Origin: Nostoc sp. HK-01 | GTDB taxonomy: Bacteria > Cyanobacteriota > Cyanobacteriia > Cyanobacteriales > Nostocaceae | Length of the DNA stretch: 64,000 nt | Assembly (NCBI GenBank): GCA_003990705.1 | Contig: AP018318.1 | Location: forward strand, 4,901,501 to 4,965,500 | Direction: 5' to 3' | Part shown: positions 1-64,000 of the stretch, piece by piece | How the letters are laid out: every line of letters begins with the position of its first letter | Numbering within the stretch: the stretch's first letter is position 1 | Program-made: the position numbers and the translations under genes | The notes under the pieces: model-generated | Told to the model about the DNA's origin: nothing | The model's database searches: none | The model's input: the letters and a program-made list of their open reading frames with translations, nothing else

Positions 1-1
1 A

Positions 2-637
2 GAAGCATTTGCCGAATCGTTACAACGTTTGCTACCTGATTTATCTCACCGTTCGGAGATTGAACAACACCTAATTTACCAGTTGATTTTAGCCTGTGGT
101 GATGTGAGTTTAGCATCCTTTGTGAGAGTGCATGGTGGTGCGATCGCGGCTAGTCGTCAAGCCTTATCTGCCAGTTGTGAGATTTTGGTTGATATTCCTA
201 CCGTTGCAGCGGCTGTAGATCAAACTAGATTAGCTCATTTGGGTTGTCGCGTCACGACTTTAATTAATAACCCCCACATCACCACCGCCACAGAGGCCGA
301 ACAGGAATTCTGGCAACATCAAGAATGGCAAGAAAAATTACAGCAAGTTGCCAATGGCTGCATTTTAGTCATTGGTTATGCACCGTCGGTTCTCCTCGCC
401 GCCTGTACCGCCATCAAAGAGCAAAAAATTCAACCAGCCCTAGTGATTGGAATGCCTATCGGCTTTAGTCATGCTCCCGCCGCTAAACGCCAACTTCTGC
501 AACTAGAAATTCCGGCCATTACCATTGAAGGCACTTTGGGTGGTGGTTTACTGGCTGCAACTACCCTGAATGCTTTGGTTGAGTCTTTAATTGAGAAGCC
601 TGATTGTCATTGTTATTTATTAGGCAGTGAAGAGTAG
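2..637 (+). CDS. precorrin-8X methylmutase-like protein (5' end outside window)
   Basis: The reading frame is open to the left edge, so the first codons visible are internal. About 211 residues remain and end in TAG. The layout fits the CobH/CbiC family, which moves a methyl group on precorrin-8X to form hydrogenobyrinate (or the cobalt form) in corrin synthesis. Matching stretches are LILACGD near the start, then GGAIAASRQAL, a DIPTVAAAVDQTR segment, VIGYAPSVLLA and GMPIGF, and a glycine-rich GTLGGGLLAATTLNAL end. By eye, the position held in the family by the catalytic histidine (in R-M-I-H-A-C-G) is leucine here (LILACG), so activity is uncertain. It could be the C-terminal half of a larger corrin-synthesis fusion, since only the end is in view. 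Family call fairly sure; exact role less so. Confidence 0.8.
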   Translation, partial: EAFAESLQRLLPDLSHRSEIEQHLIYQLILACGDVSLASFVRVHGGAIAASRQALSASCEILVDIPTVAAAVDQTRLAHLGCRVTTLINNPHITTATEAEQEFWQHQEWQEKLQQVANGCILVIGYAPSVLLAACTAIKEQKIQPALVIGMPIGFSHAPAAKRQLLQLEIPAITIEGTLGGGLLAATTLNALVESLIEKPDCHCYLLGSEE

Positions 638-1014
638 GTACTGAGTACTGAGTAATTAACGGTAATAATATTTAATTTTTTCTCTCGCCTATTTTCTCCT
701 TGGCGTGTATATTTTTGTGAAATAATCCTGGGCTAATTGGTAATAAATGTGTTAACTACATCGACATCGACAACAAGAAATAATTTAGATTTTAGAGTAT
801 GTCAGCTATTCAATGGTTGAAAAAATTAAACAGGCCATGAATAATAGCAAAAGTCAAGATAAAGTAAAACACAGTATAGATTCGTATACGTAGATTACAT
901 AATTTTAAAAGAAACTTGACACCAGATGTATAATTAGCGCGTCTCCTCCTGGATAACAAAATCACATTGAGGACTGGCCGGTTCGCTGTTTTCTGTACCT
1001 TGGATTAGGAGTAT
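638..1014. other. Intergenic region upstream of the DUF4912 fusion gene
   Basis: This 377-bp gap holds a short GTACTGAG-type direct repeat just after the methylmutase stop and then AT-rich DNA. A TATAAT hexamer lies at 929-934, but the nearest TTGACA (916-921) is only 7 bp upstream, so it is not a standard promoter pair. An AGGA ribosome-binding site sits at 1007-1010. I see no convincing gene; the 27-codon ORF at 813-893 has nothing to support it. Confidence 0.5.
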
Positions 1015-4000
1015 ATGGGGCAACAACAAAAAAAAGATAGTGCGATCGTCAACCTGGCATTAACGTTAGCTTTAGCTACCACCCCTATGGCAGCGACTCT
1101 TTTTGTGTCAACATCAGTGTTGGCACAATCTGCCACTGACACTCCCTCTTTCTCACTGCCACAAACAGTGGAGAATGGATCTACGGTGCGTGTTGATGGT
1201 TCCAGTAGTTTGGCGCTGATCAACCAAAACCTCAAAGCAGGTTTTGAGAAACAGTTTGCTGGCACAAAAGTAGAAGTGGCTAACAACGGTACAGATGCGG
1301 CAATTAAAGCTGTACTTGAGGGAAAAACTGATATAGCGGCCATTGGGCGTGGTTTAACTCCTGAAGAAAAAGCCCAAGGTTTAGAACAAGTCCGCTTACA
1401 CCGTGAGAAAATTGCTATCATCGTCGGTGAAGAAAATCCTTTTAAAGGCAGTTTAACTGATAAACAATTTGCCAGAATTTTCCGAGGTAAAAGTGTGACT
1501 GATTGGTCACAGTTGGGAGGGACAGCAGGTAAAATTAGAGTAATTGATCGCCCAGATACTAGCGATACTCGCCAAGCCCTCAACAACTACCCAGTATTTA
1601 AGGCAGCAAAATTTGCGACAAGTGATACAGCTACCAAATTAACCGAAGACAACACAGCCGAAATTGTCAAACAACTCGGCAAGGATGGCATTAGTTACGC
1701 CAGAGTCAATCAAATCAGCAAGTTACCTGGAGTGCGGGTACTGCAATTACATCAAGCCTTACCCAATGATCCGAAATATCCTTTCTCTCAACCTTTAGTT
1801 TACGTTTATAAAAAGAATCCTAGCCCCGCTGTCGCAGGTTTTCTCGGCTTTGCTTTAGCAAAACCAGGAAAACAAGCTATAGAAACAGCTAGAACAGAAG
1901 AAGCAGATGCGATCGCCAAAGGCGAATCTCCTACTCTGTTGTTAGCTGTCAATCCGCCATCGCCGCCAGAAGCCACACCTCAAGCGAGTGTTTCTCCCTT
2001 TACAACAGCAGTACCAGTCGCAACTACAGCCCCGACTGCAACAGCACCACAGCAACCACCTGCTTCCATCGCCCCAGCTACAACATCAGGCGAACAGCAA
2101 CCATCAACTTCCATCGCCCCAGCTGCAACAGGCGAACAGCAACCAGTACCTCCCGCTGCGAATAATCCCATTGCTCAAGGACAAATACCGCTGTGGTGGT
2201 TGCTATTACCAGTAGGTGTCATCGCTGGATTGCTGTTGTGGATGATTAGAACTAGTCCATCGGGTTCCCCAACAGCAGAAGACATCCCACCAGCAAATCC
2301 TCAGCCACCTGCACCAGAAATAGCCCCAGCAATGGAAACCACTGCTATCAGCGAACCTGTAGCAGAAGTTTCCCCGACTAATTGGGCTAACGGCAATGGG
2401 TCTTACAATGGTGCTAACGTCCTAGAAGGTACTATCCCAGCTTCAACAACCGATACAGCCGTAGCCATTGGTACAGGAGCCGTGATCGGTTCAATTATTG
2501 TCGGCAAAAACTCAGAAAACCATCAAGCTGAAGACAGTGGTTACGATCTCGGCATATCACCGTGGGATATGGAAGCACCAGCCGCAGTGGTCAATACTTC
2601 CTATCCGCCCATGATAGATAGGTCGAAAACAACCGCGAATTCAGAATCATCAACAATATCTGACCAGCAAGAGGCGACCCCTGCAACAGTCGAAGTTCCT
2701 CCAGAAATTACGCCAGTAGCAGCAGTTCATCAGACTGAGACAGAGACAAACGTAACTCTCGACTTGCCAGAAATTCCCGAAAACTCAATAGATGAGGATG
2801 ATTGGGGTTTTGAACTGACTGAAGATGTCACAGAACAAGACTCGCAATTAGACCCGGAAATAGAGAAATTGAATTTTGTAGCAGATGCAGCAGAACCTGA
2901 GCTAGAACCAACAGAGGAGTTGATTGTGACCAATTCAGAAAGCTTACCAAGTGCAGGGATGGGAGACTGGTCAGGGATTAATCTACCAGAATCAGCAGGG
3001 CAAATACCAACCACTACCACAACAGAAATTTTAGCGATCGCCGACCCTCACAGCAGTGTCACTCTCACACCAAAAACTCATGATCTAGCTGATGTGACTT
3101 GGGAAATTTCCGCAACTGGTCAGCAAATAATTCACAATGCTGGGCTATCCCAATTTATTTTGCGGCTTTATGATGTCACCGATATTGACATGAGCTATCA
3201 GCAGCCCCACTTGGTGCAGCAGTATGAATGTGAAATCACTACATCTGGTGGCTCGGTGGCGATTCCTCAAACTGAACGCGATTACGTTGCAGCAATTGGT
3301 TATGAAACCGCAGATAACGGCTGGGTAACGCTGGCTCATTCTCAGATTGCGCGCGTCTTTGGCAGTGCTTATACCAATCCTAAAGCTGCCAATGTGGTGT
3401 TAGTTGATGAAACCAGCACTGTAACTTTGACACCTAGCTCTCATCAATTAGCCGATATTGCTTGGCATATTTCCGACACTAGCAAGCAAATGCTGCAAAA
3501 TGCGGGAATATTCCAATTGGCTTTGCGGCTTTATGATGTCACCAACATTGACATGAGTTATCAGCAACCGCAATTAGTCCAGCAGTACGAATTTGATTTC
3601 GCCACATCTGCAAGCTCTGTGGGTATTCCCATAGCCGATCATGATTACATTGCAGAAATTGGCTACCTGATTGTGGGCGATCGCTGGGTTAGCATTGCTC
3701 GTTCTCCCATTGTGCGTGTCTTCAGCCCACTCTATACAGAAGATGAGCATCTACCAACGTTAGATCAGCCATCGCCCTCACCAATAGACAATAGTAGTAT
3801 TACCTTGACATCACGCACACCTAAGTGGGCTTATGCTGCTTGGGAAATTTCCGAGACTCGCAAACAAATGCTGCAAAACGCTGGCATCTTGCAATTAGCA
3901 TTGCGGCTTTATGATGCTACTGATATCGATATGAGTTATCAGCAGCCCCAATTGATTCAGCAGTATGAATGCGAAGAAATTACCCATGACCGCTATGTGG

Positions 4001-4347
4001 CAATTCCCACGAGCGATCGCGACTATATGATTGAACTCGGTTACGCTACAGAAGGCGATGGTTGGGTGACAATTGCCCGTTCTACTGCGGTTCGCATCTT
4101 CAGTCGCCCCCAACGCGATTTCTGGTTTGTCGCTGATGCAGAGTTAATCATCCACGGTGCAACCGAACCCAATGCTACTGTCAATATTGCTGGTAATCCC
4201 ATCGCCCTTAAACCAGATGGCACATTCCACCTCCGCGTTCCCTTCTCAGAAAACTTGATTGACTATCTGATGACGGCGGTTGCTGCTGATGGGGAAAAAT
4301 CCAAAACAATTCATAAAAAGTTCTCCCAAGAAGTGCCAGAAGCATAG
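1015..4347 (+). CDS. Phosphate-binding-like domain / transmembrane / triple DUF4912 fusion protein
   Basis: A 1110-residue multidomain envelope protein. Residues 1-40 form a signal sequence ending near VLAQSA. Residues about 45-300 resemble the PstS-like periplasmic substrate-binding fold (VRVDGSSSLALINQNL, KTDIAAIGRGL, IVGEENPF, YVYKKNPSPAVAGFLGFAL). A Pro/Thr/Ala-rich linker (about 315-385) leads to one membrane helix (391-412, IPLWWLLLPVGVIAGLLLWMI minus its last residue), then a long acidic region. Three copies of a DUF4912-type repeat follow at about 680-785, 800-905 and 927-1030, each with LRLYDVTDIDMSYQQP-like and VQQYE segments. A final beta-rich piece (1035-1105) contains GATEPNATVNIAG. 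The ATG has AGGA seven bases upstream. It lies alone, not in the pst operon. Ligand and function are unknown; a surface sensor or adhesin is inference. Confidence 0.8.
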   Translation: MGQQQKKDSAIVNLALTLALATTPMAATLFVSTSVLAQSATDTPSFSLPQTVENGSTVRVDGSSSLALINQNLKAGFEKQFAGTKVEVANNGTDAAIKAVLEGKTDIAAIGRGLTPEEKAQGLEQVRLHREKIAIIVGEENPFKGSLTDKQFARIFRGKSVTDWSQLGGTAGKIRVIDRPDTSDTRQALNNYPVFKAAKFATSDTATKLTEDNTAEIVKQLGKDGISYARVNQISKLPGVRVLQLHQALPNDPKYPFSQPLVYVYKKNPSPAVAGFLGFALAKPGKQAIETARTEEADAIAKGESPTLLLAVNPPSPPEATPQASVSPFTTAVPVATTAPTATAPQQPPASIAPATTSGEQQPSTSIAPAATGEQQPVPPAANNPIAQGQIPLWWLLLPVGVIAGLLLWMIRTSPSGSPTAEDIPPANPQPPAPEIAPAMETTAISEPVAEVSPTNWANGNGSYNGANVLEGTIPASTTDTAVAIGTGAVIGSIIVGKNSENHQAEDSGYDLGISPWDMEAPAAVVNTSYPPMIDRSKTTANSESSTISDQQEATPATVEVPPEITPVAAVHQTETETNVTLDLPEIPENSIDEDDWGFELTEDVTEQDSQLDPEIEKLNFVADAAEPELEPTEELIVTNSESLPSAGMGDWSGINLPESAGQIPTTTTTEILAIADPHSSVTLTPKTHDLADVTWEISATGQQIIHNAGLSQFILRLYDVTDIDMSYQQPHLVQQYECEITTSGGSVAIPQTERDYVAAIGYETADNGWVTLAHSQIARVFGSAYTNPKAANVVLVDETSTVTLTPSSHQLADIAWHISDTSKQMLQNAGIFQLALRLYDVTNIDMSYQQPQLVQQYEFDFATSASSVGIPIADHDYIAEIGYLIVGDRWVSIARSPIVRVFSPLYTEDEHLPTLDQPSPSPIDNSSITLTSRTPKWAYAAWEISETRKQMLQNAGILQLALRLYDATDIDMSYQQPQLIQQYECEEITHDRYVAIPTSDRDYMIELGYATEGDGWVTIARSTAVRIFSRPQRDFWFVADAELIIHGATEPNATVNIAGNPIALKPDGTFHLRVPFSENLIDYLMTAVAADGEKSKTIHKKFSQEVPEA

Positions 4348-4430
4348 TTGTTAAGAACAGGGAACAGGTAATCAGTCTGTTCCTGATTCTCTAAAACATC
4401 AATTCAAGTATCCTGGAATAACCTTTCCCT

Positions 4431-4467
4431 CAGCCCTTCTCCAGATTGGAGAGGGGCTGTATCGTTT
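4431..4467 (+). terminator. Probable terminator hairpin after the DUF4912 fusion gene
   Basis: CAGCCCTTCTCC and GGAGAGGGGCTG form a 12-bp stem (one G-T pair) around AGATT, followed within five bases by TTTT. It lies 84 bp past the stop codon. The sequence also resembles a palindrome scattered through cyanobacterial genomes, so repeat and terminator roles may overlap. Confidence 0.5.
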
Positions 4468-4617
4468 TGCTCCCCCCATAAAAAAAGCTACAGTGTACAC
4501 AAAAGTAATATCTACAGGGCTTTCAAGCTTTTTAGATCATTTAAATTATCATTACGAGTGGAACAATAGCGGAACGTTCGCGCAAGCGTCCCGTCAGGCT
4601 TCAACCAGAGAATTCGA

Positions 4618-4932
4618 GGGAGCATCCACTTTTGGAAGATATACCAGGCGATTGGAAATCGCGGTTCATCTTGCACACCAACCAAGTCCGCGTGTGCGTT
4701 TGGCGCAGACACGGACTATCTCAAAACCCACCTGCGCGGGTTTTGTTTGTATAGCCCCAGACTTCAGTCTGTTTGCGTAGCGTGCGCCTTAGCTTATACC
4801 ATTCCACGAAAAAAATGATACAGATTTATAGGTTTTTCATTCTTTCCCCCTGCTCCCTGCCCCCTGCGGTCTATTTGTATCAAACTTAAAGTGAAACGGT
4901 ATTAGGGCTATTTGCCGAAAGTGGATGCTCCC
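4618..4932. repeat. MITE-like remnant bounded by inverted repeats
   Basis: GGGAGCATCCACTTTTGG at 4618-4635 is matched in reverse complement at 4915-4932 with one mismatch (17 of 18). Between them lie a palindromic stretch (CAGACTTCAGTCTG-like, about 4760) and a pair resembling the common cyanobacterial TAATACCGTTTCAC repeat. No transposase is present. This looks like a decayed non-autonomous element; the boundary is inferred from the repeats alone. Confidence 0.4.
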
Positions 4933-5041
4933 AAATTCGACCTCTGACTAAACATATTCTTAGCAATCACTTGCCATAAGTAAATGTATGTAAATGTCTT
5001 AGTTTTTTTACAGTTTACCTACTGAATAACTTCTTTAGAGA

Positions 5042-5317
5042 AAATGAAAATTAAATGAAATTCTTCTATATCTCAGGATATATATAAAATCGCAGTTCAT
5101 TATTGATGCCTTTCTTATAAAAATGAAAATTAAATGAAATTCCTCTATATCTAAAGATATACATGTCAAATATTGGGGTATTTATTAATAGATTTTAATT
5201 TGTTTTATTGTAATAATGAAAATTAGATGAAATTCATTTACTCCTAAAGATAGATATATCAAATTACAGACTATTTTCAACATCAGTTTTCTAAAAAATG
5301 AAAATGAGATGAAAATT
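5042..5317. repeat. Four direct copies of a 22-bp motif with 11-bp internal period
   Basis: The core ATGAAAATTAAATGAAATT occurs at 5042-5063 and 5121-5142, with close variants at 5214-5235 and 5296-5317. Spacing is 79, 93 and 82 bp. Each core contains ATGAAA twice, 11 bp apart. The first three copies are followed 6-12 bp later by a dyad of the TATATCTnAAGATATA type. Direct half sites one helical turn apart are what OmpR/PhoB-type regulators bind, but no factor can be named. Confidence 0.7.
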
Positions 5318-5366
5318 ATATCCGTCTAAAGTCCAAGTAAAATATTTTTATATTGCCCAAATGCCC

Positions 5367-5404
5367 GACTTTATTATTACTACATACTTAGTAATAATAA
5401 AGTC
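5367..5404. repeat. Perfect 14-bp inverted repeat
   Basis: GACTTTATTATTAC (5367-5380) and GTAATAATAAAGTC (5391-5404) are exact reverse complements around a 10-base loop. Neither strand carries a following T-run, so it is not a standard terminator. It could be an operator or a cruciform in the AT-rich region. Confidence 0.6.
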
Positions 5405-6135
5405 AGAAAAACATCTACTACTTCTGGATTAATCAATATTCAAACCTGAGATATTGTTGCCTTACATTGCCAGAGTATACCCACCATTGTCATAAGATAT
5501 ACTTTAAATCAGTAGCAAAAATCTAAATATTGTTAGCAGATACTCTAGTCTAAAAAATATATTTTTTTAACAAAAATCCTTTTAAAACAAGGCTCTAAAG
5601 CATTTTAAATGTTTTTGTGTAAATCTAAGTAGAGGCAAATAATTGTTACTATTTACGCTACCCTAAACTTCAGGTATTGAGAATGAAGCCGAATACTAAT
5701 AGCAGGTATTTCAAAAAAAAAGGTGATTGCTTTTCTCTAGCCCTCACCTTTGACTTAGTTAATGCGAGCCTTAATTATGCCACAAATATCAAACAATAAT
5801 CCAGTCCCCTAAAATTATTTCAAATACAATATCCAGTCGATAAACTTGATATTCACTTAAGATGATAAATTGTTTTCTGTCAACAACAATAGCTAGGCGA
5901 AGGGTGCAACCTGTGAGTTAAGGCTCGGTTAATAAGCGTATGTTTGTGCAAAATCTTAACCTAATTACTGTATCTAAATTTGGCAATATTTGTTTAGTAC
6001 AGTCTCCGTAAAATTTTCAAGTGCTAATAAAGCAATTATTAAATTATTAGTAAAGAGATGGAGAATCTACTGGTTATGTATTGTATCTTTTATTTATGTT
6101 GAAGTAGTGTATGTTTCTAATAGCGCAGCAGTACA

Positions 6136-6157
6136 AATCATCACTTAGTTGATGATT
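6136..6157 (+). promoter_or_regulatory. Small hairpin over the first possible start codons of the oxidoreductase gene
   Basis: AATCATCA and TGATGATT pair perfectly over eight bases with loop CTTAGT. The right arm covers the TTG at 6149 and ATG at 6152. If translation begins there the start would be masked; if it begins at ATG 6203 this lies in the leader. Confidence 0.3.
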
Positions 6158-8488
6158 GACAGCCTTGTAAAAAGCAACTTTCCTATACAAACCTCAAAAC
6201 TTATGAGAGAGCGAAACATCTTGAGGTTTACGCGTAAGCGTAAGCTTCCAACTTTGTTATTGATAGTATGTTGTTCATTTGCCCTTGCCATATTTTCGGC
6301 GGCTCTCTTCCCAGAGATCGGCTTGGCAAGTATCTTCTCTTCTGCTCCTATTGGTTCCAATGTGCCTGACGATGCTACATTACTGGCTCAACGGCAAACG
6401 GAGGTAACAGCCAATGTATTTGATGTCGCAGAGCCAGGCCCCGGAACCGTATTTACTCCAGCAGAGCGTGTCCCCCGGAAAAAGTTTGGTGTTGTAGGAA
6501 CCTTCCCTCTAGGTCTGAAAGACTTAGATGCGTTGGTATATCCTTCGGCAACCAAAACACAACGTGAGGCTTTGGTAGAAGGGATAGCCTTCTTTACAAC
6601 ACCCCACCTTGCAGTAGAAGGTGCTGGGCCAATTGCCAATCAGCAGATGTGTTTGGGTTGTCACTTGAGTTCAGCAGAAGCAACACCCAACAGCCGAGTA
6701 GTGCGTGATGTTTCTAACGTATCCCGCGCGGCACGTTCGACACCAACTAACTTCAAATTCACAGATCTTGACCCTGCTACCGGTGGTGGACGGGCTGCTG
6801 ATAACCTCGATGCCATCAATAACACTGGACGAACGGCAGCTTTTACAACCTTCGGTGACTATAACCCCACACAGAACATATTCGACCCTCTTGATGGGGT
6901 TGCCAGAGGTGGAGCTTCACCTCGTCTTGGTGGCTTTGTGCAACACACTCGTTTTTCCATTCCACAGTGTCTGCCTGAGCGCATTCCGACAATTGCTGAA
7001 GACCCGAATCTACCTAATATTGATCCGGTAACAAAACTTAGCTCCCTTGGTTTCCGAAGAGGTGTGGTAGAGTTTGCTGGGCCTCCATATATTGGTCGTG
7101 GTTTGATGGAAGCTATTCCGACCAACGACATCCGACGCTTTGAAGATGAAGGTTCTGATACGCAAAGCATCCCCTCATCTCTCAACAATGCAACCATATT
7201 CGCTTGTACAGGCGATTGTATTACTGGTAAAACCAACACTATCCCTACCCCTGCCGCTGCTAATATCACTGCTGGTTCAGCCTTTGCCGGTGGTGTAGGA
7301 CGTTTTGGTTTGCGGGCTAATGGCGTAGAAATCCTTCAGTTTGTTGGCGGTGGTCTTCAAGGGGAAGTTGGTTTTACAAGCATTCTCAATCGTAATGAAC
7401 CAACTGAATCTCCCACCAACCGAGGTCGTCCAGGGTGTGATGATCCATACCCTGACACACTAGAATCACACCTGAGCGTGCCATTGAGCGAACGAAACTT
7501 CCTGCGGATGACGGCTCCTCCAGAATTTGGTGACACACTACTGGCAGTGTTGAATAATCCTACACGCTCTCGTCCTGCACAAAGCCCGGAAGGTCAAGTT
7601 AAGCGTGGAGCAGAGCTTTTTGGGATTGACTTAGTAGCCTTCTCTAACCGGATGATTCCAGGCCGCTTTCCTGGCGGTGGTGATGGTCGCGATCCTAATG
7701 CCATTAATCGTTCCGATTCTATGGTGAGTTGTGCCAGCTGCCATATCCCAGTTCAAAGAACAGGGCAATCACCAGCAACCACAACCAGAGATGGTGCGAT
7801 CGTCGCACAACATCTTAGCTATAAGTGGGCGCCAATTTTCTCCGACCTACTTCTGCACAACGTACCGCAAATCGATGCAGAACGTTGGGCTTCTTTACCT
7901 CGTGACCCACTGGTTGTTAACAGAAAATATCAACCAACTCTTTCCAAAGAGCAAGACGCTACTAATGCTGTAGGTCGCTCCTTTGCTACCTTTGATATTC
8001 CTCGCAACTTAGCCGGCGACGTATTTTCTAACGTGCAAGGTGCTGCTTTAGGTGATGAGTTCCGCACACCACCTCTCATGGGCTTGGGTAGAATGGGGCC
8101 TCCATTCTTACATGATGCTCGTGTGTACTTGAGCAGACTCACATTTAACACCAACCCTGCTGGTACTGTATTCACTAATAATCAAGTTACCAATGCGCCA
8201 CTAGTGGTTCGTACTTTGGATGATGCTATCCGTGCAGCTATTGAGTTACACGATTTACCAGCCCCTGATGATAGTCGCACACCCGCGGGTGGCGGATGTC
8301 CAGTACCTCCTGGTGGTGCCGTAGGTAATATTTCTTATGGCTCTTCGCCCAGTGACGTGATTTGTCCTCCTTACAATAGCGAAGTTTCTAGAACCCACCG
8401 CAGTGATTCGAAGGAAGTCATTCGTCGCTATCGTTCTTTAAGTCCATCTGACCAACAATCCATAATTGAATTCCTGAAAGAGTTATAA
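6152..8488 (+). CDS. Secreted di-heme oxidoreductase (DUF1111 / thiol oxidoreductase-like)
   Basis: About 778 residues. The basic stretch RKRKLP and a hydrophobic segment (LLLIVCCSFALAIFSAALF) make an N-terminal export signal. Two c-type heme motifs are visible, CLGCH (about residue 167) and CASCH (about 527). The second is followed by IPVQRTG and SDLLLHN, and the C-terminal part has RTPPLMGLG and PFLHDAR, which are hallmarks of the DHOR/DUF1111 family of periplasmic di-heme electron-transfer proteins. The family is usually about 450-600 residues, so this one carries extra loops. Start is uncertain: TTG 6149, ATG 6152 or ATG 6203; the last gives the tidiest signal peptide, and none has a strong ribosome-binding site. 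A strong terminator follows. Substrate unknown. Confidence 0.8.
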   Translation: MIDSLVKSNFPIQTSKLMRERNILRFTRKRKLPTLLLIVCCSFALAIFSAALFPEIGLASIFSSAPIGSNVPDDATLLAQRQTEVTANVFDVAEPGPGTVFTPAERVPRKKFGVVGTFPLGLKDLDALVYPSATKTQREALVEGIAFFTTPHLAVEGAGPIANQQMCLGCHLSSAEATPNSRVVRDVSNVSRAARSTPTNFKFTDLDPATGGGRAADNLDAINNTGRTAAFTTFGDYNPTQNIFDPLDGVARGGASPRLGGFVQHTRFSIPQCLPERIPTIAEDPNLPNIDPVTKLSSLGFRRGVVEFAGPPYIGRGLMEAIPTNDIRRFEDEGSDTQSIPSSLNNATIFACTGDCITGKTNTIPTPAAANITAGSAFAGGVGRFGLRANGVEILQFVGGGLQGEVGFTSILNRNEPTESPTNRGRPGCDDPYPDTLESHLSVPLSERNFLRMTAPPEFGDTLLAVLNNPTRSRPAQSPEGQVKRGAELFGIDLVAFSNRMIPGRFPGGGDGRDPNAINRSDSMVSCASCHIPVQRTGQSPATTTRDGAIVAQHLSYKWAPIFSDLLLHNVPQIDAERWASLPRDPLVVNRKYQPTLSKEQDATNAVGRSFATFDIPRNLAGDVFSNVQGAALGDEFRTPPLMGLGRMGPPFLHDARVYLSRLTFNTNPAGTVFTNNQVTNAPLVVRTLDDAIRAAIELHDLPAPDDSRTPAGGGCPVPPGGAVGNISYGSSPSDVICPPYNSEVSRTHRSDSKEVIRRYRSLSPSDQQSIIEFLKEL

Positions 8489-8553
8489 AATTTACACTCA
8501 CCTAAATATTCCTAACTCTAACGGAATCTAATCATTGTTCATTTTGATAGTCA

Positions 8554-8588
8554 GAGGAGAGATGAGCAATGCTCTCCTCTCCTTTTTT
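8554..8588 (+). terminator. Rho-independent terminator after the di-heme oxidoreductase
   Basis: GAGGAGAG and CTCTCCTC form an 8-bp perfect stem with a 10-base loop, followed by TCCTTTTTT. It lies inside the 5' extension of the next open frame (from TTG 8535), which argues that the RTX gene really starts at ATG 8613. Confidence 0.85.
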
Positions 8589-8612
8589 GTATTACATGGA
8601 ATTGTAAAAATT

Positions 8613-10988
8613 ATGGCAAATATCAATGGTACGAACGGCAATGATAACCTCATTGGCACAACGGGCAATGATATTATTAATGGCTTGGCCGGGAATGATA
8701 CCTTATTGGGCAATGGTGGCAACGACATTTTAGATGGCGGTGCTGGAAATGATAGCCTCAATGCGGCTACAGCAGTTGCCAGTTCCACAGGGAACAGTAT
8801 CCTCAGAGGTGGAACAGGAGATGATTTTTTAAATATTACCCGTTCTTCTGGAAATAACCTTTTAGAAGGTGGGGATGATAATGACACTCTATTAGCTATC
8901 TTTTCTACTGGAAATAACCTATTGAGTGGAGGTGAAGGTGATGACCTGATTGATATCAGTTCCTCTACCGGAGACAATCTGGTGGAAGGTGGTAATGGAA
9001 ATGATGAAATTTATGCCGAGCGCGTTGCCGGAAATAATAGCCTATATGGTGGTGCAGGTAATGACTCCTTCTACATCAGCAACCCTGTACTACAAGAGCC
9101 AAGTTCCACAACAGTCACTCAAATAGTCGATGGGGAAGATGGCGAAGACTATCTTTCAGTTGATTACAGCGATGCTGATGCAGCAATCTCCTCAACGTTC
9201 AATAGTGCAAGAAACATCGGCACAATCACAGCCGGCACAAATGAGGTTAGCTACAGCAACATCGAACGTTTGAACATTATTGGTACGCAGTTCAATGATT
9301 TCATCACGATTAGCAATGCGCGTTTAGATGACAGCATTGATGCAAGTGATGGAGACAACAACATTGCAGGTGAAGATGGCAATGACACAATACTAGCTTC
9401 CTTTACCACAGGAGATAATACCCTGAGTGGGGGTGAAGGTGATGACCTGATTGATATCAGTTCCTCTACCGGAGACAATCTGGTGGAAGGTGGTAATGGA
9501 AATGATGAAATTTATGCGGAGCGCGTCGCTGGAAATAATAGCCTATATGGTGGTGCAGGTAATGACTCCTTCTACATCAGTAACCCTGTACCACAAGAGT
9601 CAAGTTCCATAACAGTCATTCAAATAGTCGATGGGGAAGATGGCGAAGACTATCTCTCCGTTGATTACAGTGATGCTGATGCACCAATCTCCTCAACATA
9701 TAATGCTTCAACTAACAGTGGCAGAATTACCGCAGGTACAAATCGGGTTAGCTACAGCAACATCGAACGGTTGAACATTATTGGCACAGCCTACAGTGAT
9801 AGCATTGTCGGCAGCAATGGCAATGATACACTTTATGGTGGTAGTGGTGGCAATGATCAGATCAATGGCGGTGCAGGTGACGATACTTTAAATGTTGACT
9901 ATTCCATCGGCGATAACCTGCTGAATGGTGGCGCAGGAAATGATGTGGTTTCCGCTATTGGTGCTTCTGGTGAGAACAATCTTGATGGTGGAGTGGGTGA
10001 CGATAGAATAATTGCGGATGATTCTACAGGCAATAACTTGCTGAATGGTTACAACGGCAATGATGAGCTTTATGCTGTTGGTTCGTCTGGGAATAACACC
10101 CTCATCGGTGGTGCAGGTGACGATACTTTAAATGTTGACTATTCCACAGGGGATAACCTGCTGAATGGTGGTACTGGTGATGATTCTCTTTATGCTGTTG
10201 GTTCATCTGGAAATAACACCCTCAATGGTGGTGCTGGGAGAAACGCATTAATTGTGGATGATTCCACAGGTAATAGCCTGCTGAATGGTGATAACGCTGA
10301 TGATTTTCTCTCTGCTGATGGTTCATGGGGGAATAACACTCTTAACGGTAGATCTGGTAATGACATATTAATTGTGGATGGTTCCAGTGGCACTAATGTT
10401 TTAAATGGTGACAATGGTAATGATTATCTGTCAGCTGATGGTTCGTCTGGGAACAACACCCTGAATGGTGGTAATGGTAGCGACATATTAATCGTAGATA
10501 GTTCTAGTGGCAATAACTTACTCAATGGTGGTAGTGGGAATGATTATCTTTCGGCTGCTGGTGCTTTAGGTAAGAACACCCTTGACGGTGGTACTGGCAA
10601 TGATACTCTCACTGGTGGTAATGGCAATGATATTTTGATAGGTGGCCAAGGTAGAGATATTCTTTCAGGAGGTGGCGGTGCAAATACCTTTGTCTTTAAT
10701 AGTTTCAATGAAGGTACTGACACTATTACTGACTTCAGCATCACTAATGACATTATTCAGATATCAGCAGCTGGTTTTGGTGGTGGTTTATTAGCAGGTT
10801 CGTTTGCGATTAGTCAGTTTACTTTAGGAACATCTGCAACTACCAGTGATCAGCGATTTATCTATAACAATACGACTGGTGCGCTGTATTTTGACCAAGA
10901 TGGTAGCGCTGGTGGATTTAGACAGGTGCAACTGGCTCAATTATCTGGTGCGCCTTCATTGAATGTTAGCAACTTTGTGATTGTTTAA
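8613..10988 (+). CDS. RTX (hemolysin-type Ca2+-binding repeat) exoprotein
   Basis: 791 residues counted from ATG 8613 (MANING...). An in-frame extension to TTG 8535 crosses a terminator and is rejected. Nearly the whole length is GGxGxDxLx-type nonapeptides (GNDTLLGNGGNDILDGG and many more), which bind calcium as a parallel beta-roll in proteins secreted by type I systems. There is no N-terminal signal peptide. The last 100 residues (ANTFVFNSFNEGTDTITDF, then LYFDQDGSAGG) are the usual RTX C-terminal secretion region. No catalytic domain is seen, so it may be structural or adhesive. Two layers of internal duplication are described separately. No T1SS genes lie nearby. Confidence 0.9.
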   Translation: MANINGTNGNDNLIGTTGNDIINGLAGNDTLLGNGGNDILDGGAGNDSLNAATAVASSTGNSILRGGTGDDFLNITRSSGNNLLEGGDDNDTLLAIFSTGNNLLSGGEGDDLIDISSSTGDNLVEGGNGNDEIYAERVAGNNSLYGGAGNDSFYISNPVLQEPSSTTVTQIVDGEDGEDYLSVDYSDADAAISSTFNSARNIGTITAGTNEVSYSNIERLNIIGTQFNDFITISNARLDDSIDASDGDNNIAGEDGNDTILASFTTGDNTLSGGEGDDLIDISSSTGDNLVEGGNGNDEIYAERVAGNNSLYGGAGNDSFYISNPVPQESSSITVIQIVDGEDGEDYLSVDYSDADAPISSTYNASTNSGRITAGTNRVSYSNIERLNIIGTAYSDSIVGSNGNDTLYGGSGGNDQINGGAGDDTLNVDYSIGDNLLNGGAGNDVVSAIGASGENNLDGGVGDDRIIADDSTGNNLLNGYNGNDELYAVGSSGNNTLIGGAGDDTLNVDYSTGDNLLNGGTGDDSLYAVGSSGNNTLNGGAGRNALIVDDSTGNSLLNGDNADDFLSADGSWGNNTLNGRSGNDILIVDGSSGTNVLNGDNGNDYLSADGSSGNNTLNGGNGSDILIVDSSSGNNLLNGGSGNDYLSAAGALGKNTLDGGTGNDTLTGGNGNDILIGGQGRDILSGGGGANTFVFNSFNEGTDTITDFSITNDIIQISAAGFGGGLLAGSFAISQFTLGTSATTSDQRFIYNNTTGALYFDQDGSAGGFRQVQLAQLSGAPSLNVSNFVIV
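8931..9787 (+). repeat. 501-bp-spaced internal duplication in the RTX gene
   Basis: A segment of about 355 bp starting at GGTGAAGGTGATGACC (8931) recurs at 9432, exactly 167 codons later, and ends near 9283 and 9787. The proteins from the two copies share long identical runs such as DLIDISSSTGDNLVEGG and differ at scattered sites. Confidence 0.85.
9870..10589 (+). repeat. Six tandem 120-bp (40-residue) units in the RTX gene
   Basis: Six consecutive 40-residue units begin at 9870. Each has two RTX half-units, for example GAGDDTLNVDYSIGDNLLNG followed by a second 20-residue half. The units have diverged, so this is an old expansion. Confidence 0.85.
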
Positions 10989-11050
10989 AGATTTCTAGAA
11001 AATAAATGATTTGCTAGTCATTTGGCACATTTGAAATAGTTCAGCAAACC

Positions 11051-11080
11051 AAGGTTACGCTATTACCGTAACCTTTTTTT
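11051..11080 (+). terminator. Terminator after the RTX gene
   Basis: AAGGTTACG and CGTAACCTT pair around a 7-base loop and run into TTTTTTT, 63 bp after the RTX stop codon. The hairpin also sits beyond the 3' end of the convergent histidine kinase gene. Confidence 0.85.
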
Positions 11081-11125
11081 ATATCATGTTCGGTAAAAGA
11101 CGGCTTATTCAAACCGCAGAGAGAA

Positions 11126-12454
11126 TTATAGAGGGAGCCGGATTATAAATGTACTACCCAAACCAGATTGACTTTGAACGTGAATATTGCCTTTGTGTGC
11201 TTGAACGATCGCTAAAGCAATGGCTAAACCCAAACCAGAACCACCAGAACTACGAGAGCGATCGCGATCTATTCGATAGAACCGATCAAAAATTCGCTGT
11301 TGATGTTCGAGCGCAATCCCAATTCCGGTATCTTGGACTTTAATAATGGCGTAAAGCTCACTATCTTCTAAAAAAATGATAACTTTTCCCCCACTAGATG
11401 TTGCTTGAATTGCATTGATCATTAAGTTAGAAATTAACCGATAAAGTTGTTCTTCATTTCCTTGAACATAAACTTTTTTTGTAACCAATATCTGACCAGA
11501 AATATTGACGTGATGCTCTACTGCTAAAAATGCTAACTCCTCAATTAAATCGCTAATTAAGTCATTTAAACAGCAAAGCTGATATTCTCTGGTTATTTGT
11601 TTTTGATCTATCCTTGTCAATAGCAATAAATCACCAACTAATTGTGATAGGCGATGATTTTGGCGTTTGAGAACATCTAAAGTGCCATTATTAGATTTTT
11701 GTTCCGGCTGTAACTTAATAGCAGCTTCAATAGTAGAGTGCATTGCGGCTAAAGGTGTACGGAATTCATGGGCTGCATCAGCAGTAAATTGTTGCATCTG
11801 TTGATAGGAACTATACACAGGCTGCATTGCCCTTTCTGCTAACCACCAACTAGATAAAGCAACCAAAATCAGGGAAATTGGCAATCCTAAAATCAAAGTT
11901 AATCTCAAATAAGCAACATGTTGCTCCAAATCAGTAATACTCCGTGCTACTTGGAGATAACCAGAAATTTGGTTGTCAGTATACAAGGGTAAAGTTATCT
12001 GGCGGTAATGAGTCCCAAAAGCATCAGTAATAATTTGCCACTTTTGTGACGATAAGGTAATTTGTGAATTATCAAATTGTATATCTGTACTTGCAAAGAC
12101 TTTTTGTGACCTATCTAATAAGCGTATATAGTAATTAACCTGATTACCTGCTTCTTCTATTGGTTGTTGAATAATTGTTGTTTTCGGCAAACAGTTTGTC
12201 GGATTTATACATAACTCTAAGGAAAGTTCTTTAGCTAGTTCTTGTAAATGTCCAGGTTGTTGCCACGCAGGTTCAATGCTTTTATGGAGTGCCTTTGCTA
12301 CTGATTTTAATCCCTGGTCTATAGTTTCATAATAAGTATGGGCAACCACAGTATAAACGCCTAAACCAGATAGCCCTAAAATACTACTCATAACTAGGGT
12401 ATACCAAGCTGCTAATCTCAATCTAGTTTCGGAGAAAATAGGATTACGTTTCAT
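11126..12454 (-). CDS. rppB: Sensor histidine kinase, RppB-like
   Basis: 442 residues. Membrane helices near residues 15-37 and 183-205 flank a periplasmic domain of about 145 residues. The H-box FTADAAHEFRTPLAAMHS places the phospho-accepting histidine at 229. The ATPase core has an N-box (LMINAIQ), VQDTGIGI, FDRFYRIDRDRSRSSGGSGL and a final G-box. The protein would sense an external signal and phosphorylate the response regulator encoded 5 bp upstream. Sequence and gene order resemble the cyanobacterial RppA/RppB (NrsR/NrsS-type) systems linked to redox or metal sensing; the actual signal is not visible here. Kinase identity certain, the name less so. Confidence 0.85.
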   Translation of the reverse strand: MKRNPIFSETRLRLAAWYTLVMSSILGLSGLGVYTVVAHTYYETIDQGLKSVAKALHKSIEPAWQQPGHLQELAKELSLELCINPTNCLPKTTIIQQPIEEAGNQVNYYIRLLDRSQKVFASTDIQFDNSQITLSSQKWQIITDAFGTHYRQITLPLYTDNQISGYLQVARSITDLEQHVAYLRLTLILGLPISLILVALSSWWLAERAMQPVYSSYQQMQQFTADAAHEFRTPLAAMHSTIEAAIKLQPEQKSNNGTLDVLKRQNHRLSQLVGDLLLLTRIDQKQITREYQLCCLNDLISDLIEELAFLAVEHHVNISGQILVTKKVYVQGNEEQLYRLISNLMINAIQATSSGGKVIIFLEDSELYAIIKVQDTGIGIALEHQQRIFDRFYRIDRDRSRSSGGSGLGLAIALAIVQAHKGNIHVQSQSGLGSTFIIRLPL

Positions 12455-12459
12455 ATTAA

Positions 12460-13194
12460 TTAACTGCCTATTTCTGTTACCGGAATATTGAGACGATAGC
12501 CGACACCATAAATAGTTTCTATCAAAGTTTCACTATCTTCTTCGCCTAATTTGCGTCTTAATAAACGAATTTGCGCTGCTACTACATTGCTGACTGGCGC
12601 TGCACCAATTTCCCACAGTTGATTAATAATCTGGTCGCGGTTGATAATTTGGTTAGGATGTCGCATGAAATATTCTAACAATTGAAATTCTTTGATAGTT
12701 AAAATTAATATTTGCTTTTCACCATTAGGATACAGGCGAGTTAGTTCATGAGTGTTGTAATTGAGTGTCAGACAACCTATTTGTAAACGTCGGGTTTGGA
12801 CTTGGGGTATAACCGATATGCCTGTGTAAGCAGCCCGTCTTTGTAAGGCTCGCAATCTTGCCAGCAGTTCTGCCATATCAAAAGGTTTAACTATATAATC
12901 ATCTGCACCGCTATCTAGACCAATAATTTTTTCTTCCATGCGGTCTTTAGCAGTTAACATCAACACAGGTAAAGTTAATTGGCGCGATCGCAACCACTTA
13001 CACAACTCTATACCAGAAACTCCAGGCAGCATCCAATCAAAAATCCCTAATGTGTACTCTGTCGAGCCATCTTTTAGAGATTGCCATGCTTGAGTCCCAT
13101 CCAGAAACCAATCCACTACATACGCCTCATAACTGAGAACTTGTTTAATTGCTGCACCTAAATCTGTTTCATCCTCAACTAATATCAGTCTCAT
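12460..13194 (-). CDS. rppA: OmpR-family response regulator, RppA-like
   Basis: An N-terminal receiver (VEDETDLGAAIKQVL, phospho-acceptor in GIFDWMLPG at residue 53 counted from ATG 13194, K in IVKPFD) joins a C-terminal winged helix (LTIKEFQLLEYFMRHPNQII, RLLRRKLGEE, TIYGVGYRL). The frame can extend two codons to TTG 13200, but the ATG is preferred. It is followed 5 bp later by its kinase, so the two form a regulator-then-kinase operon. The AAPVSNVVAAQIRLLRRKLG stretch is close to RppA/NrsR proteins of cyanobacteria. The targets are not known; the divergent DUF389 gene is an obvious candidate by position only. Confidence 0.85.
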   Translation of the reverse strand: MRLILVEDETDLGAAIKQVLSYEAYVVDWFLDGTQAWQSLKDGSTEYTLGIFDWMLPGVSGIELCKWLRSRQLTLPVLMLTAKDRMEEKIIGLDSGADDYIVKPFDMAELLARLRALQRRAAYTGISVIPQVQTRRLQIGCLTLNYNTHELTRLYPNGEKQILILTIKEFQLLEYFMRHPNQIINRDQIINQLWEIGAAPVSNVVAAQIRLLRRKLGEEDSETLIETIYGVGYRLNIPVTEIGS

Positions 13195-13327
13195 AATCAA
13201 CCCAAAAAAACTTGCTTTAAATTATTCTAAATTTCTGCCAGGTAAATTTTTATCTTGAGATAGATATGTTTATGAAAAATTTTGTTTAAAATTTTTTATC
13301 AAAATTATTTTATTTTAGGGAATTACT

Positions 13328-14368
13328 TTGGTTAATAATCTGCGGAACCGCTTCAGAGAGTTCAAGAAAAAAAGAGTTGAACCTTTAGAAATACAACAGC
13401 TTGTGGCTGAATTTTTTGAAGAATCTACTTCTAACAATACATATTTAATTTTAATTATTGGTTCTTGTGCGATCGCTACATTTGGGCTACTGTCTAATAG
13501 TACGGCGGTAATTATTGGCGCGATGATTATTGCCCCTTTAATGTTGCCAATTCGGGCTTTAGCTTTTGGTGCATTGGTTGGCAATGTCAACTTATTTCGT
13601 CAAAGTACAATAGCAGTTTTATTCGGAACCTTATTAGCTCTGTTAATTTCTTATAGTATAGGTTTGCTAGTTAATTTACCAAGTTTTGGTAGTGAAGTTT
13701 TATCTCGCTCTAAACCCACTTTACTGGATTTAGGAATTGCTGTTGCCGCTGGTGGGATTAGTGGTTACGCAAAGGTAAATTCAAAAATATCTGCTAGTGT
13801 TGCAGGTACAGCAATAGCTGTTGCCCTGATGCCGCCAATTTGCGTTATTGGCTTAGGTCTAGCAAAATCTGATTGGTCGCTGAGTTTAGGTGCAACTTTG
13901 CTCTACCTAACGAACCTGTTAGGCATTAGTCTTGCCTGTATGTTGACATTTTTATTCACTGGCTATTCTCCTTTCCGTCGCGCCCGCAAAGTACTTTTAT
14001 GGGCGTTGTCTTTGACAGGGGTTTTACTTATTCCTTTAACTGTGAGTTTTAGCGAATTATTTAGACAAGCACAACTCGAAACTTCGTTGAAAAGAGCTTT
14101 GTTAAATCGCACCGTAACTTTTCAGCGTTTGGAACTACTAAAAACTGATACTAATTGGCTAACTAATCCGCCCCAAGTCCGCTTAAGTGTTCGCGCCCAA
14201 AAACCTGTAACATCCAAGCAAGTGCGTCTTTTAGAAGCATTTCTTAAAAAAGAAATGGGTCAAGTTTTCACCTTAGTTTTTGAAGTTAGTCAAGTTGAAG
14301 AAGTAAGGAGAGAAAACTCTATTGCTCCTGATAAAATACCAAAAAAAAGTAATCCAGCAAAATTTTAA
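13328..14368 (+). CDS. DUF389 (TIGR00341-type) membrane protein
   Basis: 346 residues with six or so membrane helices. The core starts with NTYLILIIGSCAIATFGLL and SNSTAVIIGAMIIAPLMLP, the signature of the DUF389 family, followed by GALVGNVNLF and GTAIAVALMPPICVIGLGLA. A soluble C-terminal tail of about 120 residues follows. Function in bacteria is not established. The start is TTG 13328, with AGGGAA five bases upstream and no better in-frame codon. It diverges from the rppA-like gene and leads into MscS and antiporter genes, so a part in ion or osmotic balance is a reasonable guess. Confidence 0.8.
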   Translation: MVNNLRNRFREFKKKRVEPLEIQQLVAEFFEESTSNNTYLILIIGSCAIATFGLLSNSTAVIIGAMIIAPLMLPIRALAFGALVGNVNLFRQSTIAVLFGTLLALLISYSIGLLVNLPSFGSEVLSRSKPTLLDLGIAVAAGGISGYAKVNSKISASVAGTAIAVALMPPICVIGLGLAKSDWSLSLGATLLYLTNLLGISLACMLTFLFTGYSPFRRARKVLLWALSLTGVLLIPLTVSFSELFRQAQLETSLKRALLNRTVTFQRLELLKTDTNWLTNPPQVRLSVRAQKPVTSKQVRLLEAFLKKEMGQVFTLVFEVSQVEEVRRENSIAPDKIPKKSNPAKF

Positions 14369-14464
14369 TCATCCTATTTATAGACTACAAAAACTTACTA
14401 GAGATGGAATTAAATAATAGGAGTTTTTCTTATTATCAGCAATGCTGATCATTAAGCAACTATC

Positions 14465-15457
14465 ATGAATGCAGATATATCCGCACTCTGGAATCAAATC
14501 CAGGGAATGATTAACGGATTGATTGTTTTGCTACCGAATATTGTGCTGGCGTTGATTGTATTTACAGTCTTCTTTGTTGTAGCTAGAGAAATTAAGAGAT
14601 TGGTGAAACGCTTGACACGCGATCGCCACCAAGCTAGAAACTTAGGATTAGTACTAGGACGCTTGGCACAAGGTACGATACTATTACTAGGACTATTTGT
14701 TGCTTTGTCGATTGTAATTCCCACATTCCGTGCTGGTGATTTAGTACAACTACTGGGGATTAGTGGTGTAGCGATTGGTTTTGCTTTTCGAGATATCCTG
14801 CAAAACTTCTTGGCGGGGATTCTAATTTTATTAACAGAGCCATTCCGCATTAATGATCAAATAGTTTTTAAAGATTTTGAAGGAACTGTAGAAAATATCG
14901 AGACACGCGCGACAACAATTAGAACTTATGATGGTCGCCGCATTGTAATTCCCAATTCAGAATTGTTCACTAATTCAGTGACTGTAAACACAGCTTTTGA
15001 AAATCGGCGGCTTCAGTATGATGTCGGTATTGGCTACGGTGACGATATTGATCGAGCTAAGGAATTAATGCTACAAGCATTGCATAGTGTCCCGGAAGTA
15101 TTGCCAGAACCAGCACCCGATGTTCTCGTTATGGAACTTGCGGAAAGTACTGTCAATATCCGCGTTCGCTGGTGGATAAAACCGCCGCGACGTGCAGATG
15201 ACCTCACCTCACGAGACAAGGTGCTGACTGCAATTAAGAAAACTTTGGTCGCCAACGGCATTGATTTACCCTTTCCCACACAGCAAATTTTACTTCACGA
15301 CCAAACAGAAGAAACCGATGGAAATCGCTCTCGTCAGCGAGAAGGCTGGCCTGCTGGTAGAAGTGAAGTTCCCAAACCTCGCCCGATGAGCGATTCATAT
15401 CAGATGTTTGCCCAAATGCAAACACAGAAAAATGATCACAATAATGGCAAGATTTGA
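14465..15457 (+). CDS. MscS-family mechanosensitive channel
   Basis: 330 residues. Three membrane helices lie within residues 15-120, the last ending in LLGISGVAIGFAFRDILQNFLAGILIL, shown here only as the family-typical pore-helix region with its Gly/Ala pattern. The beta domain follows (EPFRINDQIVFKDFEGTVENI, TTIRTYDGRRIVIPNSELFT), then a C-terminal alpha/beta part and a charged tail. Such channels open under membrane tension and release solutes after osmotic downshock. Size matches the small MscS class. It starts at ATG 14465, 96 bp after the DUF389 gene, and its stop overlaps the first possible start of the antiporter gene, which suggests one transcript. Confidence 0.85.
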   Translation: MNADISALWNQIQGMINGLIVLLPNIVLALIVFTVFFVVAREIKRLVKRLTRDRHQARNLGLVLGRLAQGTILLLGLFVALSIVIPTFRAGDLVQLLGISGVAIGFAFRDILQNFLAGILILLTEPFRINDQIVFKDFEGTVENIETRATTIRTYDGRRIVIPNSELFTNSVTVNTAFENRRLQYDVGIGYGDDIDRAKELMLQALHSVPEVLPEPAPDVLVMELAESTVNIRVRWWIKPPRRADDLTSRDKVLTAIKKTLVANGIDLPFPTQQILLHDQTEETDGNRSRQREGWPAGRSEVPKPRPMSDSYQMFAQMQTQKNDHNNGKI

Positions 15458-15489
15458 TAGTAAATATTCTGTTTAATTTGAATACTTTT

Positions 15490-16656
15490 ATGACATTAGA
15501 ATCTGCTGCGGGTGAAGTTGTAATTGCAGAACAACTTAAGCAATTTCTGTTAGTACTTTCTGTCTCTTTAGGTGTAGCAACACTACCACAAATTTTTAGT
15601 TGGTTGCGCCGCATTCCTTATACACTTCTACTGGTCATAGTTGGATTAGGATTGGCATTCGTAAATGTGCGATTGGTGAATCTCTCTCCTGCATTGATTC
15701 TCGTAATTTTCCTGCCACCTTTACTATTTGAGGCTGCTTGGAATTTGAAATGGTCAGACTTAAAGCGGGATTTATTACCTATTTGTTTGTATGCAGTAAT
15801 TGGGGTAATAATTTCGATTGCTGGAGTAGCATTTGGTCTGCATCAACTGGCTGGAATTGAACTAAATATTGCGCTTTTAATTGGAGCTAGTCTATCAGCA
15901 ACCGATCCAGTTTCAGTAACAGCTTTGTTTCGGGAACTAGGCGCAAGCAAACGTCTCACAACACTGATGGAAGGCGAAAGTTTATTTAATGATGGGATGG
16001 CGGTTGTGGCTTTTGGTTTATTAGTTGCCTTGCCTTTAGGCACTGCCAAATTAGATTTACAATCTGCTTTATTAGAATTTTTGCAGGTAGTAGGTATTGG
16101 TATCGGTGTTGGCGGATTAACGGGATTTGGTATTTCCTACCTCACACAACGTTTTGATTTACCATTAGTAGAACAGTCACTCACCTTAGTTTCAGCCTAC
16201 AGTACTTATTTAATTACAGAACATTTGGGTGGTTCGGGAGTCATTGGCGTAGTCACGACAGCTTTAATTTTAGGCAACTTTGGTTCCCGCATCGGCATGA
16301 ACCCGCGTACACGCATCATTGTGACTGAGTTTTGGGAATTTTTAGCTTTTTTTGTGAATTCGATTGTGTTTTTGTTAATTGGTGATCAGATTCACTTTGC
16401 TGTATTAGGAAATAACCTCAAAACTATTGCACTTACAATTGCTGCGATGACTTTGGCAAGGGCGGTATCTATTTATGCTTTAAGTAGTGTTAGCAACTGG
16501 TTGGCTAAATCCGAAATTCCTTTAGCTGAACAAGCTGTGTTGACTTGGGGTGGATTACGTGGCTCTGTTTCTATAGCTTTGGCTTTGAGTGTACCAGCTA
16601 TACTGACGCAAAGAGAAGAAATTATTGCGACAGTATTTGGAGTAGTTTTATTTACA
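15490..16656 (+). pseudogene. Na+/H+ antiporter (CPA1/NhaP type), 5' part, interrupted by an insertion sequence
   Basis: About 389 residues from ATG 15490; a TTG at 15454 would add 12 residues and overlap the MscS stop. It encodes the polytopic CPA1 exchanger core: PPLLFEAAWNLKW, the ion-binding ASLSATDPVSVTALFRELGA, LMEGESLFNDGMAVVAF and TWGGLRGSVSIALALS. The frame ends in FGVVLFT at the insertion sequence, whose second base completes a TGA. Removing the element and one AT restores ...VLFTLLVQGLSTQTL, which continues into the piece at 17551-17953. The truncated product keeps most membrane helices but lacks the last one and the cytoplasmic tail, so it is probably inactive. Confidence 0.9.
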
Positions 16657-16661
16657 TGAAC

Positions 16662-17150
16662 CTATCCCACTAATAAAATTCTGTTAATCCAGATATGAAT
16701 TGTGGCTAGAGAAAGAAAAGCATTGAAGCAAGCAGAGATCCGCTCCCATCGCACAACGAGACGGCGATATTTTCTTTGATACCAGGCAAAACAGCGTTCC
16801 TGTTGAAAGCGTGGAACTGACATTTTAATTGGTCTACCTCGATTTTTCTTGGTCTTCCAAACACGCTTAGGTAATTGTGGCCTGATACCACGTTTACGCA
16901 AGGCTGCACGTTTATCCTTAGAATCGTAACCTTTATCAGCCGCAAGAACTTTAACTCGTTTACGAGGTCTACCGGGTTTATTCGTTTTGACTTTAACGCT
17001 ATCTAATAGTGGTAGAACCTGCTCTCGTTCATTACCATTAGCAGGGGTTGTGCGATTAGCTAAGGGCATCCCGTTCCCCTCTGTGAGCGTATGTATCAAA
17101 ATTCCTTTACCCTTATGACCATACGCAACCCCTTCACCGCCACCTTTCCC
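16662..17150 (-). CDS. IS5-type transposase, C-terminal frame (ORF B)
   Basis: This frame continues the transposase from GKGGGEGVAYGHKGKG through TEGNGMPLANRTTPAN and AADKGYDS (second catalytic aspartate) to RWERISACFNAFLSLATI (catalytic glutamate) and the element end. Joined to ORF A it gives about 273 residues, normal for the family. The junction on the minus strand reads TTTTTCCCCCTGGG: skipping the T after CCC restores the frame, as expected for a +1 slip at CCC-T. A start downstream at TTG 17099 is also possible. Whether the shift is programmed or an inactivating mutation cannot be told from one copy. Confidence 0.8.
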   Translation of the reverse strand, partial: GKGGGEGVAYGHKGKGILIHTLTEGNGMPLANRTTPANGNEREQVLPLLDSVKVKTNKPGRPRKRVKVLAADKGYDSKDKRAALRKRGIRPQLPKRVWKTKKNRGRPIKMSVPRFQQERCFAWYQRKYRRLVVRWERISACFNAFLSLATIHIWINRILLVG

Positions 17151-17484
17151 AGGGGGAAAAAGACCCGTCCACTGCGCCGTAGTTCCAGTTGATTAATCCT
17201 TTTTCTTCTGCAATGCCTAATATACGCGCTTGTAGATTATCTAATGTGCCATCTTTGTGCCAACGTTGTAGCCATCTGTGCGCGGCACTCTTGGATGCCC
17301 AGATCTCTCCAGTGGGAACATCACACCAACGACAGCCTGTTATCAACATATACAGTAGGGTATTCAGTACGTGACGAAATGGTGCATGAGGCATTCCCCG
17401 CCCTTTCTTTTCTGCTTCCTTGGGAAATATATCTTCAAACAGCTTCCACTCAAGATCACTTAACCCTTCAAATCTCCCCGCCAT
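17134..17484 (-). CDS. IS5-type transposase, N-terminal frame (ORF A)
   Basis: 116 residues starting MAGRFEGLSDLEWKLFEDIF, with the helix-turn-helix-like GCRWCDVPTGEIWASKSAAHRWLQRW minus its ends, which marks the DUF4096-type N-terminal domain of IS5 transposases. It runs to GAVDGSFSP, where the first catalytic aspartate of the DDE triad sits, then shifts out of frame (WERWR, stop). The coding sequence continues one base further on in ORF B. Product alone would lack the other two catalytic residues. Confidence 0.85.
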   Translation of the reverse strand: MAGRFEGLSDLEWKLFEDIFPKEAEKKGRGMPHAPFRHVLNTLLYMLITGCRWCDVPTGEIWASKSAAHRWLQRWHKDGTLDNLQARILGIAEEKGLINWNYGAVDGSFSPWERWR

Positions 17485-17550
17485 ACCCTAATACAACTTA
17501 CCGTCATCAACAGCAGATTATCATATTGCTGGTATTAGTGGGATAGGTTC

Positions 17551-17953
17551 ATTGTTAGTGCAAGGTTTAAGCACCCAAACATTATTAGAAAAATTACATC
17601 TTTTAGGTTCGCAACCATTACGTCAACAATACATGGAAGCGATTGCGCGTCAAGTTGCTCTCCAGCGATCGCTAGAATATTTAGAGACAGCACAAAAGCG
17701 TCCTGGTATTAACCTAGAGTTTTATAAATATCAAAAAACTTTGATTACTGGAGAAATCAATTTATTGCAAGAAATAATTGACAAATTACTAGATGAATAC
17801 CCAAATTTGCAAGAGTTTACAACTGAGGAATTACGCGGGGAACTATTGGCTATCGAAGCTGATACATACGCTGAGTTTGTTCGTGCAGGGAAGTTAAATA
17901 AAGAACTTTCACCTTTTTTGCAAACAAATCATGATAGTAATTATTCAGAATAA
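17551..17953 (+). pseudogene. Na+/H+ antiporter, 3' part after the insertion sequence
   Basis: About 133 residues: LLVQGLSTQTLLEKLHLLG is the end of the last membrane helix of a CPA1 exchanger, and the rest is the charged helical cytoplasmic tail. In frame with the 5' part once the element is removed. It has no ribosome-binding site of its own in the remaining native sequence. The stop overlaps the 3' end of the convergent ABC ATPase gene by 13 bp. Confidence 0.88.
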
Positions 17954-18843
17954 GTATTTTGTGTAACTTCCAAATAAATATGTTCTAAACGCACAGGCTG
18001 ACGCGCGATCGCCTCAAATTTTATACCTTCAAATGTGGCAAGAATTTCTTTTAATTCTAGTGGTTCTGGTAGCCAAAAAGCTAACTCATTACCATAATAT
18101 TTAGGCGTAAAATTATATTCTTGAGCGCGGTCGATAGCTTGTTCTTTTTGAGTAGTTTGTACTACTAAAATTTCGGCGGCAGGAATTAAGTTACGCAACT
18201 GAGCTAAACTACCTTCAGCCAAAATTTGCCCATTTTTGAGAATACCAATTCTCTGACAAAGACGTTCGGCTTCATCTAATAAATGCGTCGTCAATAAAAT
18301 AGCAATTCCCTGGTTACTCAACTGCCGAATTAACTCCCAAATCTCGTACCTTGATTCGATATCTAACCCGGTAGTTGGTTCATCTAAAATGACTAACTTT
18401 GGTTGATGCACTAATGCAACAGCAATATTTAACCTTCGCTGCATTCCACCGCTGAGAGTTTCTACAGGACTTTTTGCCCTATCTAATAAATTTACCGCCG
18501 CCAGAGTTGTTTGTATTTGTTCTTGGCGAATTTTTCTATCTAATCCATAAATATCAGCAAAAAATTTTAAATTCTCTTCGCAAGTCAGAGTTTTATACAA
18601 TAAATTTTCTTGAGGGGCAATGCCAATAATTTTTTTGGTTGCATCGGAAATTGGCTGCTGATTAATTGTTACATCACCACTATCAGCCTTGAGTAAATTG
18701 CAAATAATATTAATTGTGGTTGTTTTACCAGCGCCATTAGCACCGAGTAAGCCATAAATTTCTCCTGGTTCTACATGCAGATTTAAATCTTGTAATACTT
18801 GTCTTTTAGAGTAAGACTTATTGAGATTTTTAATTATGAGCAT
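17941..18843 (-). CDS. ABC-2 type exporter, ATP-binding subunit
   Basis: 300 residues. Walker A GANGAGKT at 34-41, Q-loop (IGIAPQENLLY), signature LSGGMQRRLNIAVAL, Walker B LVILDEPTTGLD and the H-loop LLTTHLLDEAERLC are all intact. The C-terminal 80 residues are the usual extension of CcmA/DrrA-type subunits, which drive export of drugs, lipids or polysaccharides. The permease gene lies 164 bp upstream on the same strand and would supply the membrane part. The substrate cannot be read from the sequence. Confidence 0.9.
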   Translation of the reverse strand: MLIIKNLNKSYSKRQVLQDLNLHVEPGEIYGLLGANGAGKTTTINIICNLLKADSGDVTINQQPISDATKKIIGIAPQENLLYKTLTCEENLKFFADIYGLDRKIRQEQIQTTLAAVNLLDRAKSPVETLSGGMQRRLNIAVALVHQPKLVILDEPTTGLDIESRYEIWELIRQLSNQGIAILLTTHLLDEAERLCQRIGILKNGQILAEGSLAQLRNLIPAAEILVVQTTQKEQAIDRAQEYNFTPKYYGNELAFWLPEPLELKEILATFEGIKFEAIARQPVRLEHIYLEVTQNTYSE

Positions 18844-19007
18844 ATTTTTAATATTATGTTATATCACTAGCAATACTTAAAGCCCAGAATTGTTTAATCA
18901 GTTGAGTATTTATACCAATTCGTAATTCGTAATTAAGGAAGTCAGATATGGCATGGTTTTCGAGGTTTGAATGTGTTGCCTCATTTAAGAAAATTGGTAT
19001 TATATAT

Positions 19008-19859
19008 TCATAATCTTCTCTCTAATAGCAACATACGGCGATAAGATAGCCAACCACTAACAATCATTACTAAAGTAAATACAAATAAAAACCAAAAATG
19101 TGATGTAATATCACTAGTTTGCTTGCCATTTGTTGATACTCCTACAAATGCTTCGTTCATGTGATAAATCGGGTTATATTGGGCAATTTTGATTAAACTT
19201 TTGGGAAACAATGAGCTTGGTAAAAAGGCTCCACCTAAGATTAATAAAGGTACGCCAAATGCAGCGACTAAAGCATTCACATCTTCAATTCGCCTCGCTA
19301 ATTGCGTGCCTAAAATAAACCCTAAGCCTACATAAGCCGCAATACTCATCAAAATAATTATGAATCCTAAAAAAATAGAACCTTTAAATGTAGCACCCCA
19401 AAAAGCAGCAACGGTATAAACTAGGAAAGTTTGTCCTAAGCCAATGCAACTATGAGCTAAAAAAATTCCTAAAAAATAGGATATACCACTCAAAGGCGAA
19501 AGAAACAGGCGTTTGAGGGTTTGCTGTTCTCTTTCTGCAACGACAGTGGCGACGCTACCACCCAAACAACTAAAAAATAGTGCAGCACCCACTAATGTTG
19601 AAGGTGCAGTATATTCAAAAGCTGTGTTGATTGGTAGTTTTGCACGTTCTGCCAAAATAAACGCACCCAAAATTAATACGGAAATTGGAAAAATACTCCA
19701 AAAAATCAGGCTGCGGCGGCGACGTAATAATTCAATGAGGATGCGCTGAGTGACCGCTATGGTTTCGCGCCAATATTTCATCTGAGGAAGTCTCCAGTAT
19801 TGTGTACTCTTGACAATTTCTGCCATTCTGGCAAAATAAATCCGTTCGGGACTTAGCAC
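19008..19859 (-). CDS. ABC-2 type exporter, permease subunit
   Basis: 283 residues from GTG 19859; an ATG at 19781 (MKYWRETIAVTQR) gives a 257-residue product of more typical length and is equally plausible. Six membrane helices in the ABC-2 pattern: a cytoplasmic N-terminus with ELLRRRRSLIFW, then the ABC-2 signature region with EREQQTLKRLFLSPLSG between helices 2 and 3, and helix-rich GTQLARRIEDVNALVAAFGVP (first 20 residues are diagnostic). Cotranscribed with the ATPase gene downstream. The 164-bp gap between them holds an AATTCGTAATTCGTAATT direct repeat and no gene. Confidence 0.85.
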   Translation of the reverse strand: MLSPERIYFARMAEIVKSTQYWRLPQMKYWRETIAVTQRILIELLRRRRSLIFWSIFPISVLILGAFILAERAKLPINTAFEYTAPSTLVGAALFFSCLGGSVATVVAEREQQTLKRLFLSPLSGISYFLGIFLAHSCIGLGQTFLVYTVAAFWGATFKGSIFLGFIIILMSIAAYVGLGFILGTQLARRIEDVNALVAAFGVPLLILGGAFLPSSLFPKSLIKIAQYNPIYHMNEAFVGVSTNGKQTSDITSHFWFLFVFTLVMIVSGWLSYRRMLLLERRL

Positions 19860-19952
19860 GGTGAGAAAAAAATACCCTTAACAATACAATCTGCGAACTC
19901 ACAGTTATCATTTCACGACTGTGTTGTGTGTGAAAAGTTAATTTTGTAACCA

Positions 19953-21893
19953 ATGCGCCAAATACCTAATTTGCTGGAATCATCTACTATCTCCCGTCGT
20001 ACACTGCTGAAGTTGTTCGGGGTCGGTACAGTTGCAGGAGTCACAGGATATTCGCGGTTTACTAAGCCAAAACCAACGGTATTTCAAAAAGATACTCTCG
20101 ACTTACCACAAATATTAAATCAATCCAAAACTGTTGTTGTAATTGGGGGTGGTTTAGCCGGTTTAGCTTGTGCTTACGAATTGAGCCAGCGGGGATTTAT
20201 TGTCACACTATTAGAAAAATCTCCTCAATTGGGTGGCAAAATCGCTAGTTGGCAAATAGAAGCGGCTGGGGAAACTTTTATGATGGAACATGGGTTTCAT
20301 GGCTTTTTTCCTCAGTACTATAATCTGAATAGTTTAGTAGCAGAATTAGGGATAACTAATAATTTTCAATCGTTGAATTTTTATTCTGTTGTTTATCAGG
20401 ATTCTCATTACAAACCAGAGATATTTCGCCCCAGTAGTTCGGCTTTTCCTTGGAATATTATAGATTTAGCGATCGCATCTCCAAATCGCTTCCGTTGGGG
20501 CATAAATTTAACTAAAATCAAACATCTGCAAGTTTTTCAAGCTATCACAGGCTTTCAAAGAGAAAAAAATTATCAGCGATTTGATAATATATCTGTTGCT
20601 GATTGGGTAGAAACAGAATTCCCACAAGGTTTATACGATTTATATTTTCTGCCTTTTGCTAAATCTAGCTTGAATGCACCAGATTTAATGAGTGTGGGAG
20701 AATTAATGCAGTTCTTCCATTTTTACTTTTTTGGCAACCCTGAAGGACTAGCTTTTAATGGGACAAAAGACGATATGGGGACAAGTTTAGTCCAACCCAT
20801 TGCTCAGGCAATTAAGCAACAAGGTAGTAAAATTATCACCGATGCAACTGTAACTGAAGTGGTAGCTGTAAATGGAAAAATTGATGGGTTAAAATATAAC
20901 GCTGGTAGTAATCAAACTGCGGCACCGTTTATAGTCAAACAAAATACTGCGATCGCAGATGACAAGATAGAATATTTTGGCGCGGCTGATGAGGTCTTTG
21001 CTTTACCATCAGGCTCTCAAGAAGTAATTTCTCTTACCTGCACTCATCAAGGTTGCACTGTCCAAAAAGCTGAAGATGGGAAGTTTCAATGTCCTTGTCA
21101 TGGAGCAGTATTTTCTGCGGATGGTAAAGTTATTAAAGGGCCTGCTAAACGAGATTTAGCTAAGTTTAAAGTATTGTCAAGACAAGGTGATGAAGTACAA
21201 CTAGTAGCAGCAAATCAAGAGTTAGCATTACCCAAAAAACTCCAAGCCGACTATTATGTTTTTGCTACTGATGTTCCCGGAGTGCAGAAATTATTTCAGC
21301 GCGTCAGTGGTAATATTGATACTACAGTAAAAAGTCAAGTAGAAAATTTGAGTATTGCTGATCCATTCGCTGTGTGTCGCTTTTGGTTTGACCGCGATTT
21401 TGAGTGGCAACAAAGTAATTTTACTTCTTTATCTGGCTACAGTTTAACAGATAGTATTACTCTGTATCATCGCATTCAACAACAGTTTATTGAGTGGTCA
21501 CAAAATACTGGTGGTAGTGTTATCGAGCTACACGCTTACTGTTATAAAGAAAAAGACTTTCCCACGCAGGAAGCTTTGATTCATACTTTTGAACAAGAAC
21601 TTTATGCCATTGTTCCAGAGTTAAAACAAGCTAAAATATTACACAGAGAATTAGTTAATCAACATAATTTTTCTGGATATCCACCTAATAGTTATGCCAC
21701 ACGTCCTGAAACAAAGACGAATATTTCTAACTTAATATTTGCTGGTGATTGGGTGAAAATGCCTTTTCCCTGCGGTTTAATGGAACGTGCTGTGAGTAGT
21801 GGTTTATTAGCAGCTAACGAAATTTTACACCGGGAAGGTTTGCAAAGGCGATCGCTATTTTCTGTCAATCCTGAAGGGTTATTGCAAATATAA
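19953..21893 (+). CDS. Tat-exported FAD-dependent oxidoreductase with internal Rieske domain
   Basis: 646 residues. A twin-arginine signal (SRRTLLKLFGVGTVAG, 14-29) comes first. The FAD-binding motif VVVIGGGLAGLACAYELSQRG begins at residue 61 (first 20 residues are diagnostic). The fold is that of the amine oxidase / phytoene desaturase group (LEKSPQLGGKIASW; C-terminal FAGDWVKMPFPCGLMERAV). A Rieske [2Fe-2S] domain is inserted in the middle: CTHQGC at 363-368 and CPCH at 380-383 give the Cys/His ligands. Cyanobacterial carotenoid desaturase/methyltransferases such as CruE and some hydroxysqualene-type enzymes are possible relatives; the exact substrate is not shown. It diverges from the ABC permease gene. 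ATG 19953 is the only start that keeps the Tat signal. Confidence 0.85.
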   Translation: MRQIPNLLESSTISRRTLLKLFGVGTVAGVTGYSRFTKPKPTVFQKDTLDLPQILNQSKTVVVIGGGLAGLACAYELSQRGFIVTLLEKSPQLGGKIASWQIEAAGETFMMEHGFHGFFPQYYNLNSLVAELGITNNFQSLNFYSVVYQDSHYKPEIFRPSSSAFPWNIIDLAIASPNRFRWGINLTKIKHLQVFQAITGFQREKNYQRFDNISVADWVETEFPQGLYDLYFLPFAKSSLNAPDLMSVGELMQFFHFYFFGNPEGLAFNGTKDDMGTSLVQPIAQAIKQQGSKIITDATVTEVVAVNGKIDGLKYNAGSNQTAAPFIVKQNTAIADDKIEYFGAADEVFALPSGSQEVISLTCTHQGCTVQKAEDGKFQCPCHGAVFSADGKVIKGPAKRDLAKFKVLSRQGDEVQLVAANQELALPKKLQADYYVFATDVPGVQKLFQRVSGNIDTTVKSQVENLSIADPFAVCRFWFDRDFEWQQSNFTSLSGYSLTDSITLYHRIQQQFIEWSQNTGGSVIELHAYCYKEKDFPTQEALIHTFEQELYAIVPELKQAKILHRELVNQHNFSGYPPNSYATRPETKTNISNLIFAGDWVKMPFPCGLMERAVSSGLLAANEILHREGLQRRSLFSVNPEGLLQI

Positions 21894-21904
21894 ACTTTTC
21901 CCAG

Positions 21905-21945
21905 AAGACGTAGCTACTATTTTTTCCTCATAGAAGCTACGTCTT
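21905..21945 (+). terminator. Hairpin after the FAD/Rieske gene
   Basis: AAGACGTAGCT and AGCTACGTCTT pair perfectly over 11 bp with a 19-base loop containing TTTTTT, 11 bp past the stop. The following bases are TGTTCT, so the T-run is weak. Confidence 0.5.
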
Positions 21946-22035
21946 TGTTCTCTGTTACCTAGCTTAACAAGCAATTTCACAACTCATTGAGGATTGCTAT
22001 ATTGGATTCAGTAAATTTTCATACCAACAAGATAA

Positions 22036-22464
22036 ATGAATAAGATAGGATTGGTAGTTGCAGCAGTTCTTACTATGTCACCATTGACGTTAGGACTAGT
22101 AAAAGATGTACAAGCTGCTGTGAAGGAGCAAGTAAAATCAACGCCAGCTAATCAACCAGAACAATCTGTACAAAGAACTTTTACTAGCCTAATAAATGCC
22201 ATTGAACAAAAAAATTATCCTAAGTTTATCTCTCAAGGGAATGCAGCGTTTAAAGAAGGCCTTACACAACAAACATTTACACAAGTTAGTGGACAATTAG
22301 CACCTCGGTTCAATAAAGGGTATTCGTCCGTTTTTTTAGGAAAACTGAATCAGCAAGGCTATCAAGTCTACTTATGGAAATTAACTTTTAAAGATGGCAG
22401 TGATGATATCTTAGCCAGACTTAGCCTCAAAGCTGGAAAAGTCGGTGGATTTTGGCTGAATTGA
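22036..22464 (+). CDS. Small exported protein of unknown function
   Basis: 142 residues. The first 28 or so (MNKIGLVVAAVLTMSPLTLG, then VKDVQA) form a signal peptide with likely cleavage after A-A. The mature part is about 110 residues and predicted alpha/beta: QRTFTSLINAIEQKNYPKFI, then GQLAPRFNKGYSSVFLGKL and a closing LWKLTFKDGSDDILARLSLK. The shape resembles small NTF2-like or DUF3887-type domains, but I do not recognise the family with certainty. It stands alone between two terminator-like hairpin regions. Confidence 0.65.
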   Translation: MNKIGLVVAAVLTMSPLTLGLVKDVQAAVKEQVKSTPANQPEQSVQRTFTSLINAIEQKNYPKFISQGNAAFKEGLTQQTFTQVSGQLAPRFNKGYSSVFLGKLNQQGYQVYLWKLTFKDGSDDILARLSLKAGKVGGFWLN

Positions 22465-22539
22465 GGAACTTCCAGCAAAAAAATCCAACTAAATATTTAG
22501 TGCTTTACCGTTTTATGCTGAAGATGGGTAATTTCTGTT

Positions 22540-23490
22540 GTGGGTGAGAATGTGTTTTTCAGCGTTGTGATACCAACTTACAATCGCCTGCCAATTTTAG
22601 AAAAGTGCCTCCGAGCCTTGGAAATGCAGGAATTGAGTGCGTCAAAGATAATTCAAGATTACGAAATTGTCTTAGTGGATGATGGTTCTACCGATGGAAC
22701 CTTAGAATGGTTGGCAGCCCACAAGCAAGAGTTTCCCCATGTGCGATGCTTTGAGCAAGATCATGCTGGCCCCGCTGCGGCACGGAATTTGGGAGTAGAA
22801 CAGGCACTAGGAGATACAATCATATTTATTGATAGTGATTTAGTCGTGCTGAAAAACTTTCTGCAAGCTCACGCTGACGCATTATTGCAGGGAAAAGAGA
22901 AATTAGGTAGCGATCGCTTTTTTACTTATGGTGCAGTAATTAATACCTCTAACTTCGAGAATCCTACGGCTGAACCTTATAAAATTACAGATTTCTCAGC
23001 AGCTTTTTTTGCTACAGGTAATGTCGCCATTCCTAAGTATTGGTTAGAAAAAGCCGGATTATTTGATATTGGTTTTCAACTTTATGGTTGGGAAGATTTA
23101 GAATTAGGCGTGAGGCTGAAAAATCTCGGTTTAAAATTGATCAAATGTCCAGAAGCAGTTGGTTATCACTGGCATCCAGCATTTAATTTAGAGCAAATTC
23201 CTAACTTAATTGAAAAAGAAATTCAACGCGGCCGTATGGGAGTTTTGTTTTATCAAAAGCATCCGACTTGGGAGGTGCGAATGATGATTCAAATGACATG
23301 GTTACATCGCTTACTCTGGGGCATTCTCTCATTAAACGGGCTGCTGAATGAACGTACAATGGCTCCCTTTTTACGCTGGCTGATTAAATTAGGTAAACCT
23401 CAATTAGCTTTAGAAGTAGCTAGGATTTTCCTCAATTGGTACAACGTCAAAGGTGTGTATGAAGCTTATGCACAGGGAATTGGGGAGTAA
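22540..23490 (+). CDS. Glycosyltransferase family 2
   Basis: 316 residues from GTG 22540. The GT-A fold opens with FSVVIPTYNRLPILEKCLRAL. The nucleotide-sugar site shows VLVDDGSTDGTLEWL, the acidic pair follows in IIFIDSDLVV, and the acceptor-side ED motif is in YGWEDLELGVRLKNLG. No membrane helix is evident, so the enzyme is probably cytoplasmic or peripheral. It likely transfers a sugar to a polysaccharide, lipid or protein acceptor that cannot be named. It is 75 bp downstream of the small exported protein and is followed by a strong hairpin. Confidence 0.88.
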   Translation: MGENVFFSVVIPTYNRLPILEKCLRALEMQELSASKIIQDYEIVLVDDGSTDGTLEWLAAHKQEFPHVRCFEQDHAGPAAARNLGVEQALGDTIIFIDSDLVVLKNFLQAHADALLQGKEKLGSDRFFTYGAVINTSNFENPTAEPYKITDFSAAFFATGNVAIPKYWLEKAGLFDIGFQLYGWEDLELGVRLKNLGLKLIKCPEAVGYHWHPAFNLEQIPNLIEKEIQRGRMGVLFYQKHPTWEVRMMIQMTWLHRLLWGILSLNGLLNERTMAPFLRWLIKLGKPQLALEVARIFLNWYNVKGVYEAYAQGIGE

Positions 23491-23499
23491 ATTTTGATT

Positions 23500-23545
23500 G
23501 GGTATAAAGGTGTGTGGGTGTGAGAAACATCACACCTCTATACCC
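23500..23545. terminator. Bidirectional hairpin between convergent genes
   Basis: GGGTATAAAGGTGTG and CACACCTCTATACCC pair over 15 bp with one mismatch around a 16-base loop. It sits between the convergent glycosyltransferase and transaldolase genes and probably ends both transcripts, though T-runs are short. Confidence 0.55.
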
Positions 23546-23578
23546 TTCCAGAAACTAGGACTTATACTCAGCACTCCC

Positions 23579-24223
23579 TCATGTTGACTGTAATATTCCG
23601 CGGCCATTTTCGGCAAATTCATCAATGGTTTGTGCTGACAGTTCGTGATTAGTTATGGACTGCAACATTGCTAAAGGTAAAGTGAGATGATGCGCGCCAG
23701 CTTGTAGGGATGCAACTGCTTCTTGAGGAGATTTGATGCTGGCTGCCATAATTTCGGTGTTGCTTCCTGCTACAACACTCGCCATTTCGCGGACTAGTGC
23801 TACTCCATCACCTAATAGTCTAGTAGCTCGATTGACATAAGCGATCGCATATTTTGCACCGGCTTCTTGAGAGACTGCTGCTTGTGCTGCACTGTAAATA
23901 GCTGTGACTGCACAGGGAATTTCTGGCGCTAGTGCAGCCACTACCTGAAAGCCAACTAAAGACGCAGGAATCTTTAAGACTGTTTGCTTTCCAATTAACT
24001 CAAAGGCGGTTCTACCTTCTGCTACCATTTCGTCAAATTCAGATGCCATCAACTGATAAAATACTGGTCCTGGAGTTAATTGTGCCAGTTGTTTTAATAT
24101 AGTCTCGACTGGTAATGGGCTTTTGCCTAACAATGTTGGGTTAGTAGTGATGCCTTTTACCCAACCTAATTTTTTAGCAGCTTCCGCCTCCGCTGCGATC
24201 GCTGAGTCCAAAAATAAGCTCAC
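23579..24223 (-). CDS. Small transaldolase / fructose-6-phosphate aldolase family protein
   Basis: 214 residues from GTG 24223, the length of the compact MipB/TalC-like class. Matching motifs are MSLFLDSA, WVKGITTNPTLLGKS at the start and LKIPAS, which carries the Schiff-base lysine. AVTAIYSAAQA follows, then YVNRATRLLGDG and IMAASIKSPQEA near the end, where a (beta/alpha)8 barrel closes. The family cleaves or transfers dihydroxyacetone units between sugar phosphates. In oxygenic phototrophs these small homologues are less studied than the large Tal protein, so the physiological substrate is open. Confidence 0.85.
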   Translation of the reverse strand: MSLFLDSAIAAEAEAAKKLGWVKGITTNPTLLGKSPLPVETILKQLAQLTPGPVFYQLMASEFDEMVAEGRTAFELIGKQTVLKIPASLVGFQVVAALAPEIPCAVTAIYSAAQAAVSQEAGAKYAIAYVNRATRLLGDGVALVREMASVVAGSNTEIMAASIKSPQEAVASLQAGAHHLTLPLAMLQSITNHELSAQTIDEFAENGRGILQST

Positions 24224-24488
24224 TGAATTTATTTTCCTTAATGTGCTATCGCTGGCATCATACCAATTTTGGCTTTAAAATTTCAGTCTTTATATTATGT
24301 CCGACTGATCAGTGATGATTCAAGCCATCTGTGCAGAAAACGCCAAATCATCTCCCCTGCACCGCTATGTTTTTGGAAAATTAAACAAGCACTTGATTTT
24401 TCTAGCAGTAGCATATATATTGCTACCCATCTTTTGCCGCTAAACTTTTCTATCCTCTACGTAACCATGCGGTTTCTATATCTATATC

Positions 24489-25397
24489 ATGTCTAGCCAA
24501 AGCATAATTCAAAGTATATATACTGATGGCGCTTGTACTGGGAATCCTGGCCCTGGAGGTTGGGGTGTTGTAGTTTATTTTAACGATGGCTCAGTTCACG
24601 AAATGGGTGATGCTGCATCCCATACAACTAATAATAAAATGGAGATGCAAGCCGCGATCGCTGCCTTAAAATATTTCCATACCTCTCAACAATCTCAACC
24701 CATCACTCTTTACACAGATAGCGAATATCTCATCAACTGTGTTACTAAATGGGTAAAGAACTGGAAAAGAAAAGGCTGGAAAAAAGCCGATGGTAATCCT
24801 GTACAAAATCAAGACCTTTTGGAAGTTTTAGATGAACTGAATACTCGCCAAATCACTTGGCAACACGTTCGGGGTCACGCTGGTAACGTTGGTAACGAAC
24901 GCTGTGATGCGATCGCCCGGAGTTTTGCTGCTGGTAAAATCCCATCACTCAAAGAATTATCTTCTAGCAATGCTCACAAAACTTTACCTACTTCTCATGA
25001 GCGAAATGTAGCGAAAGTTTCTGAAGATAAGGCACACTCGACAATAATTACCAAAGAAAAATCGGAAACCATTACATCTGCATCAGACATAAACGTTATG
25101 GAACCATCCACCGCACAGACTGCGGCCGCAATTGACACAACAACGCCTGGAATCAGGGTCGAACAACTTCGTAACTTGGTTGAAACTCTACGTATCGCTG
25201 ATGAAATCGCTGACAAAGGCTATCTAATTACTAGTTCTGAATTAGCAGACTTAATGGATGTCCACGCCAGCGCCGTCACTAGCCGGGGGGATCAATGGCG
25301 CTGGCGGAACTGGATTGTGTCACGAGTCCGCCGCGAAGGTAATCAAATTCTCTGGGAACTTGAACGAGGCGATCGCGTGGGAGGTGAGGAGGAATAG
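24489..25397 (+). CDS. rnhA: Ribonuclease HI with extra C-terminal domain
   Basis: 302 residues; bacterial RNase HI is about 155. Residues 1-150 hold the whole catalytic fold: YTDGACTGNPGPGGWG, and active-site residues D13, E52, D77, H130 and D140 (in GNERCDAIA). It cuts RNA in RNA-DNA hybrids. After a Ser/Thr-rich linker of about 60 residues comes a second domain (about 220-295) with ELADLMDVHASAVTSRGDQW followed by RWRNWIVSRVRREGNQILW, which looks like a small winged-helix-type DNA or RNA contact module. I believe this tail also occurs in other cyanobacterial proteins, but could not check. Start ATG 24489 is clear. Confidence 0.9.
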   Translation: MSSQSIIQSIYTDGACTGNPGPGGWGVVVYFNDGSVHEMGDAASHTTNNKMEMQAAIAALKYFHTSQQSQPITLYTDSEYLINCVTKWVKNWKRKGWKKADGNPVQNQDLLEVLDELNTRQITWQHVRGHAGNVGNERCDAIARSFAAGKIPSLKELSSSNAHKTLPTSHERNVAKVSEDKAHSTIITKEKSETITSASDINVMEPSTAQTAAAIDTTTPGIRVEQLRNLVETLRIADEIADKGYLITSSELADLMDVHASAVTSRGDQWRWRNWIVSRVRREGNQILWELERGDRVGGEEE

Positions 25398-25428
25398 GGG
25401 TGTAGGGGCGTATGGGTGTATGGGTGTA

Positions 25429-26628
25429 TCAAGACTCAGCACTCATTCCATACTTCCTACCTCGCCATTCTCGTGGGGTGCGGAATGCAGATAAGAAAAT
25501 GCGTAACACAGCGATGGGATCAGCCAAAGGAGACAGCCAGAATAACCAGCCACCTTTAGCGATTGTGCGGTCATAAGAAGGTGCGATCGCCAGTAGCATC
25601 CCAAAGCGAATCAGTAACAGAAATCCATTCAAACCCAGCAATAACATCTGTGGCACAGATAACGGCGTAGGCAGAAAAATCAAGTAAGTAAGTATAATCA
25701 GCAGGGGCAGACCTTGAACTGCTGAAAGTATCCATAAATCTCCCCAAATTTGCCCAGAAGTCGATGCGTCTTTTAAATCTAGGCTACGCCCCCATTCTTT
25801 CCAAGTCTCCAGCGCCCCCTCATACATCCGCACCTTCAGCACCTTGGCCCCATCTAAAAAACCTACCTTATATCCTTGAGCCGCAATATACCGCGCCAAA
25901 GTCACATCATCACAAAAAGAACTACTAGCACTGGTATAACCACCCACAGCCGCTAAAACAGCGCGACGACATAAAAAACATTGCCCATTGGCCATTACCC
26001 TTTCTGGTTGCTCAGTTCTAATTCCCGCAGGGTCAAAGCGATACAGCAAAGTCATCAATAAAGCTGGTTGTAATAAACACTCTCCCGGATACTGAAGGAT
26101 GAATTGGGGTGAGAGTGACACCAAATCATAGCCTTGTGCTATTGCAGTATTTACTAAACCAGCAACTAAACCCGGATGTGGTTGAGTATCAGCATCCATC
26201 CCCAAAAACCATTCGCTATCCTCACAACTATGCAAAAAACCATTATGTAGCGCCCAAGGACGACCCACCCACTCAGCAGGTAAAGGATCATCTGTCATCA
26301 CCCGAAAGCGGGGATCTTTTTGCTGTTTAGCTTTTACTAAGTCAGGAGTCCCATCTTGGGAGTTACTATCGACAACGATAATTTCTCGAACTTCGTAGCT
26401 TTGTTGGCTCAAGCCCGATAATAAAGGAGCAATGCGGCCAGCTTCGTTCAACGTAGGAACAACAACGCTGACGTTACCAAAAAGCTCTGGAGTTGGCTGT
26501 TGGGGTTGAATTGGCGGTAGTCTTCCCGGCCCTTTCAGCAGACGCGACAGCAAAATTGCTGTTGCTGGTAGTTGGATAAGTAGCAATATAAGCGGTATAA
26601 CGCTTTCTACTATCGAAGCGTTGGCCAT
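25429..26628 (-). CDS. cruG: Glycosyltransferase family 2, CruG-like
   Basis: 399 residues. A membrane anchor at 10-30 precedes a GT-A domain: VSVVVPTLNEAGRIAPLLSG, IVVDSNSQDGTPDL, MDADTQPHPGLV and a QxxRW-like region ending in LKVRMYEGALETWKEWGRSL. Three further membrane helices lie at the C-terminus. The architecture and many segments match the cyanobacterial CruG family, which adds a sugar to the 2'-hydroxyl of myxol-type carotenoids. Other membrane GT2 enzymes with the same topology are possible. Other carotenoid-type genes lie at 34121 and possibly 19953. The end is 32 bp from the stop of the RNase HI gene. Confidence 0.65.
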   Translation of the reverse strand: MANASIVESVIPLILLLIQLPATAILLSRLLKGPGRLPPIQPQQPTPELFGNVSVVVPTLNEAGRIAPLLSGLSQQSYEVREIIVVDSNSQDGTPDLVKAKQQKDPRFRVMTDDPLPAEWVGRPWALHNGFLHSCEDSEWFLGMDADTQPHPGLVAGLVNTAIAQGYDLVSLSPQFILQYPGECLLQPALLMTLLYRFDPAGIRTEQPERVMANGQCFLCRRAVLAAVGGYTSASSSFCDDVTLARYIAAQGYKVGFLDGAKVLKVRMYEGALETWKEWGRSLDLKDASTSGQIWGDLWILSAVQGLPLLIILTYLIFLPTPLSVPQMLLLGLNGFLLLIRFGMLLAIAPSYDRTIAKGGWLFWLSPLADPIAVLRIFLSAFRTPREWRGRKYGMSAES

Positions 26629-26752
26629 AAATCTGTATTAGCTCTACGAAGGCTCATCTGTAACTTGACATAGGTTGAAGTATAAATTTTATCAATTCAC
26701 AAAGTGAGATAATTGTAAAATTTAGTTAAAATAATACACTTTTTTTCTAGCT

Positions 26753-26782
26753 CTTAACCTTCCGTTTACCTATACGTCTCTC
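26753..26782 (+). promoter_or_regulatory. Pho box upstream of pstS
   Basis: CTTAACCT, GTTTACCT and CGTCTCTC are separated by exactly 3 bp each, matching the 8-bp direct-repeat pattern bound by the cyanobacterial SphR/PhoB regulator. It lies 54 bp before the pstS ATG, so phosphate starvation should induce the operon. Confidence 0.8.
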
Positions 26783-26836
26783 CTTTAGGATTATCGTAGA
26801 AGCGCTAACCTGGAAAGTTACTGAAAATTAACACAG

Positions 26837-28018
26837 ATGCTCTCACGTCTACATGCAATAAAAAATAACCGTCTTGCCTCTTCAACAGCAGTGTTATTAC
26901 TGACATTAAGTCTAGCTGCTTGTGGCGGACAGCAAGGTTCTGACAGTTCTGCTACCAAGGAAGCACCTACCGGCACGGCGCAAGATGCTACAGCTTCCAG
27001 TCCAGCTAAATTAGATTTGGGCGGCAACGTTTCCTTAACAGGTGCAGGAGCTTCTTTTCCCGCACCACTATATACAAGTTGGTTCACTGAGTTAAACAAA
27101 AAATATCCCAGTTTACAAGTCAACTATCAGTCTGTGGGTAGTGGTGCTGGGGTTGAGCAATTCATCAAAGGTACTGTCGATTTTGGTGCCAGCGACGTAG
27201 CGATGAAAGATGAGGAAATTCAGAAAGTTCCTCAAGATAAAGGCGCAATTTTGTTACCGATGACAGCCGGTAGTATTGTCCTCGCTTACAACTTACCAGA
27301 TGTTGCCGAACTGAAGTTACCACGAGCAGTTTACACCGATATTTTATTAGGCAAAATTAAAAACTGGAACGACCCCAAAATCAAAGCAGCTAACCCAGAC
27401 GCTAAGTTACCTGACCAAGCAATTACAATTGTCCATCGTTCAGATGGTAGTGGTACTACAGGCGTATTTACCAAACACCTCAGCGCCATCAGTCCAGAAT
27501 GGAAAACTAAAATTGGTGATGGTAAAACTGTTAACTGGCCAGTAGGTGTCGGTGGTAAGGGTAATGAAGGTGTAACCGCCCAAATTCAACAAACTCAAGG
27601 CTCTATTGGTTACGTTGAATATGGTTACGCGAAACAAAATAATCTCAAATATGCGGCTTTAGAAAACAAAGGTGGCAAATTTGTTGTCCCTACAGAAGAA
27701 TCAGCCGCTAAAACTTTAGAAGCAGTAACTCTGCCAGAAAATCTCCGTGCCTTTATCACCGACCCAGAAGGTGCAGATTCTTATCCGATTGTTACCTACT
27801 CTTGGATTTTAGCTTACAAGAAATATAGCGATCCTGCAAAAGCTAAAGCAGTGGAAGCTATGATTGAGTATGGTTTAACCGAAGGTCAGAAATTAGCTCC
27901 AGAATTAGGTTATGTTCCTCTACCGCAAAACGTTTTGCAGAAAGTAGCAACTGCGGCTGACCAAATTAGCCCAGACTACAAAATTGCGATTAGTGGTAGC
28001 ACTAGTGCCAGCAAATAA
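26837..28018 (+). CDS. pstS: Phosphate ABC transporter, substrate-binding lipoprotein PstS
   Basis: 393 residues. A lipoprotein signal ends in LSLAAC with the lipidated cysteine at residue 29, followed by a Ser/Ala/Thr-rich tether. The phosphate-binding loops are present: TGAGASFPAPLYTSWF, GSGAGVEQFIKGTVDFGASD and HRSDGSGTTGVFTKHLS. It captures inorganic phosphate in the periplasm and hands it to PstC/PstA. It is the first gene of pstSCAB, behind a Pho box. The 187-bp gap before pstC contains TGAGACATC (28043) and its reverse complement about 70 bases later, a possible mRNA processing or attenuation hairpin that would raise PstS over the channel subunits. Confidence 0.95.
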   Translation: MLSRLHAIKNNRLASSTAVLLLTLSLAACGGQQGSDSSATKEAPTGTAQDATASSPAKLDLGGNVSLTGAGASFPAPLYTSWFTELNKKYPSLQVNYQSVGSGAGVEQFIKGTVDFGASDVAMKDEEIQKVPQDKGAILLPMTAGSIVLAYNLPDVAELKLPRAVYTDILLGKIKNWNDPKIKAANPDAKLPDQAITIVHRSDGSGTTGVFTKHLSAISPEWKTKIGDGKTVNWPVGVGGKGNEGVTAQIQQTQGSIGYVEYGYAKQNNLKYAALENKGGKFVVPTEESAAKTLEAVTLPENLRAFITDPEGADSYPIVTYSWILAYKKYSDPAKAKAVEAMIEYGLTEGQKLAPELGYVPLPQNVLQKVATAADQISPDYKIAISGSTSASK

Positions 28019-28205
28019 CATTTAAAAATCACGAAAACTGAGTGAGACATCTATAGTCAAAAATTGATTTAATTAATAGTAAATGAAAAAACATTGCTAT
28101 TAAAAATCATTTGCTGATGTCTCAATTTCTTAAAACTTTTGGCGACTTGACTACGCTGGTTTGCTCTCACATTTTTCTCTGATTTAATCTATAAAGTCAG
28201 TATTC

Positions 28206-29156
28206 ATGGCTACAAATTCTCAAAATTTGTCATCAGCAATTAAGAATCGCTCCGATATTGGTAAGTCTTTAGATCGGGGTTTTATCTGGCTGACTCGGAT
28301 TTTTGCTCTAGCAGTTGCTGCAACTTTATTATGGATTGCTATACAAGTTGCCATTGGCGCTTGGCCTGCTATCCAAAAGTTTGGTCTGAGCTTTTTAGCA
28401 AACAGTACTTGGAACCCAGTTAAGGATGAATATGGGGTATTACCTCAAGTTTATGGAACTATAATTAGTTCGCTGATTGGGTTACTAATTGCTGTACCAA
28501 TAGGCGTTGGCACTGCTATTTTATTAAGTGAAAATTTTCTGCCAGCCAAAGTTAGACTAGTGCTAGTATTCTTGGTAGAACTTCTGGCCGCTATTCCTAG
28601 CGTTGTTTATGGAGTATGGGGAATTTTTGTCTTAATTCCCATTTTAAACAACATAGGTAGATGGTTGAATACCTATTTTGGGTGGTTTCCGCTTTTTAGC
28701 ACGCCTCCCACTGGGCCAGGAATGTTACCGGCGGGGATTATTTTGGCAATTATGACTTTGCCAATTATTACAGCTATTTCTAGAGATGCTTTGATTTCTG
28801 TTCCATCTAGTTTACGTCAAGCATCTATAGGGTTAGGTGCAACACGTTGGGAAACGATTTTTCAGGTTTTGATTCCAGCAGCTTTTTCTGGGATTGTTAG
28901 TGCTGTAATGTTAGCACTTGGTCGGGCAATGGGAGAGACAATGGCGGTGACAATGTTGATTGGTAATTCCAACAAAATTAGTGCATCACTATTAGCCCCA
29001 GCCAATACAATTTCTTCTTTATTAGCAAATCAATTTGCCGAAGCTAGTGGTTTGCAAGTGGCAGCTTTAATGTATGCTGCTTTAGTTCTATTTGTCTTAA
29101 CACTGATAGTCAATATTTTGGCAGAGTTCATCGTTCTCCGAGTCAAGCGAGTGTAG
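28206..29156 (+). CDS. pstC: Phosphate ABC transporter permease PstC
   Basis: 316 residues with six membrane helices. Recognisable segments are EYGVLPQVYGTIISSLIGLL, the ELLAAIPSVVYGVWGIF loop and the EAA-type motif SLRQASIGLGATRWETIFQVLIP (first 20 residues are diagnostic), which contacts PstB, followed by ALGRAMGETMAVTMLIGN. It forms the phosphate channel with PstA. ATG 28206. Only 20 bp separate it from the pstA ATG used here, so the two are cotranslated. Confidence 0.95.
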   Translation: MATNSQNLSSAIKNRSDIGKSLDRGFIWLTRIFALAVAATLLWIAIQVAIGAWPAIQKFGLSFLANSTWNPVKDEYGVLPQVYGTIISSLIGLLIAVPIGVGTAILLSENFLPAKVRLVLVFLVELLAAIPSVVYGVWGIFVLIPILNNIGRWLNTYFGWFPLFSTPPTGPGMLPAGIILAIMTLPIITAISRDALISVPSSLRQASIGLGATRWETIFQVLIPAAFSGIVSAVMLALGRAMGETMAVTMLIGNSNKISASLLAPANTISSLLANQFAEASGLQVAALMYAALVLFVLTLIVNILAEFIVLRVKRV

Positions 29157-29176
29157 CTGAGTTGTGGGTTAAATTT

Positions 29177-30058
29177 ATGGTTTCTCATTATCCAGAAAGG
29201 AGTTTAACTAGTGCCTCTATGTCGCCTCGGACACTGTTTAATACAACGATGACTGGGGTAGCATTTATCTGTGGAGTTTTGGCACTTGTGCCTTTGGTGG
29301 CAGTACTTTCTTATGTTATAATTAAAGGTTTTGGCAGTCTTAATTTTAGTATTTTCACTGAATTGCCTCCCGCACCGCTGAGAAAAGGCGGAGGTTTTGG
29401 GAATGCAATTGTGGGAACGTTGCTGATGGTAGGAATTGCGTCCTTAATTAGCATTCCGTTAGGTGTGATTGCCGCAATTTATCTAACTGAGTTTAGTTCT
29501 GGTAAAATAGCTAGGTGGGTACGTTTTGCGACTAATGTCTTGAGTGGAGTGCCTTCCATTATTGCTGGGGTATTCGCTTATGGAATTGTGGTTTTGACAT
29601 TAGTGAGGCTGAACCTAGGATCATATTCAGCTATTGGCGGAGGGTTTGCTTTGGCAATTTTGATGTTGCCAATTATTGTGAAAACGACTGATGAAGCTTT
29701 ACAGCTAGTATCGAATGATTTACGGCAAGCATCTGTAGGTTTAGGTGCAACTAACTTTCAAACTGTGACACAAGTTGTATTGCCAGCTGCATTACCAGCG
29801 ATTGTCACTGGATCAACTTTGGCGATCGCCAGAGCCTCTGGTGAAACGGCACCGTTGCTATTTACCGCTTTGTTTTCTACCTTCTGGCCAAATAGCTTGT
29901 TCCAACCAACAGCGTCCCTAGCCGTTTTGGTTTTTAATTTTGCGATTTCTCCATTTCAAAATTGGCAGTCGTTAGCTTGGGCAGCATCTTTGATATTGGT
30001 GTTAATGGTTTTAATCACCAGTATTTTTGCTCGCTGGGCAACTCGCCAAAAAGCCTGA
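29177..30058 (+). CDS. pstA: Phosphate ABC transporter permease PstA
   Basis: About 293 residues from ATG 29177. An upstream TTG 29162 and a downstream ATG 29219 are alternatives. An AAAGGAG at 29196-29202 lies 16 bases before ATG 29219, rather far for normal initiation. Six membrane helices, with GGFGNAIVGTLLMVGIASLI, the GVPSIIAGVFAYG loop, SNDLRQASVGLGATNFQTVT for PstB docking and ARASGETAPLLFTALF. It pairs with PstC in the channel. It is followed by a hairpin and then pstB. Confidence 0.93.
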   Translation: MVSHYPERSLTSASMSPRTLFNTTMTGVAFICGVLALVPLVAVLSYVIIKGFGSLNFSIFTELPPAPLRKGGGFGNAIVGTLLMVGIASLISIPLGVIAAIYLTEFSSGKIARWVRFATNVLSGVPSIIAGVFAYGIVVLTLVRLNLGSYSAIGGGFALAILMLPIIVKTTDEALQLVSNDLRQASVGLGATNFQTVTQVVLPAALPAIVTGSTLAIARASGETAPLLFTALFSTFWPNSLFQPTASLAVLVFNFAISPFQNWQSLAWAASLILVLMVLITSIFARWATRQKA

Positions 30059-30081
30059 ATCAAGTCTGAAGTATGAAATAA

Positions 30082-30107
30082 AAAACACCATTGATGATGG
30101 GTGTTTT
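30082..30107 (+). terminator. Hairpin between pstA and pstB
   Basis: AAAACACC and GGTGTTTT pair around ATTGATGATG and continue into ATT. It may partly stop transcription or protect the upstream message between pstA and pstB. Confidence 0.5.
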
Positions 30108-30185
30108 ATTTCTGCCAAAAAATTCAGTCAATTACCCAAATAGCAAAGTTGCATTACTGTCTCAAAAACTTACATTAGACTTTTT

Positions 30186-30992
30186 ATGGCTACTAACATT
30201 AGCACATTGAATAGTACAGACACCGTATTACGCACAGAAAATCTAAACGTTTATTACGGCAAATTTTTAGCTTTGCAGAATATTTGGCTAGATATACCCA
30301 AAAATAAGGTGACAGCCTTTATCGGGCCTTCTGGCTGTGGTAAAAGTACACTGCTAAGATGCTATAACCGTCTCAATGATTTGATTGATTCATTTAGAGC
30401 CGAAGGTCAAGTTTTTTATTACGGGAAAAACTTATACGCATCTGATATTGACCCAGTAGAGGTGCGGCGCAGAATTGGGATGGTATTTCAAAGACCAAAC
30501 CCATTCCCAAAATCAATTTATGACAATATTACTTTTGGTGCCAAAATTAATGGCTACAAAGGTAACTTAGATGAATTAGTAGAAAAAAGTTTGCGCCAAG
30601 CTGCGTTGTGGGATGAAGTTAAAGATAAACTCCGCCAAAGTGGTTCATCTTTGTCTGGTGGACAGCAACAAAGATTATGTATTGCTAGAGCGATCGCAGT
30701 TCAACCAGAAATTATTCTCATGGATGAACCTTGTGCAGCTTTAGATCCTATATCTACATTGCGGGTTGAAGAGTTAATTCATGAACTAAAAGAGCAATAT
30801 ACAATTGTGATCGTTACTCACAATATGCAGCAAGCGGCGCGGGTTTCTGATAAAACCGCCTTTTTTAACGTGCGTCCTACAGAAACAGGTGGACGGATTG
30901 GCTATTTAGTAGAGTACGACGCAACAGAAGTTATTTTCAATAATCCTAAGCAAGAAGATACCCGCGATTACGTTAGCGGTAGATTTGGTTAA
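30186..30992 (+). CDS. pstB: Phosphate ABC transporter ATP-binding protein PstB
   Basis: 268 residues, the normal PstB length. Walker [21 protein letters not shown], the PstB-specific [16 protein letters not shown], signature [16 protein letters not shown], Walker [15 protein letters not shown] and H-loop [18 protein letters not shown] are present. It powers phosphate import by hydrolysing ATP at the cytoplasmic face of PstCA. Last gene of the operon; no phoU follows. The gap of 127 bp after pstA includes a hairpin, so weaker or separate expression is possible. Confidence 0.95.
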
Positions 30993-31027
30993 ATATTGCA
31001 ATTGAATTAAATATTTTCCGAATTGAG

Positions 31028-31062
31028 AATTAGGTATGCGGCGCATATCTAATTTTATTTTT
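31028..31062 (+). terminator. Terminator after pstB
   Basis: AATTAGGTATGC and GCATATCTAATT pair over 12 bp (one G-T) around GGC, followed by TTATTTTTT. It lies 36 bp after the pstB stop and ends the pst operon. Confidence 0.85.
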
Positions 31063-31095
31063 TATAGACTTTGATTTTTCAGAATCAAAAGGCTC

Positions 31096-31128
31096 AGATC
31101 CCCGACTTCTTCAAGAAGTCGGGGATCT
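31096..31128. repeat. Dispersed palindrome, copy 1
   Basis: AGATCCCCGACTTCTT and its exact reverse complement are separated by one base, giving a 33-bp near-perfect palindrome. Similar elements lie at 56381-56413 (15-bp arms), 45324-45353 (imperfect) and around 44142-44178 (decayed). Confidence 0.8.
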
Positions 31129-31241
31129 TGTTGCTCACGAGAATAACATCCTCAATAAATGTAGGATGGTTACTAAGCATGACTTAACCATAGAAAATTA
31201 AGTTGTGACTATCTTCATCTCCAATCTCTCGTAAATTCCGC

Positions 31242-32840
31242 ATGGCTCGCATCTCCAAATTAACCTTTGATCGCGGTACATTAATTCTGCATCCACCACC
31301 ACGCGGTAAAGCTTGGATGGATTATGCTACGTGGGACGATCGCGTGGAAAAATTTCGGATTCCGGCGATGCGTTATCGTGCTTTAGTTGAAGCACTACAA
31401 GGAGAAGAAGTCGATTTTATTGATGAGGCGAAGGAATTTTATCCGCTAGAGTTGATTGCAAGTTTGGAAATGGAACCTTATCCCCACCAAAGTGAGGCTT
31501 TAGCTGCTTGGAAATTGGCGGGAAGACAAGGTGTAGTTGTGCTACCAACGGCGGCGGGAAAAACTTATCTGGCGCAGATGGCGATGCAAGCGACACCGCG
31601 CACAACGTTGATTGTTGTGCCAACTTTGGATTTGATGCATCAGTGGTATGCACATTTAGTGGCGGCGTTCCCCGATGCAGAAGTGGGATTATTAGGGGGT
31701 GGTTCGCGGGATAAGTCACCCATATTAGTAGCGACTTATGACAGTGCAGCGATTCATGCAGAAGCTTTGGGGAATAAATATGCTTTGATTGTGTTTGACG
31801 AGTGTCATCACTTACCCACCGATTTTAGTAAAGTGATTGCAGAATATGCGATCGCCCCTTATCGTTTAGGATTATCAGCCACACCAGAACGCACCGATGG
31901 TAAACACGCTGATTTGAATATTTTGATTGGACGAGAAGTATATCGTAAACGCGCTGAAGATTTAGCAGGGAAAGCCTTAGCCGAACATGAAATTGTCCAA
32001 ATTAAGGTGAAATTATCGCAGATTGAGCGCGAAAGATACAATCAATTAATTCAAACTCGCAATGATTTTTTACGCCAATCGAAGATTTCTTTGGGGAGTA
32101 TTCAAGGTTGGCAAATGTTTGTGCAGATGAGTGCGCGATCGCAAGCTGGCCGTAGAGCGATGTTAGCACACCGTGAAGCCAAAGAAATCGCTTTAGGAAC
32201 TGATGGCAAGTTGCGAATTTTAGCTGATTTATTAGCGACACATTATCCTGAGCGCGTGTTAATTTTCACGGCTGATAACGCGACGGTTTATAAAATATCT
32301 CAAGACTTATTAATTCCGGCAATTACTCATCAAACTCCAGTCAAAGAACGTCATGAAATATTAACTAAATTTCGGGAAGGTGAATATAATACTTTGATTG
32401 CTTCTCATGTGTTGAATGAAGGTGTTGATGTTCCGGCGGCTTCTGTGGCAATTATTCTTTCGGGAACTGGTTCGACAAGAGAATATGTGCAGCGTTTGGG
32501 GAGGATTTTACGTAAGGGAAATGTGGAAAATAAACAAGCGATTTTATATGAGGTAATCGCAGAAGATACGAGTGAAGAAGGGACTTCGGCAAGGCGGCGA
32601 GGGGATAATAAAGCAGGGGAAGCAGAGGTAGCAGAGGGAGACAAAAAGCAGAGAGGAAATTTGCAGGTTGTGTATGGTACCGGAAAGGAAAAAAGTTTAA
32701 AGGCTGCGGAACAATTAGAAATTCATTATTCAATCCAAAATCCAAAATCCAAAATCCAAAATTCAGAAGATGTTACCAACGGAGTTACTAAGCCATCGCC
32801 TAAACGGAGAAGAAATCATTCCGAAAAGACTGAAGATTGA
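31242..32840 (+). CDS. XPB/Rad25-like superfamily 2 DNA helicase
   Basis: 532 residues. An N-terminal region (1-80) resembles the XPB damage-recognition part. Helicase motifs follow: Q-like PYPHQSEALAAW, Walker A VLPTAAGKTYLA, VPTLDLMHQW, DEAH-box variant FDECHH, LSATPERTDG, then VLIFTADNAT, LIASHVLNEGVDVPAAS and RLGRILRKG in the second RecA domain. This set is that of XPB helicases, which open DNA in repair. In archaea XPB partners the nuclease Bax1, whose homologue overlaps this gene's end by 71 bp. The C-terminal tail contains unusual low-complexity insertions: AGEAEVAEGDKKQ and the repeat-encoded IQNPKSKIQNSE. Role in repair is inference from the family. Confidence 0.88.
   Translation: MARISKLTFDRGTLILHPPPRGKAWMDYATWDDRVEKFRIPAMRYRALVEALQGEEVDFIDEAKEFYPLELIASLEMEPYPHQSEALAAWKLAGRQGVVVLPTAAGKTYLAQMAMQATPRTTLIVVPTLDLMHQWYAHLVAAFPDAEVGLLGGGSRDKSPILVATYDSAAIHAEALGNKYALIVFDECHHLPTDFSKVIAEYAIAPYRLGLSATPERTDGKHADLNILIGREVYRKRAEDLAGKALAEHEIVQIKVKLSQIERERYNQLIQTRNDFLRQSKISLGSIQGWQMFVQMSARSQAGRRAMLAHREAKEIALGTDGKLRILADLLATHYPERVLIFTADNATVYKISQDLLIPAITHQTPVKERHEILTKFREGEYNTLIASHVLNEGVDVPAASVAIILSGTGSTREYVQRLGRILRKGNVENKQAILYEVIAEDTSEEGTSARRRGDNKAGEAEVAEGDKKQRGNLQVVYGTGKEKSLKAAEQLEIHYSIQNPKSKIQNSEDVTNGVTKPSPKRRRNHSEKTED
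32735..32762 (+). repeat. Heptameric short tandem repeat (CCAAAAT)4 inside the helicase gene
   Basis: Four copies of CCAAAAT in a row encode part of the helicase tail and end 8 bp before the start of the DUF790 gene. Such heptamers (STRRs) normally lie between genes in filamentous cyanobacteria. Their presence here may have moved the helicase stop codon into the next gene. Confidence 0.85.
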
Positions 32841-33984
32841 TGATAAACATTTGGCGTTGACCAACGAATTAATTGCTTGTTTTCAAGCAGCGCAAGGTAA
32901 AACTCAAGGGGAGTTAGACAAGCTGCTTTTAGATTTGGAAGGTGACGCTACAGATTATCGGATAAAGCGGGGATTAGCTTATATTATTAAAAGCAATTTT
33001 TGTACTTTTGAAGTGGTGAGTCCTTTAGAACCACCGATGTTAAGAGAACGGGTGTTTGCATTGGCGGCTCAGTCAGTTGCGCGTCAGGACTCAACCCAAG
33101 CTACTTTAAACAAAATTGCTGATGAATTAAGTCAAGAATTAGAGCGAGAAGTTTTGTTAGAACAAGTGCGTACTGGGTTATATGCTGACTTATCAGAAAA
33201 TAAAATTTTGACGCAATTTGATACACCTTCGGCTGTAGATATCTTAAATAGATATAATTTGTCGCAGGTGCAGGGAATTTTTTATAAAGCTAGTCAATTA
33301 GTATTAAATGCTCATCGCAATGTACCGGGAGAATATAAGCTATTATTTCGCTATTTAAAATTGTTTCAATTAATGGCTTATATAGAAGGTGATGCTGACC
33401 ACGGGTTTACAATTACAGTTGATGGGCCGACGAGTTTATTTAATCCTAGTACGCGTTATGGGTTAGCGATCGCTAAATTAATTCCGGCTTTACTGCATGT
33501 CACCAAATGGAGTCTGTCAGCAACATTACAAACCCGTGATGCTTACACAGATACTTGGAAAATTGGCAGATTTACCCTCAATTCCGAATGTGGTTTAGTA
33601 TCGCACTATTCTAAAGGTAAACCTTACGATAGTATGCTAGAAGCTTCTTTTGCTGATAAATGGGATGCTTTAAAAACAGATTGGGTGCTGGAGAGAGAAG
33701 TTGATTTAATCCCCATTCCTGGTAGTGTGATGATTCCTGATTTCCGCTTAGTGCATCCTAATGGACGGGAATTTTTATTAGAAATTGTTGGTTATTGGCG
33801 ACCAGAATATTTACAAAAAAAGTTTTCTCAGGTGCGGCGTGCAGGATGTGATAATTTGATTTTGGCAATTTCAGAACGGCTGAATTTGGAAAAAGCAGGG
33901 GTGAAATTAAATGATGTACCTGCAAGAATCGTATGGTTTAAAGATAAGTTATTACCCAAGGCTGTGTTAGCAGTGATGGATTAA
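32770..33984 (+). CDS. DUF790 / Bax1-like nuclease
   Basis: 404 residues. It opens MLPTELLSHRLNGEEIIPKRL and has the DUF790 core with GLAYIIKSNFCTFE and SVDGPTS-like ITVDGPTSLFNPSTRYG. The C-terminal part holds a PD-(D/E)xK-type nuclease signature: VMIPDFRLVHPNG then FLLEIVGYWRPEYL. DUF790 includes Bax1, which binds archaeal XPB and cuts DNA at bubble structures. The ATG lies 71 bp inside the helicase gene in another frame, so the two are translationally linked and probably form one complex. Nuclease activity here is inferred from the family and motifs. Confidence 0.85.
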   Translation: MLPTELLSHRLNGEEIIPKRLKIDDKHLALTNELIACFQAAQGKTQGELDKLLLDLEGDATDYRIKRGLAYIIKSNFCTFEVVSPLEPPMLRERVFALAAQSVARQDSTQATLNKIADELSQELEREVLLEQVRTGLYADLSENKILTQFDTPSAVDILNRYNLSQVQGIFYKASQLVLNAHRNVPGEYKLLFRYLKLFQLMAYIEGDADHGFTITVDGPTSLFNPSTRYGLAIAKLIPALLHVTKWSLSATLQTRDAYTDTWKIGRFTLNSECGLVSHYSKGKPYDSMLEASFADKWDALKTDWVLEREVDLIPIPGSVMIPDFRLVHPNGREFLLEIVGYWRPEYLQKKFSQVRRAGCDNLILAISERLNLEKAGVKLNDVPARIVWFKDKLLPKAVLAVMD

Positions 33985-34076
33985 ATATCTGTGTATTCTT
34001 TCATTCAAAATACCCAAAAAGTGACACAAAAAGGATAAATATTTTTCGTAAGTAGTTTAAGCAAAATATGTTCGGA

Positions 34077-34107
34077 CAAAGGCGCTAAAAAAAACTTTGC
34101 GCCTTTG
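34077..34107. terminator. Hairpin between convergent DUF790 and crtO genes
   Basis: CAAAGGCGC and GCGCCTTTG pair perfectly around a 13-base A-rich loop. It lies between two convergent stop codons (33984 and 34121) and can serve both strands, though the long T/A run sits in the loop instead of after the stem. Confidence 0.5.
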
Positions 34108-34120
34108 CTCGAAATTATTC

Positions 34121-35815
34121 TTAAACAATCCCAAACACAGACCCGACAGTTGATTTAATCGAATCTCTAGCATCCTTTAAAGTTTGAGTAATTGGATGTT
34201 TAGATTGTAAAAATACCCGCGCACAATTGCGTCCTGGCATTCCAGAAATCGAACCACCTGGATGAGTACCCGCACCAGTTAAGAACAAATTTTCAATGGG
34301 GGTTTTGTAGTTGGCGATTTCCGGTAAGGGACGGAAAAATACCATCTGATCTAGGGTCATATCAACGTGGTAGTAATTGCCTTTATATGCACCTAATCTT
34401 TCACCTAATTCTGCCGGACTTTCTACTCGTCTAGCAATAGTCGCTGTTTTGACATTAGGTGCATAAGTAGCCAACTTATCAACTACTTTGTCTGCAACTT
34501 GATTTTTCAATTCATCAGTCCAACCAGTACCTCTTAAGCCTGTACCTTCTGCACCAGCAATTTGATAAGGTGCAAAAAACTCAATCCAGACTGTATGTTT
34601 ACCAGGAGGTGCTAATGTGGGGTCAAGGTAACTCGGCATCACCACATACATTGATGGATCAGAGTCTGGGATTTCTCCCAAGGTACACTTACTATGAGCC
34701 TGTTCCACATGAGCCACAGAATCAGCAATTAAGATAGAACCCACAAGATACTCATCTTTGTGCGCGTGGAAAGGAAAGCGCAGAGGTTCATCTAAAGCCA
34801 AATCTATTTTGAGGATGGTTTCGTTGTTGTTGACAATGCGGCGTTCTAATCTTTCCCACAAATCAGGATCGGCTGAGTCAATATCGCTTTTATCGGTCAT
34901 TTGTAAAAACAACCGCTTGGCATCGATATTAGAAATTACACCGTATTTCGCCCGATATTCTGTGCCACCAGCAACGCGTACACCAGCAGCTTTCCCATCA
35001 TCAATCAACACTTTTTCTACGTGCTGATCTGTGAGAATTACACCGCCTTTACTAGTGACTAAATTCACCAAAGCTTTGACTAATGCACCAGTTCCACCAC
35101 GCGGTCTAGCCATACCAGGATTATGACGCATTGCCATCATAATTGCACCAATACCAAGAGTTTTTTGTGATGGTGGCGCACCTAATTCTGCTGCTAATCT
35201 TGCCAATGGTGCTTTTAAAAATTCTGAATCAAACCACTCATTGAGTAAATCTTCAGCACTGGTTAGCATGGTACGAACAAAATCTAATGTTTTGTTTGGT
35301 GAACCAATAACTGAGAATAAATCTTTGAGTTTGGTAATGTCGTAGTTACCAACAATATCGATGATTGATTTTGGTGGTGCATTAAACATAGGAATCATTG
35401 CGCCTAATGCCCGTTGCCAATACTCAGTAAATTCGGCATATTTTTTAGCATCACGTTCACTATAACGGGCGATTTCTGCACAAGTTTTTTCTAATGATTT
35501 ATGTGCTAGAAAATACTTGCCATCGGGATGAGGGCAGAAAACTACTGGATCACATTCGAGATATTCTAAGCCGTATTTTTTCAGTTCTAATTCTTCAACT
35601 ACTGGCCCTAAGTGAATAAATTCGTGGTCAATAGCACACAAATTAAATTTAAATCCGGGGGCTTCTTTGGGTAAACATTCTTCCGTGGTTGCTGCACCAC
35701 CAGGGACAGAACGTTTTTCTAAAAGTAGGACGCTATAACCAGCTTTGAGCAAATATGCTGCACAAACTAGTCCGTTATGTCCTGCGCCGATAATTACAAC
35801 ATCATATTCTTGCAT
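34121..35815 (-). CDS. crtO: Beta-carotene ketolase, CrtO type
   Basis: 564 residues. The FAD-binding motif is VVIIGAGHNGLVCAAYLLKAG, of which the GAGHNG core is diagnostic, followed by VLLLEKRSVPGGAATTEE. The C-terminus has FLTGAGTHPGGSISGMPGRNCA. This is the phytoene-desaturase-like class that in Synechocystis and Nostoc introduces a 4-keto group into beta-carotene, giving echinenone. Length and the CAIDHEFIHLGPVVEELEL segment agree with the cyanobacterial CrtO group. It acts at membranes. A related but distinct FAD enzyme is at 19953. Start ATG 35815 is clear. Other retinol-saturase-like activities cannot be excluded. Confidence 0.82.
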   Translation of the reverse strand: MQEYDVVIIGAGHNGLVCAAYLLKAGYSVLLLEKRSVPGGAATTEECLPKEAPGFKFNLCAIDHEFIHLGPVVEELELKKYGLEYLECDPVVFCPHPDGKYFLAHKSLEKTCAEIARYSERDAKKYAEFTEYWQRALGAMIPMFNAPPKSIIDIVGNYDITKLKDLFSVIGSPNKTLDFVRTMLTSAEDLLNEWFDSEFLKAPLARLAAELGAPPSQKTLGIGAIMMAMRHNPGMARPRGGTGALVKALVNLVTSKGGVILTDQHVEKVLIDDGKAAGVRVAGGTEYRAKYGVISNIDAKRLFLQMTDKSDIDSADPDLWERLERRIVNNNETILKIDLALDEPLRFPFHAHKDEYLVGSILIADSVAHVEQAHSKCTLGEIPDSDPSMYVVMPSYLDPTLAPPGKHTVWIEFFAPYQIAGAEGTGLRGTGWTDELKNQVADKVVDKLATYAPNVKTATIARRVESPAELGERLGAYKGNYYHVDMTLDQMVFFRPLPEIANYKTPIENLFLTGAGTHPGGSISGMPGRNCARVFLQSKHPITQTLKDARDSIKSTVGSVFGIV

Positions 35816-35921
35816 ATTTGTATTTTAGAATAAAGTGGCTTGTTAATAGTACAAAGGGTTAAAAGAAATGACAATCTTGATAATTGATTAATTTTTTGCT
35901 GTAAATTTTACATATAATAAT

Positions 35922-36680
35922 TTAATCCATTAATTCTGTTACAGATTCAGGTATTTGGTTAACAGTAGCTTCGATAAACAAAATTAAGTTTTTATTCTGC
36001 AATTCCATATTTTTAATCTTGAATTTCATATCTTCCAACTGAATATAAGGTAAATTGGATAATTCTTGGAATCTCTGCATTAACGAGACCATCAAGTCTA
36101 GAGATACACCTTCTCCTTGCGTACAGGTAAAACTGTCAAAAATTATGGGGCGGGATAAAGTACGAGGACGAAGTTTAGCGCTAAAACCTAATAACCGACT
36201 GTGGTCATTTTCTTGCAACTGAAATTTTCCTTCTAAAGCGATTTGACCAGTATCATGTAAGTAGATTTGCATTTGTTGTAAAGCAAATTTGACAATTTTT
36301 CCTTCTACATTTAACTGGAATTTTTGTACTAAATCACGAGAAAACTTAGAATTAAGAGCATTGTTAATATCAGCTTCTGCCAGGGTAATACGAGCAACTA
36401 GATTTACTGATTTATTCAGTTTAATTTGCCCAAAAATAGCACTAATAGGATTAATATCAATGTTATCAGTTTGCAGTTTGATTTCTTGAAGACGGATATT
36501 TTGTTTAGTTACTAATCCTTGTCCGGCAAATCTCAAGCCGTCTACTTGACCTTGAACTATTTTTAAAATATCTGTTTCTACATAAATATCAATTTGTTCT
36601 GCTGCTTCTAGCTGATTAGATATACTGTTTTCAGCGACTTGAGAGATGATTTGCTGATCTAGGCTGTGTTGGTCTGCCAT
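35922..36680 (-). CDS. DUF2993 (LmeA-like) protein
   Basis: 252 residues. No clear signal peptide or membrane helix. The pattern IDIYVETDILKIVQGQVDGLRF and, later, LVARITLAEADINNALNSKF with LKLRPRTLSRP-like repeats of beta-strands fits DUF2993, a family related to mycobacterial LmeA, which binds phospholipids. The family is common in cyanobacteria but its role there is not settled. It lies 106 bp upstream of crtO on the same strand, so the two may share a transcript, but nothing else ties it to carotenoids. Confidence 0.7.
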   Translation of the reverse strand: MADQHSLDQQIISQVAENSISNQLEAAEQIDIYVETDILKIVQGQVDGLRFAGQGLVTKQNIRLQEIKLQTDNIDINPISAIFGQIKLNKSVNLVARITLAEADINNALNSKFSRDLVQKFQLNVEGKIVKFALQQMQIYLHDTGQIALEGKFQLQENDHSRLLGFSAKLRPRTLSRPIIFDSFTCTQGEGVSLDLMVSLMQRFQELSNLPYIQLEDMKFKIKNMELQNKNLILFIEATVNQIPESVTELMD

Positions 36681-37085
36681 GAATACATAGTTTTTTCATT
36701 TACTATCATTAGTTACTTTAAACTCTCAATATCTGTTGATGAATCTATAGCATGGTATATATCTATCAACTGAAAAGTCAGAAGATAGATAAGGAGGAGA
36801 TTTAAATTACTGATTTTATTGATTGTCAGTATGTAGTAAGGCTCAACATTTTGTACTAGTTGCTTGATGGCGATCGCTACCCGGTAGACTATACTGAAAA
36901 CTAATACTACAAAATACTTGACTAGAGAAATTATCTGGTGTTGGTAGCTTTGAATTGTGACGAAAATTATTAGTTTGTGTGCTGTCTGCCAAGCTAACTA
37001 GCAGCGAAAGGAATTTTAGATTTTAGATGAAAAACTAATCTAAAATCCAAAATTTAATTGCCTTATCTGTAAAATTAATTTGTCA
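36681..37085. other. Intergenic region with a repeat-derived inverted repeat
   Basis: A 405-bp AT-rich gap between the P450 stop and the DUF2993 start. ATTTTAGATTTTAGAT (37013-37028) is matched in reverse complement at 37038-37053 (15 of 16), related to the CCAAAATC-type heptamers. No ORF or promoter stands out. Confidence 0.5.
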
Positions 37086-38471
37086 TCATCCTATGGTGGT
37101 AGTTTCTAAACTCCGAGGCTTGATTTGACGCTGATTTTTAACAACCATTTGAATAGGACGATTTGGCCCGGTGACTAAACCACGACGTTGGGGTTTAACT
37201 TCTGTGCTATCAACTAAATCTAATTCTTTCATGGTTAAAATTTTAGCGATCGCTAGTTTCATTTCCCATTGAGCAAAAGCTAAACCAATACAACGTCTTG
37301 CACCAGCCCCAAAGGGTATGTATTCGTATGGTGAAAACTGTTTTTCTAAAAAGCGTTCTGGTTTAAACTGTTTGGGTTGTGGGTAGATATCTTCCCGTTG
37401 GTGGGTTAAGTAAATTGAACCCATAACTGGTGTACCCGGTGGAAGTTCACAACCACTGACAGTAATAGGTGTTTTGACTCTTCTAGGAAAAGTTAGCATT
37501 CCCACTGGGTAAATGCGTAAAGTTTCTGAGCAAACAGCACTGAGATAGGGTAGCTTGTAAATTGTATTTGGGTCTGAATTATCCCCCAAACTATCCAGTT
37601 CTTGGATAAGTTTTTCCTTAACTTGGGGTAACTTATGAATCCAGTACATAGCCCAGGCTATAGCCGTGGCTGTGGTTTCGTGGCCTGCGACCAACAAAGT
37701 CATCAGTTCATCGCGTAACTCGACATCCGTCATTTGTTGACCTTGGGCATCTCTAGCATCCATCAATAAGCTGAGGATGTCTGTGCGTGATGAGTCTGGA
37801 TGTTCTCGCCGTTCTTGGATTTCATCATAGATGAGTTTGTCGGCTTGTTGCTGGAGTTCCTGTCGTCTTCTCCAGATTTTAATCGGCCCAAAATCTCTTT
37901 GTAATGCCGGGAAATATAGTGAAACTACACGCCACACAGAACTGCCATTTTCTAAAAGTTCCTTTAATCGCTGTTGGAGTTGTTCGGCGCGGAGTCCTTC
38001 ATCTAGACCAAACACAGCCTGCATAATTACCCGTAGAGTAATGTCTTGGCTGACCGTGCGAATATTCAAAGGCTGTCCCACTGGGTATTGGCTGATAACT
38101 TTGGCAGTAATCTCATTAATAATCTGGCTGTAGCCGCGCATTCTTTCGCCATGCAAAGGCGGCATGATTAATTGCCGTTGGCGTTGATGTTCTTCACCAG
38201 ACAGAGTAATTACAGAATGCTTACCCAGTAAGCCTTCTGCTAAACTATTTAACTCCCCAGGGGCTTCTAATTCTTTGGTATCGTGACTCAAAATTTGCTG
38301 TAAATCCTGGGGGTGACTAACAAACACTATAGGAGGAAACTTTTTTTGCAGTTTAAGGGCAAAAACGTCACCATAGCGTTTCGTACACTCTTCCATGTAG
38401 GGCATAGGACGGAATACCCAATTCAGCAGTTGTAAAGCTGCTGGAATATTCGGGGTTTTTGGTAGCTGCAT
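37086..38471 (-). CDS. Cytochrome P450, CYP110-like
   Basis: 461 residues, no N-terminal anchor, so soluble as usual in bacteria. The oxygen-binding I-helix has LLVAGHETTATAIAWAMY, the K-helix ExxR is in CSETLRIYP, and the heme-thiolate loop is PFGAGARRCIGLAFA. The opening LPKTPNIPAALQLLNWVFRP and the general length resemble the CYP110 group widespread in filamentous cyanobacteria, whose members hydroxylate fatty acids, alkanes or terpenes. No terpene cyclase or ferredoxin gene is next to it. Substrate unknown. Confidence 0.85.
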   Translation of the reverse strand: MQLPKTPNIPAALQLLNWVFRPMPYMEECTKRYGDVFALKLQKKFPPIVFVSHPQDLQQILSHDTKELEAPGELNSLAEGLLGKHSVITLSGEEHQRQRQLIMPPLHGERMRGYSQIINEITAKVISQYPVGQPLNIRTVSQDITLRVIMQAVFGLDEGLRAEQLQQRLKELLENGSSVWRVVSLYFPALQRDFGPIKIWRRRQELQQQADKLIYDEIQERREHPDSSRTDILSLLMDARDAQGQQMTDVELRDELMTLLVAGHETTATAIAWAMYWIHKLPQVKEKLIQELDSLGDNSDPNTIYKLPYLSAVCSETLRIYPVGMLTFPRRVKTPITVSGCELPPGTPVMGSIYLTHQREDIYPQPKQFKPERFLEKQFSPYEYIPFGAGARRCIGLAFAQWEMKLAIAKILTMKELDLVDSTEVKPQRRGLVTGPNRPIQMVVKNQRQIKPRSLETTTIG

Positions 38472-38680
38472 AAAAATAGGTTTAATGGATATCGTTATTT
38501 TTACTTAAATTAGAAGTTAATTGCTGAGTGTTGAGTCAAGACACCAATCTCTAGTTATTTAAACTACTTATCTTTAGCATCGTGAAACACTGATATTTCT
38601 TCACATCCTTAAAGATGTAAAATTTCTGTTAAATTCAACGGGCATCTACAGTTTCCGTTCATCCTCATAAGGTACTCAGC

Positions 38681-40894
38681 ATGACAGCAATTACACCAAA
38701 GGCATCTTCCGCGCTTCCTGACTTTTGCGAAGGAATTCAATATTTTGGCGAAGCGTTACCAGATTTTGCCACTTATGGTGCTACACCTGCGATAGATTCA
38801 GATAAAGTAGCGATCGCATCTCCTACAGATACCGCAGCCGTATATCAAACTTTACTTGCTGCTGATGCCCTGCGTTATTTAACATTGCAAGTTACTGGTA
38901 GTAAAGCATCAGGACATCCAGGCGGGTTTGCCAGCCAAGCGGAAGCGTATGCAGCATTGGTCATGCTGGGTTACAAAAATATTATTACCGAAGTGGGACA
39001 CCACGCCCCTGGATTTTATAGTGCCATGTTTTTGGATCGCTCCTTAGAAGACATGGGCATTTTTACAGTACAACAATTGCGCGATCGCTTCCGCGAAAAG
39101 CACGGACTTTTAGGACACCTCTCCGGTTACATTCCCGGCATTCTCGCACCCGCCGGGCCTTTGGGACAAGGGCAACACTTTGCAATGTCGGCTGCACTCT
39201 TGCATAGAGACAAGCTTTTCCCCTTCACCCTTGGTGATGGTGGACTGGGTGAACCATACATTATGAGTTCAATGGCACACTTCAACACCGCCTATCCCAG
39301 TGTTACTAACTTCTTACCCGTGCTGGTATGGAACGGTTACAGCCAAGAACATCACAGTATGGTTTCCCTCAAAACTAACGAACAGATGAAAGCATACTGG
39401 CAAGGTAACGGTTTTGCAGAAGTCATTCTTGTAGATGCTAAAGAATTTGACGACCAAAATCAACCAGGAGACTACGTTGATAGTACCGCCTTTTCCTTCC
39501 AGCAACGCCTTGCCTTTACCCAAGCCGTATTAGTAGCCGTAGATAAAGCCGCACGTTCCGCACTTAGCGGTAAACTCACAGTATTCATTATCAAACAACT
39601 CAAAGGTGCAGGCGTTCACGCCAGAGGTGCAAAATCTCATAACTTATATCCCAAAGACACTTTAGATGCACCGCACATTATTAGTGCATTGCAAGGACGC
39701 GCCTTATCACAAGCAGCTTGGCAAACAGTCAGAACCAATGCAGAACGCGCTGGTGGCGGCCCCGCAGCTAAAACCGTCGTAACAGAATTTGAATTACCAT
39801 TGCCAGATTTAGGCGAATTGCCATTAGAAGAATATGCAGTTGGTGGCGAACCGAAAGTTTCGACAACTGCAATGGGAAGATTAGTTGGTATCGTCGGACA
39901 AAAAGATAAAAATTTCCTCGTCACCAACGCCGACGGTAACGAAGCATCAGGAATTGGCAACATCAACCAAGCATTAAAGATTATTCATCCGACAACCGAC
40001 GACTTATATAACCAAGCACCAAACGGACAAGTTTATGAACCATTAAGTGAAGATGCTTGTGCAGGTTTAGCCGTTGGTTTATCACTCATGGGTGCAAGAA
40101 GTTTGTGGTGTTCTTATGAATCTTTTGCCATCAACGGTTTACCAATTTGGCAAACAGTCACCCAAGCAATGGCAGAATTACGCCGTCAAACTCCCTCGAC
40201 AATTACCTTATTTACTGCTGGCGCATTAGAACAAGGTCGTAACGGTTGGACACACCAACGTCCCGAAATTGAAGCTTACTTTGCATCAATGATGCGGAAT
40301 GGAAATGTATTTCCTGTATTCCCACCCGATGCTAATAGTATTCAAGCTTGTTATGACTGGGCATTGAAAACAAGAAATAAGGGAATTGTCATTACTGCCA
40401 GTAAGTCGCCCTTGCCAATTCGCACCACATTAAAACAAACTCAGCAAGGCTTAGAAGATGGTGCGATATTATTACATGAAATTGCTGGTGATAAGCAAGT
40501 TGTGTTTGCTGTTATTGGTGATATGACATTAACTCCTGTATTTGAAGCAGCAGCATTTTTAGAAAATGAAGGTATCGGTGTCAAGATAGTTTCTATCATT
40601 AATCCTCGCCGTTTATATCGTCCTAATGATGTTGCTTGGGATACTTGTTCTGAAGCCGATGGTGGTTTTATTGATGATGCAAAATTCGCTGAATTATTTG
40701 GTGGTGATGCGTTAATTGGTGTAACTGGTGGTGCTGCGGCAATGCTAGAACCAATTATGTTAAGAAGCAACAGCAAACGCGATACTTTTGCCTGGAAACG
40801 TGGCGAAACTACAGCTAGTGCTGGAGAGTTAATGGCGTTTAATGGTTTGACTGCTGAGGCGTTGACGAAACGGGCTATTGAGTTAGTACATTAG
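38681..40894 (+). CDS. Thiamine-diphosphate enzyme, phosphoketolase/transketolase-like
   Basis: 737 residues. The N-terminal half has LQVTGSKASGHPGGFASQAE, PAGPLGQGQHFAMSAAL and the ThDP motif LGDGGLGEPYIMSSMAHFN. The C-terminal half has QVYEPLSEDACAGLAVGLSL, FTAGALEQGRNGWTHQRPEI and VFPPDANSIQACYDWALKTR, close in style to phosphoketolase (XFP) with its PPDAN element. Phosphoketolase splits xylulose-5-phosphate or fructose-6-phosphate to acetyl phosphate. It is distinct from the genuine transketolase at 54240. The sequence differs enough from standard XFP that the substrate should be regarded as unproven. A hairpin follows. Confidence 0.72.
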   Translation: MTAITPKASSALPDFCEGIQYFGEALPDFATYGATPAIDSDKVAIASPTDTAAVYQTLLAADALRYLTLQVTGSKASGHPGGFASQAEAYAALVMLGYKNIITEVGHHAPGFYSAMFLDRSLEDMGIFTVQQLRDRFREKHGLLGHLSGYIPGILAPAGPLGQGQHFAMSAALLHRDKLFPFTLGDGGLGEPYIMSSMAHFNTAYPSVTNFLPVLVWNGYSQEHHSMVSLKTNEQMKAYWQGNGFAEVILVDAKEFDDQNQPGDYVDSTAFSFQQRLAFTQAVLVAVDKAARSALSGKLTVFIIKQLKGAGVHARGAKSHNLYPKDTLDAPHIISALQGRALSQAAWQTVRTNAERAGGGPAAKTVVTEFELPLPDLGELPLEEYAVGGEPKVSTTAMGRLVGIVGQKDKNFLVTNADGNEASGIGNINQALKIIHPTTDDLYNQAPNGQVYEPLSEDACAGLAVGLSLMGARSLWCSYESFAINGLPIWQTVTQAMAELRRQTPSTITLFTAGALEQGRNGWTHQRPEIEAYFASMMRNGNVFPVFPPDANSIQACYDWALKTRNKGIVITASKSPLPIRTTLKQTQQGLEDGAILLHEIAGDKQVVFAVIGDMTLTPVFEAAAFLENEGIGVKIVSIINPRRLYRPNDVAWDTCSEADGGFIDDAKFAELFGGDALIGVTGGAAAMLEPIMLRSNSKRDTFAWKRGETTASAGELMAFNGLTAEALTKRAIELVH

Positions 40895-40908
40895 GATTTA
40901 ATCGCAAT

Positions 40909-40973
40909 GGTGGGTTATAGTGAAATGTAAGTATATTTGTTAATATCATTTCACAAGTAGCACCTAACCCACC
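40909..40973 (+). terminator. Long hairpin after the phosphoketolase-like gene
   Basis: GGTGGGTTA (40909) pairs with TAACCCACC (ends 40973), and inside it TGAAATG pairs with CATTTCA. It lies 15 bp past the stop in the 310-bp gap before the Uma2 gene; the rest of that gap is AT-rich with no gene. GGTGGGTT/AACCCACC stems are common dispersed repeats in these genomes. Confidence 0.45.
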
Positions 40974-41204
40974 TTGCTTTTATAAATGTTTAAAATCATC
41001 CATTTGGTTTTCAAATTGTGCGAAACATTTATTAGAAGAATTTGTTCCTAAAATACATTTCCAATAAAGATACTAAAAAATAGTGGCGATCGCCATCAGC
41101 TTCTTGTAAATCATCACACTCATAATTTTTACAGCAATTATAAAAAAATACGAGCATACGACGGTAGTTTATAATCAAAATAAAGTCATAAACATTATTT
41201 AACT

Positions 41205-41798
41205 ATGACTCTCCAAACCTTAGATAAAAATATCACAATTCTAGAACAGCGATTTCTCCTACCTGGACATTACACCTGGGAAGAACTGGAGAAAATAGAA
41301 ACCTTAACCGCAGATGCAGCAGGTTTGCGGATAACTTATCTTGATGGGTGCATTGAATTTATGACGCTTGGTGAACAGCACGAAATGATTAAAAGCGTGA
41401 TTGGGATATTATTAGCATTATACTTTTTTGAAAAAGGTATAAACTTTATCCCAGTGGGTAGCGCCACGCGTCGCGCCAAAGAAAAAAGTGCTTCCTTTGA
41501 ACCCGATGAATCGTACTATATAGGAGAGAAAAAAGAAAATCCAGATTTAGCGATTGAAGTTAATATCACCAGTGGCAGTATTGACAAACTAGAAAAATAC
41601 AAACGGTTTAATATTCCTGAAGTTTGGTTCTGGGAGAATAATCAATTTTATCTATATCGTCTAAAAAATGATAATTATGAGCAAATTCAACAAAGCGAAT
41701 TATTCCCAGATTTAGATATACAATTATTAACTAGTTGTGTTTTAATGCCTTCAATTATTGATGCTAGAAAACAATTTATGCAGGGAATTAAAAAATAG
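41205..41798 (+). CDS. Uma2-family putative nuclease (DUF820)
   Basis: 197 residues. Family marks are LPGHYTWEELEKIETLT, GLRITYLDGCIEFMTLGEQHE, and the PD-(D/E)xK-like core ENPDLAIEVNITSGSIDKLEKY followed by IPEVWFWENN. Uma2 proteins are very numerous in filamentous cyanobacteria and are predicted nucleases; what they cut is not known. It converges on the ParB-like gene 52 bp away. Acidic residues of the core appear intact. Confidence 0.85.
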   Translation: MTLQTLDKNITILEQRFLLPGHYTWEELEKIETLTADAAGLRITYLDGCIEFMTLGEQHEMIKSVIGILLALYFFEKGINFIPVGSATRRAKEKSASFEPDESYYIGEKKENPDLAIEVNITSGSIDKLEKYKRFNIPEVWFWENNQFYLYRLKNDNYEQIQQSELFPDLDIQLLTSCVLMPSIIDARKQFMQGIKK

Positions 41799-41850
41799 CT
41801 ATAACTTGGATAGTACGAACCCAATACAATAGACTGATTTTAAGTCAAAA

Positions 41851-42606
41851 TTATTTAAAGAATATGCGTGACCAAATATCAACAATATCTACCATCTTGT
41901 CGGCGCTTATACCCTTAACTTGTTTTTTAGCACTAGGAATTGTTACTCTGGCTATTACATCTTTTAGAGATTCAAATTGTTTCTTCTTCCGTGCTTTTTC
42001 AACACTTTCAGCCACTTGAACAGCTTTTTTATCTGTAAATCCAGCCGTTCTTAATCTTAAAGTGAGTTCCAGTAGATTTAAACTATTAAATGCTTCTAAT
42101 GGTGTAATCTGCTTGGGTATTTGAGTTTCAAGTGACTTTATGTATTCATAAAGTTTTTGTCTTTCTTGCCTTTCTTGTGCTAACTCTACCCTTAAGTCAT
42201 TAATTTGCTTTTCTATTAAACTCAATTCATGCTTTTCCAAGCTTAATTCAGATTGGTTGGTTTCTCTTGATACCTTATTTTCTATATTGTTAGAATATTT
42301 AAGTTCTTTAAAAGCAGATACTTGCTTAAATATTGTATCTTCATTCTTCGGTGAAATGACAAAAGCATTTACCATTTCACCTTTTCGTGGATTTTTTTCC
42401 TTTGCTTTTACAGCAGCATAGTACTCAAAATGCCCATCAATAACTGTATAAGTTTCTGCATCTGTTGGTTTTAAAACTAATGGTCTTATAATTCCTCCAC
42501 TTTCTATAATCATATCTGCTAAGTTGTCGATATCAGCCTCAGCAAAATTTGAACGCGGAATATTGGAATTAATGTCTTTCACATCTACAAGATAAAACTT
42601 CATCAT
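41851..42606 (-). CDS. ParB-like protein with coiled coil and C-terminal helix-hairpin-helix
   Basis: 251 residues. The N-terminal 90 residues fit the ParB/sulfiredoxin fold: VDVKDINSNIPRSNFAE, GGIIRPLVLKPTD and TVIDGHFEYYAAVKAKE. A coiled coil follows (about 118-165, LIEKQINDLRVELAQERQER). The C-terminus has KARKKKQFESLKDVIARV and VKGISADKMVDIVDIW, which look like helix-hairpin-helix DNA contacts. A canonical ParB central HTH is not seen. ATG overlaps the stop of the upstream nuclease-ParA gene (TAATG), so the two are coupled. Probably a DNA-bound partner of that ATPase; target site unknown. Confidence 0.75.
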   Translation of the reverse strand: MMKFYLVDVKDINSNIPRSNFAEADIDNLADMIIESGGIIRPLVLKPTDAETYTVIDGHFEYYAAVKAKEKNPRKGEMVNAFVISPKNEDTIFKQVSAFKELKYSNNIENKVSRETNQSELSLEKHELSLIEKQINDLRVELAQERQERQKLYEYIKSLETQIPKQITPLEAFNSLNLLELTLRLRTAGFTDKKAVQVAESVEKARKKKQFESLKDVIARVTIPSAKKQVKGISADKMVDIVDIWSRIFFK

Positions 42607-44024
42607 TAATTAATCCCCATTTTTTGTAAAACTTCATCTGCCAAAATTTCAAACTCCATAGCAGATTGTTGAGCGTTAGATTTAACTTCTGCATATTTAA
42701 TAACAGACTTAGGATCAGGATACTCTAATTCTCCAACTATTATTGTCTGGTTCATACACTCTGACAACACTGTTCTATCATAAATTACTGCTTCCATCAG
42801 AGGTAGATTATAGCGTTCTAATATTACTTCTCTTTGCTTTGGAAATGTGTATTGTAAAAATTTAGCATTTGTTGAAATTTTAGAAGCAACAATACCCATT
42901 ATATTGATAGGTAATTTACCTATATCATCTCTATATTCATTAACTTGCTTAATAAAATTTCTTACTGTCGGTAAACCTTGGTTGGCAAATGGTTTTAAAT
43001 CGGATGGAATGATTAAGTAATCAGCTGCAATCAAGGCAACCTCAGCATAATAATCTCTTGAAGGAGGTGTATCAATAATCACAATATCATAGTTGCTTTC
43101 TACCATATTCAGTTTTTTTACTAACCTACGTCTAGTAGCAGCAATTTTATTTAGTGTATCTTGGTACTCAATCAAAGTTATATGAGAAGGTATTACATCA
43201 ATCTCAGGATTATTAAAGTATTGAGACTGACGAACAATATCTGGAATATAATTAAATTCTCCTGATTCTATTAAATGGTATACATTTTTATCTTTTAAAT
43301 CATCATCTTCTTCAAATTGAAATTTAATTAGCCCTGTAGCAAAAGTAGTATTTGCCTGAGAATCGATATCAATTAAAAGAACCCTTTTACCTTTTTTACT
43401 TAATGCTGCTGCAAGGTTGACAGCAACTGTTGTTTTTCCAACACCGCCTTTATTATGGTATATTGCAATGGTTTTCATAGAATTTTTTCCCTGAGCTGGT
43501 AAATTTAATTCTTTTTCAGAGTTATGAATTGTTGCACTATCTGTTAATTGGTTTTTGTTGAGGCTATCTCTACCAATTAAATCTTTAATTTCTTCTAGCT
43601 TTGTCTCTACATCCTTCCCATAACAAGAGAAAACCAACTTAATATCATCGCCTGATTTTTCATAAATTCTAATCTCTTTGCCATTAGTCAACAAACCATA
43701 TCTCACATTCAAGCTGGTTAAATAATGCCTGAGTCTGAGAAAGTGATTATTTAAGTTTTGCTTAGGATGCTTTGCCTCCATCACCACACTCAATGGTGAA
43801 TTAGCATCTATGACAAAGGGTAAGACTTGTGCTGCAAATGCTAGAAAATCTAATCGTATGCTACCAACTGCGACTTCTTGATGCCAGGTATCGGGGGTAT
43901 ATCCTAACTGTGGTAGCAAATATTGAACGATGAGTTTACTTTCAACTTCGCTTTCGTTACGACACAACTCAGAATTAAAAGGCAAATTATTTACCTCTAT
44001 AGAGTTTAGTTTATGGAAAAACAC
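42606..44024 (-). CDS. Fusion of HsdR_N-type nuclease domain and ParA ATPase
   Basis: 472 residues from GTG 44024. Residues 20-150 match the type I restriction R-subunit N-terminal domain: NESEVESKLIVQYLLPQLGY, then RLDFLAF and VVMEAKHPKQNL, which give the acidic and E-x-K residues of a PD-(D/E)xK nuclease, and YGLLTNGKEIRIYEK. From about 183 comes a complete ParA: YHNKGGVGKTTVAVNLAAAL, LLIDIDSQANTT and VIIDTPPSRD. An internal ATG (43478) with AGGGA ten bases upstream could also give a free ParA. It starts a two-gene operon with the ParB-like gene. Joining these domains is unusual; function (plasmid-like maintenance, defence or DNA-end handling) is inference. Confidence 0.85.
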   Translation of the reverse strand: MFFHKLNSIEVNNLPFNSELCRNESEVESKLIVQYLLPQLGYTPDTWHQEVAVGSIRLDFLAFAAQVLPFVIDANSPLSVVMEAKHPKQNLNNHFLRLRHYLTSLNVRYGLLTNGKEIRIYEKSGDDIKLVFSCYGKDVETKLEEIKDLIGRDSLNKNQLTDSATIHNSEKELNLPAQGKNSMKTIAIYHNKGGVGKTTVAVNLAAALSKKGKRVLLIDIDSQANTTFATGLIKFQFEEDDDLKDKNVYHLIESGEFNYIPDIVRQSQYFNNPEIDVIPSHITLIEYQDTLNKIAATRRRLVKKLNMVESNYDIVIIDTPPSRDYYAEVALIAADYLIIPSDLKPFANQGLPTVRNFIKQVNEYRDDIGKLPINIMGIVASKISTNAKFLQYTFPKQREVILERYNLPLMEAVIYDRTVLSECMNQTIIVGELEYPDPKSVIKYAEVKSNAQQSAMEFEILADEVLQKMGIN

Positions 44025-44292
44025 TTAATATTTGTTTGATTTTGTCACAAGATTACTTATAAAATTTGTGTATCAATATTTTTTAAGTATTTGTAAAAAA
44101 AAGAAATATATTTGATTGAGAAAATAATACTGTATTCAAGGCTCAGATTCCCGACTTTTTAAAGAAGTGGCGGTATAATCTGACAGCGTTTATTTTTGAT
44201 TTCCCACAAATATTAAATTTAACGAAAGTTTTAGTTATTCAGGATGGGTGTACGCTACCTAGATGGGAATGCGTCATCAGAGGAATTAACCA

Positions 44293-45177
44293 ATGGGATA
44301 TGTAATTGCTACTGCAAATATGAAAGGCGGTGTCGGGAAAACTACTCTCACCGTCAACTTAGCTACTTGTTTAGCGAAAAATTACGGTAAAAAGGTACTA
44401 GTTTTAGATTTAGATACCCAAATTAGCGCGACACTTAGTTTAATGTCCCCTTTAGATTTTGCCAAGCGTCGCAAACAAAGACTGACATTTAGATATCTCA
44501 TCGACGATGTTATCAATCCAGATCCCAACAGTAAGGTAACAATTAACGATATTATTCAACCCCAAATTTGTGGACTTTCTGAACTGAGTTTATTACCGGG
44601 AGATATCGACTTATATGATGAGTTTGTGGTGTCAGAAATGCTGCATAAGCAAACGGTTGCTTTTGGTGAACAAAACTTTGAAACAGTTTGGAACCGTTTT
44701 GAAAGGGTTTTGATTAATAACATTTTAAAACCAGTCCGTGATGAGTATGATTTTATTCTTTTAGATTGCGCTCCTGGTTATAATCTTTTGACTCGTAGCG
44801 CCTTAGCTGCGAGTGATTTTTACATTCTCCCCGCCAAGCCAGAACCTTTATCTGTGGTGGGAATTCAACTTTTAGAAAGACGCATTGGCCAGCTAAAAGA
44901 TAGTCACGAACAAGAAGCGAAAATAAATATCAAAATATTGGGAATTGTCTTTAGTATGTGCAATACTAATTTGCTTACTGGCAGGTATTACAAACAAGTT
45001 ATGCACCGAGTTGTCGAAGATTTTGGTGTAGAACAAATTTGTAAAGCACAAATTCCTGTTGATATTAATGTGGCTAAAGCTGTAGATAGTTTTATGCCTG
45101 CGGTATTGAATGCACCTCAATCTGCTGGTTCTAAAGCATTTTTGCAGTTAACTCAAGAGTTGTTACAAAAGTTGTAA
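44293..45177 (+). CDS. ParA-family ATPase
   Basis: 294 residues, all ParA. Deviant Walker A NMKGGVGKTTLTVNLATCLA, LVLDLDTQISATLSLM, and FILLDCAPGYNLLTRSALAA are present, plus GRYYKQVMHRVVEDFG near the end. Such ATPases position DNA or protein cargo on the nucleoid. It faces away from the nuclease-ParA operon across a 268-bp gap that includes a decayed copy of the dispersed palindrome and no clear parS dyad. No ParB lies downstream. Related stand-alone ParA genes occur in other cyanobacteria; a cargo-positioning role is possible. Confidence 0.88.
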   Translation: MGYVIATANMKGGVGKTTLTVNLATCLAKNYGKKVLVLDLDTQISATLSLMSPLDFAKRRKQRLTFRYLIDDVINPDPNSKVTINDIIQPQICGLSELSLLPGDIDLYDEFVVSEMLHKQTVAFGEQNFETVWNRFERVLINNILKPVRDEYDFILLDCAPGYNLLTRSALAASDFYILPAKPEPLSVVGIQLLERRIGQLKDSHEQEAKINIKILGIVFSMCNTNLLTGRYYKQVMHRVVEDFGVEQICKAQIPVDINVAKAVDSFMPAVLNAPQSAGSKAFLQLTQELLQKL

Positions 45178-45197
45178 TCATCATTTGTAGAGACGTT

Positions 45198-45254
45198 GCA
45201 TACAACGTTTCTACAGATTTATTTTTGCAATAAATCTGTAGAAACGTTGTATGC
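45198..45254. repeat. Perfect 26-bp inverted repeat after parA
   Basis: Arms at 45198-45223 and 45229-45254 are exact complements with a five-base loop (TTTGC). The left arm is also part of a second, shorter palindrome (GTAGAGACGTTG / CAACGTTTCTAC, 45188-45215, one mismatch). This is a dispersed cyanobacterial element type and may also end the parA message. Confidence 0.85.
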
Positions 45255-45323
45255 TTCTGGATAATTTCACTTATTTACTACTTGCTTAATTCGGAGAATT
45301 ATACAATGGATATAGCTGAACAA

Positions 45324-45353
45324 AATACCCGATTCTTTAAGAAGTCGGGTATT
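45324..45353. repeat. Dispersed palindrome, imperfect copy
   Basis: AATACCCGATTCTT and AAGAAGTCGGGTATT pair with two wobbles and one mismatch. It belongs to the same family as the copies at 31096 and 56381. Confidence 0.6.
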
Positions 45354-45438
45354 GGAAAATATAGATTTTTGCAACTCAAATAGGAATGTTCAATAATTTC
45401 CCTGCTAAATTCTGAATTGTGTGTTCTCAATACTTTAA

Positions 45439-45993
45439 TTACTGCTTACACAATACCTGGCGCATTTTCCGCATATTTGCAGGTAATTCAAAATTCATTG
45501 CTTGTTGAATAAAAATTGAAGGAATGGGGATATTAGGTGTAGCTTGCACATTATAAGCAAGCAATGTACCATTACCAAAATCTTTTAAATCTACGCAGGC
45601 AGTAAAGTCATCAAAAGTGCCTTTTTCCATCCGAAAGTGGATTTGTTGTCCAATCACTTCAACAACATTGAGGTAAATTTCCACTTGAGCAGTAAAAAAT
45701 AAAAAAGCCTTTTGTGCTGCTTGATACAGGCGCTTAACTTCGCCTCTCTGGACAACTTCGCTTTTGGTAATGTCAGGAAAATAGTGTACCCAACGAGGGT
45801 AATCTGTGAGTTGCTGCCATACCTGCGATCGCATCATTGGTACATACATCCATGCAGTAACTGCACCACCCCACGCCGTATGCGATCGCGCTTCTACTAA
45901 AATTTCGCCCTGTATTAATAATCTTCGCTTGTCATCGCTCCAAGCCATATCTAAACCTGCAATAATTGGGTCGGAAATATGAGACGCAGCCAT
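45439..45993 (-). CDS. SRPBCC (START-like) family protein
   Basis: 184 residues without signal peptide. The cyclase/dehydrase-type pattern AWMYVPMMRSQVWQQLTDYP followed by WVHYFPDITKSEV, then a beta-sheet region with IHFRMEKGTFDDF and a C-terminal helix (IFIQQAMNFELPANMRKMRQ), fits a hydrophobic-ligand-binding SRPBCC fold. The ligand is not known. It stands alone with its own promoter region; downstream are the palindromic repeats behind parA. Confidence 0.75.
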   Translation of the reverse strand: MAASHISDPIIAGLDMAWSDDKRRLLIQGEILVEARSHTAWGGAVTAWMYVPMMRSQVWQQLTDYPRWVHYFPDITKSEVVQRGEVKRLYQAAQKAFLFFTAQVEIYLNVVEVIGQQIHFRMEKGTFDDFTACVDLKDFGNGTLLAYNVQATPNIPIPSIFIQQAMNFELPANMRKMRQVLCKQ

Positions 45994-46263
45994 ACTAATT
46001 CACTCACTCCTCACTTTGCCACACTTCCAGCGTTGATGCTCATCAACTGTCGATTTAACTTTAGATCAACTCACTCAAATTTTAGTTCCACTTCCCCAGC
46101 ACCGTTTTCCGGAATTAATCTCATTTCTGGTTATTATTCTGGGAAATCACTGATAAATTCGTATTGATGATTACAGTTAATCAAATCTATATTTAAGCAG
46201 CTTTAACAATAGCACCACTTTTAATATAGAAGTGTAATAAATTTTGAATCAAAGGCACATTCT

Positions 46264-46458
46264 ATGAATCAATCTTCTCTAAATCGTCGGCTAACCCAGG
46301 CTTTTGGTATGCTACTAGGCATTGGTATCACCATTTGGATTCTCAGAGGCCTTGGTATTCTTACATTTCTACCTGGAGGAATTATTTGGCTATTTGTCTT
46401 AGGTGCGATCGCTATGGGAATTATTAGTTTTGCTCAAAGGACATGGTGGCGTTTCTAA
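46264..46458 (+). CDS. Small two-helix membrane protein
   Basis: 64 residues with two membrane helices: AFGMLLGIGITIWILRGLGI and FLPGGIIWLFVLGAIAMGII, and a short basic tail SFAQRTWWRF. ATG 46264 is preceded by AAAGG at 46251-46255. I believe similar short proteins are conserved in cyanobacteria, but no function is known to me. Confidence 0.65.
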   Translation: MNQSSLNRRLTQAFGMLLGIGITIWILRGLGILTFLPGGIIWLFVLGAIAMGIISFAQRTWWRF

Positions 46459-46658
46459 TCTATATAACAAAATTGTGTAATATTACGTAAATAAGATTAT
46501 TAAAGTTGCCATAAATCTAACTTGTGCAAACTTTTAAATCTTAGTAATTATGGTCATAAAAGCCATATATCTTGTTTTCTCTTGAGTGTACAACTGTGCT
46601 AATTGTAGTTTGACACTCAAACATGCTCCAGAAATCATTGAAATTAAGGGATAAAACA

Positions 46659-46823
46659 ATGGAAACTTACGAATGCACTGTTTGCGGCTACGTGTATGAT
46701 CCAGAAGTCGGTGATCCTGAAGGTGGAATTGCGCCAGGAACACCATTTGAAGATATTCCTGAAGATTGGGTGTGTCCAGTTTGCGGCGCGACAAAAGATC
46801 AATTTGAACCAGCAGAAGTTTAA
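46659..46823 (+). CDS. Rubredoxin
   Basis: 54 residues from ATG 46659 (AAGGG eight bases upstream); an extension to ATG 46623 is not needed. Two CxxC pairs hold one iron: [18 protein letters not shown] and [13 protein letters not shown]. It is a soluble one-electron carrier. It lacks the membrane anchor of the photosystem II assembly rubredoxin RubA, so it is the free type. Lies ahead of a flavoprotein gene, with 97 bp of heptamer repeats between them. Confidence 0.95.
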
Positions 46824-46841
46824 TGTAGGAAGTACTAAATA

Positions 46842-46869
46842 AGTCAAAAGTCAAAAGTCAAAAGTCAAA
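46842..46869 (+). repeat. Heptameric short tandem repeat (AGTCAAA)4
   Basis: Four head-to-tail AGTCAAA heptamers between the rubredoxin and flavoprotein genes, a typical STRR. Confidence 0.9.
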
Positions 46870-46920
46870 AGGTAAAATCTTTTACTTTTCCTTTTTGCCT
46901 TTTAACTTCTTACTTGACCA

Positions 46921-48180
46921 TTGACCAATCAACGAGATTTTTTAAAATTGCAACCGTTAACAATTGTAGTTATTGGGGGTGGGGCTGCGGGATTTTTTGG
47001 TGCGATCGCCTGTGCTAACGCTAACCCTTACGCCCGTGTTATTTTGCTCGAAGCCAGCCGTCAACCACTAGCCAAAGTCAGAATTTCTGGTGGTGGTCGC
47101 TGTAATGTGACTCATGCTTGTTTTGAAGCAGCAGCCTTAGTGGCGAATTACCCCAGAGGTGGAAAAGCTTTGCGGGGTGCTTTTAGTCGCTTCCAAGCTA
47201 AAGATACAATATCTTGGTTTGCCAACCAGGGAGTACCCCTGAAAAAAGAAGCTGATGGCCGGATGTTTCCTGTCACAGACAGTTCAGAAACCATCGTGCA
47301 ATGTTTGATGAATGCTGCTGAAGAAACGCAAGTAGAACTGCGGACTGGGAAACAAGTTGTTTCAGTTACACAGCTACCCAGCAATGAATTTGCAATCAAT
47401 TTAAAGTCAGGTGAAACTTTAAAATGCGATCGCTTACTCTTAGCCACTGGTAGCAACCCCATAGGCTATAAAATCGCCAAAGAGTTCGGCCATCAAATTG
47501 AACCGCCAGTCCCTTCACTGTTTACCTTTAACATTGCTGACCCAAATTTGCGAGCCTTAAGCGGTGTAAGTATGAATCCAGTGCGCTTGCGGCTGTCTGT
47601 TCCCGCACAACCTGCTTTAGAACAAATAGGGCCTTTACTAATTACTCACTGGGGTGTGAGTGGCCCGGCTGTGCTGAAGCTTTCGGCTTGGGGTGCAAGA
47701 ATGCTGCATGACAACCGTTATCAAGCCACTTTATCAATTAACTGGCTACCAGATTTGCAACAAGAACAAGTACGAGAAAAACTTTTAGCCGTTAAAAATG
47801 AATGGGGTAAAAAAGCGATCGCCTTACATCGTGGAGTTGATCTACCTCATCGTCTTTGGCAATACTTTATCACCCGCATCGGTATTAGTGCGGAAGACCG
47901 TTGGGCTGAAATATCCAACAAAACCCTAAATCAGATAGTGCAAGAAATTTCTCAGGGAAAATACTTAATTAATGGCAAAGGAGCTTTCAAAGAAGAGTTC
48001 GTCACTTGTGGTGGTATTTGCCTCAAAGAAGTAAACTTTAAGACAATGGAAAGTAAAATAATTACTGGTCTTTACTTTGCTGGAGAGATTTTAGATATTG
48101 ATGGTATTACGGGTGGTTTTAACTTCCAAAGTGCTTGGACAACTGCTTATTTAGCGGGTTTAGCAATGGCAGAAAATTAA
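46921..48180 (+). CDS. HI0933/YhiN-family flavoprotein
   Basis: About 419 residues. FAD-binding VVIGGGAAGFFGAIACA, then LLEASRQPLAKVRISGGGRCNVTHA (the SGGGRCN core is a family signature), DGRMFPVTDSS and C-terminal GEILDIDGITGGFNFQSAWT. This family of putative NAD(P)/FAD oxidoreductases has no agreed reaction. The start is uncertain: TTG 46921 lies in a TTGACCA-type repeat, and TTG 46948 (LQPLTIVVIGGG) is an alternative; no ATG fits. It sits after rubredoxin, which could be an electron partner, but that is speculation. Confidence 0.82.
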   Translation: MTNQRDFLKLQPLTIVVIGGGAAGFFGAIACANANPYARVILLEASRQPLAKVRISGGGRCNVTHACFEAAALVANYPRGGKALRGAFSRFQAKDTISWFANQGVPLKKEADGRMFPVTDSSETIVQCLMNAAEETQVELRTGKQVVSVTQLPSNEFAINLKSGETLKCDRLLLATGSNPIGYKIAKEFGHQIEPPVPSLFTFNIADPNLRALSGVSMNPVRLRLSVPAQPALEQIGPLLITHWGVSGPAVLKLSAWGARMLHDNRYQATLSINWLPDLQQEQVREKLLAVKNEWGKKAIALHRGVDLPHRLWQYFITRIGISAEDRWAEISNKTLNQIVQEISQGKYLINGKGAFKEEFVTCGGICLKEVNFKTMESKIITGLYFAGEILDIDGITGGFNFQSAWTTAYLAGLAMAEN

Positions 48181-48386
48181 TAAAAAATACAGGATTCAAA
48201 AAATTCGTCTACAGAAGTACTGTATATTTTTTTCTACTATCAAGAGAAAGCAATATTAACTCAGTAAAAAATAATTTAATGTAAAAAACAATACTATCTT
48301 TCAGGCATTTCTCTCATTGTCACTCTATATTTACAACAGTCACCCTAGAGTAGGCGATTTTTCGTGTATTTTTTGTTAAAGGGTGT

Positions 48387-49460
48387 ATGTCAAACTACCA
48401 ATCTACTCTGTCGGAAATTACATTACAGGGCAGTCAGTATATGCTGCACGGCTTTCCTGTATTAGGAATTCCCGATCAAGAACGTGCAGTTAAATACTTC
48501 AGTCTTAACCCATTTCTCCCAGATGCCCAGAATCGTTGTCCGGTTGAATGTGCTTATTGTGTCTGCCATCAAGACAGTGAATGGCATCATCATCCAGAAA
48601 ACTTTGAGAAAAATTCTACTCCATCAGACCTGCTTGATCGTTTATTAGACCGCATTTTTGCCACTCCAGAAGGACAAAAAGGCTTTCCTATTTCCTTATG
48701 CGACTATTCCGATCCCTTCATTCCAGCCCATCGGGAAAGGGTACTGTCAATCCTCAATGCACTGATTGACCGTCAAGCAGCTAACATGGTCTATATCACA
48801 ACAAAAGTCCATCCTGGTCAAGCATTTCTCGAACGTCTCAAAGCGACCTTAGCCCAACCAAACTCATTACGAGTTACAGTTTTTGTGAGTCTACCACCCT
48901 TGAAACCAGGGTATGAGCAAGCTTCCATTCCAGGACGAGTCAAGCTGCTACAAGATTTAGTTAACCTTGGGATTCCCTGTTGCTGGTATCTTCGCCCCCT
49001 AGTTGAACAGTGGTTTGATCAAGCTTTAATGTGGCAATTGACACGCTCACTTCTACCCTACGTTGCCCATCATGTCATTTTGTCTGGAATTGTTATGTCT
49101 GAAGAAATTGAAGAGAGTTTATTAAAACAGGGATTAACTGTACCGCAATGGGATCGAACACAACCAGGACGCAAACAACTTTTATCAGCAAAATTTGAGT
49201 CTCAACTGCGTTCTATTCTCAGCACAGTTGCTAGTGAGCAAAATATTTCCCTTGGCCCAGTCATGGGACACCGACTTTGCGGTACTAATGGCAATCATGC
49301 TTACGGCTGTTTAATCTGTGCTAAACAAGAGCGTTATTGTCAACTATTTCAACTACATCATTACGGTGAGGCGATCGCCGCCGAAGATAATCAAAAACTC
49401 AAAATTCTACTGCGACAGAATCTCCAAAGCAAAGTACCATCAGCAGAAGAATGCCATTGA
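48387..49460 (+). CDS. Radical SAM protein of unknown function
   Basis: 357 residues. The [4Fe-4S] motif CPVECAYC (C51, C55, C58) follows a 50-residue N-terminal part. Downstream are ISLCDYSDPFIPAHRERVL, VYITTKVHPGQAFLERLKAT and ASIPGRVKLLQDLVNLGIP, as in SplB-like and related barrels. Near the C-terminus, CGTNGNHAYGCLICAKQERYC gives four more cysteines (first 20 residues quoted in part only: the C-x16-C cluster), which could bind a second cluster. No precursor peptide or known partner gene lies beside it. The reaction cannot be assigned. Confidence 0.78.
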   Translation: MSNYQSTLSEITLQGSQYMLHGFPVLGIPDQERAVKYFSLNPFLPDAQNRCPVECAYCVCHQDSEWHHHPENFEKNSTPSDLLDRLLDRIFATPEGQKGFPISLCDYSDPFIPAHRERVLSILNALIDRQAANMVYITTKVHPGQAFLERLKATLAQPNSLRVTVFVSLPPLKPGYEQASIPGRVKLLQDLVNLGIPCCWYLRPLVEQWFDQALMWQLTRSLLPYVAHHVILSGIVMSEEIEESLLKQGLTVPQWDRTQPGRKQLLSAKFESQLRSILSTVASEQNISLGPVMGHRLCGTNGNHAYGCLICAKQERYCQLFQLHHYGEAIAAEDNQKLKILLRQNLQSKVPSAEECH

Positions 49461-49772
49461 AGAAGAATTCTGAATTTAAAATCAATCAGTGGCGGGTCTG
49501 AATCCGCCACTTTCTTGTTGATCAATAGTTCCTTTATGGTACAAGCCCTCAAATTTATCTGTGGCATCAATCCAAACTCCGTCTTGAAAAGTTTGCTCAA
49601 GTCGGGAAACCCGCCCACGCAACGCCAGTTGCTACAACGGAGGGAACCTCCACAACGCACTGGCTCAACTTTTCGCAAAATCTCAAATCCAAAATTATTT
49701 GACTCCTGAATTCTGGGTTGATAAAGAGGGAAAATAATGTTGCCTTTGACGAATTCTCCATCAACTTAAAAA
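49461..49772. other. Intergenic region with MITE-like sequence
   Basis: This 312-bp gap contains GTGGCGGGTCTGAATCCGCCAC (a short hairpin near 49490, of which only the stem GTGGCGG/CCGCCAC is informative) and, at 49598-49675, sequence resembling a repeat common in Nostoc with CGGGAAACCCGCCCACGCAA and TTGCTACAACGGAGGGAACC. The 64-codon ORF at 49515-49709 runs through it and is not credible as a gene. Confidence 0.55.
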
Positions 49773-50807
49773 ATGAAATTTAGCGAAATCATCAGCCAAT
49801 TCGGGGACATTTCCACTAATAACAGCCTAACAACTAACCCAGACCAAGACATAGACATCACTGGGGTAGCGGCTATTGATGAAGCCAAAACTGGGGCTAT
49901 CAGTTATGTAGAAGGCGGAAAATTTACATCTTTAATTGGTCAGACAGGCGCAAGTGCTTTGATTTTGCCAGAAGATCAAACCTTACATACCCAAGCACAA
50001 GAACGAGGAATTGCTTGGATAAGCACACGGGAACCAAAACTTTTATTTGCCAAAGTTCTGACTCTGTTTTATCAACCTTATCGCCCCAATCCCGAAATTC
50101 ATCCGACTGCTGTCATTCATCCCACCGCCAAAATTGGCAGTGATGTTTACATTGGCCCTCATGCAGTGGTGCAAGAAAGAGTAGAAATTGGCAATCAAGC
50201 AGTGATTCATCCCAATGTAGTAATTTATCCCGATGTGAAAATTGGCGATCGCACTACCTTACACGCTAACTGTACAATTCACGAACGCAGTCAAATTGGT
50301 GCAAATTGCGTAGTTCACAGTGGCGCTGTCATCGGTGCAGAAGGTTTTGGCTTCGTACCTACCCGGACTGGTTGGTTCAAAATGGAACAATCTGGCTACA
50401 CAGTCTTAGAAGATGGCGTAGAAATTGGCTGTAACACGGCTGTTGACCGTCCAGCAGTCGGAGAGACACGGATTGGACGTGATACCAAAATTGACAACTT
50501 AGTGCAGATTGGTCATGGTAGCCAAATTGGGATGGGTTGTGCGATAGCCGGTCAAGCCGGGATGGCTGGCGGTGTCAAAGTTGGTAATCGCGTAATTCTG
50601 GCGGGTCAAGTAGGAATTGCCAATCAAGTCAAAATTGGTGATGGAGCGATCGCCTCTGCCCAAACTGGCATTCACAGTGATATTGCTCCCAAAGAAATTG
50701 TTTCTGGTACTCCAGCTATGCCCCACAAAATCTATCTCAAAGTCAGTGCGATTACTAGTCGTCTCCCAGATATGTATCAAGCATTCAAACGCTGGCAACG
50801 CCAATAA
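49773..50807 (+). CDS. lpxD: UDP-3-O-acylglucosamine N-acyltransferase LpxD
   Basis: 344 residues. An N-terminal uridine-binding domain (about 1-100) is followed by a left-handed beta-helix of hexapeptide repeats (IHPTAKIGSDVYIGPHAVVQ and many IG/VH turns). The active-site histidine lies in DNLVQIGHGSQIG. The C-terminus ends in a helix (ITSRLPDMYQAFKRW). It adds the second acyl chain in lipid A precursor synthesis in the cytoplasm. Length agrees with LpxD. It stands without other lpx genes here. ATG 49773. Confidence 0.95.
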   Translation: MKFSEIISQFGDISTNNSLTTNPDQDIDITGVAAIDEAKTGAISYVEGGKFTSLIGQTGASALILPEDQTLHTQAQERGIAWISTREPKLLFAKVLTLFYQPYRPNPEIHPTAVIHPTAKIGSDVYIGPHAVVQERVEIGNQAVIHPNVVIYPDVKIGDRTTLHANCTIHERSQIGANCVVHSGAVIGAEGFGFVPTRTGWFKMEQSGYTVLEDGVEIGCNTAVDRPAVGETRIGRDTKIDNLVQIGHGSQIGMGCAIAGQAGMAGGVKVGNRVILAGQVGIANQVKIGDGAIASAQTGIHSDIAPKEIVSGTPAMPHKIYLKVSAITSRLPDMYQAFKRWQRQ

Positions 50808-50859
50808 AATCAAAAGTGAAAAATAAAAAGGTAAAACATTTTTTACTTTTACCTTCTTA

Positions 50860-50912
50860 CAAAGTTAGGCGGGACGGAAACCGACACCGCCTACTTTGCG
50901 CTTTTTATTTTT
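50860..50912 (+). terminator. Terminator after lpxD
   Basis: CAAAG..AGGCGG (50860-50872) pairs with CCGCCT.CTTTG (50887-50898) with a small bulge, followed by CGCTTTTTATTTTT. It lies between lpxD and the convergent HdrB-like gene. Confidence 0.65.
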
Positions 50913-50931
50913 GCCTTTTTACTTTTGATGT

Positions 50932-51837
50932 TTATATTCCCAATTTTTCTAACACTGGTTTTGTCGAAACAATATGCCTGTCTAAACCAAGCTCTTGAGG
51001 ACTAATACCCAGCGCTAAAGCAATCAACTGCGGTAAATGTAGCACTGGCAAACCTAGCTTCTGCCCAATTACTTTTTCGACTTCTGGTTGACGAGAATCT
51101 AAGTTTAAATGGCATAAAGGACAAGGCGTAACTAGACAATCTGCACCATTGGCTAAAGCTTCTTGAATGTGCATTCCAGCCATTTTAAATGATTCGGTAG
51201 TGGCGTAACTTGCCAACGGCCAGCCACAACATTGGGTGCGCCCACGATAATAAATTGGTGTTGCATCCACAGCCCGAAAGACATTTTCCATTGCTTCGGG
51301 TTGGAAAGGGTCATCTAATAGCATGGTCTTTTGACCGCGCAGCAGATAGCAACCGTAAAAAGCTGCACACTTTAAATTTGTTAACTTACGAGTAACGCGA
51401 CGCGTAATTTCTGCCAAGCCATAATCTTTGACCAAAGCATAAAGCAGATGTTGAACTTCTGTACTGCCCTGATAAGGCGAACAGTTCTCCTTTTTCAGCA
51501 AGCCATTAACTTGGTCAATGTAAGTTGGATTGCTATTTTGGCATTCTTTTAGGCGTTCATTAACATGACCAATCACACCTTGACAAGTGCTGCAATGAGT
51601 GAGTAACGGTAAATTTAATGATTCGGCTAGGGCAATATTTCTGGCGTTAACAGTATCTTCCAGCAATTGAGAATCTTCTTTAAATGTGCCAGAACCACAG
51701 CAAGCAGCTTTTTTCAGTTCAATCAATTCAATACCCAACGCTTGGCTGAGAGCTTGAGTTGATTGGTGAAGTTCTCGACAAGCACCTTGGGCAACACAGC
51801 CAGGAAAGTAAGCGTATTTCAGCGTTTGAGAAACCAT
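50932..51837 (-). CDS. HdrB-like CCG-domain iron-sulfur protein
   Basis: 301 residues with two cysteine-rich (CCG) domains: AYFPGCVAQGACRELH, AACCGSGTF, HCSTCQG in the first, and AAFYGCYLLRG, RTQCCGWPLA, PCPLCHLNLD in the second. This matches subunit B of heterodisulfide reductase, where the cysteines hold special iron-sulfur clusters, and related subunits of succinate dehydrogenase or glycolate oxidase. In cyanobacteria it does not serve methanogenesis; a quinone-linked or disulfide-linked electron transfer role is likely but unproven. No flavoprotein partner is adjacent. ATG 51837. Confidence 0.85.
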   Translation of the reverse strand: MVSQTLKYAYFPGCVAQGACRELHQSTQALSQALGIELIELKKAACCGSGTFKEDSQLLEDTVNARNIALAESLNLPLLTHCSTCQGVIGHVNERLKECQNSNPTYIDQVNGLLKKENCSPYQGSTEVQHLLYALVKDYGLAEITRRVTRKLTNLKCAAFYGCYLLRGQKTMLLDDPFQPEAMENVFRAVDATPIYYRGRTQCCGWPLASYATTESFKMAGMHIQEALANGADCLVTPCPLCHLNLDSRQPEVEKVIGQKLGLPVLHLPQLIALALGISPQELGLDRHIVSTKPVLEKLGI

Positions 51838-52162
51838 AAAATTAAGGGGGGAGAGGGCAGAAGGCAGTATTTAATACTATTGACCATTGACCATTGACTA
51901 TTGACTACTCACTCAGAATTTATTTGGACATTAGCCAAAAAAATAGTAACAATTAATAAGTAGAAGCATTTATACAGTGTATGCGATCGCTGAAATTGCC
52001 TGACTACTCTGTCTGAACCTAGGGGGCTAGGGAGCAGGTTTTCTAGAAGAAAACACCTCGGTAGTATACGGGCGATCGCGCTTTCCGATAAGATGTATAT
52101 GCTCAAAAACCATGTCACTCATCAAGAGCGGCTAATAGCAACTGGTCAAGGAATTTTATTGT
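51838..52162. other. Intergenic region upstream of acpP, with heptamer repeat
   Basis: 325 bp. Four heptamers (TTGACCA twice, then TTGACTA twice) lie at 51880-51907, a short tandem repeat. The rest is the divergent control region of the HdrB-like and acpP genes with two GCGATCGC-type sites. No clear hexamer promoter. Confidence 0.6.
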
Positions 52163-52414
52163 ATGAGCCAAAACGAAACTTTTGAAAAGGTCAAGAAAAG
52201 CGTTGCTGATCAACTAAGTGTTGACGAAGAAAAGATTACTGCCCAATCTAATTTTATCGATGATCTAGGTGCTGATTCCCTGGATCTCGTCGAGCTAGTT
52301 ATGGCTTTTGAAGAAGAATTCGAGATTGAAATTCCTGATGAAGCCGCCGAGAAAATTTTGACAGTCCAAGATGCGGTTGACTATATTGACAAGCAAGTTG
52401 CCGCATCCGCCTAA
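52163..52414 (+). CDS. acpP: Acyl carrier protein
   Basis: 83 residues, acidic, four-helix. The phosphopantetheine serine is in the DSL motif of [19 protein letters not shown]. It carries the growing acyl chain in type II fatty acid synthesis, and supplies LpxD as well as the acyltransferases. Followed by fabF and then tkt, an order I recall from Nostoc-type genomes. The 209 bp to fabF include dispersed-repeat sequence (CGGCGGTAGCCGCCG; GGCTGAACGCCCCGCTACCG), so fabF may have its own promoter. Confidence 0.97.
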
Positions 52415-52623
52415 GAAAGTGCCGAGTCACCGAAGTTCAGATCGGCGGTAGCCGCCGCTCCGACTTCTCGCTGAATAGTAAGTGCTGAGTAGTCAAGAAT
52501 TGTTTTCCTAACTGTCTAACTTAGTCTTCCTACTTAAAAACTCAGCACGGGCTGAACGCCCCGCTACCGCTAACAGCACTCAGCACTTTAATTTGCAGCT
52601 TTCTCGCTACCTTTAACTGAGTC

Positions 52624-53871
52624 ATGACAGATTATATACGTAAACGCGTTGTTGTCACTGGTGTTGGCGCGATTACACCTATTGGCAACACACCAGCTGA
52701 ATATTGGCAGGGATTGATCAGCGGTCGCAATGGCATTGACTACATCACACATTTTGATGCGTCCAGCCATGATTGCCGCATTGCTGGTGAAGTGAAAAAC
52801 TTCGATCCACACAATTATTTAGAGCGCAAAGAAGTTAAGCGCATGGATCGGTTTTCACAATTTGGGGTTTCAGCAGCAAAGCAAGCACTAGCTGATGCAA
52901 ATTTGGTCATTAATGAGCTAAATGCCGAACAGGTAGGGGTAATTATTGGTTCGGGGATTGGTGGTATTAAGGTATTAGAAGACCAGCAAACAATTTACCT
53001 CAACCGTGGCCCCGATCGCTGTAGTCCCTTTATGATTCCGATGATGATTGCCAACATGGCAGCTGGACTCACAGCAATTCACACTGGTGCTAAAGGGCCA
53101 AACAACTGCACTGTGACGGCTTGCGCCGCAGGTTCCAACGCCATCGGCGATGCTTTTCGCCTGATTCAAGGAGGATATGCCCAAGCAATGATTTGCGGTG
53201 GTTGTGAAGCAGCAATTACACCTTTATCTGTAGCTGGATTTGCCGCTTGTAAAGCCCTTTCTTTCCGCAATGATGATCCGGCTCATGCTTGCCGTCCCTT
53301 TGACCGCGATCGCGATGGATTTGTCATGGGTGAAGGTGCGGGAGTTTTAATTCTCGAAGAACTGCAACACGCTCTCAGTCGTGGCGCACGCATTTATGGG
53401 GAAATGGTTGGTTATGCCATGACCTGTGATGCTTACCACATAACATCCCCAGTTCCCGGCGGAGAAGGCGCAGCTAGAGCCATTCAACTAGCACTAAAAG
53501 ATGCAGGTGTTACCCCAGAACAAGTTACCTACATCAATGCTCATGGTACTAGTACCCCAGCCAACGACTCCAACGAAACCTCCGCAATCAAAACAGCCTT
53601 GGGCGACCATGCTTATAAAATAGCAGTTAGCTCTACTAAATCAATGACAGGTCACTTGTTGGGTGGTTCTGGTGGCATTGAAGCTGTAGCAACTGTATTG
53701 GCGATCGCTAACGAGCAAATTCCCCCAACCATCAATCTCGAAAATCCTGATGTTGAGTGTGACTTGGATTATGTTCCTCACACCAGCCGCCCTCAAACAA
53801 TTGAAGTGGCTCTATCTAATTCTTTTGGCTTTGGTGGTCATAATGTCACCCTAGTCTTTAAAAAGTACTAA
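52624..53871 (+). CDS. fabF: Beta-ketoacyl-ACP synthase II
   Basis: 415 residues. Thiolase fold with the catalytic triad in place: Cys in TVTACAAGSNAIGDAF, His in INAHGTSTPAND and His in KSMTGHLLGGSGGIE. Opening RVVVTGVGAITPIGNT and closing LSNSFGFGGHNVTLVFKKY are standard. It extends acyl-ACP with malonyl-ACP and in many bacteria adjusts chain length with temperature. Second gene after acpP. ATG 52624 is close to an upstream hairpin-like repeat. Confidence 0.97.
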   Translation: MTDYIRKRVVVTGVGAITPIGNTPAEYWQGLISGRNGIDYITHFDASSHDCRIAGEVKNFDPHNYLERKEVKRMDRFSQFGVSAAKQALADANLVINELNAEQVGVIIGSGIGGIKVLEDQQTIYLNRGPDRCSPFMIPMMIANMAAGLTAIHTGAKGPNNCTVTACAAGSNAIGDAFRLIQGGYAQAMICGGCEAAITPLSVAGFAACKALSFRNDDPAHACRPFDRDRDGFVMGEGAGVLILEELQHALSRGARIYGEMVGYAMTCDAYHITSPVPGGEGAARAIQLALKDAGVTPEQVTYINAHGTSTPANDSNETSAIKTALGDHAYKIAVSSTKSMTGHLLGGSGGIEAVATVLAIANEQIPPTINLENPDVECDLDYVPHTSRPQTIEVALSNSFGFGGHNVTLVFKKY

Positions 53872-54239
53872 GTGCTGAAGTCAATGCTCAAAAAGCAGAA
53901 GTCTAAGAATAAGATTTCATACTTCATACTTCACACTTCATACTTTTCCTCAGATGCGCCAGACAAAAGTATCATAGATATCATTCCCAGCTGAACCAAG
54001 GGTTCAGCATGACCAATATTCTCAGCTTGATTAATTACCATAAACTCAGGAGATCCCGCTTGTCCATCGCCAATCGGGAATGGGATGATGAGGATACTGT
54101 AGGGGGAATACCAATCAGTCATCAGTTTAAGAGCAGTAGTAAATTCTATCTTGATAACTGTGACCTGTGAACTGTTAAAACAACCCCGGTAAATGAGAAG
54201 CTCGTAGAGTGCTAACCCGTCGTTAAAAACAATCTTATT
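53872..54239. other. fabF-tkt intergenic region
   Basis: 368 bp. It begins with a direct repeat of CATACTTCATACTTCACACTTC and is followed by a minus-strand frame open from 54257 down to 53931. From its internal ATG at 54122 that frame gives 63 residues (MTDWYSPYSILIIPFPIGDG...). The frame overlaps the tkt start and has no recognised family, so it is not called as a gene. Confidence 0.4.
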
Positions 54240-56252
54240 ATGGCTGTTGCAACCCAATCCCTCGAAGAACTGTGTATTAACTCAATCCGCTTCTTGGCTG
54301 TCGACGCTATAGAAAAGGCAAAATCGGGACACCCAGGGCTGCCGATGGGCGCTGCTCCAATGGCATTTGTGCTATGGGATCGCTTTATGCGGTATAACCC
54401 CAAAAATCCCAAGTGGTTCAACCGCGATCGCTTTGTCTTGTCTGCTGGTCATGGTTCTATGTTGCAGTATGCGCTGCTCTACCTGACAGGCTACGACAGT
54501 GTAAGCATCGAAGATATCAAGCAATTTCGTCAGTGGGAATCTAAAACCCCTGGACACCCGGAAAACTTTATGACCGCTGGGGTAGAAGTTACCACCGGGC
54601 CTTTAGGACAAGGTATTGCCAATGCAGTCGGTTTAGCCATAGCAGAAGCTCATTTAGCAGCTAAGTTCAACAAACCCGATGCCAAAATTGTCGACCATTA
54701 TACTTATGTGATTTTAGGTGATGGTTGCAACATGGAAGGTGTTTCTGGTGAAGCAGCTTCTTTTGCTGGACACTTGGGATTAGGTAAACTAATTGCTTTA
54801 TATGACGACAACCACATCTCCATTGATGGTTCTACAGATGTGGCATTCACAGAAGATGTTTCTAAGCGTTTTGAAGCTTACGGTTGGCACGTTCTCCATG
54901 TCAAAGATGGCAACACCGATTTAGAAGCCATCCATAAAGCTATTGAAGAAGCAAAAGCTGTCACCGACAAACCATCGATGATTAAGGTGACAACAACTAT
55001 TGGTTATGGTTCTCCCAATAAAGCCAACACTGCTGGAATTCACGGTGCGGCTTTGGGTGGAGATGAAGTAGCATTGACCCGCAAAAATTTGGGTTGGGAA
55101 CAAGAGCCATTCGTGGTTCCTCAAGACGTTCTCAACCATACCCGCAAGGCAGTAGAACGCGGTGCAGGCTACGAAGCTGATTGGAACAAGGCATTTGCTG
55201 ACTACAAAGCTAAGTATCCTCAAGAAGCTGCTGAATTTGAGCGTTACCTCAGCGGCAAACTGGCTGACGGTTGGGATAAGGTACTCCCCACCTACACCCC
55301 CGAAGACAAAGGACTACCCACCCGTAAGCACTCAGAAACCTGCCTCAACAAGATAGCTGCGGTTTTGCCTGAACTCATTGGTGGTTCAGCTGACTTAACT
55401 CACTCTAACTTGACTGAAATCAAAGGCAAGGGCGACTTCCAAAAAGGACACTACCAAAACCCGAACATCCACTTTGGTGTACGGGAACACGCAATGGGCG
55501 CAATCTGTAACGGTATTGCCTTGCATGGTTCGGGATTAATTCCCTACGGTGCTACCTTCCTCATCTTCACAGATTACATGCGGGCTGCCATCCGCTTATC
55601 TGCCCTGTCTCAAGCTGGGTCGATTTGGGTAATGACTCACGACTCCATCGGTCAAGGTGAAGATGGCCCCACCCACCAACCAATCGAAACCTTAGCTTCC
55701 TTGCGGGCTATTCCTAATTTGACAGTGATTCGTCCCGCCGATGGTAACGAAACCTCTGGTGCTTATAAAGTAGCGGTTGAAAGATCAAAACAAAATGATC
55801 CTACTTTATTGGCATTCACTCGGCAAAACGTCCCCAACTTGGCAGGTACATCAATTGAGGGTGTCACTAAAGGTGGATACACTGTTGTAGATTCTGAGGG
55901 TACACCAGAGCTAATTATCATTGGTACTGGTTCAGAATTAAGCCTCGCTGTCACTGCTGCGGAGAAACTTGCAGCCGAAGGTAAGAAGGTGCGTGTAGTC
56001 TCCTTACCTGCTTGGGATTTATTTGAAGCGCAAGATGCAGCTTACAAAGAATCTGTTCTACCTAAAGCTGTTACCAAGCGTTTAGCAGTGGAAGCTGCTT
56101 CTAGCTTCGGTTGGCACAAGTATATTGGTACTGAAGGCGATACTGTAACTATTGATCGCTTTGGCGCTTCGGCTCCTGGTGGCGTTTGTTTAGAGAAGTT
56201 TGGCTTTAGTGTTGATAATGTATTAGCTAAGGCTAAACAACTGTTGGGTTAA
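54240..56252 (+). CDS. tkt: Transketolase
   Basis: 670 residues. N-terminal ThDP half: [34 protein letters not shown] and the ThDP motif [20 protein letters not shown] (exactly 20 residues of it). Pyrimidine half: [37 protein letters not shown] and RPADGNET. It moves two-carbon units between sugar phosphates in the Calvin cycle and pentose phosphate pathway. Full length; terminator directly after. Separate from the phosphoketolase-like gene at 38681. Confidence 0.97.
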
Positions 56253-56285
56253 TCGCAACAGCCAACATATTCTCTGAATTTGCTA

Positions 56286-56313
56286 GGGTGGGTAAATTGC
56301 CTGCCCTTTTTTT
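56286..56313 (+). terminator. Terminator after tkt
   Basis: GGGTGGG and CCTGCCC pair (two wobbles) around a seven-base loop and run into TTTTTTT, 33 bp after the stop codon. Confidence 0.7.
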
Positions 56314-56380
56314 GTTTTTTATATGACTTACGCATAAAAACGAAAAATCCAGCTTGGGGAGAGGGTTAAGTAGGAGATTT

Positions 56381-56421
56381 AGATCCCCGACTTTTTTGAA
56401 AAGTCGGGGATCTGGTTTTTT
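56381..56421. repeat. Dispersed palindrome, copy 2, with T-run
   Basis: AGATCCCCGACTTTT (56381-56395) and its exact complement (56399-56413) form a 15-bp stem with a three-base loop, followed by GGTTTTTT. It is the same family as 31096-31128 and could act as a second terminator for tkt. Confidence 0.8.
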
Positions 56422-56498
56422 GAACGATCGCCTAAAATTAGTAAGTCTTAACCAACAAAAAGCGATCGCATTTATTCAACCATCAAACTAGATTTGAT

Positions 56499-57011
56499 AT
56501 GTCAATCGAATATCCAGAATATTGGACACACCGTCAATGGATGAGTCGGGCGTTAGAAATTGCCCAAGCCGCAGGAGCAACGGGTGAAATTCCAGTCGGT
56601 GCTGTCATCGTAGATAGTCAGGGAAATTTGATTGCTGAAGGTGAAAACCGCAAAGAACGGGACAAAGACCCCACAGCCCACGCGGAAATTGTCGCAATTA
56701 AAGCAGCGTCTCAAAGCTTAAATAGCTGGCGATTGCATGAATGCACCTTATATGTAACTTTAGAACCTTGCCCGATGTGTGCAGGTGCGATCGTGCAATC
56801 GCGTTTAAGAACACTTGTTTATGGAGTGGACGATACCAAAACTGGCGCAATTCGGACTGTTCTTAACATTCCCGATAGTGCTGCGTCTAATCATCGTCTA
56901 CAAGTCTTGGCAGGCATACTAGAATCAGCTTGCCGTCAACATTTACAAGCTTGGTTTGCAACTCGCAGACTTCAACAAAAAACCACAGACAGCAAAAAAA
57001 CTGTCCAATAA
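56499..57011 (+). CDS. tadA: tRNA adenosine(34) deaminase
   Basis: 170 residues. Zinc ligands and proton shuttle in PTAHAEIVAIKAAS and LEPCPMCAGAIVQSR. GEIPVGAVIVDSQG and YGVDDTKTGA are family marks. It converts adenosine to inosine at the wobble position of tRNA-Arg(ACG). Cytoplasmic. The acyltransferase gene starts 85 bp downstream on the same strand. Confidence 0.93.
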   Translation: MSIEYPEYWTHRQWMSRALEIAQAAGATGEIPVGAVIVDSQGNLIAEGENRKERDKDPTAHAEIVAIKAASQSLNSWRLHECTLYVTLEPCPMCAGAIVQSRLRTLVYGVDDTKTGAIRTVLNIPDSAASNHRLQVLAGILESACRQHLQAWFATRRLQQKTTDSKKTVQ

Positions 57012-57096
57012 CAACTACACAATTGATAGAAGAGAATTTACGGTTTAACTAATCACTCTTTCAGAACCCTGTACTGGGCAATTCGCAGCTACCGAC

Positions 57097-57867
57097 ATGA
57101 TAAAATTCGACTTTTCCAAAGATACGTACAAGCCAAAGCCAATAGCACTGAATTCAGAAAATCATCAGGTGGCTGATGCAGCCTCACAAGTTTCTCCTTT
57201 GTTAGGGCCGATGGCGTATACTTTGGGACGGCATCTAGTTTTACCTTTGTTCTTTGGCAGAATTACAATCACAGGACAACATAATATTCCTACAACAGGG
57301 CCGATTATCCTCGCACCTACCCACCGAGCGCGTTGGGATGCCTTACTTGTCCCTTATGCTACTTCTCTGATCACTGGTAATGATTTACGCTTCATGGTGA
57401 CAATCACGGAATGCCAAGGGCTACAAGGCTGGTTTGTGCGTCATTTAGGCGGATTTCCTGTCGATACCCAACATCCCACCATTTCTACCTTAAGGCACGG
57501 AGTTTCGTTACTTCAGCAAAGAAAAACCTTAGTAATTTTTCCTGAAGGTGGTATTTTCCGTGATGGCAAGGTTCATGCTTTAAAAACAGGAATTGCCCGT
57601 TTATCTTTGAGTGCTGAAACCAATCACCCAGGACTAGGAGTCAAAATTGTGCCTATGAGTATCAATTACAGCGAACCCTATCCTAACTGGGGTACAGATG
57701 TGAACATTAACATTGGCAACCCCATCAATGTTGCAGAATACACCAATGGCTCAATTAAACAAAATGCTAAACGTCTGACAGAAGACTTAGCCAAGGAACT
57801 GCAACACTTAAATCATCAAGAATCAGAAGTCACTAGTAGTCAGTGGTCAATGGTTAATGGTCAATAA
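57097..57867 (+). CDS. 1-acyl-sn-glycerol-3-phosphate acyltransferase (PlsC family)
   Basis: 256 residues. The family motifs are APTHRARWDALLVP (HX4D, catalytic histidine) and LVIFPEGGIFRDGKVHALK, with VRHLGGFPVDTQHPT between. It attaches an acyl chain to lysophosphatidate or a similar lipid at the membrane. A second isoform is often present in cyanobacteria, so the substrate may differ. The last ten residues (SSQWSMVNGQ) are encoded by an intergenic-type GGTCAATGG repeat that has carried the frame past its ancestral end. Confidence 0.85.
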   Translation: MIKFDFSKDTYKPKPIALNSENHQVADAASQVSPLLGPMAYTLGRHLVLPLFFGRITITGQHNIPTTGPIILAPTHRARWDALLVPYATSLITGNDLRFMVTITECQGLQGWFVRHLGGFPVDTQHPTISTLRHGVSLLQQRKTLVIFPEGGIFRDGKVHALKTGIARLSLSAETNHPGLGVKIVPMSINYSEPYPNWGTDVNINIGNPINVAEYTNGSIKQNAKRLTEDLAKELQHLNHQESEVTSSQWSMVNGQ

Positions 57868-57933
57868 TGAACAGGGAACAGGCAATAGTTTAGAGTGTTT
57901 CATTTCTATTTCCATATTTTCTTTGTCCTTTAT

Positions 57934-60036
57934 TTAATTGCCAATGACTAATTCCCAACTATTTAATCTGCCGATATCTTGCGGGGCATAATCTATTAAC
58001 CACAATTGCCAGCGCCCTTGACCAGATAAAGATAGTAACTGCTTGAGGGCTGGATGCGATCGCACACTATAACTCATTTGCAAGTTAGTCTTTCTACCCA
58101 AAGTCCGATTCTGTAACAATACTTGCTGATTATTCGGTGCTATTAAATAAATTTCTAAATCACCTAAAAAATCGTGGGTGACATTCACATTCACTTGAAT
58201 ATCTCTCACGACAATAGATTCATTAATAGCGATCGCACTTTTAACTCCCTGGCGATCGTTATCAGGAATTCCGACTTGGTTGGTATTACTTAACCGCAAT
58301 TGTTGGCTAACAGGTGATGCAGTTTCTCGCATTTGCTTGGCGGCTTGGACGGCTTTAGCCGCGTTGACTTTGCCATAGCCAAACCACTGGGAATGACCAT
58401 TCCCATCGTACGTACCGCCCTTTAAACTTAATTGGGGGTCAACATTAGGGTCAACGATTTTATCAGCAGTTTCTTGTAAGATGCGTTTAACTTGTTGAGC
58501 AGTTAAATCAGGATTTGCTGATAAAACCAAAGCCGCCACCCCAGCCACCACAGGCGTAGCACTAGAAGTCCCGCCAAAATTACTAATAAAATCGCCTTTT
58601 TCGTAACCTGCTGCGCCTATTTGGTCTGTAGTGAACACACCCAACCCGCTAAGATAAGATGCGATCGCAGGTTGTGTATATACATAACCCTTCGCGGGAA
58701 ATGACATTCCTGGTGGAGCATTATTACTAGGCGCACACACAGCAATACTATCTCCCCAATTACTGTAAGCAGCTTTTTTATTCAAACTAGTCGAAGCAGC
58801 AACAGCCATCACATCAGGATGTACCGCAAAGCCACTGAGCCAATTTGTTTTTCCTTGTAAAATTTTATCTGGCCAATTCTGTTCCACCACAGTACCGTTA
58901 ATTGGACGGTTAGCATTGCCAGCCGCAAATAAAATCACACAGCCCTTGCCATTCCTTCCTTTGGTAGCGGCACGGGTAATAGCTGCCCCTTGGCGCAAAG
59001 ACAATGGGAAGTAAACAGCAGAAGCTCCCCAGCTGCAAGAAATTACACTCGCGCCCTTCTCAATTGCCCAGCCAAAAATTTGCTCAACAGATTCATCATC
59101 TAAATAACCAGTAGTACGAATGGGCATAAATGCACAACCAGGGGCAACCCCAACAATTCCTGCACCATTCTCTTCTGCTACCGCTACCCCAGCACAGGCT
59201 GTGCCGTGGCTAGTTTCCTTAGCATCAGGTAACGGTAAAAAATCATTTTGTTTTAAATCTCTAGGGGCAACAACTTTACCTGAACCTTGAAAATCAGGGT
59301 GATTTAAATCAAAGGAATCATCTACCACCGCCAAAACTACAGAACGCACACCGCGCGTGATATCCCAAGCCTTTTCCACCGAGATATGCGAACCTAAGAC
59401 TAATTCTTCACCGCCACTATGATTTAAGTACCACTGTTGTGTATAAAGTGGATCACGAGGTTTGTAATGGGTCTCGCTGTTAATGATAATGTTAGGTTCA
59501 GCTGCTAAAACTTCTTTTAGTCCTTGCAGTTGGTTAGTAATTTTAATTGGGTTTTCTGTGGCTTGTTTGCTAACTAAAAATACAAAAGTGTTAGATATAC
59601 CAAGAACAGGTTTATCTTGAATTAAACTGTATGTGCTGGCTATAGTATTAATTCTGGCAGCTTCTACACCATCGGCAAATTGAATAGTGATTTGGTCGCC
59701 TAAGTAAACAAAAGTACCAGGATTACTTTTACTTATGTAAACATGGCTGGCAAAGGCTACATTTACAGCCCCACGGGCTTGAGCCATTGCTGTGTCTAAT
59801 TGGTTAGGTGCTATCGTAAACAATTCTAGTTGCGCTTGAGGAATACTTCGCTGCCAAATGCCCCAACTTACCTGAGATAATTGTTGAGGTGTAAAATCGG
59901 TAGCTGGGCGGATGGTGAAGCGGTCTGTAGCTTTTTCTAACACTAATTCTTCACCACCGCGTTGCAAAACAACTCCCACATTGCTTGCTGGTACACCTGT
60001 GGTTGGAAGATCAGAGGAATTGATGCGATCGCTCAT
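57934..60036 (-). CDS. prcA: Subtilisin-like serine protease with P domain, PrcA-like
   Basis: 700 residues. After a 190-residue N-terminal region comes the S8 catalytic domain: Asp in LAVVDDSFDLNHPDF, His in SHGTACAGVAVAE, oxyanion Asn in LFAAGNANRP and Ser in GGTSSATPVVAGVAALV. The last 130 residues form a P (Homo B) domain (VNVTHDFLGDLEIYLIAPN, ending WELVIGN). There is no signal peptide. This fits the calcium-dependent protease described from Anabaena (PrcA), thought to be intracellular or periplasmic; I have not compared sequences directly. It is alone on its strand. Confidence 0.85.
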   Translation of the reverse strand: MSDRINSSDLPTTGVPASNVGVVLQRGGEELVLEKATDRFTIRPATDFTPQQLSQVSWGIWQRSIPQAQLELFTIAPNQLDTAMAQARGAVNVAFASHVYISKSNPGTFVYLGDQITIQFADGVEAARINTIASTYSLIQDKPVLGISNTFVFLVSKQATENPIKITNQLQGLKEVLAAEPNIIINSETHYKPRDPLYTQQWYLNHSGGEELVLGSHISVEKAWDITRGVRSVVLAVVDDSFDLNHPDFQGSGKVVAPRDLKQNDFLPLPDAKETSHGTACAGVAVAEENGAGIVGVAPGCAFMPIRTTGYLDDESVEQIFGWAIEKGASVISCSWGASAVYFPLSLRQGAAITRAATKGRNGKGCVILFAAGNANRPINGTVVEQNWPDKILQGKTNWLSGFAVHPDVMAVAASTSLNKKAAYSNWGDSIAVCAPSNNAPPGMSFPAKGYVYTQPAIASYLSGLGVFTTDQIGAAGYEKGDFISNFGGTSSATPVVAGVAALVLSANPDLTAQQVKRILQETADKIVDPNVDPQLSLKGGTYDGNGHSQWFGYGKVNAAKAVQAAKQMRETASPVSQQLRLSNTNQVGIPDNDRQGVKSAIAINESIVVRDIQVNVNVTHDFLGDLEIYLIAPNNQQVLLQNRTLGRKTNLQMSYSVRSHPALKQLLSLSGQGRWQLWLIDYAPQDIGRLNSWELVIGN

Positions 60037-60208
60037 AGGGGACGATGGTAATTCGTATACAGAGGCACTGGGAACTCGATTAAACCGATTTTCAGTCTAA
60101 AACAAAGAAACCAAGTATATAGCTGTGTTTTATTTAAAACGAAAACAAAGTTAAGATACCCAAAGTTTCCCGTAGTATTTGTATATATTTGTCACACCAG
60201 TTTAATCC

Positions 60209-60802
60209 ATGAAAATAGCTGCAACTGCGCCTTTAATCGGCCTCAGTTCCTTCTCAGTCATCGTCATCTTGAGTTTGCTATCACCTGCAAACGCTCAGGT
60301 ACAGCTTTATAGCCAACAAGCACAGCCCATCGACCCCAATGCGCCCAATAATCTCCGTCCTGCTGCCCAAAATAATAGCCTTTTAAGCATTGAGGGAGGG
60401 GAGCGACTGATGAAAGAGGCAGAAGCAGCTGTTTCCGCCCAAAACTATGCCTTAGCCGCCAAAAAACTCCAAGAAGCAAGGCAAGTTTATAATCAGCTAT
60501 CTAATTTTTATCAAGAACTAAACTCCAGCTTTTCTGGTATTGACCTGAGAGTTTCTGATTCTCAACGTCAAAAAGCTTTATTAACTGCCCAAAAGCGAGA
60601 TGAAGCTACCTATCAATTAGCACTAGTACATCGCGCCCAAAATCAGCCAGAATTAGCTGTGCCATTATTAATTCAAATTGTTAAAAGTCAAAACCCTACA
60701 AGAGATTTAGGTAAAAAAGCATATCAACAGCTATTTGAATTGGGTTTTGTTGATACTCCCTACCCTAGACAAGGTAGCGGCGGTTCAACTTCTCAAAAAT
60801 AA
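60209..60802 (+). CDS. Exported helical (TPR-like) protein of unknown function
   Basis: 197 residues. A signal peptide (about 1-30) ends in SPANAQV. Helical repeats follow: GERLMKEAEAAVSAQNYALA, AKKLQEARQVYNQLSNFYQE and TYQLALVHRAQNQPELAVPL, which look like tetratricopeptide-type helix pairs. The tail is Gly/Ser-rich. Related proteins seem common in cyanobacteria; the function is unknown. It diverges from the protease gene and lies upstream of bolA. Confidence 0.7.
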   Translation: MKIAATAPLIGLSSFSVIVILSLLSPANAQVQLYSQQAQPIDPNAPNNLRPAAQNNSLLSIEGGERLMKEAEAAVSAQNYALAAKKLQEARQVYNQLSNFYQELNSSFSGIDLRVSDSQRQKALLTAQKRDEATYQLALVHRAQNQPELAVPLLIQIVKSQNPTRDLGKKAYQQLFELGFVDTPYPRQGSGGSTSQK

Positions 60803-60904
60803 ATCTTGGTCATTGGTCATTCTCCCCTGCCCCTCTGCTCCCCTGCCTCTTCTTCCTCCCTAATCTGCTAATAATAGAGAAGTAAGTTTTTTTCAGGAAT
60901 TGCG

Positions 60905-61141
60905 ATGATTAGTCCGCAGCAGATTGAAGATATGATCAAGGCGGAACTGCCAGATGCTCAGATACAAGTGCAAGACTTGACAGGTGGCGGAGACCACTAT
61001 CAAGTCACTGTCGTATCATCGCAGTTTGCAGGTAAAGGACTGGTGCAGCAACATCAGTTAGTTTATGGTGCGTTGCGGCAAGCTATGTCAACTGAAGCAA
61101 TTCACGCCTTGGCAGTTAAAACATTTACGCCGGAAACTTAA
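60905..61141 (+). CDS. BolA-family protein
   Basis: 78 residues: [40 protein letters not shown] and [20 protein letters not shown], then [11 protein letters not shown]. The class II KH-like fold with the invariant histidine (in IHALAVKT) is typical of BolA2-type proteins. They bind [2Fe-2S] clusters together with monothiol glutaredoxins, and the CGFS glutaredoxin gene is next, 97 bp downstream. Together they likely handle iron-sulfur cluster trafficking or iron sensing. Confidence 0.93.
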
Positions 61142-61237
61142 AAGACAACAGCCACTTCGTCAAATCAATAGTGACTAGCTATTTTGAGCATTAACTATTG
61201 ATTTTTTCATATCAGTAACATAGGAAACAAAAATACC

Positions 61238-61561
61238 ATGACACCAGAACTTCAAGAGAAAATTGATAACTTAGTCAAAGAAAACAAAATTTTGGTTTTC
61301 ATGAAGGGAACTAAGTTAATGCCTCAATGTGGTTTTTCTAACAACGTTGTCCAAATTCTCAATACTTTAGGTGTTCCCTTCGAGACTATTGATGTTCTTG
61401 CTGATAGTGAAATTCGCCAAGGAATTAAAGAATATTCCGAATGGCCGACTATTCCTCAAGTTTATATTGATGGTAAATTTATCGGTGGTTCCGATATCCT
61501 CATTGAACTTTATCAAAAGGGTCAATTGCAGGAATTAGTAGAAGTTGCTCTAGCTTCATAA
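61238..61561 (+). CDS. grxD: Monothiol glutaredoxin (Grx4/GrxD type)
   Basis: 107 residues. The active-site motif is CGFS, in MKGTKLMPQCGFSNNVVQIL. Also present are EWPTIPQVYIDGKFIGGSDI for glutathione binding. Such proteins carry a glutathione-coordinated [2Fe-2S] cluster and partner with BolA, which is encoded directly upstream. The terminator at 61651 closes the pair. ATG 61238 with GGAAA upstream. Confidence 0.95.
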   Translation: MTPELQEKIDNLVKENKILVFMKGTKLMPQCGFSNNVVQILNTLGVPFETIDVLADSEIRQGIKEYSEWPTIPQVYIDGKFIGGSDILIELYQKGQLQELVEVALAS

Positions 61562-61650
61562 GTTCTACTAGAAGCCAGGAGGCAGCAGGCAAAACAGCAC
61601 TGTTCCTGACCTCACTCCTTCAAAAGGCAAAACTAATCTGAAATCTTACA

Positions 61651-61678
61651 AAAAAGCCCCTAGTAATGGGGCTTTTTT
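61651..61678 (+). terminator. Terminator after grxD
   Basis: AAAAGCCCC and GGGGCTTTT pair around TAGTAAT and end in TTTTTT, a textbook intrinsic terminator 90 bp after the grxD stop. The rest of the 381-bp gap holds a promoter-like pair at 61869 and no gene. Confidence 0.92.
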
Positions 61679-61868
61679 GATGGACTACGCTTCCCAAAGC
61701 AGAAAAATTACTCAGCGGTTATCAGTAAGTAGCGAATAAAAATTTTCTGCTTTTTTTAATTCAAATCACGATATTAAACACCCCTCAGTAGAATTAACAA
61801 AATTACCACGAGTCTGAGGGGATGTTTTTCCCAGAAAAATCTCTCCCAAAATGAATACCACTATTCAC

Positions 61869-61896
61869 TTGATCAAGACAGATAATATGTTATAAT
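61869..61896 (+). promoter_or_regulatory. Possible promoter facing into the DUF6761-like gene
   Basis: TTGATC (61869-61874) and TATAAT (61891-61896) are 16 bp apart on the plus strand. Transcription would begin near 61903 and enter the large hairpin at 61913-61955, antisense to the 3' end of the minus-strand gene. A good match on sequence only. Confidence 0.5.
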
Positions 61897-61912
61897 CATC
61901 TGCGTCGATCTA

Positions 61913-61955
61913 CGATTACTTCTAATGTTTAGAGTAAAAACATTAGAAGTAATCG
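61913..61955. terminator. Perfect 18-bp hairpin overlapping a gene's 3' end
   Basis: Arms at 61913-61930 and 61938-61955 are exact complements with the loop AGAGTAA. The right arm includes the last codons and stop of the minus-strand gene at 61943. It has no T-run on the minus strand, so it may protect or shape the message as well as slow transcription. Confidence 0.7.
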
Positions 61956-62191
61956 TGTTGTGGTTGCGGTTCCGGCATCGCAAAATTTGAGCCATCGTAC
62001 AAGTAGCGGCTGGCTTCCTCTTCTAGACGATGAATCAAATATGGCTCGATAGCGTTGCTATGTCGCAGTGCGGCTAGATATCCATCCAAATACATCCGCA
62101 TATCGTCCATACGATAACCGCGATTCCATAGCTCGACGAAGGCGTCTGTGAGTCTTTGGTAATAGCGGATGGTTTGTGTGTCTTGAAGCAT
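61943..62191 (-). CDS. Small conserved cyanobacterial protein (DUF6761-like)
   Basis: 82 residues: MLQDTQTIRYYQRLTDAFVE, LWNRGYRMDDMRMYLDGYLA and ALRHSNAIEPYLIHRLEEEA, then a proline-rich tail with MPEPQPQHDYF. Mostly helical, no membrane segment. I recall close relatives across cyanobacteria under the DUF6761 label, with no known role. ATG 62191. The stop codon lies in a perfect 18-bp inverted repeat. Confidence 0.8.
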   Translation of the reverse strand: MLQDTQTIRYYQRLTDAFVELWNRGYRMDDMRMYLDGYLAALRHSNAIEPYLIHRLEEEASRYLYDGSNFAMPEPQPQHDYF

Positions 62192-62754
62192 AACTGCTGT
62201 TTAGATCTCTTTGGAATGAGAATTGTAAATGATTAACGCTGAAATGTGAAGTGCCACTTTCGCTTTTTTTGCGTTTTTGGCATATAACTTATGCCAACGA
62301 ATCTGCTTTGATCTGCCCCCTCAAGCAGCTACAGCGTATTTAGATCCTATTCCAGAAAACTGGGAAATTAATTGCTTAGTAATTGATTCTTATGATTTTT
62401 TCTCTCAACAACTTGGTGTTGGTAGCTCAGGTTAAGCTTGATCAAGCTGAATCTGCACTCTAAAGCCAAGGCTGAACGATAATTGCAGTAATGGGTGTTT
62501 GGTTGAGTAGAAGTTCTTGATCAAGTTACATTTTGCTAAAAGCAAGATGATTGTTAAGAAGAACTTTTGATAAGTCTAACAAAAATTTAAGAATATTACT
62601 AATTAACCTTGGAAATAGGCTTAGGTTGAAGATAGTGCCAACATTTCTGGGCGTAAATCTCAAACGAATTCCCATTAGAAGTAGCAAAGGCTACAAAACC
62701 TTGAGCATGAGCTTGTTACTTTGAAAGTCATCAACGCTAAGGGGTCTTACCGCC
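62192..62754. other. Intergenic region upstream of the response regulator
   Basis: 563 bp. It contains the protein-like open frame listed separately (62277-62435), several TTGATCAAG dyads (62436-62449 region and near 62516) and a GC-poor stretch. TAAGGGGTC at 62739-62747 is the likely ribosome-binding site for the GTG at 62755. No RNA gene recognised. Confidence 0.5.
62277..62435 (+). pseudogene. Possible gene remnant
   Basis: A frame of 52 codons from TTG 62277 to TAA 62435 encodes protein-like sequence (FDLPPQAATAYLDPIPENWE, then INCLVIDSYDFFSQQLGVGS). It has no ATG and no clear ribosome-binding site. It may be the end of a decayed gene; I do not recognise it. Confidence 0.25.
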
Positions 62755-63522
62755 GTGGGTTCGGTTTGTATTGAAATCGTTGAGGGGAATCCCCATCTAA
62801 GGTCGTTGCTGGGTTGGCACTTGCAACAATTGGAATATAGGGTAAATCAAGCTGCCAGCATTTATCAAGCAAGGGAAGTGTTTTTAACCCATCAACCTAC
62901 TCTAGTTATTCTAGATGCGGATCTGCCTGATGGAGATGGTATCGAGTTTTGCCGTTGGTTGCATCGTCAACAACAGCCTTTAATCTTAATGCTGTCTGCA
63001 CGTAGCAATGAAGCGGATGTTGTCGCAGGTCTGAAGGCGGGGGCCGATGATTATCTCAGCAAACCTTTTGGAATGCAAGAATTTTTGGCTAGGGTTGAGG
63101 CGTTAATTCGCCGTAAGCGTACGCCCACTGCACCAGCATACCTGGACTATGGCACTTTGCAAATTGATTTAGTGCAGCGTCGCGTCCGGTTCCAAGGGGA
63201 GTTTATTGATTTAACGCCCCAGGAATTTAGTTTGCTGTATGTATTGGCGCAAGCTGGCGGAGTTCCTTTGTCTCGGTCAGAATTGCTGCGTCGTGCTTGG
63301 CCAGATGCAATTGATAACCCGCGCACAATTGACACTCATGTTTTATCGCTACGCAAAAAAGTAGAACTTGATCCCCGCCAACCTAGTTTGATTCAAACTA
63401 TTCGGAATGTGGGATACAGATTTAACATGGAAATTTTGAATGCTAATCTTCCCCAATCACAAACAAAGTTAGCAAAAGAAAGGTTTAGTAATCAACGTCC
63501 AACACTTACTACTCAACGGTGA
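62755..63522 (+). CDS. OmpR-family response regulator with atypical receiver
   Basis: 255 residues from GTG 62755. The receiver has the phospho-acceptor D54 in LVILDADLPDGDG and the lysine in YLSKPFG, but the acidic pocket that normally reads D-D/E near residues 10-11 is E-G (IEIVEGNPHL), which may weaken phosphorylation. The C-terminal winged helix is typical: IDLTPQEFSLLYVLAQAGG, RSELLRRAWPD, TIDTHVLSLRKKVELDPRQP and TIRNVGYRF. No kinase gene is adjacent. It converges on the ABC ATPase gene. Target genes unknown. Confidence 0.9.
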   Translation: MGSVCIEIVEGNPHLRSLLGWHLQQLEYRVNQAASIYQAREVFLTHQPTLVILDADLPDGDGIEFCRWLHRQQQPLILMLSARSNEADVVAGLKAGADDYLSKPFGMQEFLARVEALIRRKRTPTAPAYLDYGTLQIDLVQRRVRFQGEFIDLTPQEFSLLYVLAQAGGVPLSRSELLRRAWPDAIDNPRTIDTHVLSLRKKVELDPRQPSLIQTIRNVGYRFNMEILNANLPQSQTKLAKERFSNQRPTLTTQR

Positions 63523-63568
63523 TGATATTAAGTGTTGCGTTTAGGGTGATTTATCAAATCAGAAGTTT

Positions 63569-64000
63569 TTAAATCCATTCTTCTGCGGCTTGGGTTTCTG
63601 CTTGGATTAAACTTGCTTGTAAACTTGCTAAGTTGACCTCTGAGGCGGGTTGGTCTGCTAACAACTGTCCTTGGTGCAGGTGTAGCAGCCTTGTACAAAA
63701 CATCTGGGCTAAGTCTAACTGGTGATTGACCATCAAAATTGTAGTTTGTTGGGTTTTGGCTAGTTGAATGAAGATTTGCATCAGATGAGAGGCTTTACCC
63801 GCATCCAAGGCGGATGTTGGCTCGTCTAATAGTAGGATTTTAGGTTGGATAATTAAAGCACGAGCGATCGCAATTAATTGCTTTTGTCCAGCCGAAAGTT
63901 GTACCTCCGTCCTTCCCAACCAATCATCAGGAATTTGCAATTGTTCCAGCCAATGACTAATTCGTTGCTGAATTGTCTGTTTGGGCATCCCACGCAAAAC
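63569..64000 (-). CDS. ABC transporter ATP-binding protein (N-terminal part outside window)
   Basis: The last 143 or so residues of an ABC ATPase; the frame is open to the right edge. The signature [18 protein letters not shown], Walker [16 protein letters not shown]-loop and H-loop ([14 protein letters not shown]) are visible, while the Walker A would lie beyond the window. It ends with a short tail after [16 protein letters not shown]. Signature LSAGQ, not LSGGQ, is a mild variant. Substrate and class cannot be decided from this part. Confidence 0.85.

Follow-up and report, generated by a model that had tools for sequence, protein, structure and literature searches.

The window analysed here comprises 64,000 nucleotides of Nostoc sp. 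HK-01, whose genome measures 7.52 Mb; it sits at 4.90-4.97 Mb on a contig of 6.49 Mb. It carries a compact two-gene operon on the reverse strand. The first gene lies in an open frame of 472 aa at 42606-44024 (-), which reaches back to a GTG at 44024. Its predicted long form, an HsdR_N-ParA fusion of 459 aa (42606..43985, -), starts at a TTG at 43985, where homologues begin as well, with AGAGG as its SD sequence. An HsdR-type PD-(D/E)xK nuclease domain matching HSDR_N_2 occupies ORF residues 16-157 (43554..43979, -) and is followed by a poorly conserved linker (residues 158-182; 43479..43553, -). The linker carries the SD-like signal of a nested ATG start codon at residue 183 (43476..43478, -), from which a 290-aa ParA, predicted also as a separate product, extends to the end of the gene (42606..43478, -; AAA_31, E 3.7e-55). 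The fusion stop overlaps the start of the second gene as TAATG. This second ORF (41851..42606, -) encodes a ParB-like partner of 251 aa, composed of a ParB_N-type domain (residues 1-95; 42322..42606, -), a long helix or coiled coil according to AlphaFold2 secondary structure (residues 120-162; 42121..42249, -), and an exchangeable C-terminal module of the HhH-type class c1 (residues 165-249; 41860..42114, -). The sequence thus confirms the original prediction of an HsdR_N part and a full ParA in one frame, overlapping a ParB_N/coiled-coil/HhH gene.

Upstream, on the opposite strand, lies ParA2, a divergent second ParA gene of 294 aa (44293..45177, +; AAA_31) that constitutes a conserved neighbour. 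Among the ORFs listed near ParA2 in the window, the sole ParB-like gene is the operon's own. Just past the 3' end of the operon, also on the opposite strand, is a gene for a Uma2-family putative endonuclease (41205-41798, +). The nearest named relative is Nostoc spongiaeforme (92%). The host chromosome of the window also harbors a second, divergent copy of the two-gene plan at G000:C1:401943 (L002), assigned to type C.

The fusion is widespread among cyanobacteria. The window protein matches 68 of 386 cyanobacterial genomes (E<=1e-25), and a profile of types A (the window type), B, and C matches 69/386, distributed over 41 of 142 genera (E<=1e-60). In 50 of the 69 profile-matching genomes, by our own count, a single match spans both domains; the remaining profile matches show one domain per row, which reflects genes split in two, stand-alone ParA, or a row spanning one half of a long frame. 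Type B fusions measure about 450-530 aa and are accompanied by a different ParB-like partner. One scan of genome contigs provided 167 relatives, including 80 named loci, all with cyanobacterial titles. The partner adjoins the fusion in 78 of these 80, and the two loci without it (L090 and L107) lie on contigs that end within or right after the gene. Spacing between the two genes ranges from a 4-base overlap to a 3-base gap in 74/78, with L061, L084, L095, and L096 as exceptions. The conserved pairing that had been proposed as a check is therefore present, and an accidental join in one genome is ruled out by the spread of the fusion over many genera. Within the same genus, genome G352 shows no match to the fusion family though ParA2 is present.

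Conservation of the nuclease domain was assessed in 106 full-length type A fusions, window included, out of 117 loci from which shorter or weaker ones were dropped. E24, E28, D59, E83, K85, H94, Y101, and N114 are each present in 106/106. Six of these residues (E24, D59, E83, K85, Y101, and N114; E10, D45, E69, K71, Y87, and N100 in A3 numbering) are invariant in 32 rows covering types A, B, and C, and this core is kept although identity to the window drops to 20-30%. HSDR_N_2 matches 31 of the 32 domains (E<=0.01). In seven locus pairs, which like the pairs used in the exchange counts below are mutually non-independent, the nuclease domain has a dN/dS of 0.05-0.24. In the ParA part, K192, K197, D221, and D318 are likewise present in 106/106, with K192 and K197 forming the deviant Walker A. 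The claim of a restriction-type nuclease domain is thus upheld by its PD-(D/E)xK motif residues.

Structure prediction, suggested earlier as a check on this domain, agreed in part. The nuclease residues are in place in the sequence, and AlphaFold2 models most of ParA well, as it does residues of about 80-157 of the fusion; residues 48-77, however, are modelled poorly (pLDDT <50). Since D59 lies in that stretch, it is the sequence that supports the assignment of the nuclease fold. Searched as a profile against the PDB, the nuclease domain gave 8 chains at E<=1, with no HsdR structure among them. Its best match, RPB_PLP3_R6 (E 2.7e-5), presumably a designed repeat protein going by its name, was judged spurious, with four weak repeats. 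Foldseek, run with the whole fusion model, gave 50 rows of ParA/MinD-type proteins.

These results bear on the reading in which the HsdR_N part only binds DNA or dimerises and the unit places a cargo on the nucleoid, as McdAB and other ParA systems do. ParA/MinD ATPases position many cargos (PMC10241942), and dN/dS is higher in the ParB-like gene than in the ParA part in 7/7 pairs, as a cargo adaptor might show. Metal-site residues, however, would hardly have been kept in 106/106 had catalysis been lost, and cargo positioning appears improbable.

The nuclease domain is not retained everywhere. Seven nuclease-less ParA relatives (L121-L126 and, similar to these, L129) were found, six of which keep a ParB-like neighbour; L125 has none and that of L129 is short. 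No convincing upstream nuclease remnants were detected at these loci (best E 0.003). In the ParA tree, the nuclease-less proteins fall within the fused clade, with five changes between the fused and unfused states by parsimony, at least two of them forced by well-supported branches. A single clade of six nuclease-less ParA, L129 being excluded, is rejected with a p-AU of 0.0007, a value that is too favourable because the members of the group were chosen in the light of an initial tree. From these trees, the nuclease appears to have been lost more than once, leaving ParA and ParB-like pairs. Because the two persist without it in 6/7 relatives, the enduring core consists of ParA and the ParB-like protein, to which the nuclease is an optional addition; where the domain is kept, its motif residues are undecayed in 106/106. 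A different arrangement occurs at L128:2274-5474 (-), where an SF1 helicase (AAA_11 then AAA_12) lies upstream of a type A ParA in place of HsdR_N. This helicase is in frame with ParA but behind an in-frame TAG, and shows a weak match to an MTES_1575/DUF559-type nuclease; it represents a further DNA-processing enzyme linked to this ParA.

The nested start is among the strongest features of the operon. At codon 183, immediately ahead of the first strand of ParA, 102 of the 106 fusions have ATG and 4 have GTG, and no other codon occurs there. An SD-like motif (GGAG, GAGG, AGGA, or AAGG) lies 5-16 bases upstream in 77/106, versus 452/5300 (8.5%) at random in-gene positions. The excess holds after thinning to 68 rows (50/68 vs 296/3400) and in 14 rows less than 70% identical (8/14 vs 65/700). 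The window itself carries a weaker form outside the four counted motifs, AGGG at about 43489-43492. Linker dN/dS exceeds that of both flanking domains in 5/7 pairs; one pair does not follow and one is undefined. Met also occupies the position in 8/9 type B fusions. In nuclease-less ParA relatives, the protein starts at the corresponding codon or at one adjacent to it. The earlier remark that the ATG at 43478 could yield ParA alone is therefore well founded. Because this internal start is conserved and has a ribosome-site signal, the first gene probably makes both nuclease-ParA, from the TTG, and ParA alone. The long form appears to start at TTG in 88/106 fusions, with an SD-like motif in 81/106, so that the short form may be the more strongly made.

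An unused nested start would explain the same codon in another way, with the Met left over from the original start of ParA and the purines before it kept because of the peptide that they encode. This concerns the nested start alone and is compatible with every function considered here. It accords with the architecture of the fusions, each of which is a domain joined to a former ParA start. Met is, moreover, missing from the position in L136 and in the type C copy L002, the one type C copy checked. Against this reading, GTG is the sole replacement, in four separate loci (L023, L027, L095, and L109), and other Met columns of the fusions drift to non-start codons. Of the 71 Arg codons that fall within the last five codons before the nested start, 58 are AGG, versus 364/2049 across the fusions. 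We consider disuse of the nested start unlikely.

The partner possesses a ParB N-terminal domain and departs from canonical ParB in several respects. The GERR motif, which belongs to the CTP site of ParB, is replaced by G-[HD]-[FL]-E-Y-Y, and the position of its second Arg is Glu in 101/108 partners and Arg in none. There is no N-terminal tail ahead of ParB_N, and Pfam scans identified no HTH family. In the AlphaFold2 model, a single long helix follows ParB_N and leads to a small domain at the C-terminus. No parS-suggestive repeat family was found in 5 regions. The enriched 12-mers listed resembled, by eye, a neighbouring coding gene.

The C-terminal module is subject to repeated replacement. 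Among close pairs within set identity ranges, 48/140 share at least 75% identity in ParB-N but less than 60% in ParB-C. At the DNA level, exchange was seen in 77/172 such pairs, and in 25 of these collinearity resumes over most of the 1.5 kb that follows. At least 19 module changes map onto the fusion tree, with ParB rows of 180 aa or less excluded. The C-terminus of the ParB-like protein thus behaves as an exchangeable cassette on a ParB_N-type hub. The exchanged modules include HhH and SAP/Rho_N types, which are usually non-specific DNA binders. In five Microcoleus-type loci (L115:8826-9926 and equivalents in L111, L112, L113, and L116), the type A operon is followed downstream by a type-B-like partner gene, which combines ParB_N with Rho_N.

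Type A copies do not appear to belong to plasmids, one of the locations that had been suggested for verification. Among the best 5000 plasmid records, 0 matched the window-type fusion at >=80% coverage; the type A nuclease domain matched 5 plasmid records, none at >=80% coverage, and the ParB-like partner matched no plasmid record at E 1e-5. A role of type A as a plasmid partition locus was rejected accordingly. A phage origin of type A was also rejected, as 145 phage records included none with >=80% coverage. Among the 80 viral-contig loci listed, all but L143 match from residue 168 on, which corresponds to the ParA part.

The sister type C occupies a different setting, on two plasmids and a putatively viral contig. 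A separate search located type C in 39/386 cyanobacterial genomes and 29/142 genera. The IMG/VR contig, 58 kb long, holds a complete copy at L143:2806-4829, with overlapping genes for proteins of 447 aa and 227 aa. In Nostoc sp. UHCC 0870, type C is carried by two plasmids, at NZ_CP091917.1 3095-5136 and NZ_CP091922.1 21543-23606; these copies are 62% and 55% identical to the L143 protein, and they were the only matches in 72,556 plasmid records (E<=1e-30). No match to type C was found in the phage collection (E<=1e-20). A site-specific integrase gene lies near type C on both plasmids. Both also carry a ParM/StbA gene (50,000 of 55,062 bases of the larger one were covered); one has, in addition, two genes annotated as ParB and two for AAA ATPases, whereas on the other there is one more AAA ATPase, annotated for chromosome segregation. 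Because of these other partition genes, type C is probably not the sole partition system of either plasmid, and its candidacy as a plasmid partition locus was dismissed. On a Thermus thermophilus plasmid (L138:2851-8123), ParA, ParB, and an N-6 DNA methylase stand in a row, unfused, and the methylase N-terminus resembles the HsdR_N part.

The surroundings of the operon are largely those of housekeeping genes. Within the 25 commonest of 95 neighbour Pfam families, glycosyltransferases, ParA2, tRNA synthetases, and PLP-dependent (threonine-synthase-like) enzymes prevail. Three genes flanking the window operon were scanned, and none of them is a methylase or specificity gene. PADLOC 2.0.0 did not assign the window genes to a known anti-phage defence system by that system's own models; the ParA part showed similarity to PDC-M28B (E 1.6e-10), and mad2/mad8 were matched weakly. 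Applied to 126 neighbour proteins of 23 loci, PADLOC reported 52 families (E<=1e-10), and the list was unchanged with 122 proteins, four being left out. The 25 families shown are PD-T4-6, mad6, and MkoA models with 3 proteins each, which we take to be ordinary kinases. The control, 113 proteins from 20 arbitrary chromosomal stretches, gave 46 families, the 25 shown occurring in 2-3 proteins each. These were mostly the same models, plus mad2, mad3, mad8, HEAT-ARM_XIII, and C3a214; in both lists, no family beyond the 25 shown reaches a higher protein count than these. A defence-island setting is disfavoured because the neighbourhood is no richer in such matches than arbitrary stretches, and the defence function suggested in the original prediction gains nothing from the genomic context.

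ParA2 occurs in 98/386 cyanobacterial genomes (E<=1e-55) and lies within 3.5 kb of the operon in 20 of the 50 genomes holding both. At least 33 of the 80 named loci have it as a neighbour of the operon. In three of the 20 genomes (G062, G116, and G360) the nearby copy is more divergent, at 51-54%. Since ParA2 adjoins type A, type B (G074 and G289; G185 by identity and length), and nuclease-less ParA (G360) alike, its proximity suggests that the two are functionally linked or that they insert at a common site.

Several of these observations could be accommodated by a role in chromosome upkeep, in which a ParA/ParB-like unit organises or segregates the many genome copies and the nuclease serves as an optional cutter of tangled or broken DNA. 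The absence of window-type copies from the plasmid records covered, the mostly housekeeping surroundings, the frequent proximity of ParA2, and the repeated origin of nuclease-less pairs are all in line with such a role. The patchy distribution, with no match even in the same-genus G352, is nevertheless difficult to reconcile with it, as is a partner with neither a detected HTH nor GERR, nor any parS-like repeats found nearby. Exchange of the C-terminal module and a plasmid or viral sister type would also be unexpected for housekeeping segregation. Chromosome upkeep is a serious explanation, somewhat less probable than the one that follows.

The reading that we tentatively favour, at somewhat less than an even chance, is a two-gene DNA-targeting nuclease module, more likely directed against foreign DNA. 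The first gene would supply scarce nuclease-ParA from the TTG and ParA alone from the ATG. The ParB-like protein would choose or clamp target DNA through its exchangeable end and recruit ParA. ParA-ATP dimers would then assemble on the target and pull nuclease-bearing subunits together, long and short forms mixing so that paired nuclease domains could cut. Cutting or nicking would take place only where enough long form collects, with free ParA acting as a threshold setter. Foreign or misplaced DNA would more often be the target than the cell's own chromosome, because the ParB-like end is replaced much as restriction systems replace their recognition parts.

Evidence for this nuclease module includes the intact motif residues with low dN/dS and a core invariant across types, the tight operon linkage, the nested start with its SD-like signal, and the repeated C-module exchange. 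The sister type C, located near an integrase on two plasmids with other partition genes and on a putatively viral contig, points in the same direction. Several results weigh against it, however. PADLOC matches resemble those of arbitrary stretches amid mostly housekeeping neighbours, and ParA with its ParB-like partner persists without the nuclease. The usual non-specificity of HhH and SAP/Rho_N modules weakens the idea of target choice. Part of the predicted nuclease domain is modelled poorly, and in L002, the copy checked of the type that occurs on mobile DNA, the nested start is missing. If the module is nonetheless real, a partition engine can be converted into a DNA-targeting nuclease, and the prediction would be two products, one catalytic site, and swappable ends.

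The make-up of the fusion is undescribed in the text covered by a full-text literature search that included PMC12839542, PMC10853773, PMC5512222, and PMC7159879 and left most subscription papers outside its scope. This outcome agrees with the earlier statement that no described system of the same make-up was known. In general terms, the unit is a ParA/ParB-type module, a known kind, with the nuclease fusion as a new variation; as a whole, the two-gene cyanobacterial unit looks like an undescribed DNA-targeting machine. ParA and ParB proteins move or sort DNA, and restriction nucleases destroy it. With ParABS systems (Soj/Spo0J, Noc), the operon shares a ParA ATPase with a deviant Walker A and an overlapping downstream ParB_N gene. 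It differs from them in the nuclease domain on ParA and in a partner with no HTH found, a lost GERR, no tail before ParB_N, and no parS-like repeats found. ParB-like DNases without ParA partners are noted in PMC5512222.

With type I restriction enzymes, the fusion shares the HsdR-type N-terminal nuclease domain with its D...ExK motif. Its motor, however, is ParA, with no SF2 helicase in the protein, and neither a methylase nor HsdS occurs among the genes scanned beside the window operon. Recognition domains of HsdS are swapped in restriction systems, and the exchanged DNA-binding part of the partner resembles them. In a restriction system, too, a nested start produces a form of McrB without its N-terminal domain, although McrB is an AAA+ GTPase, a motor unrelated to that of the window fusion. 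A parallel among ParA proteins is incC of plasmid RK2, a single parA gene whose alternative start codons yield the long and short forms IncC1 and IncC2; in the available text of PMC2666795, the IncC1 extension is not called a nuclease, and the system is a plasmid one with KorB. McdAB, the carboxysome positioning system, likewise employs a cyanobacterial ParA-type ATPase, which the fusion matches, but the window partner differs in having a ParB_N domain. A still more tentative proposal is a DNA-targeting class apart from both restriction-modification and ParABS, defined by a nested-gene ParA nuclease and a ParB-like protein with swappable DNA-reading ends, with chromosomal A and B branches and a mobile C branch among cyanobacteria.
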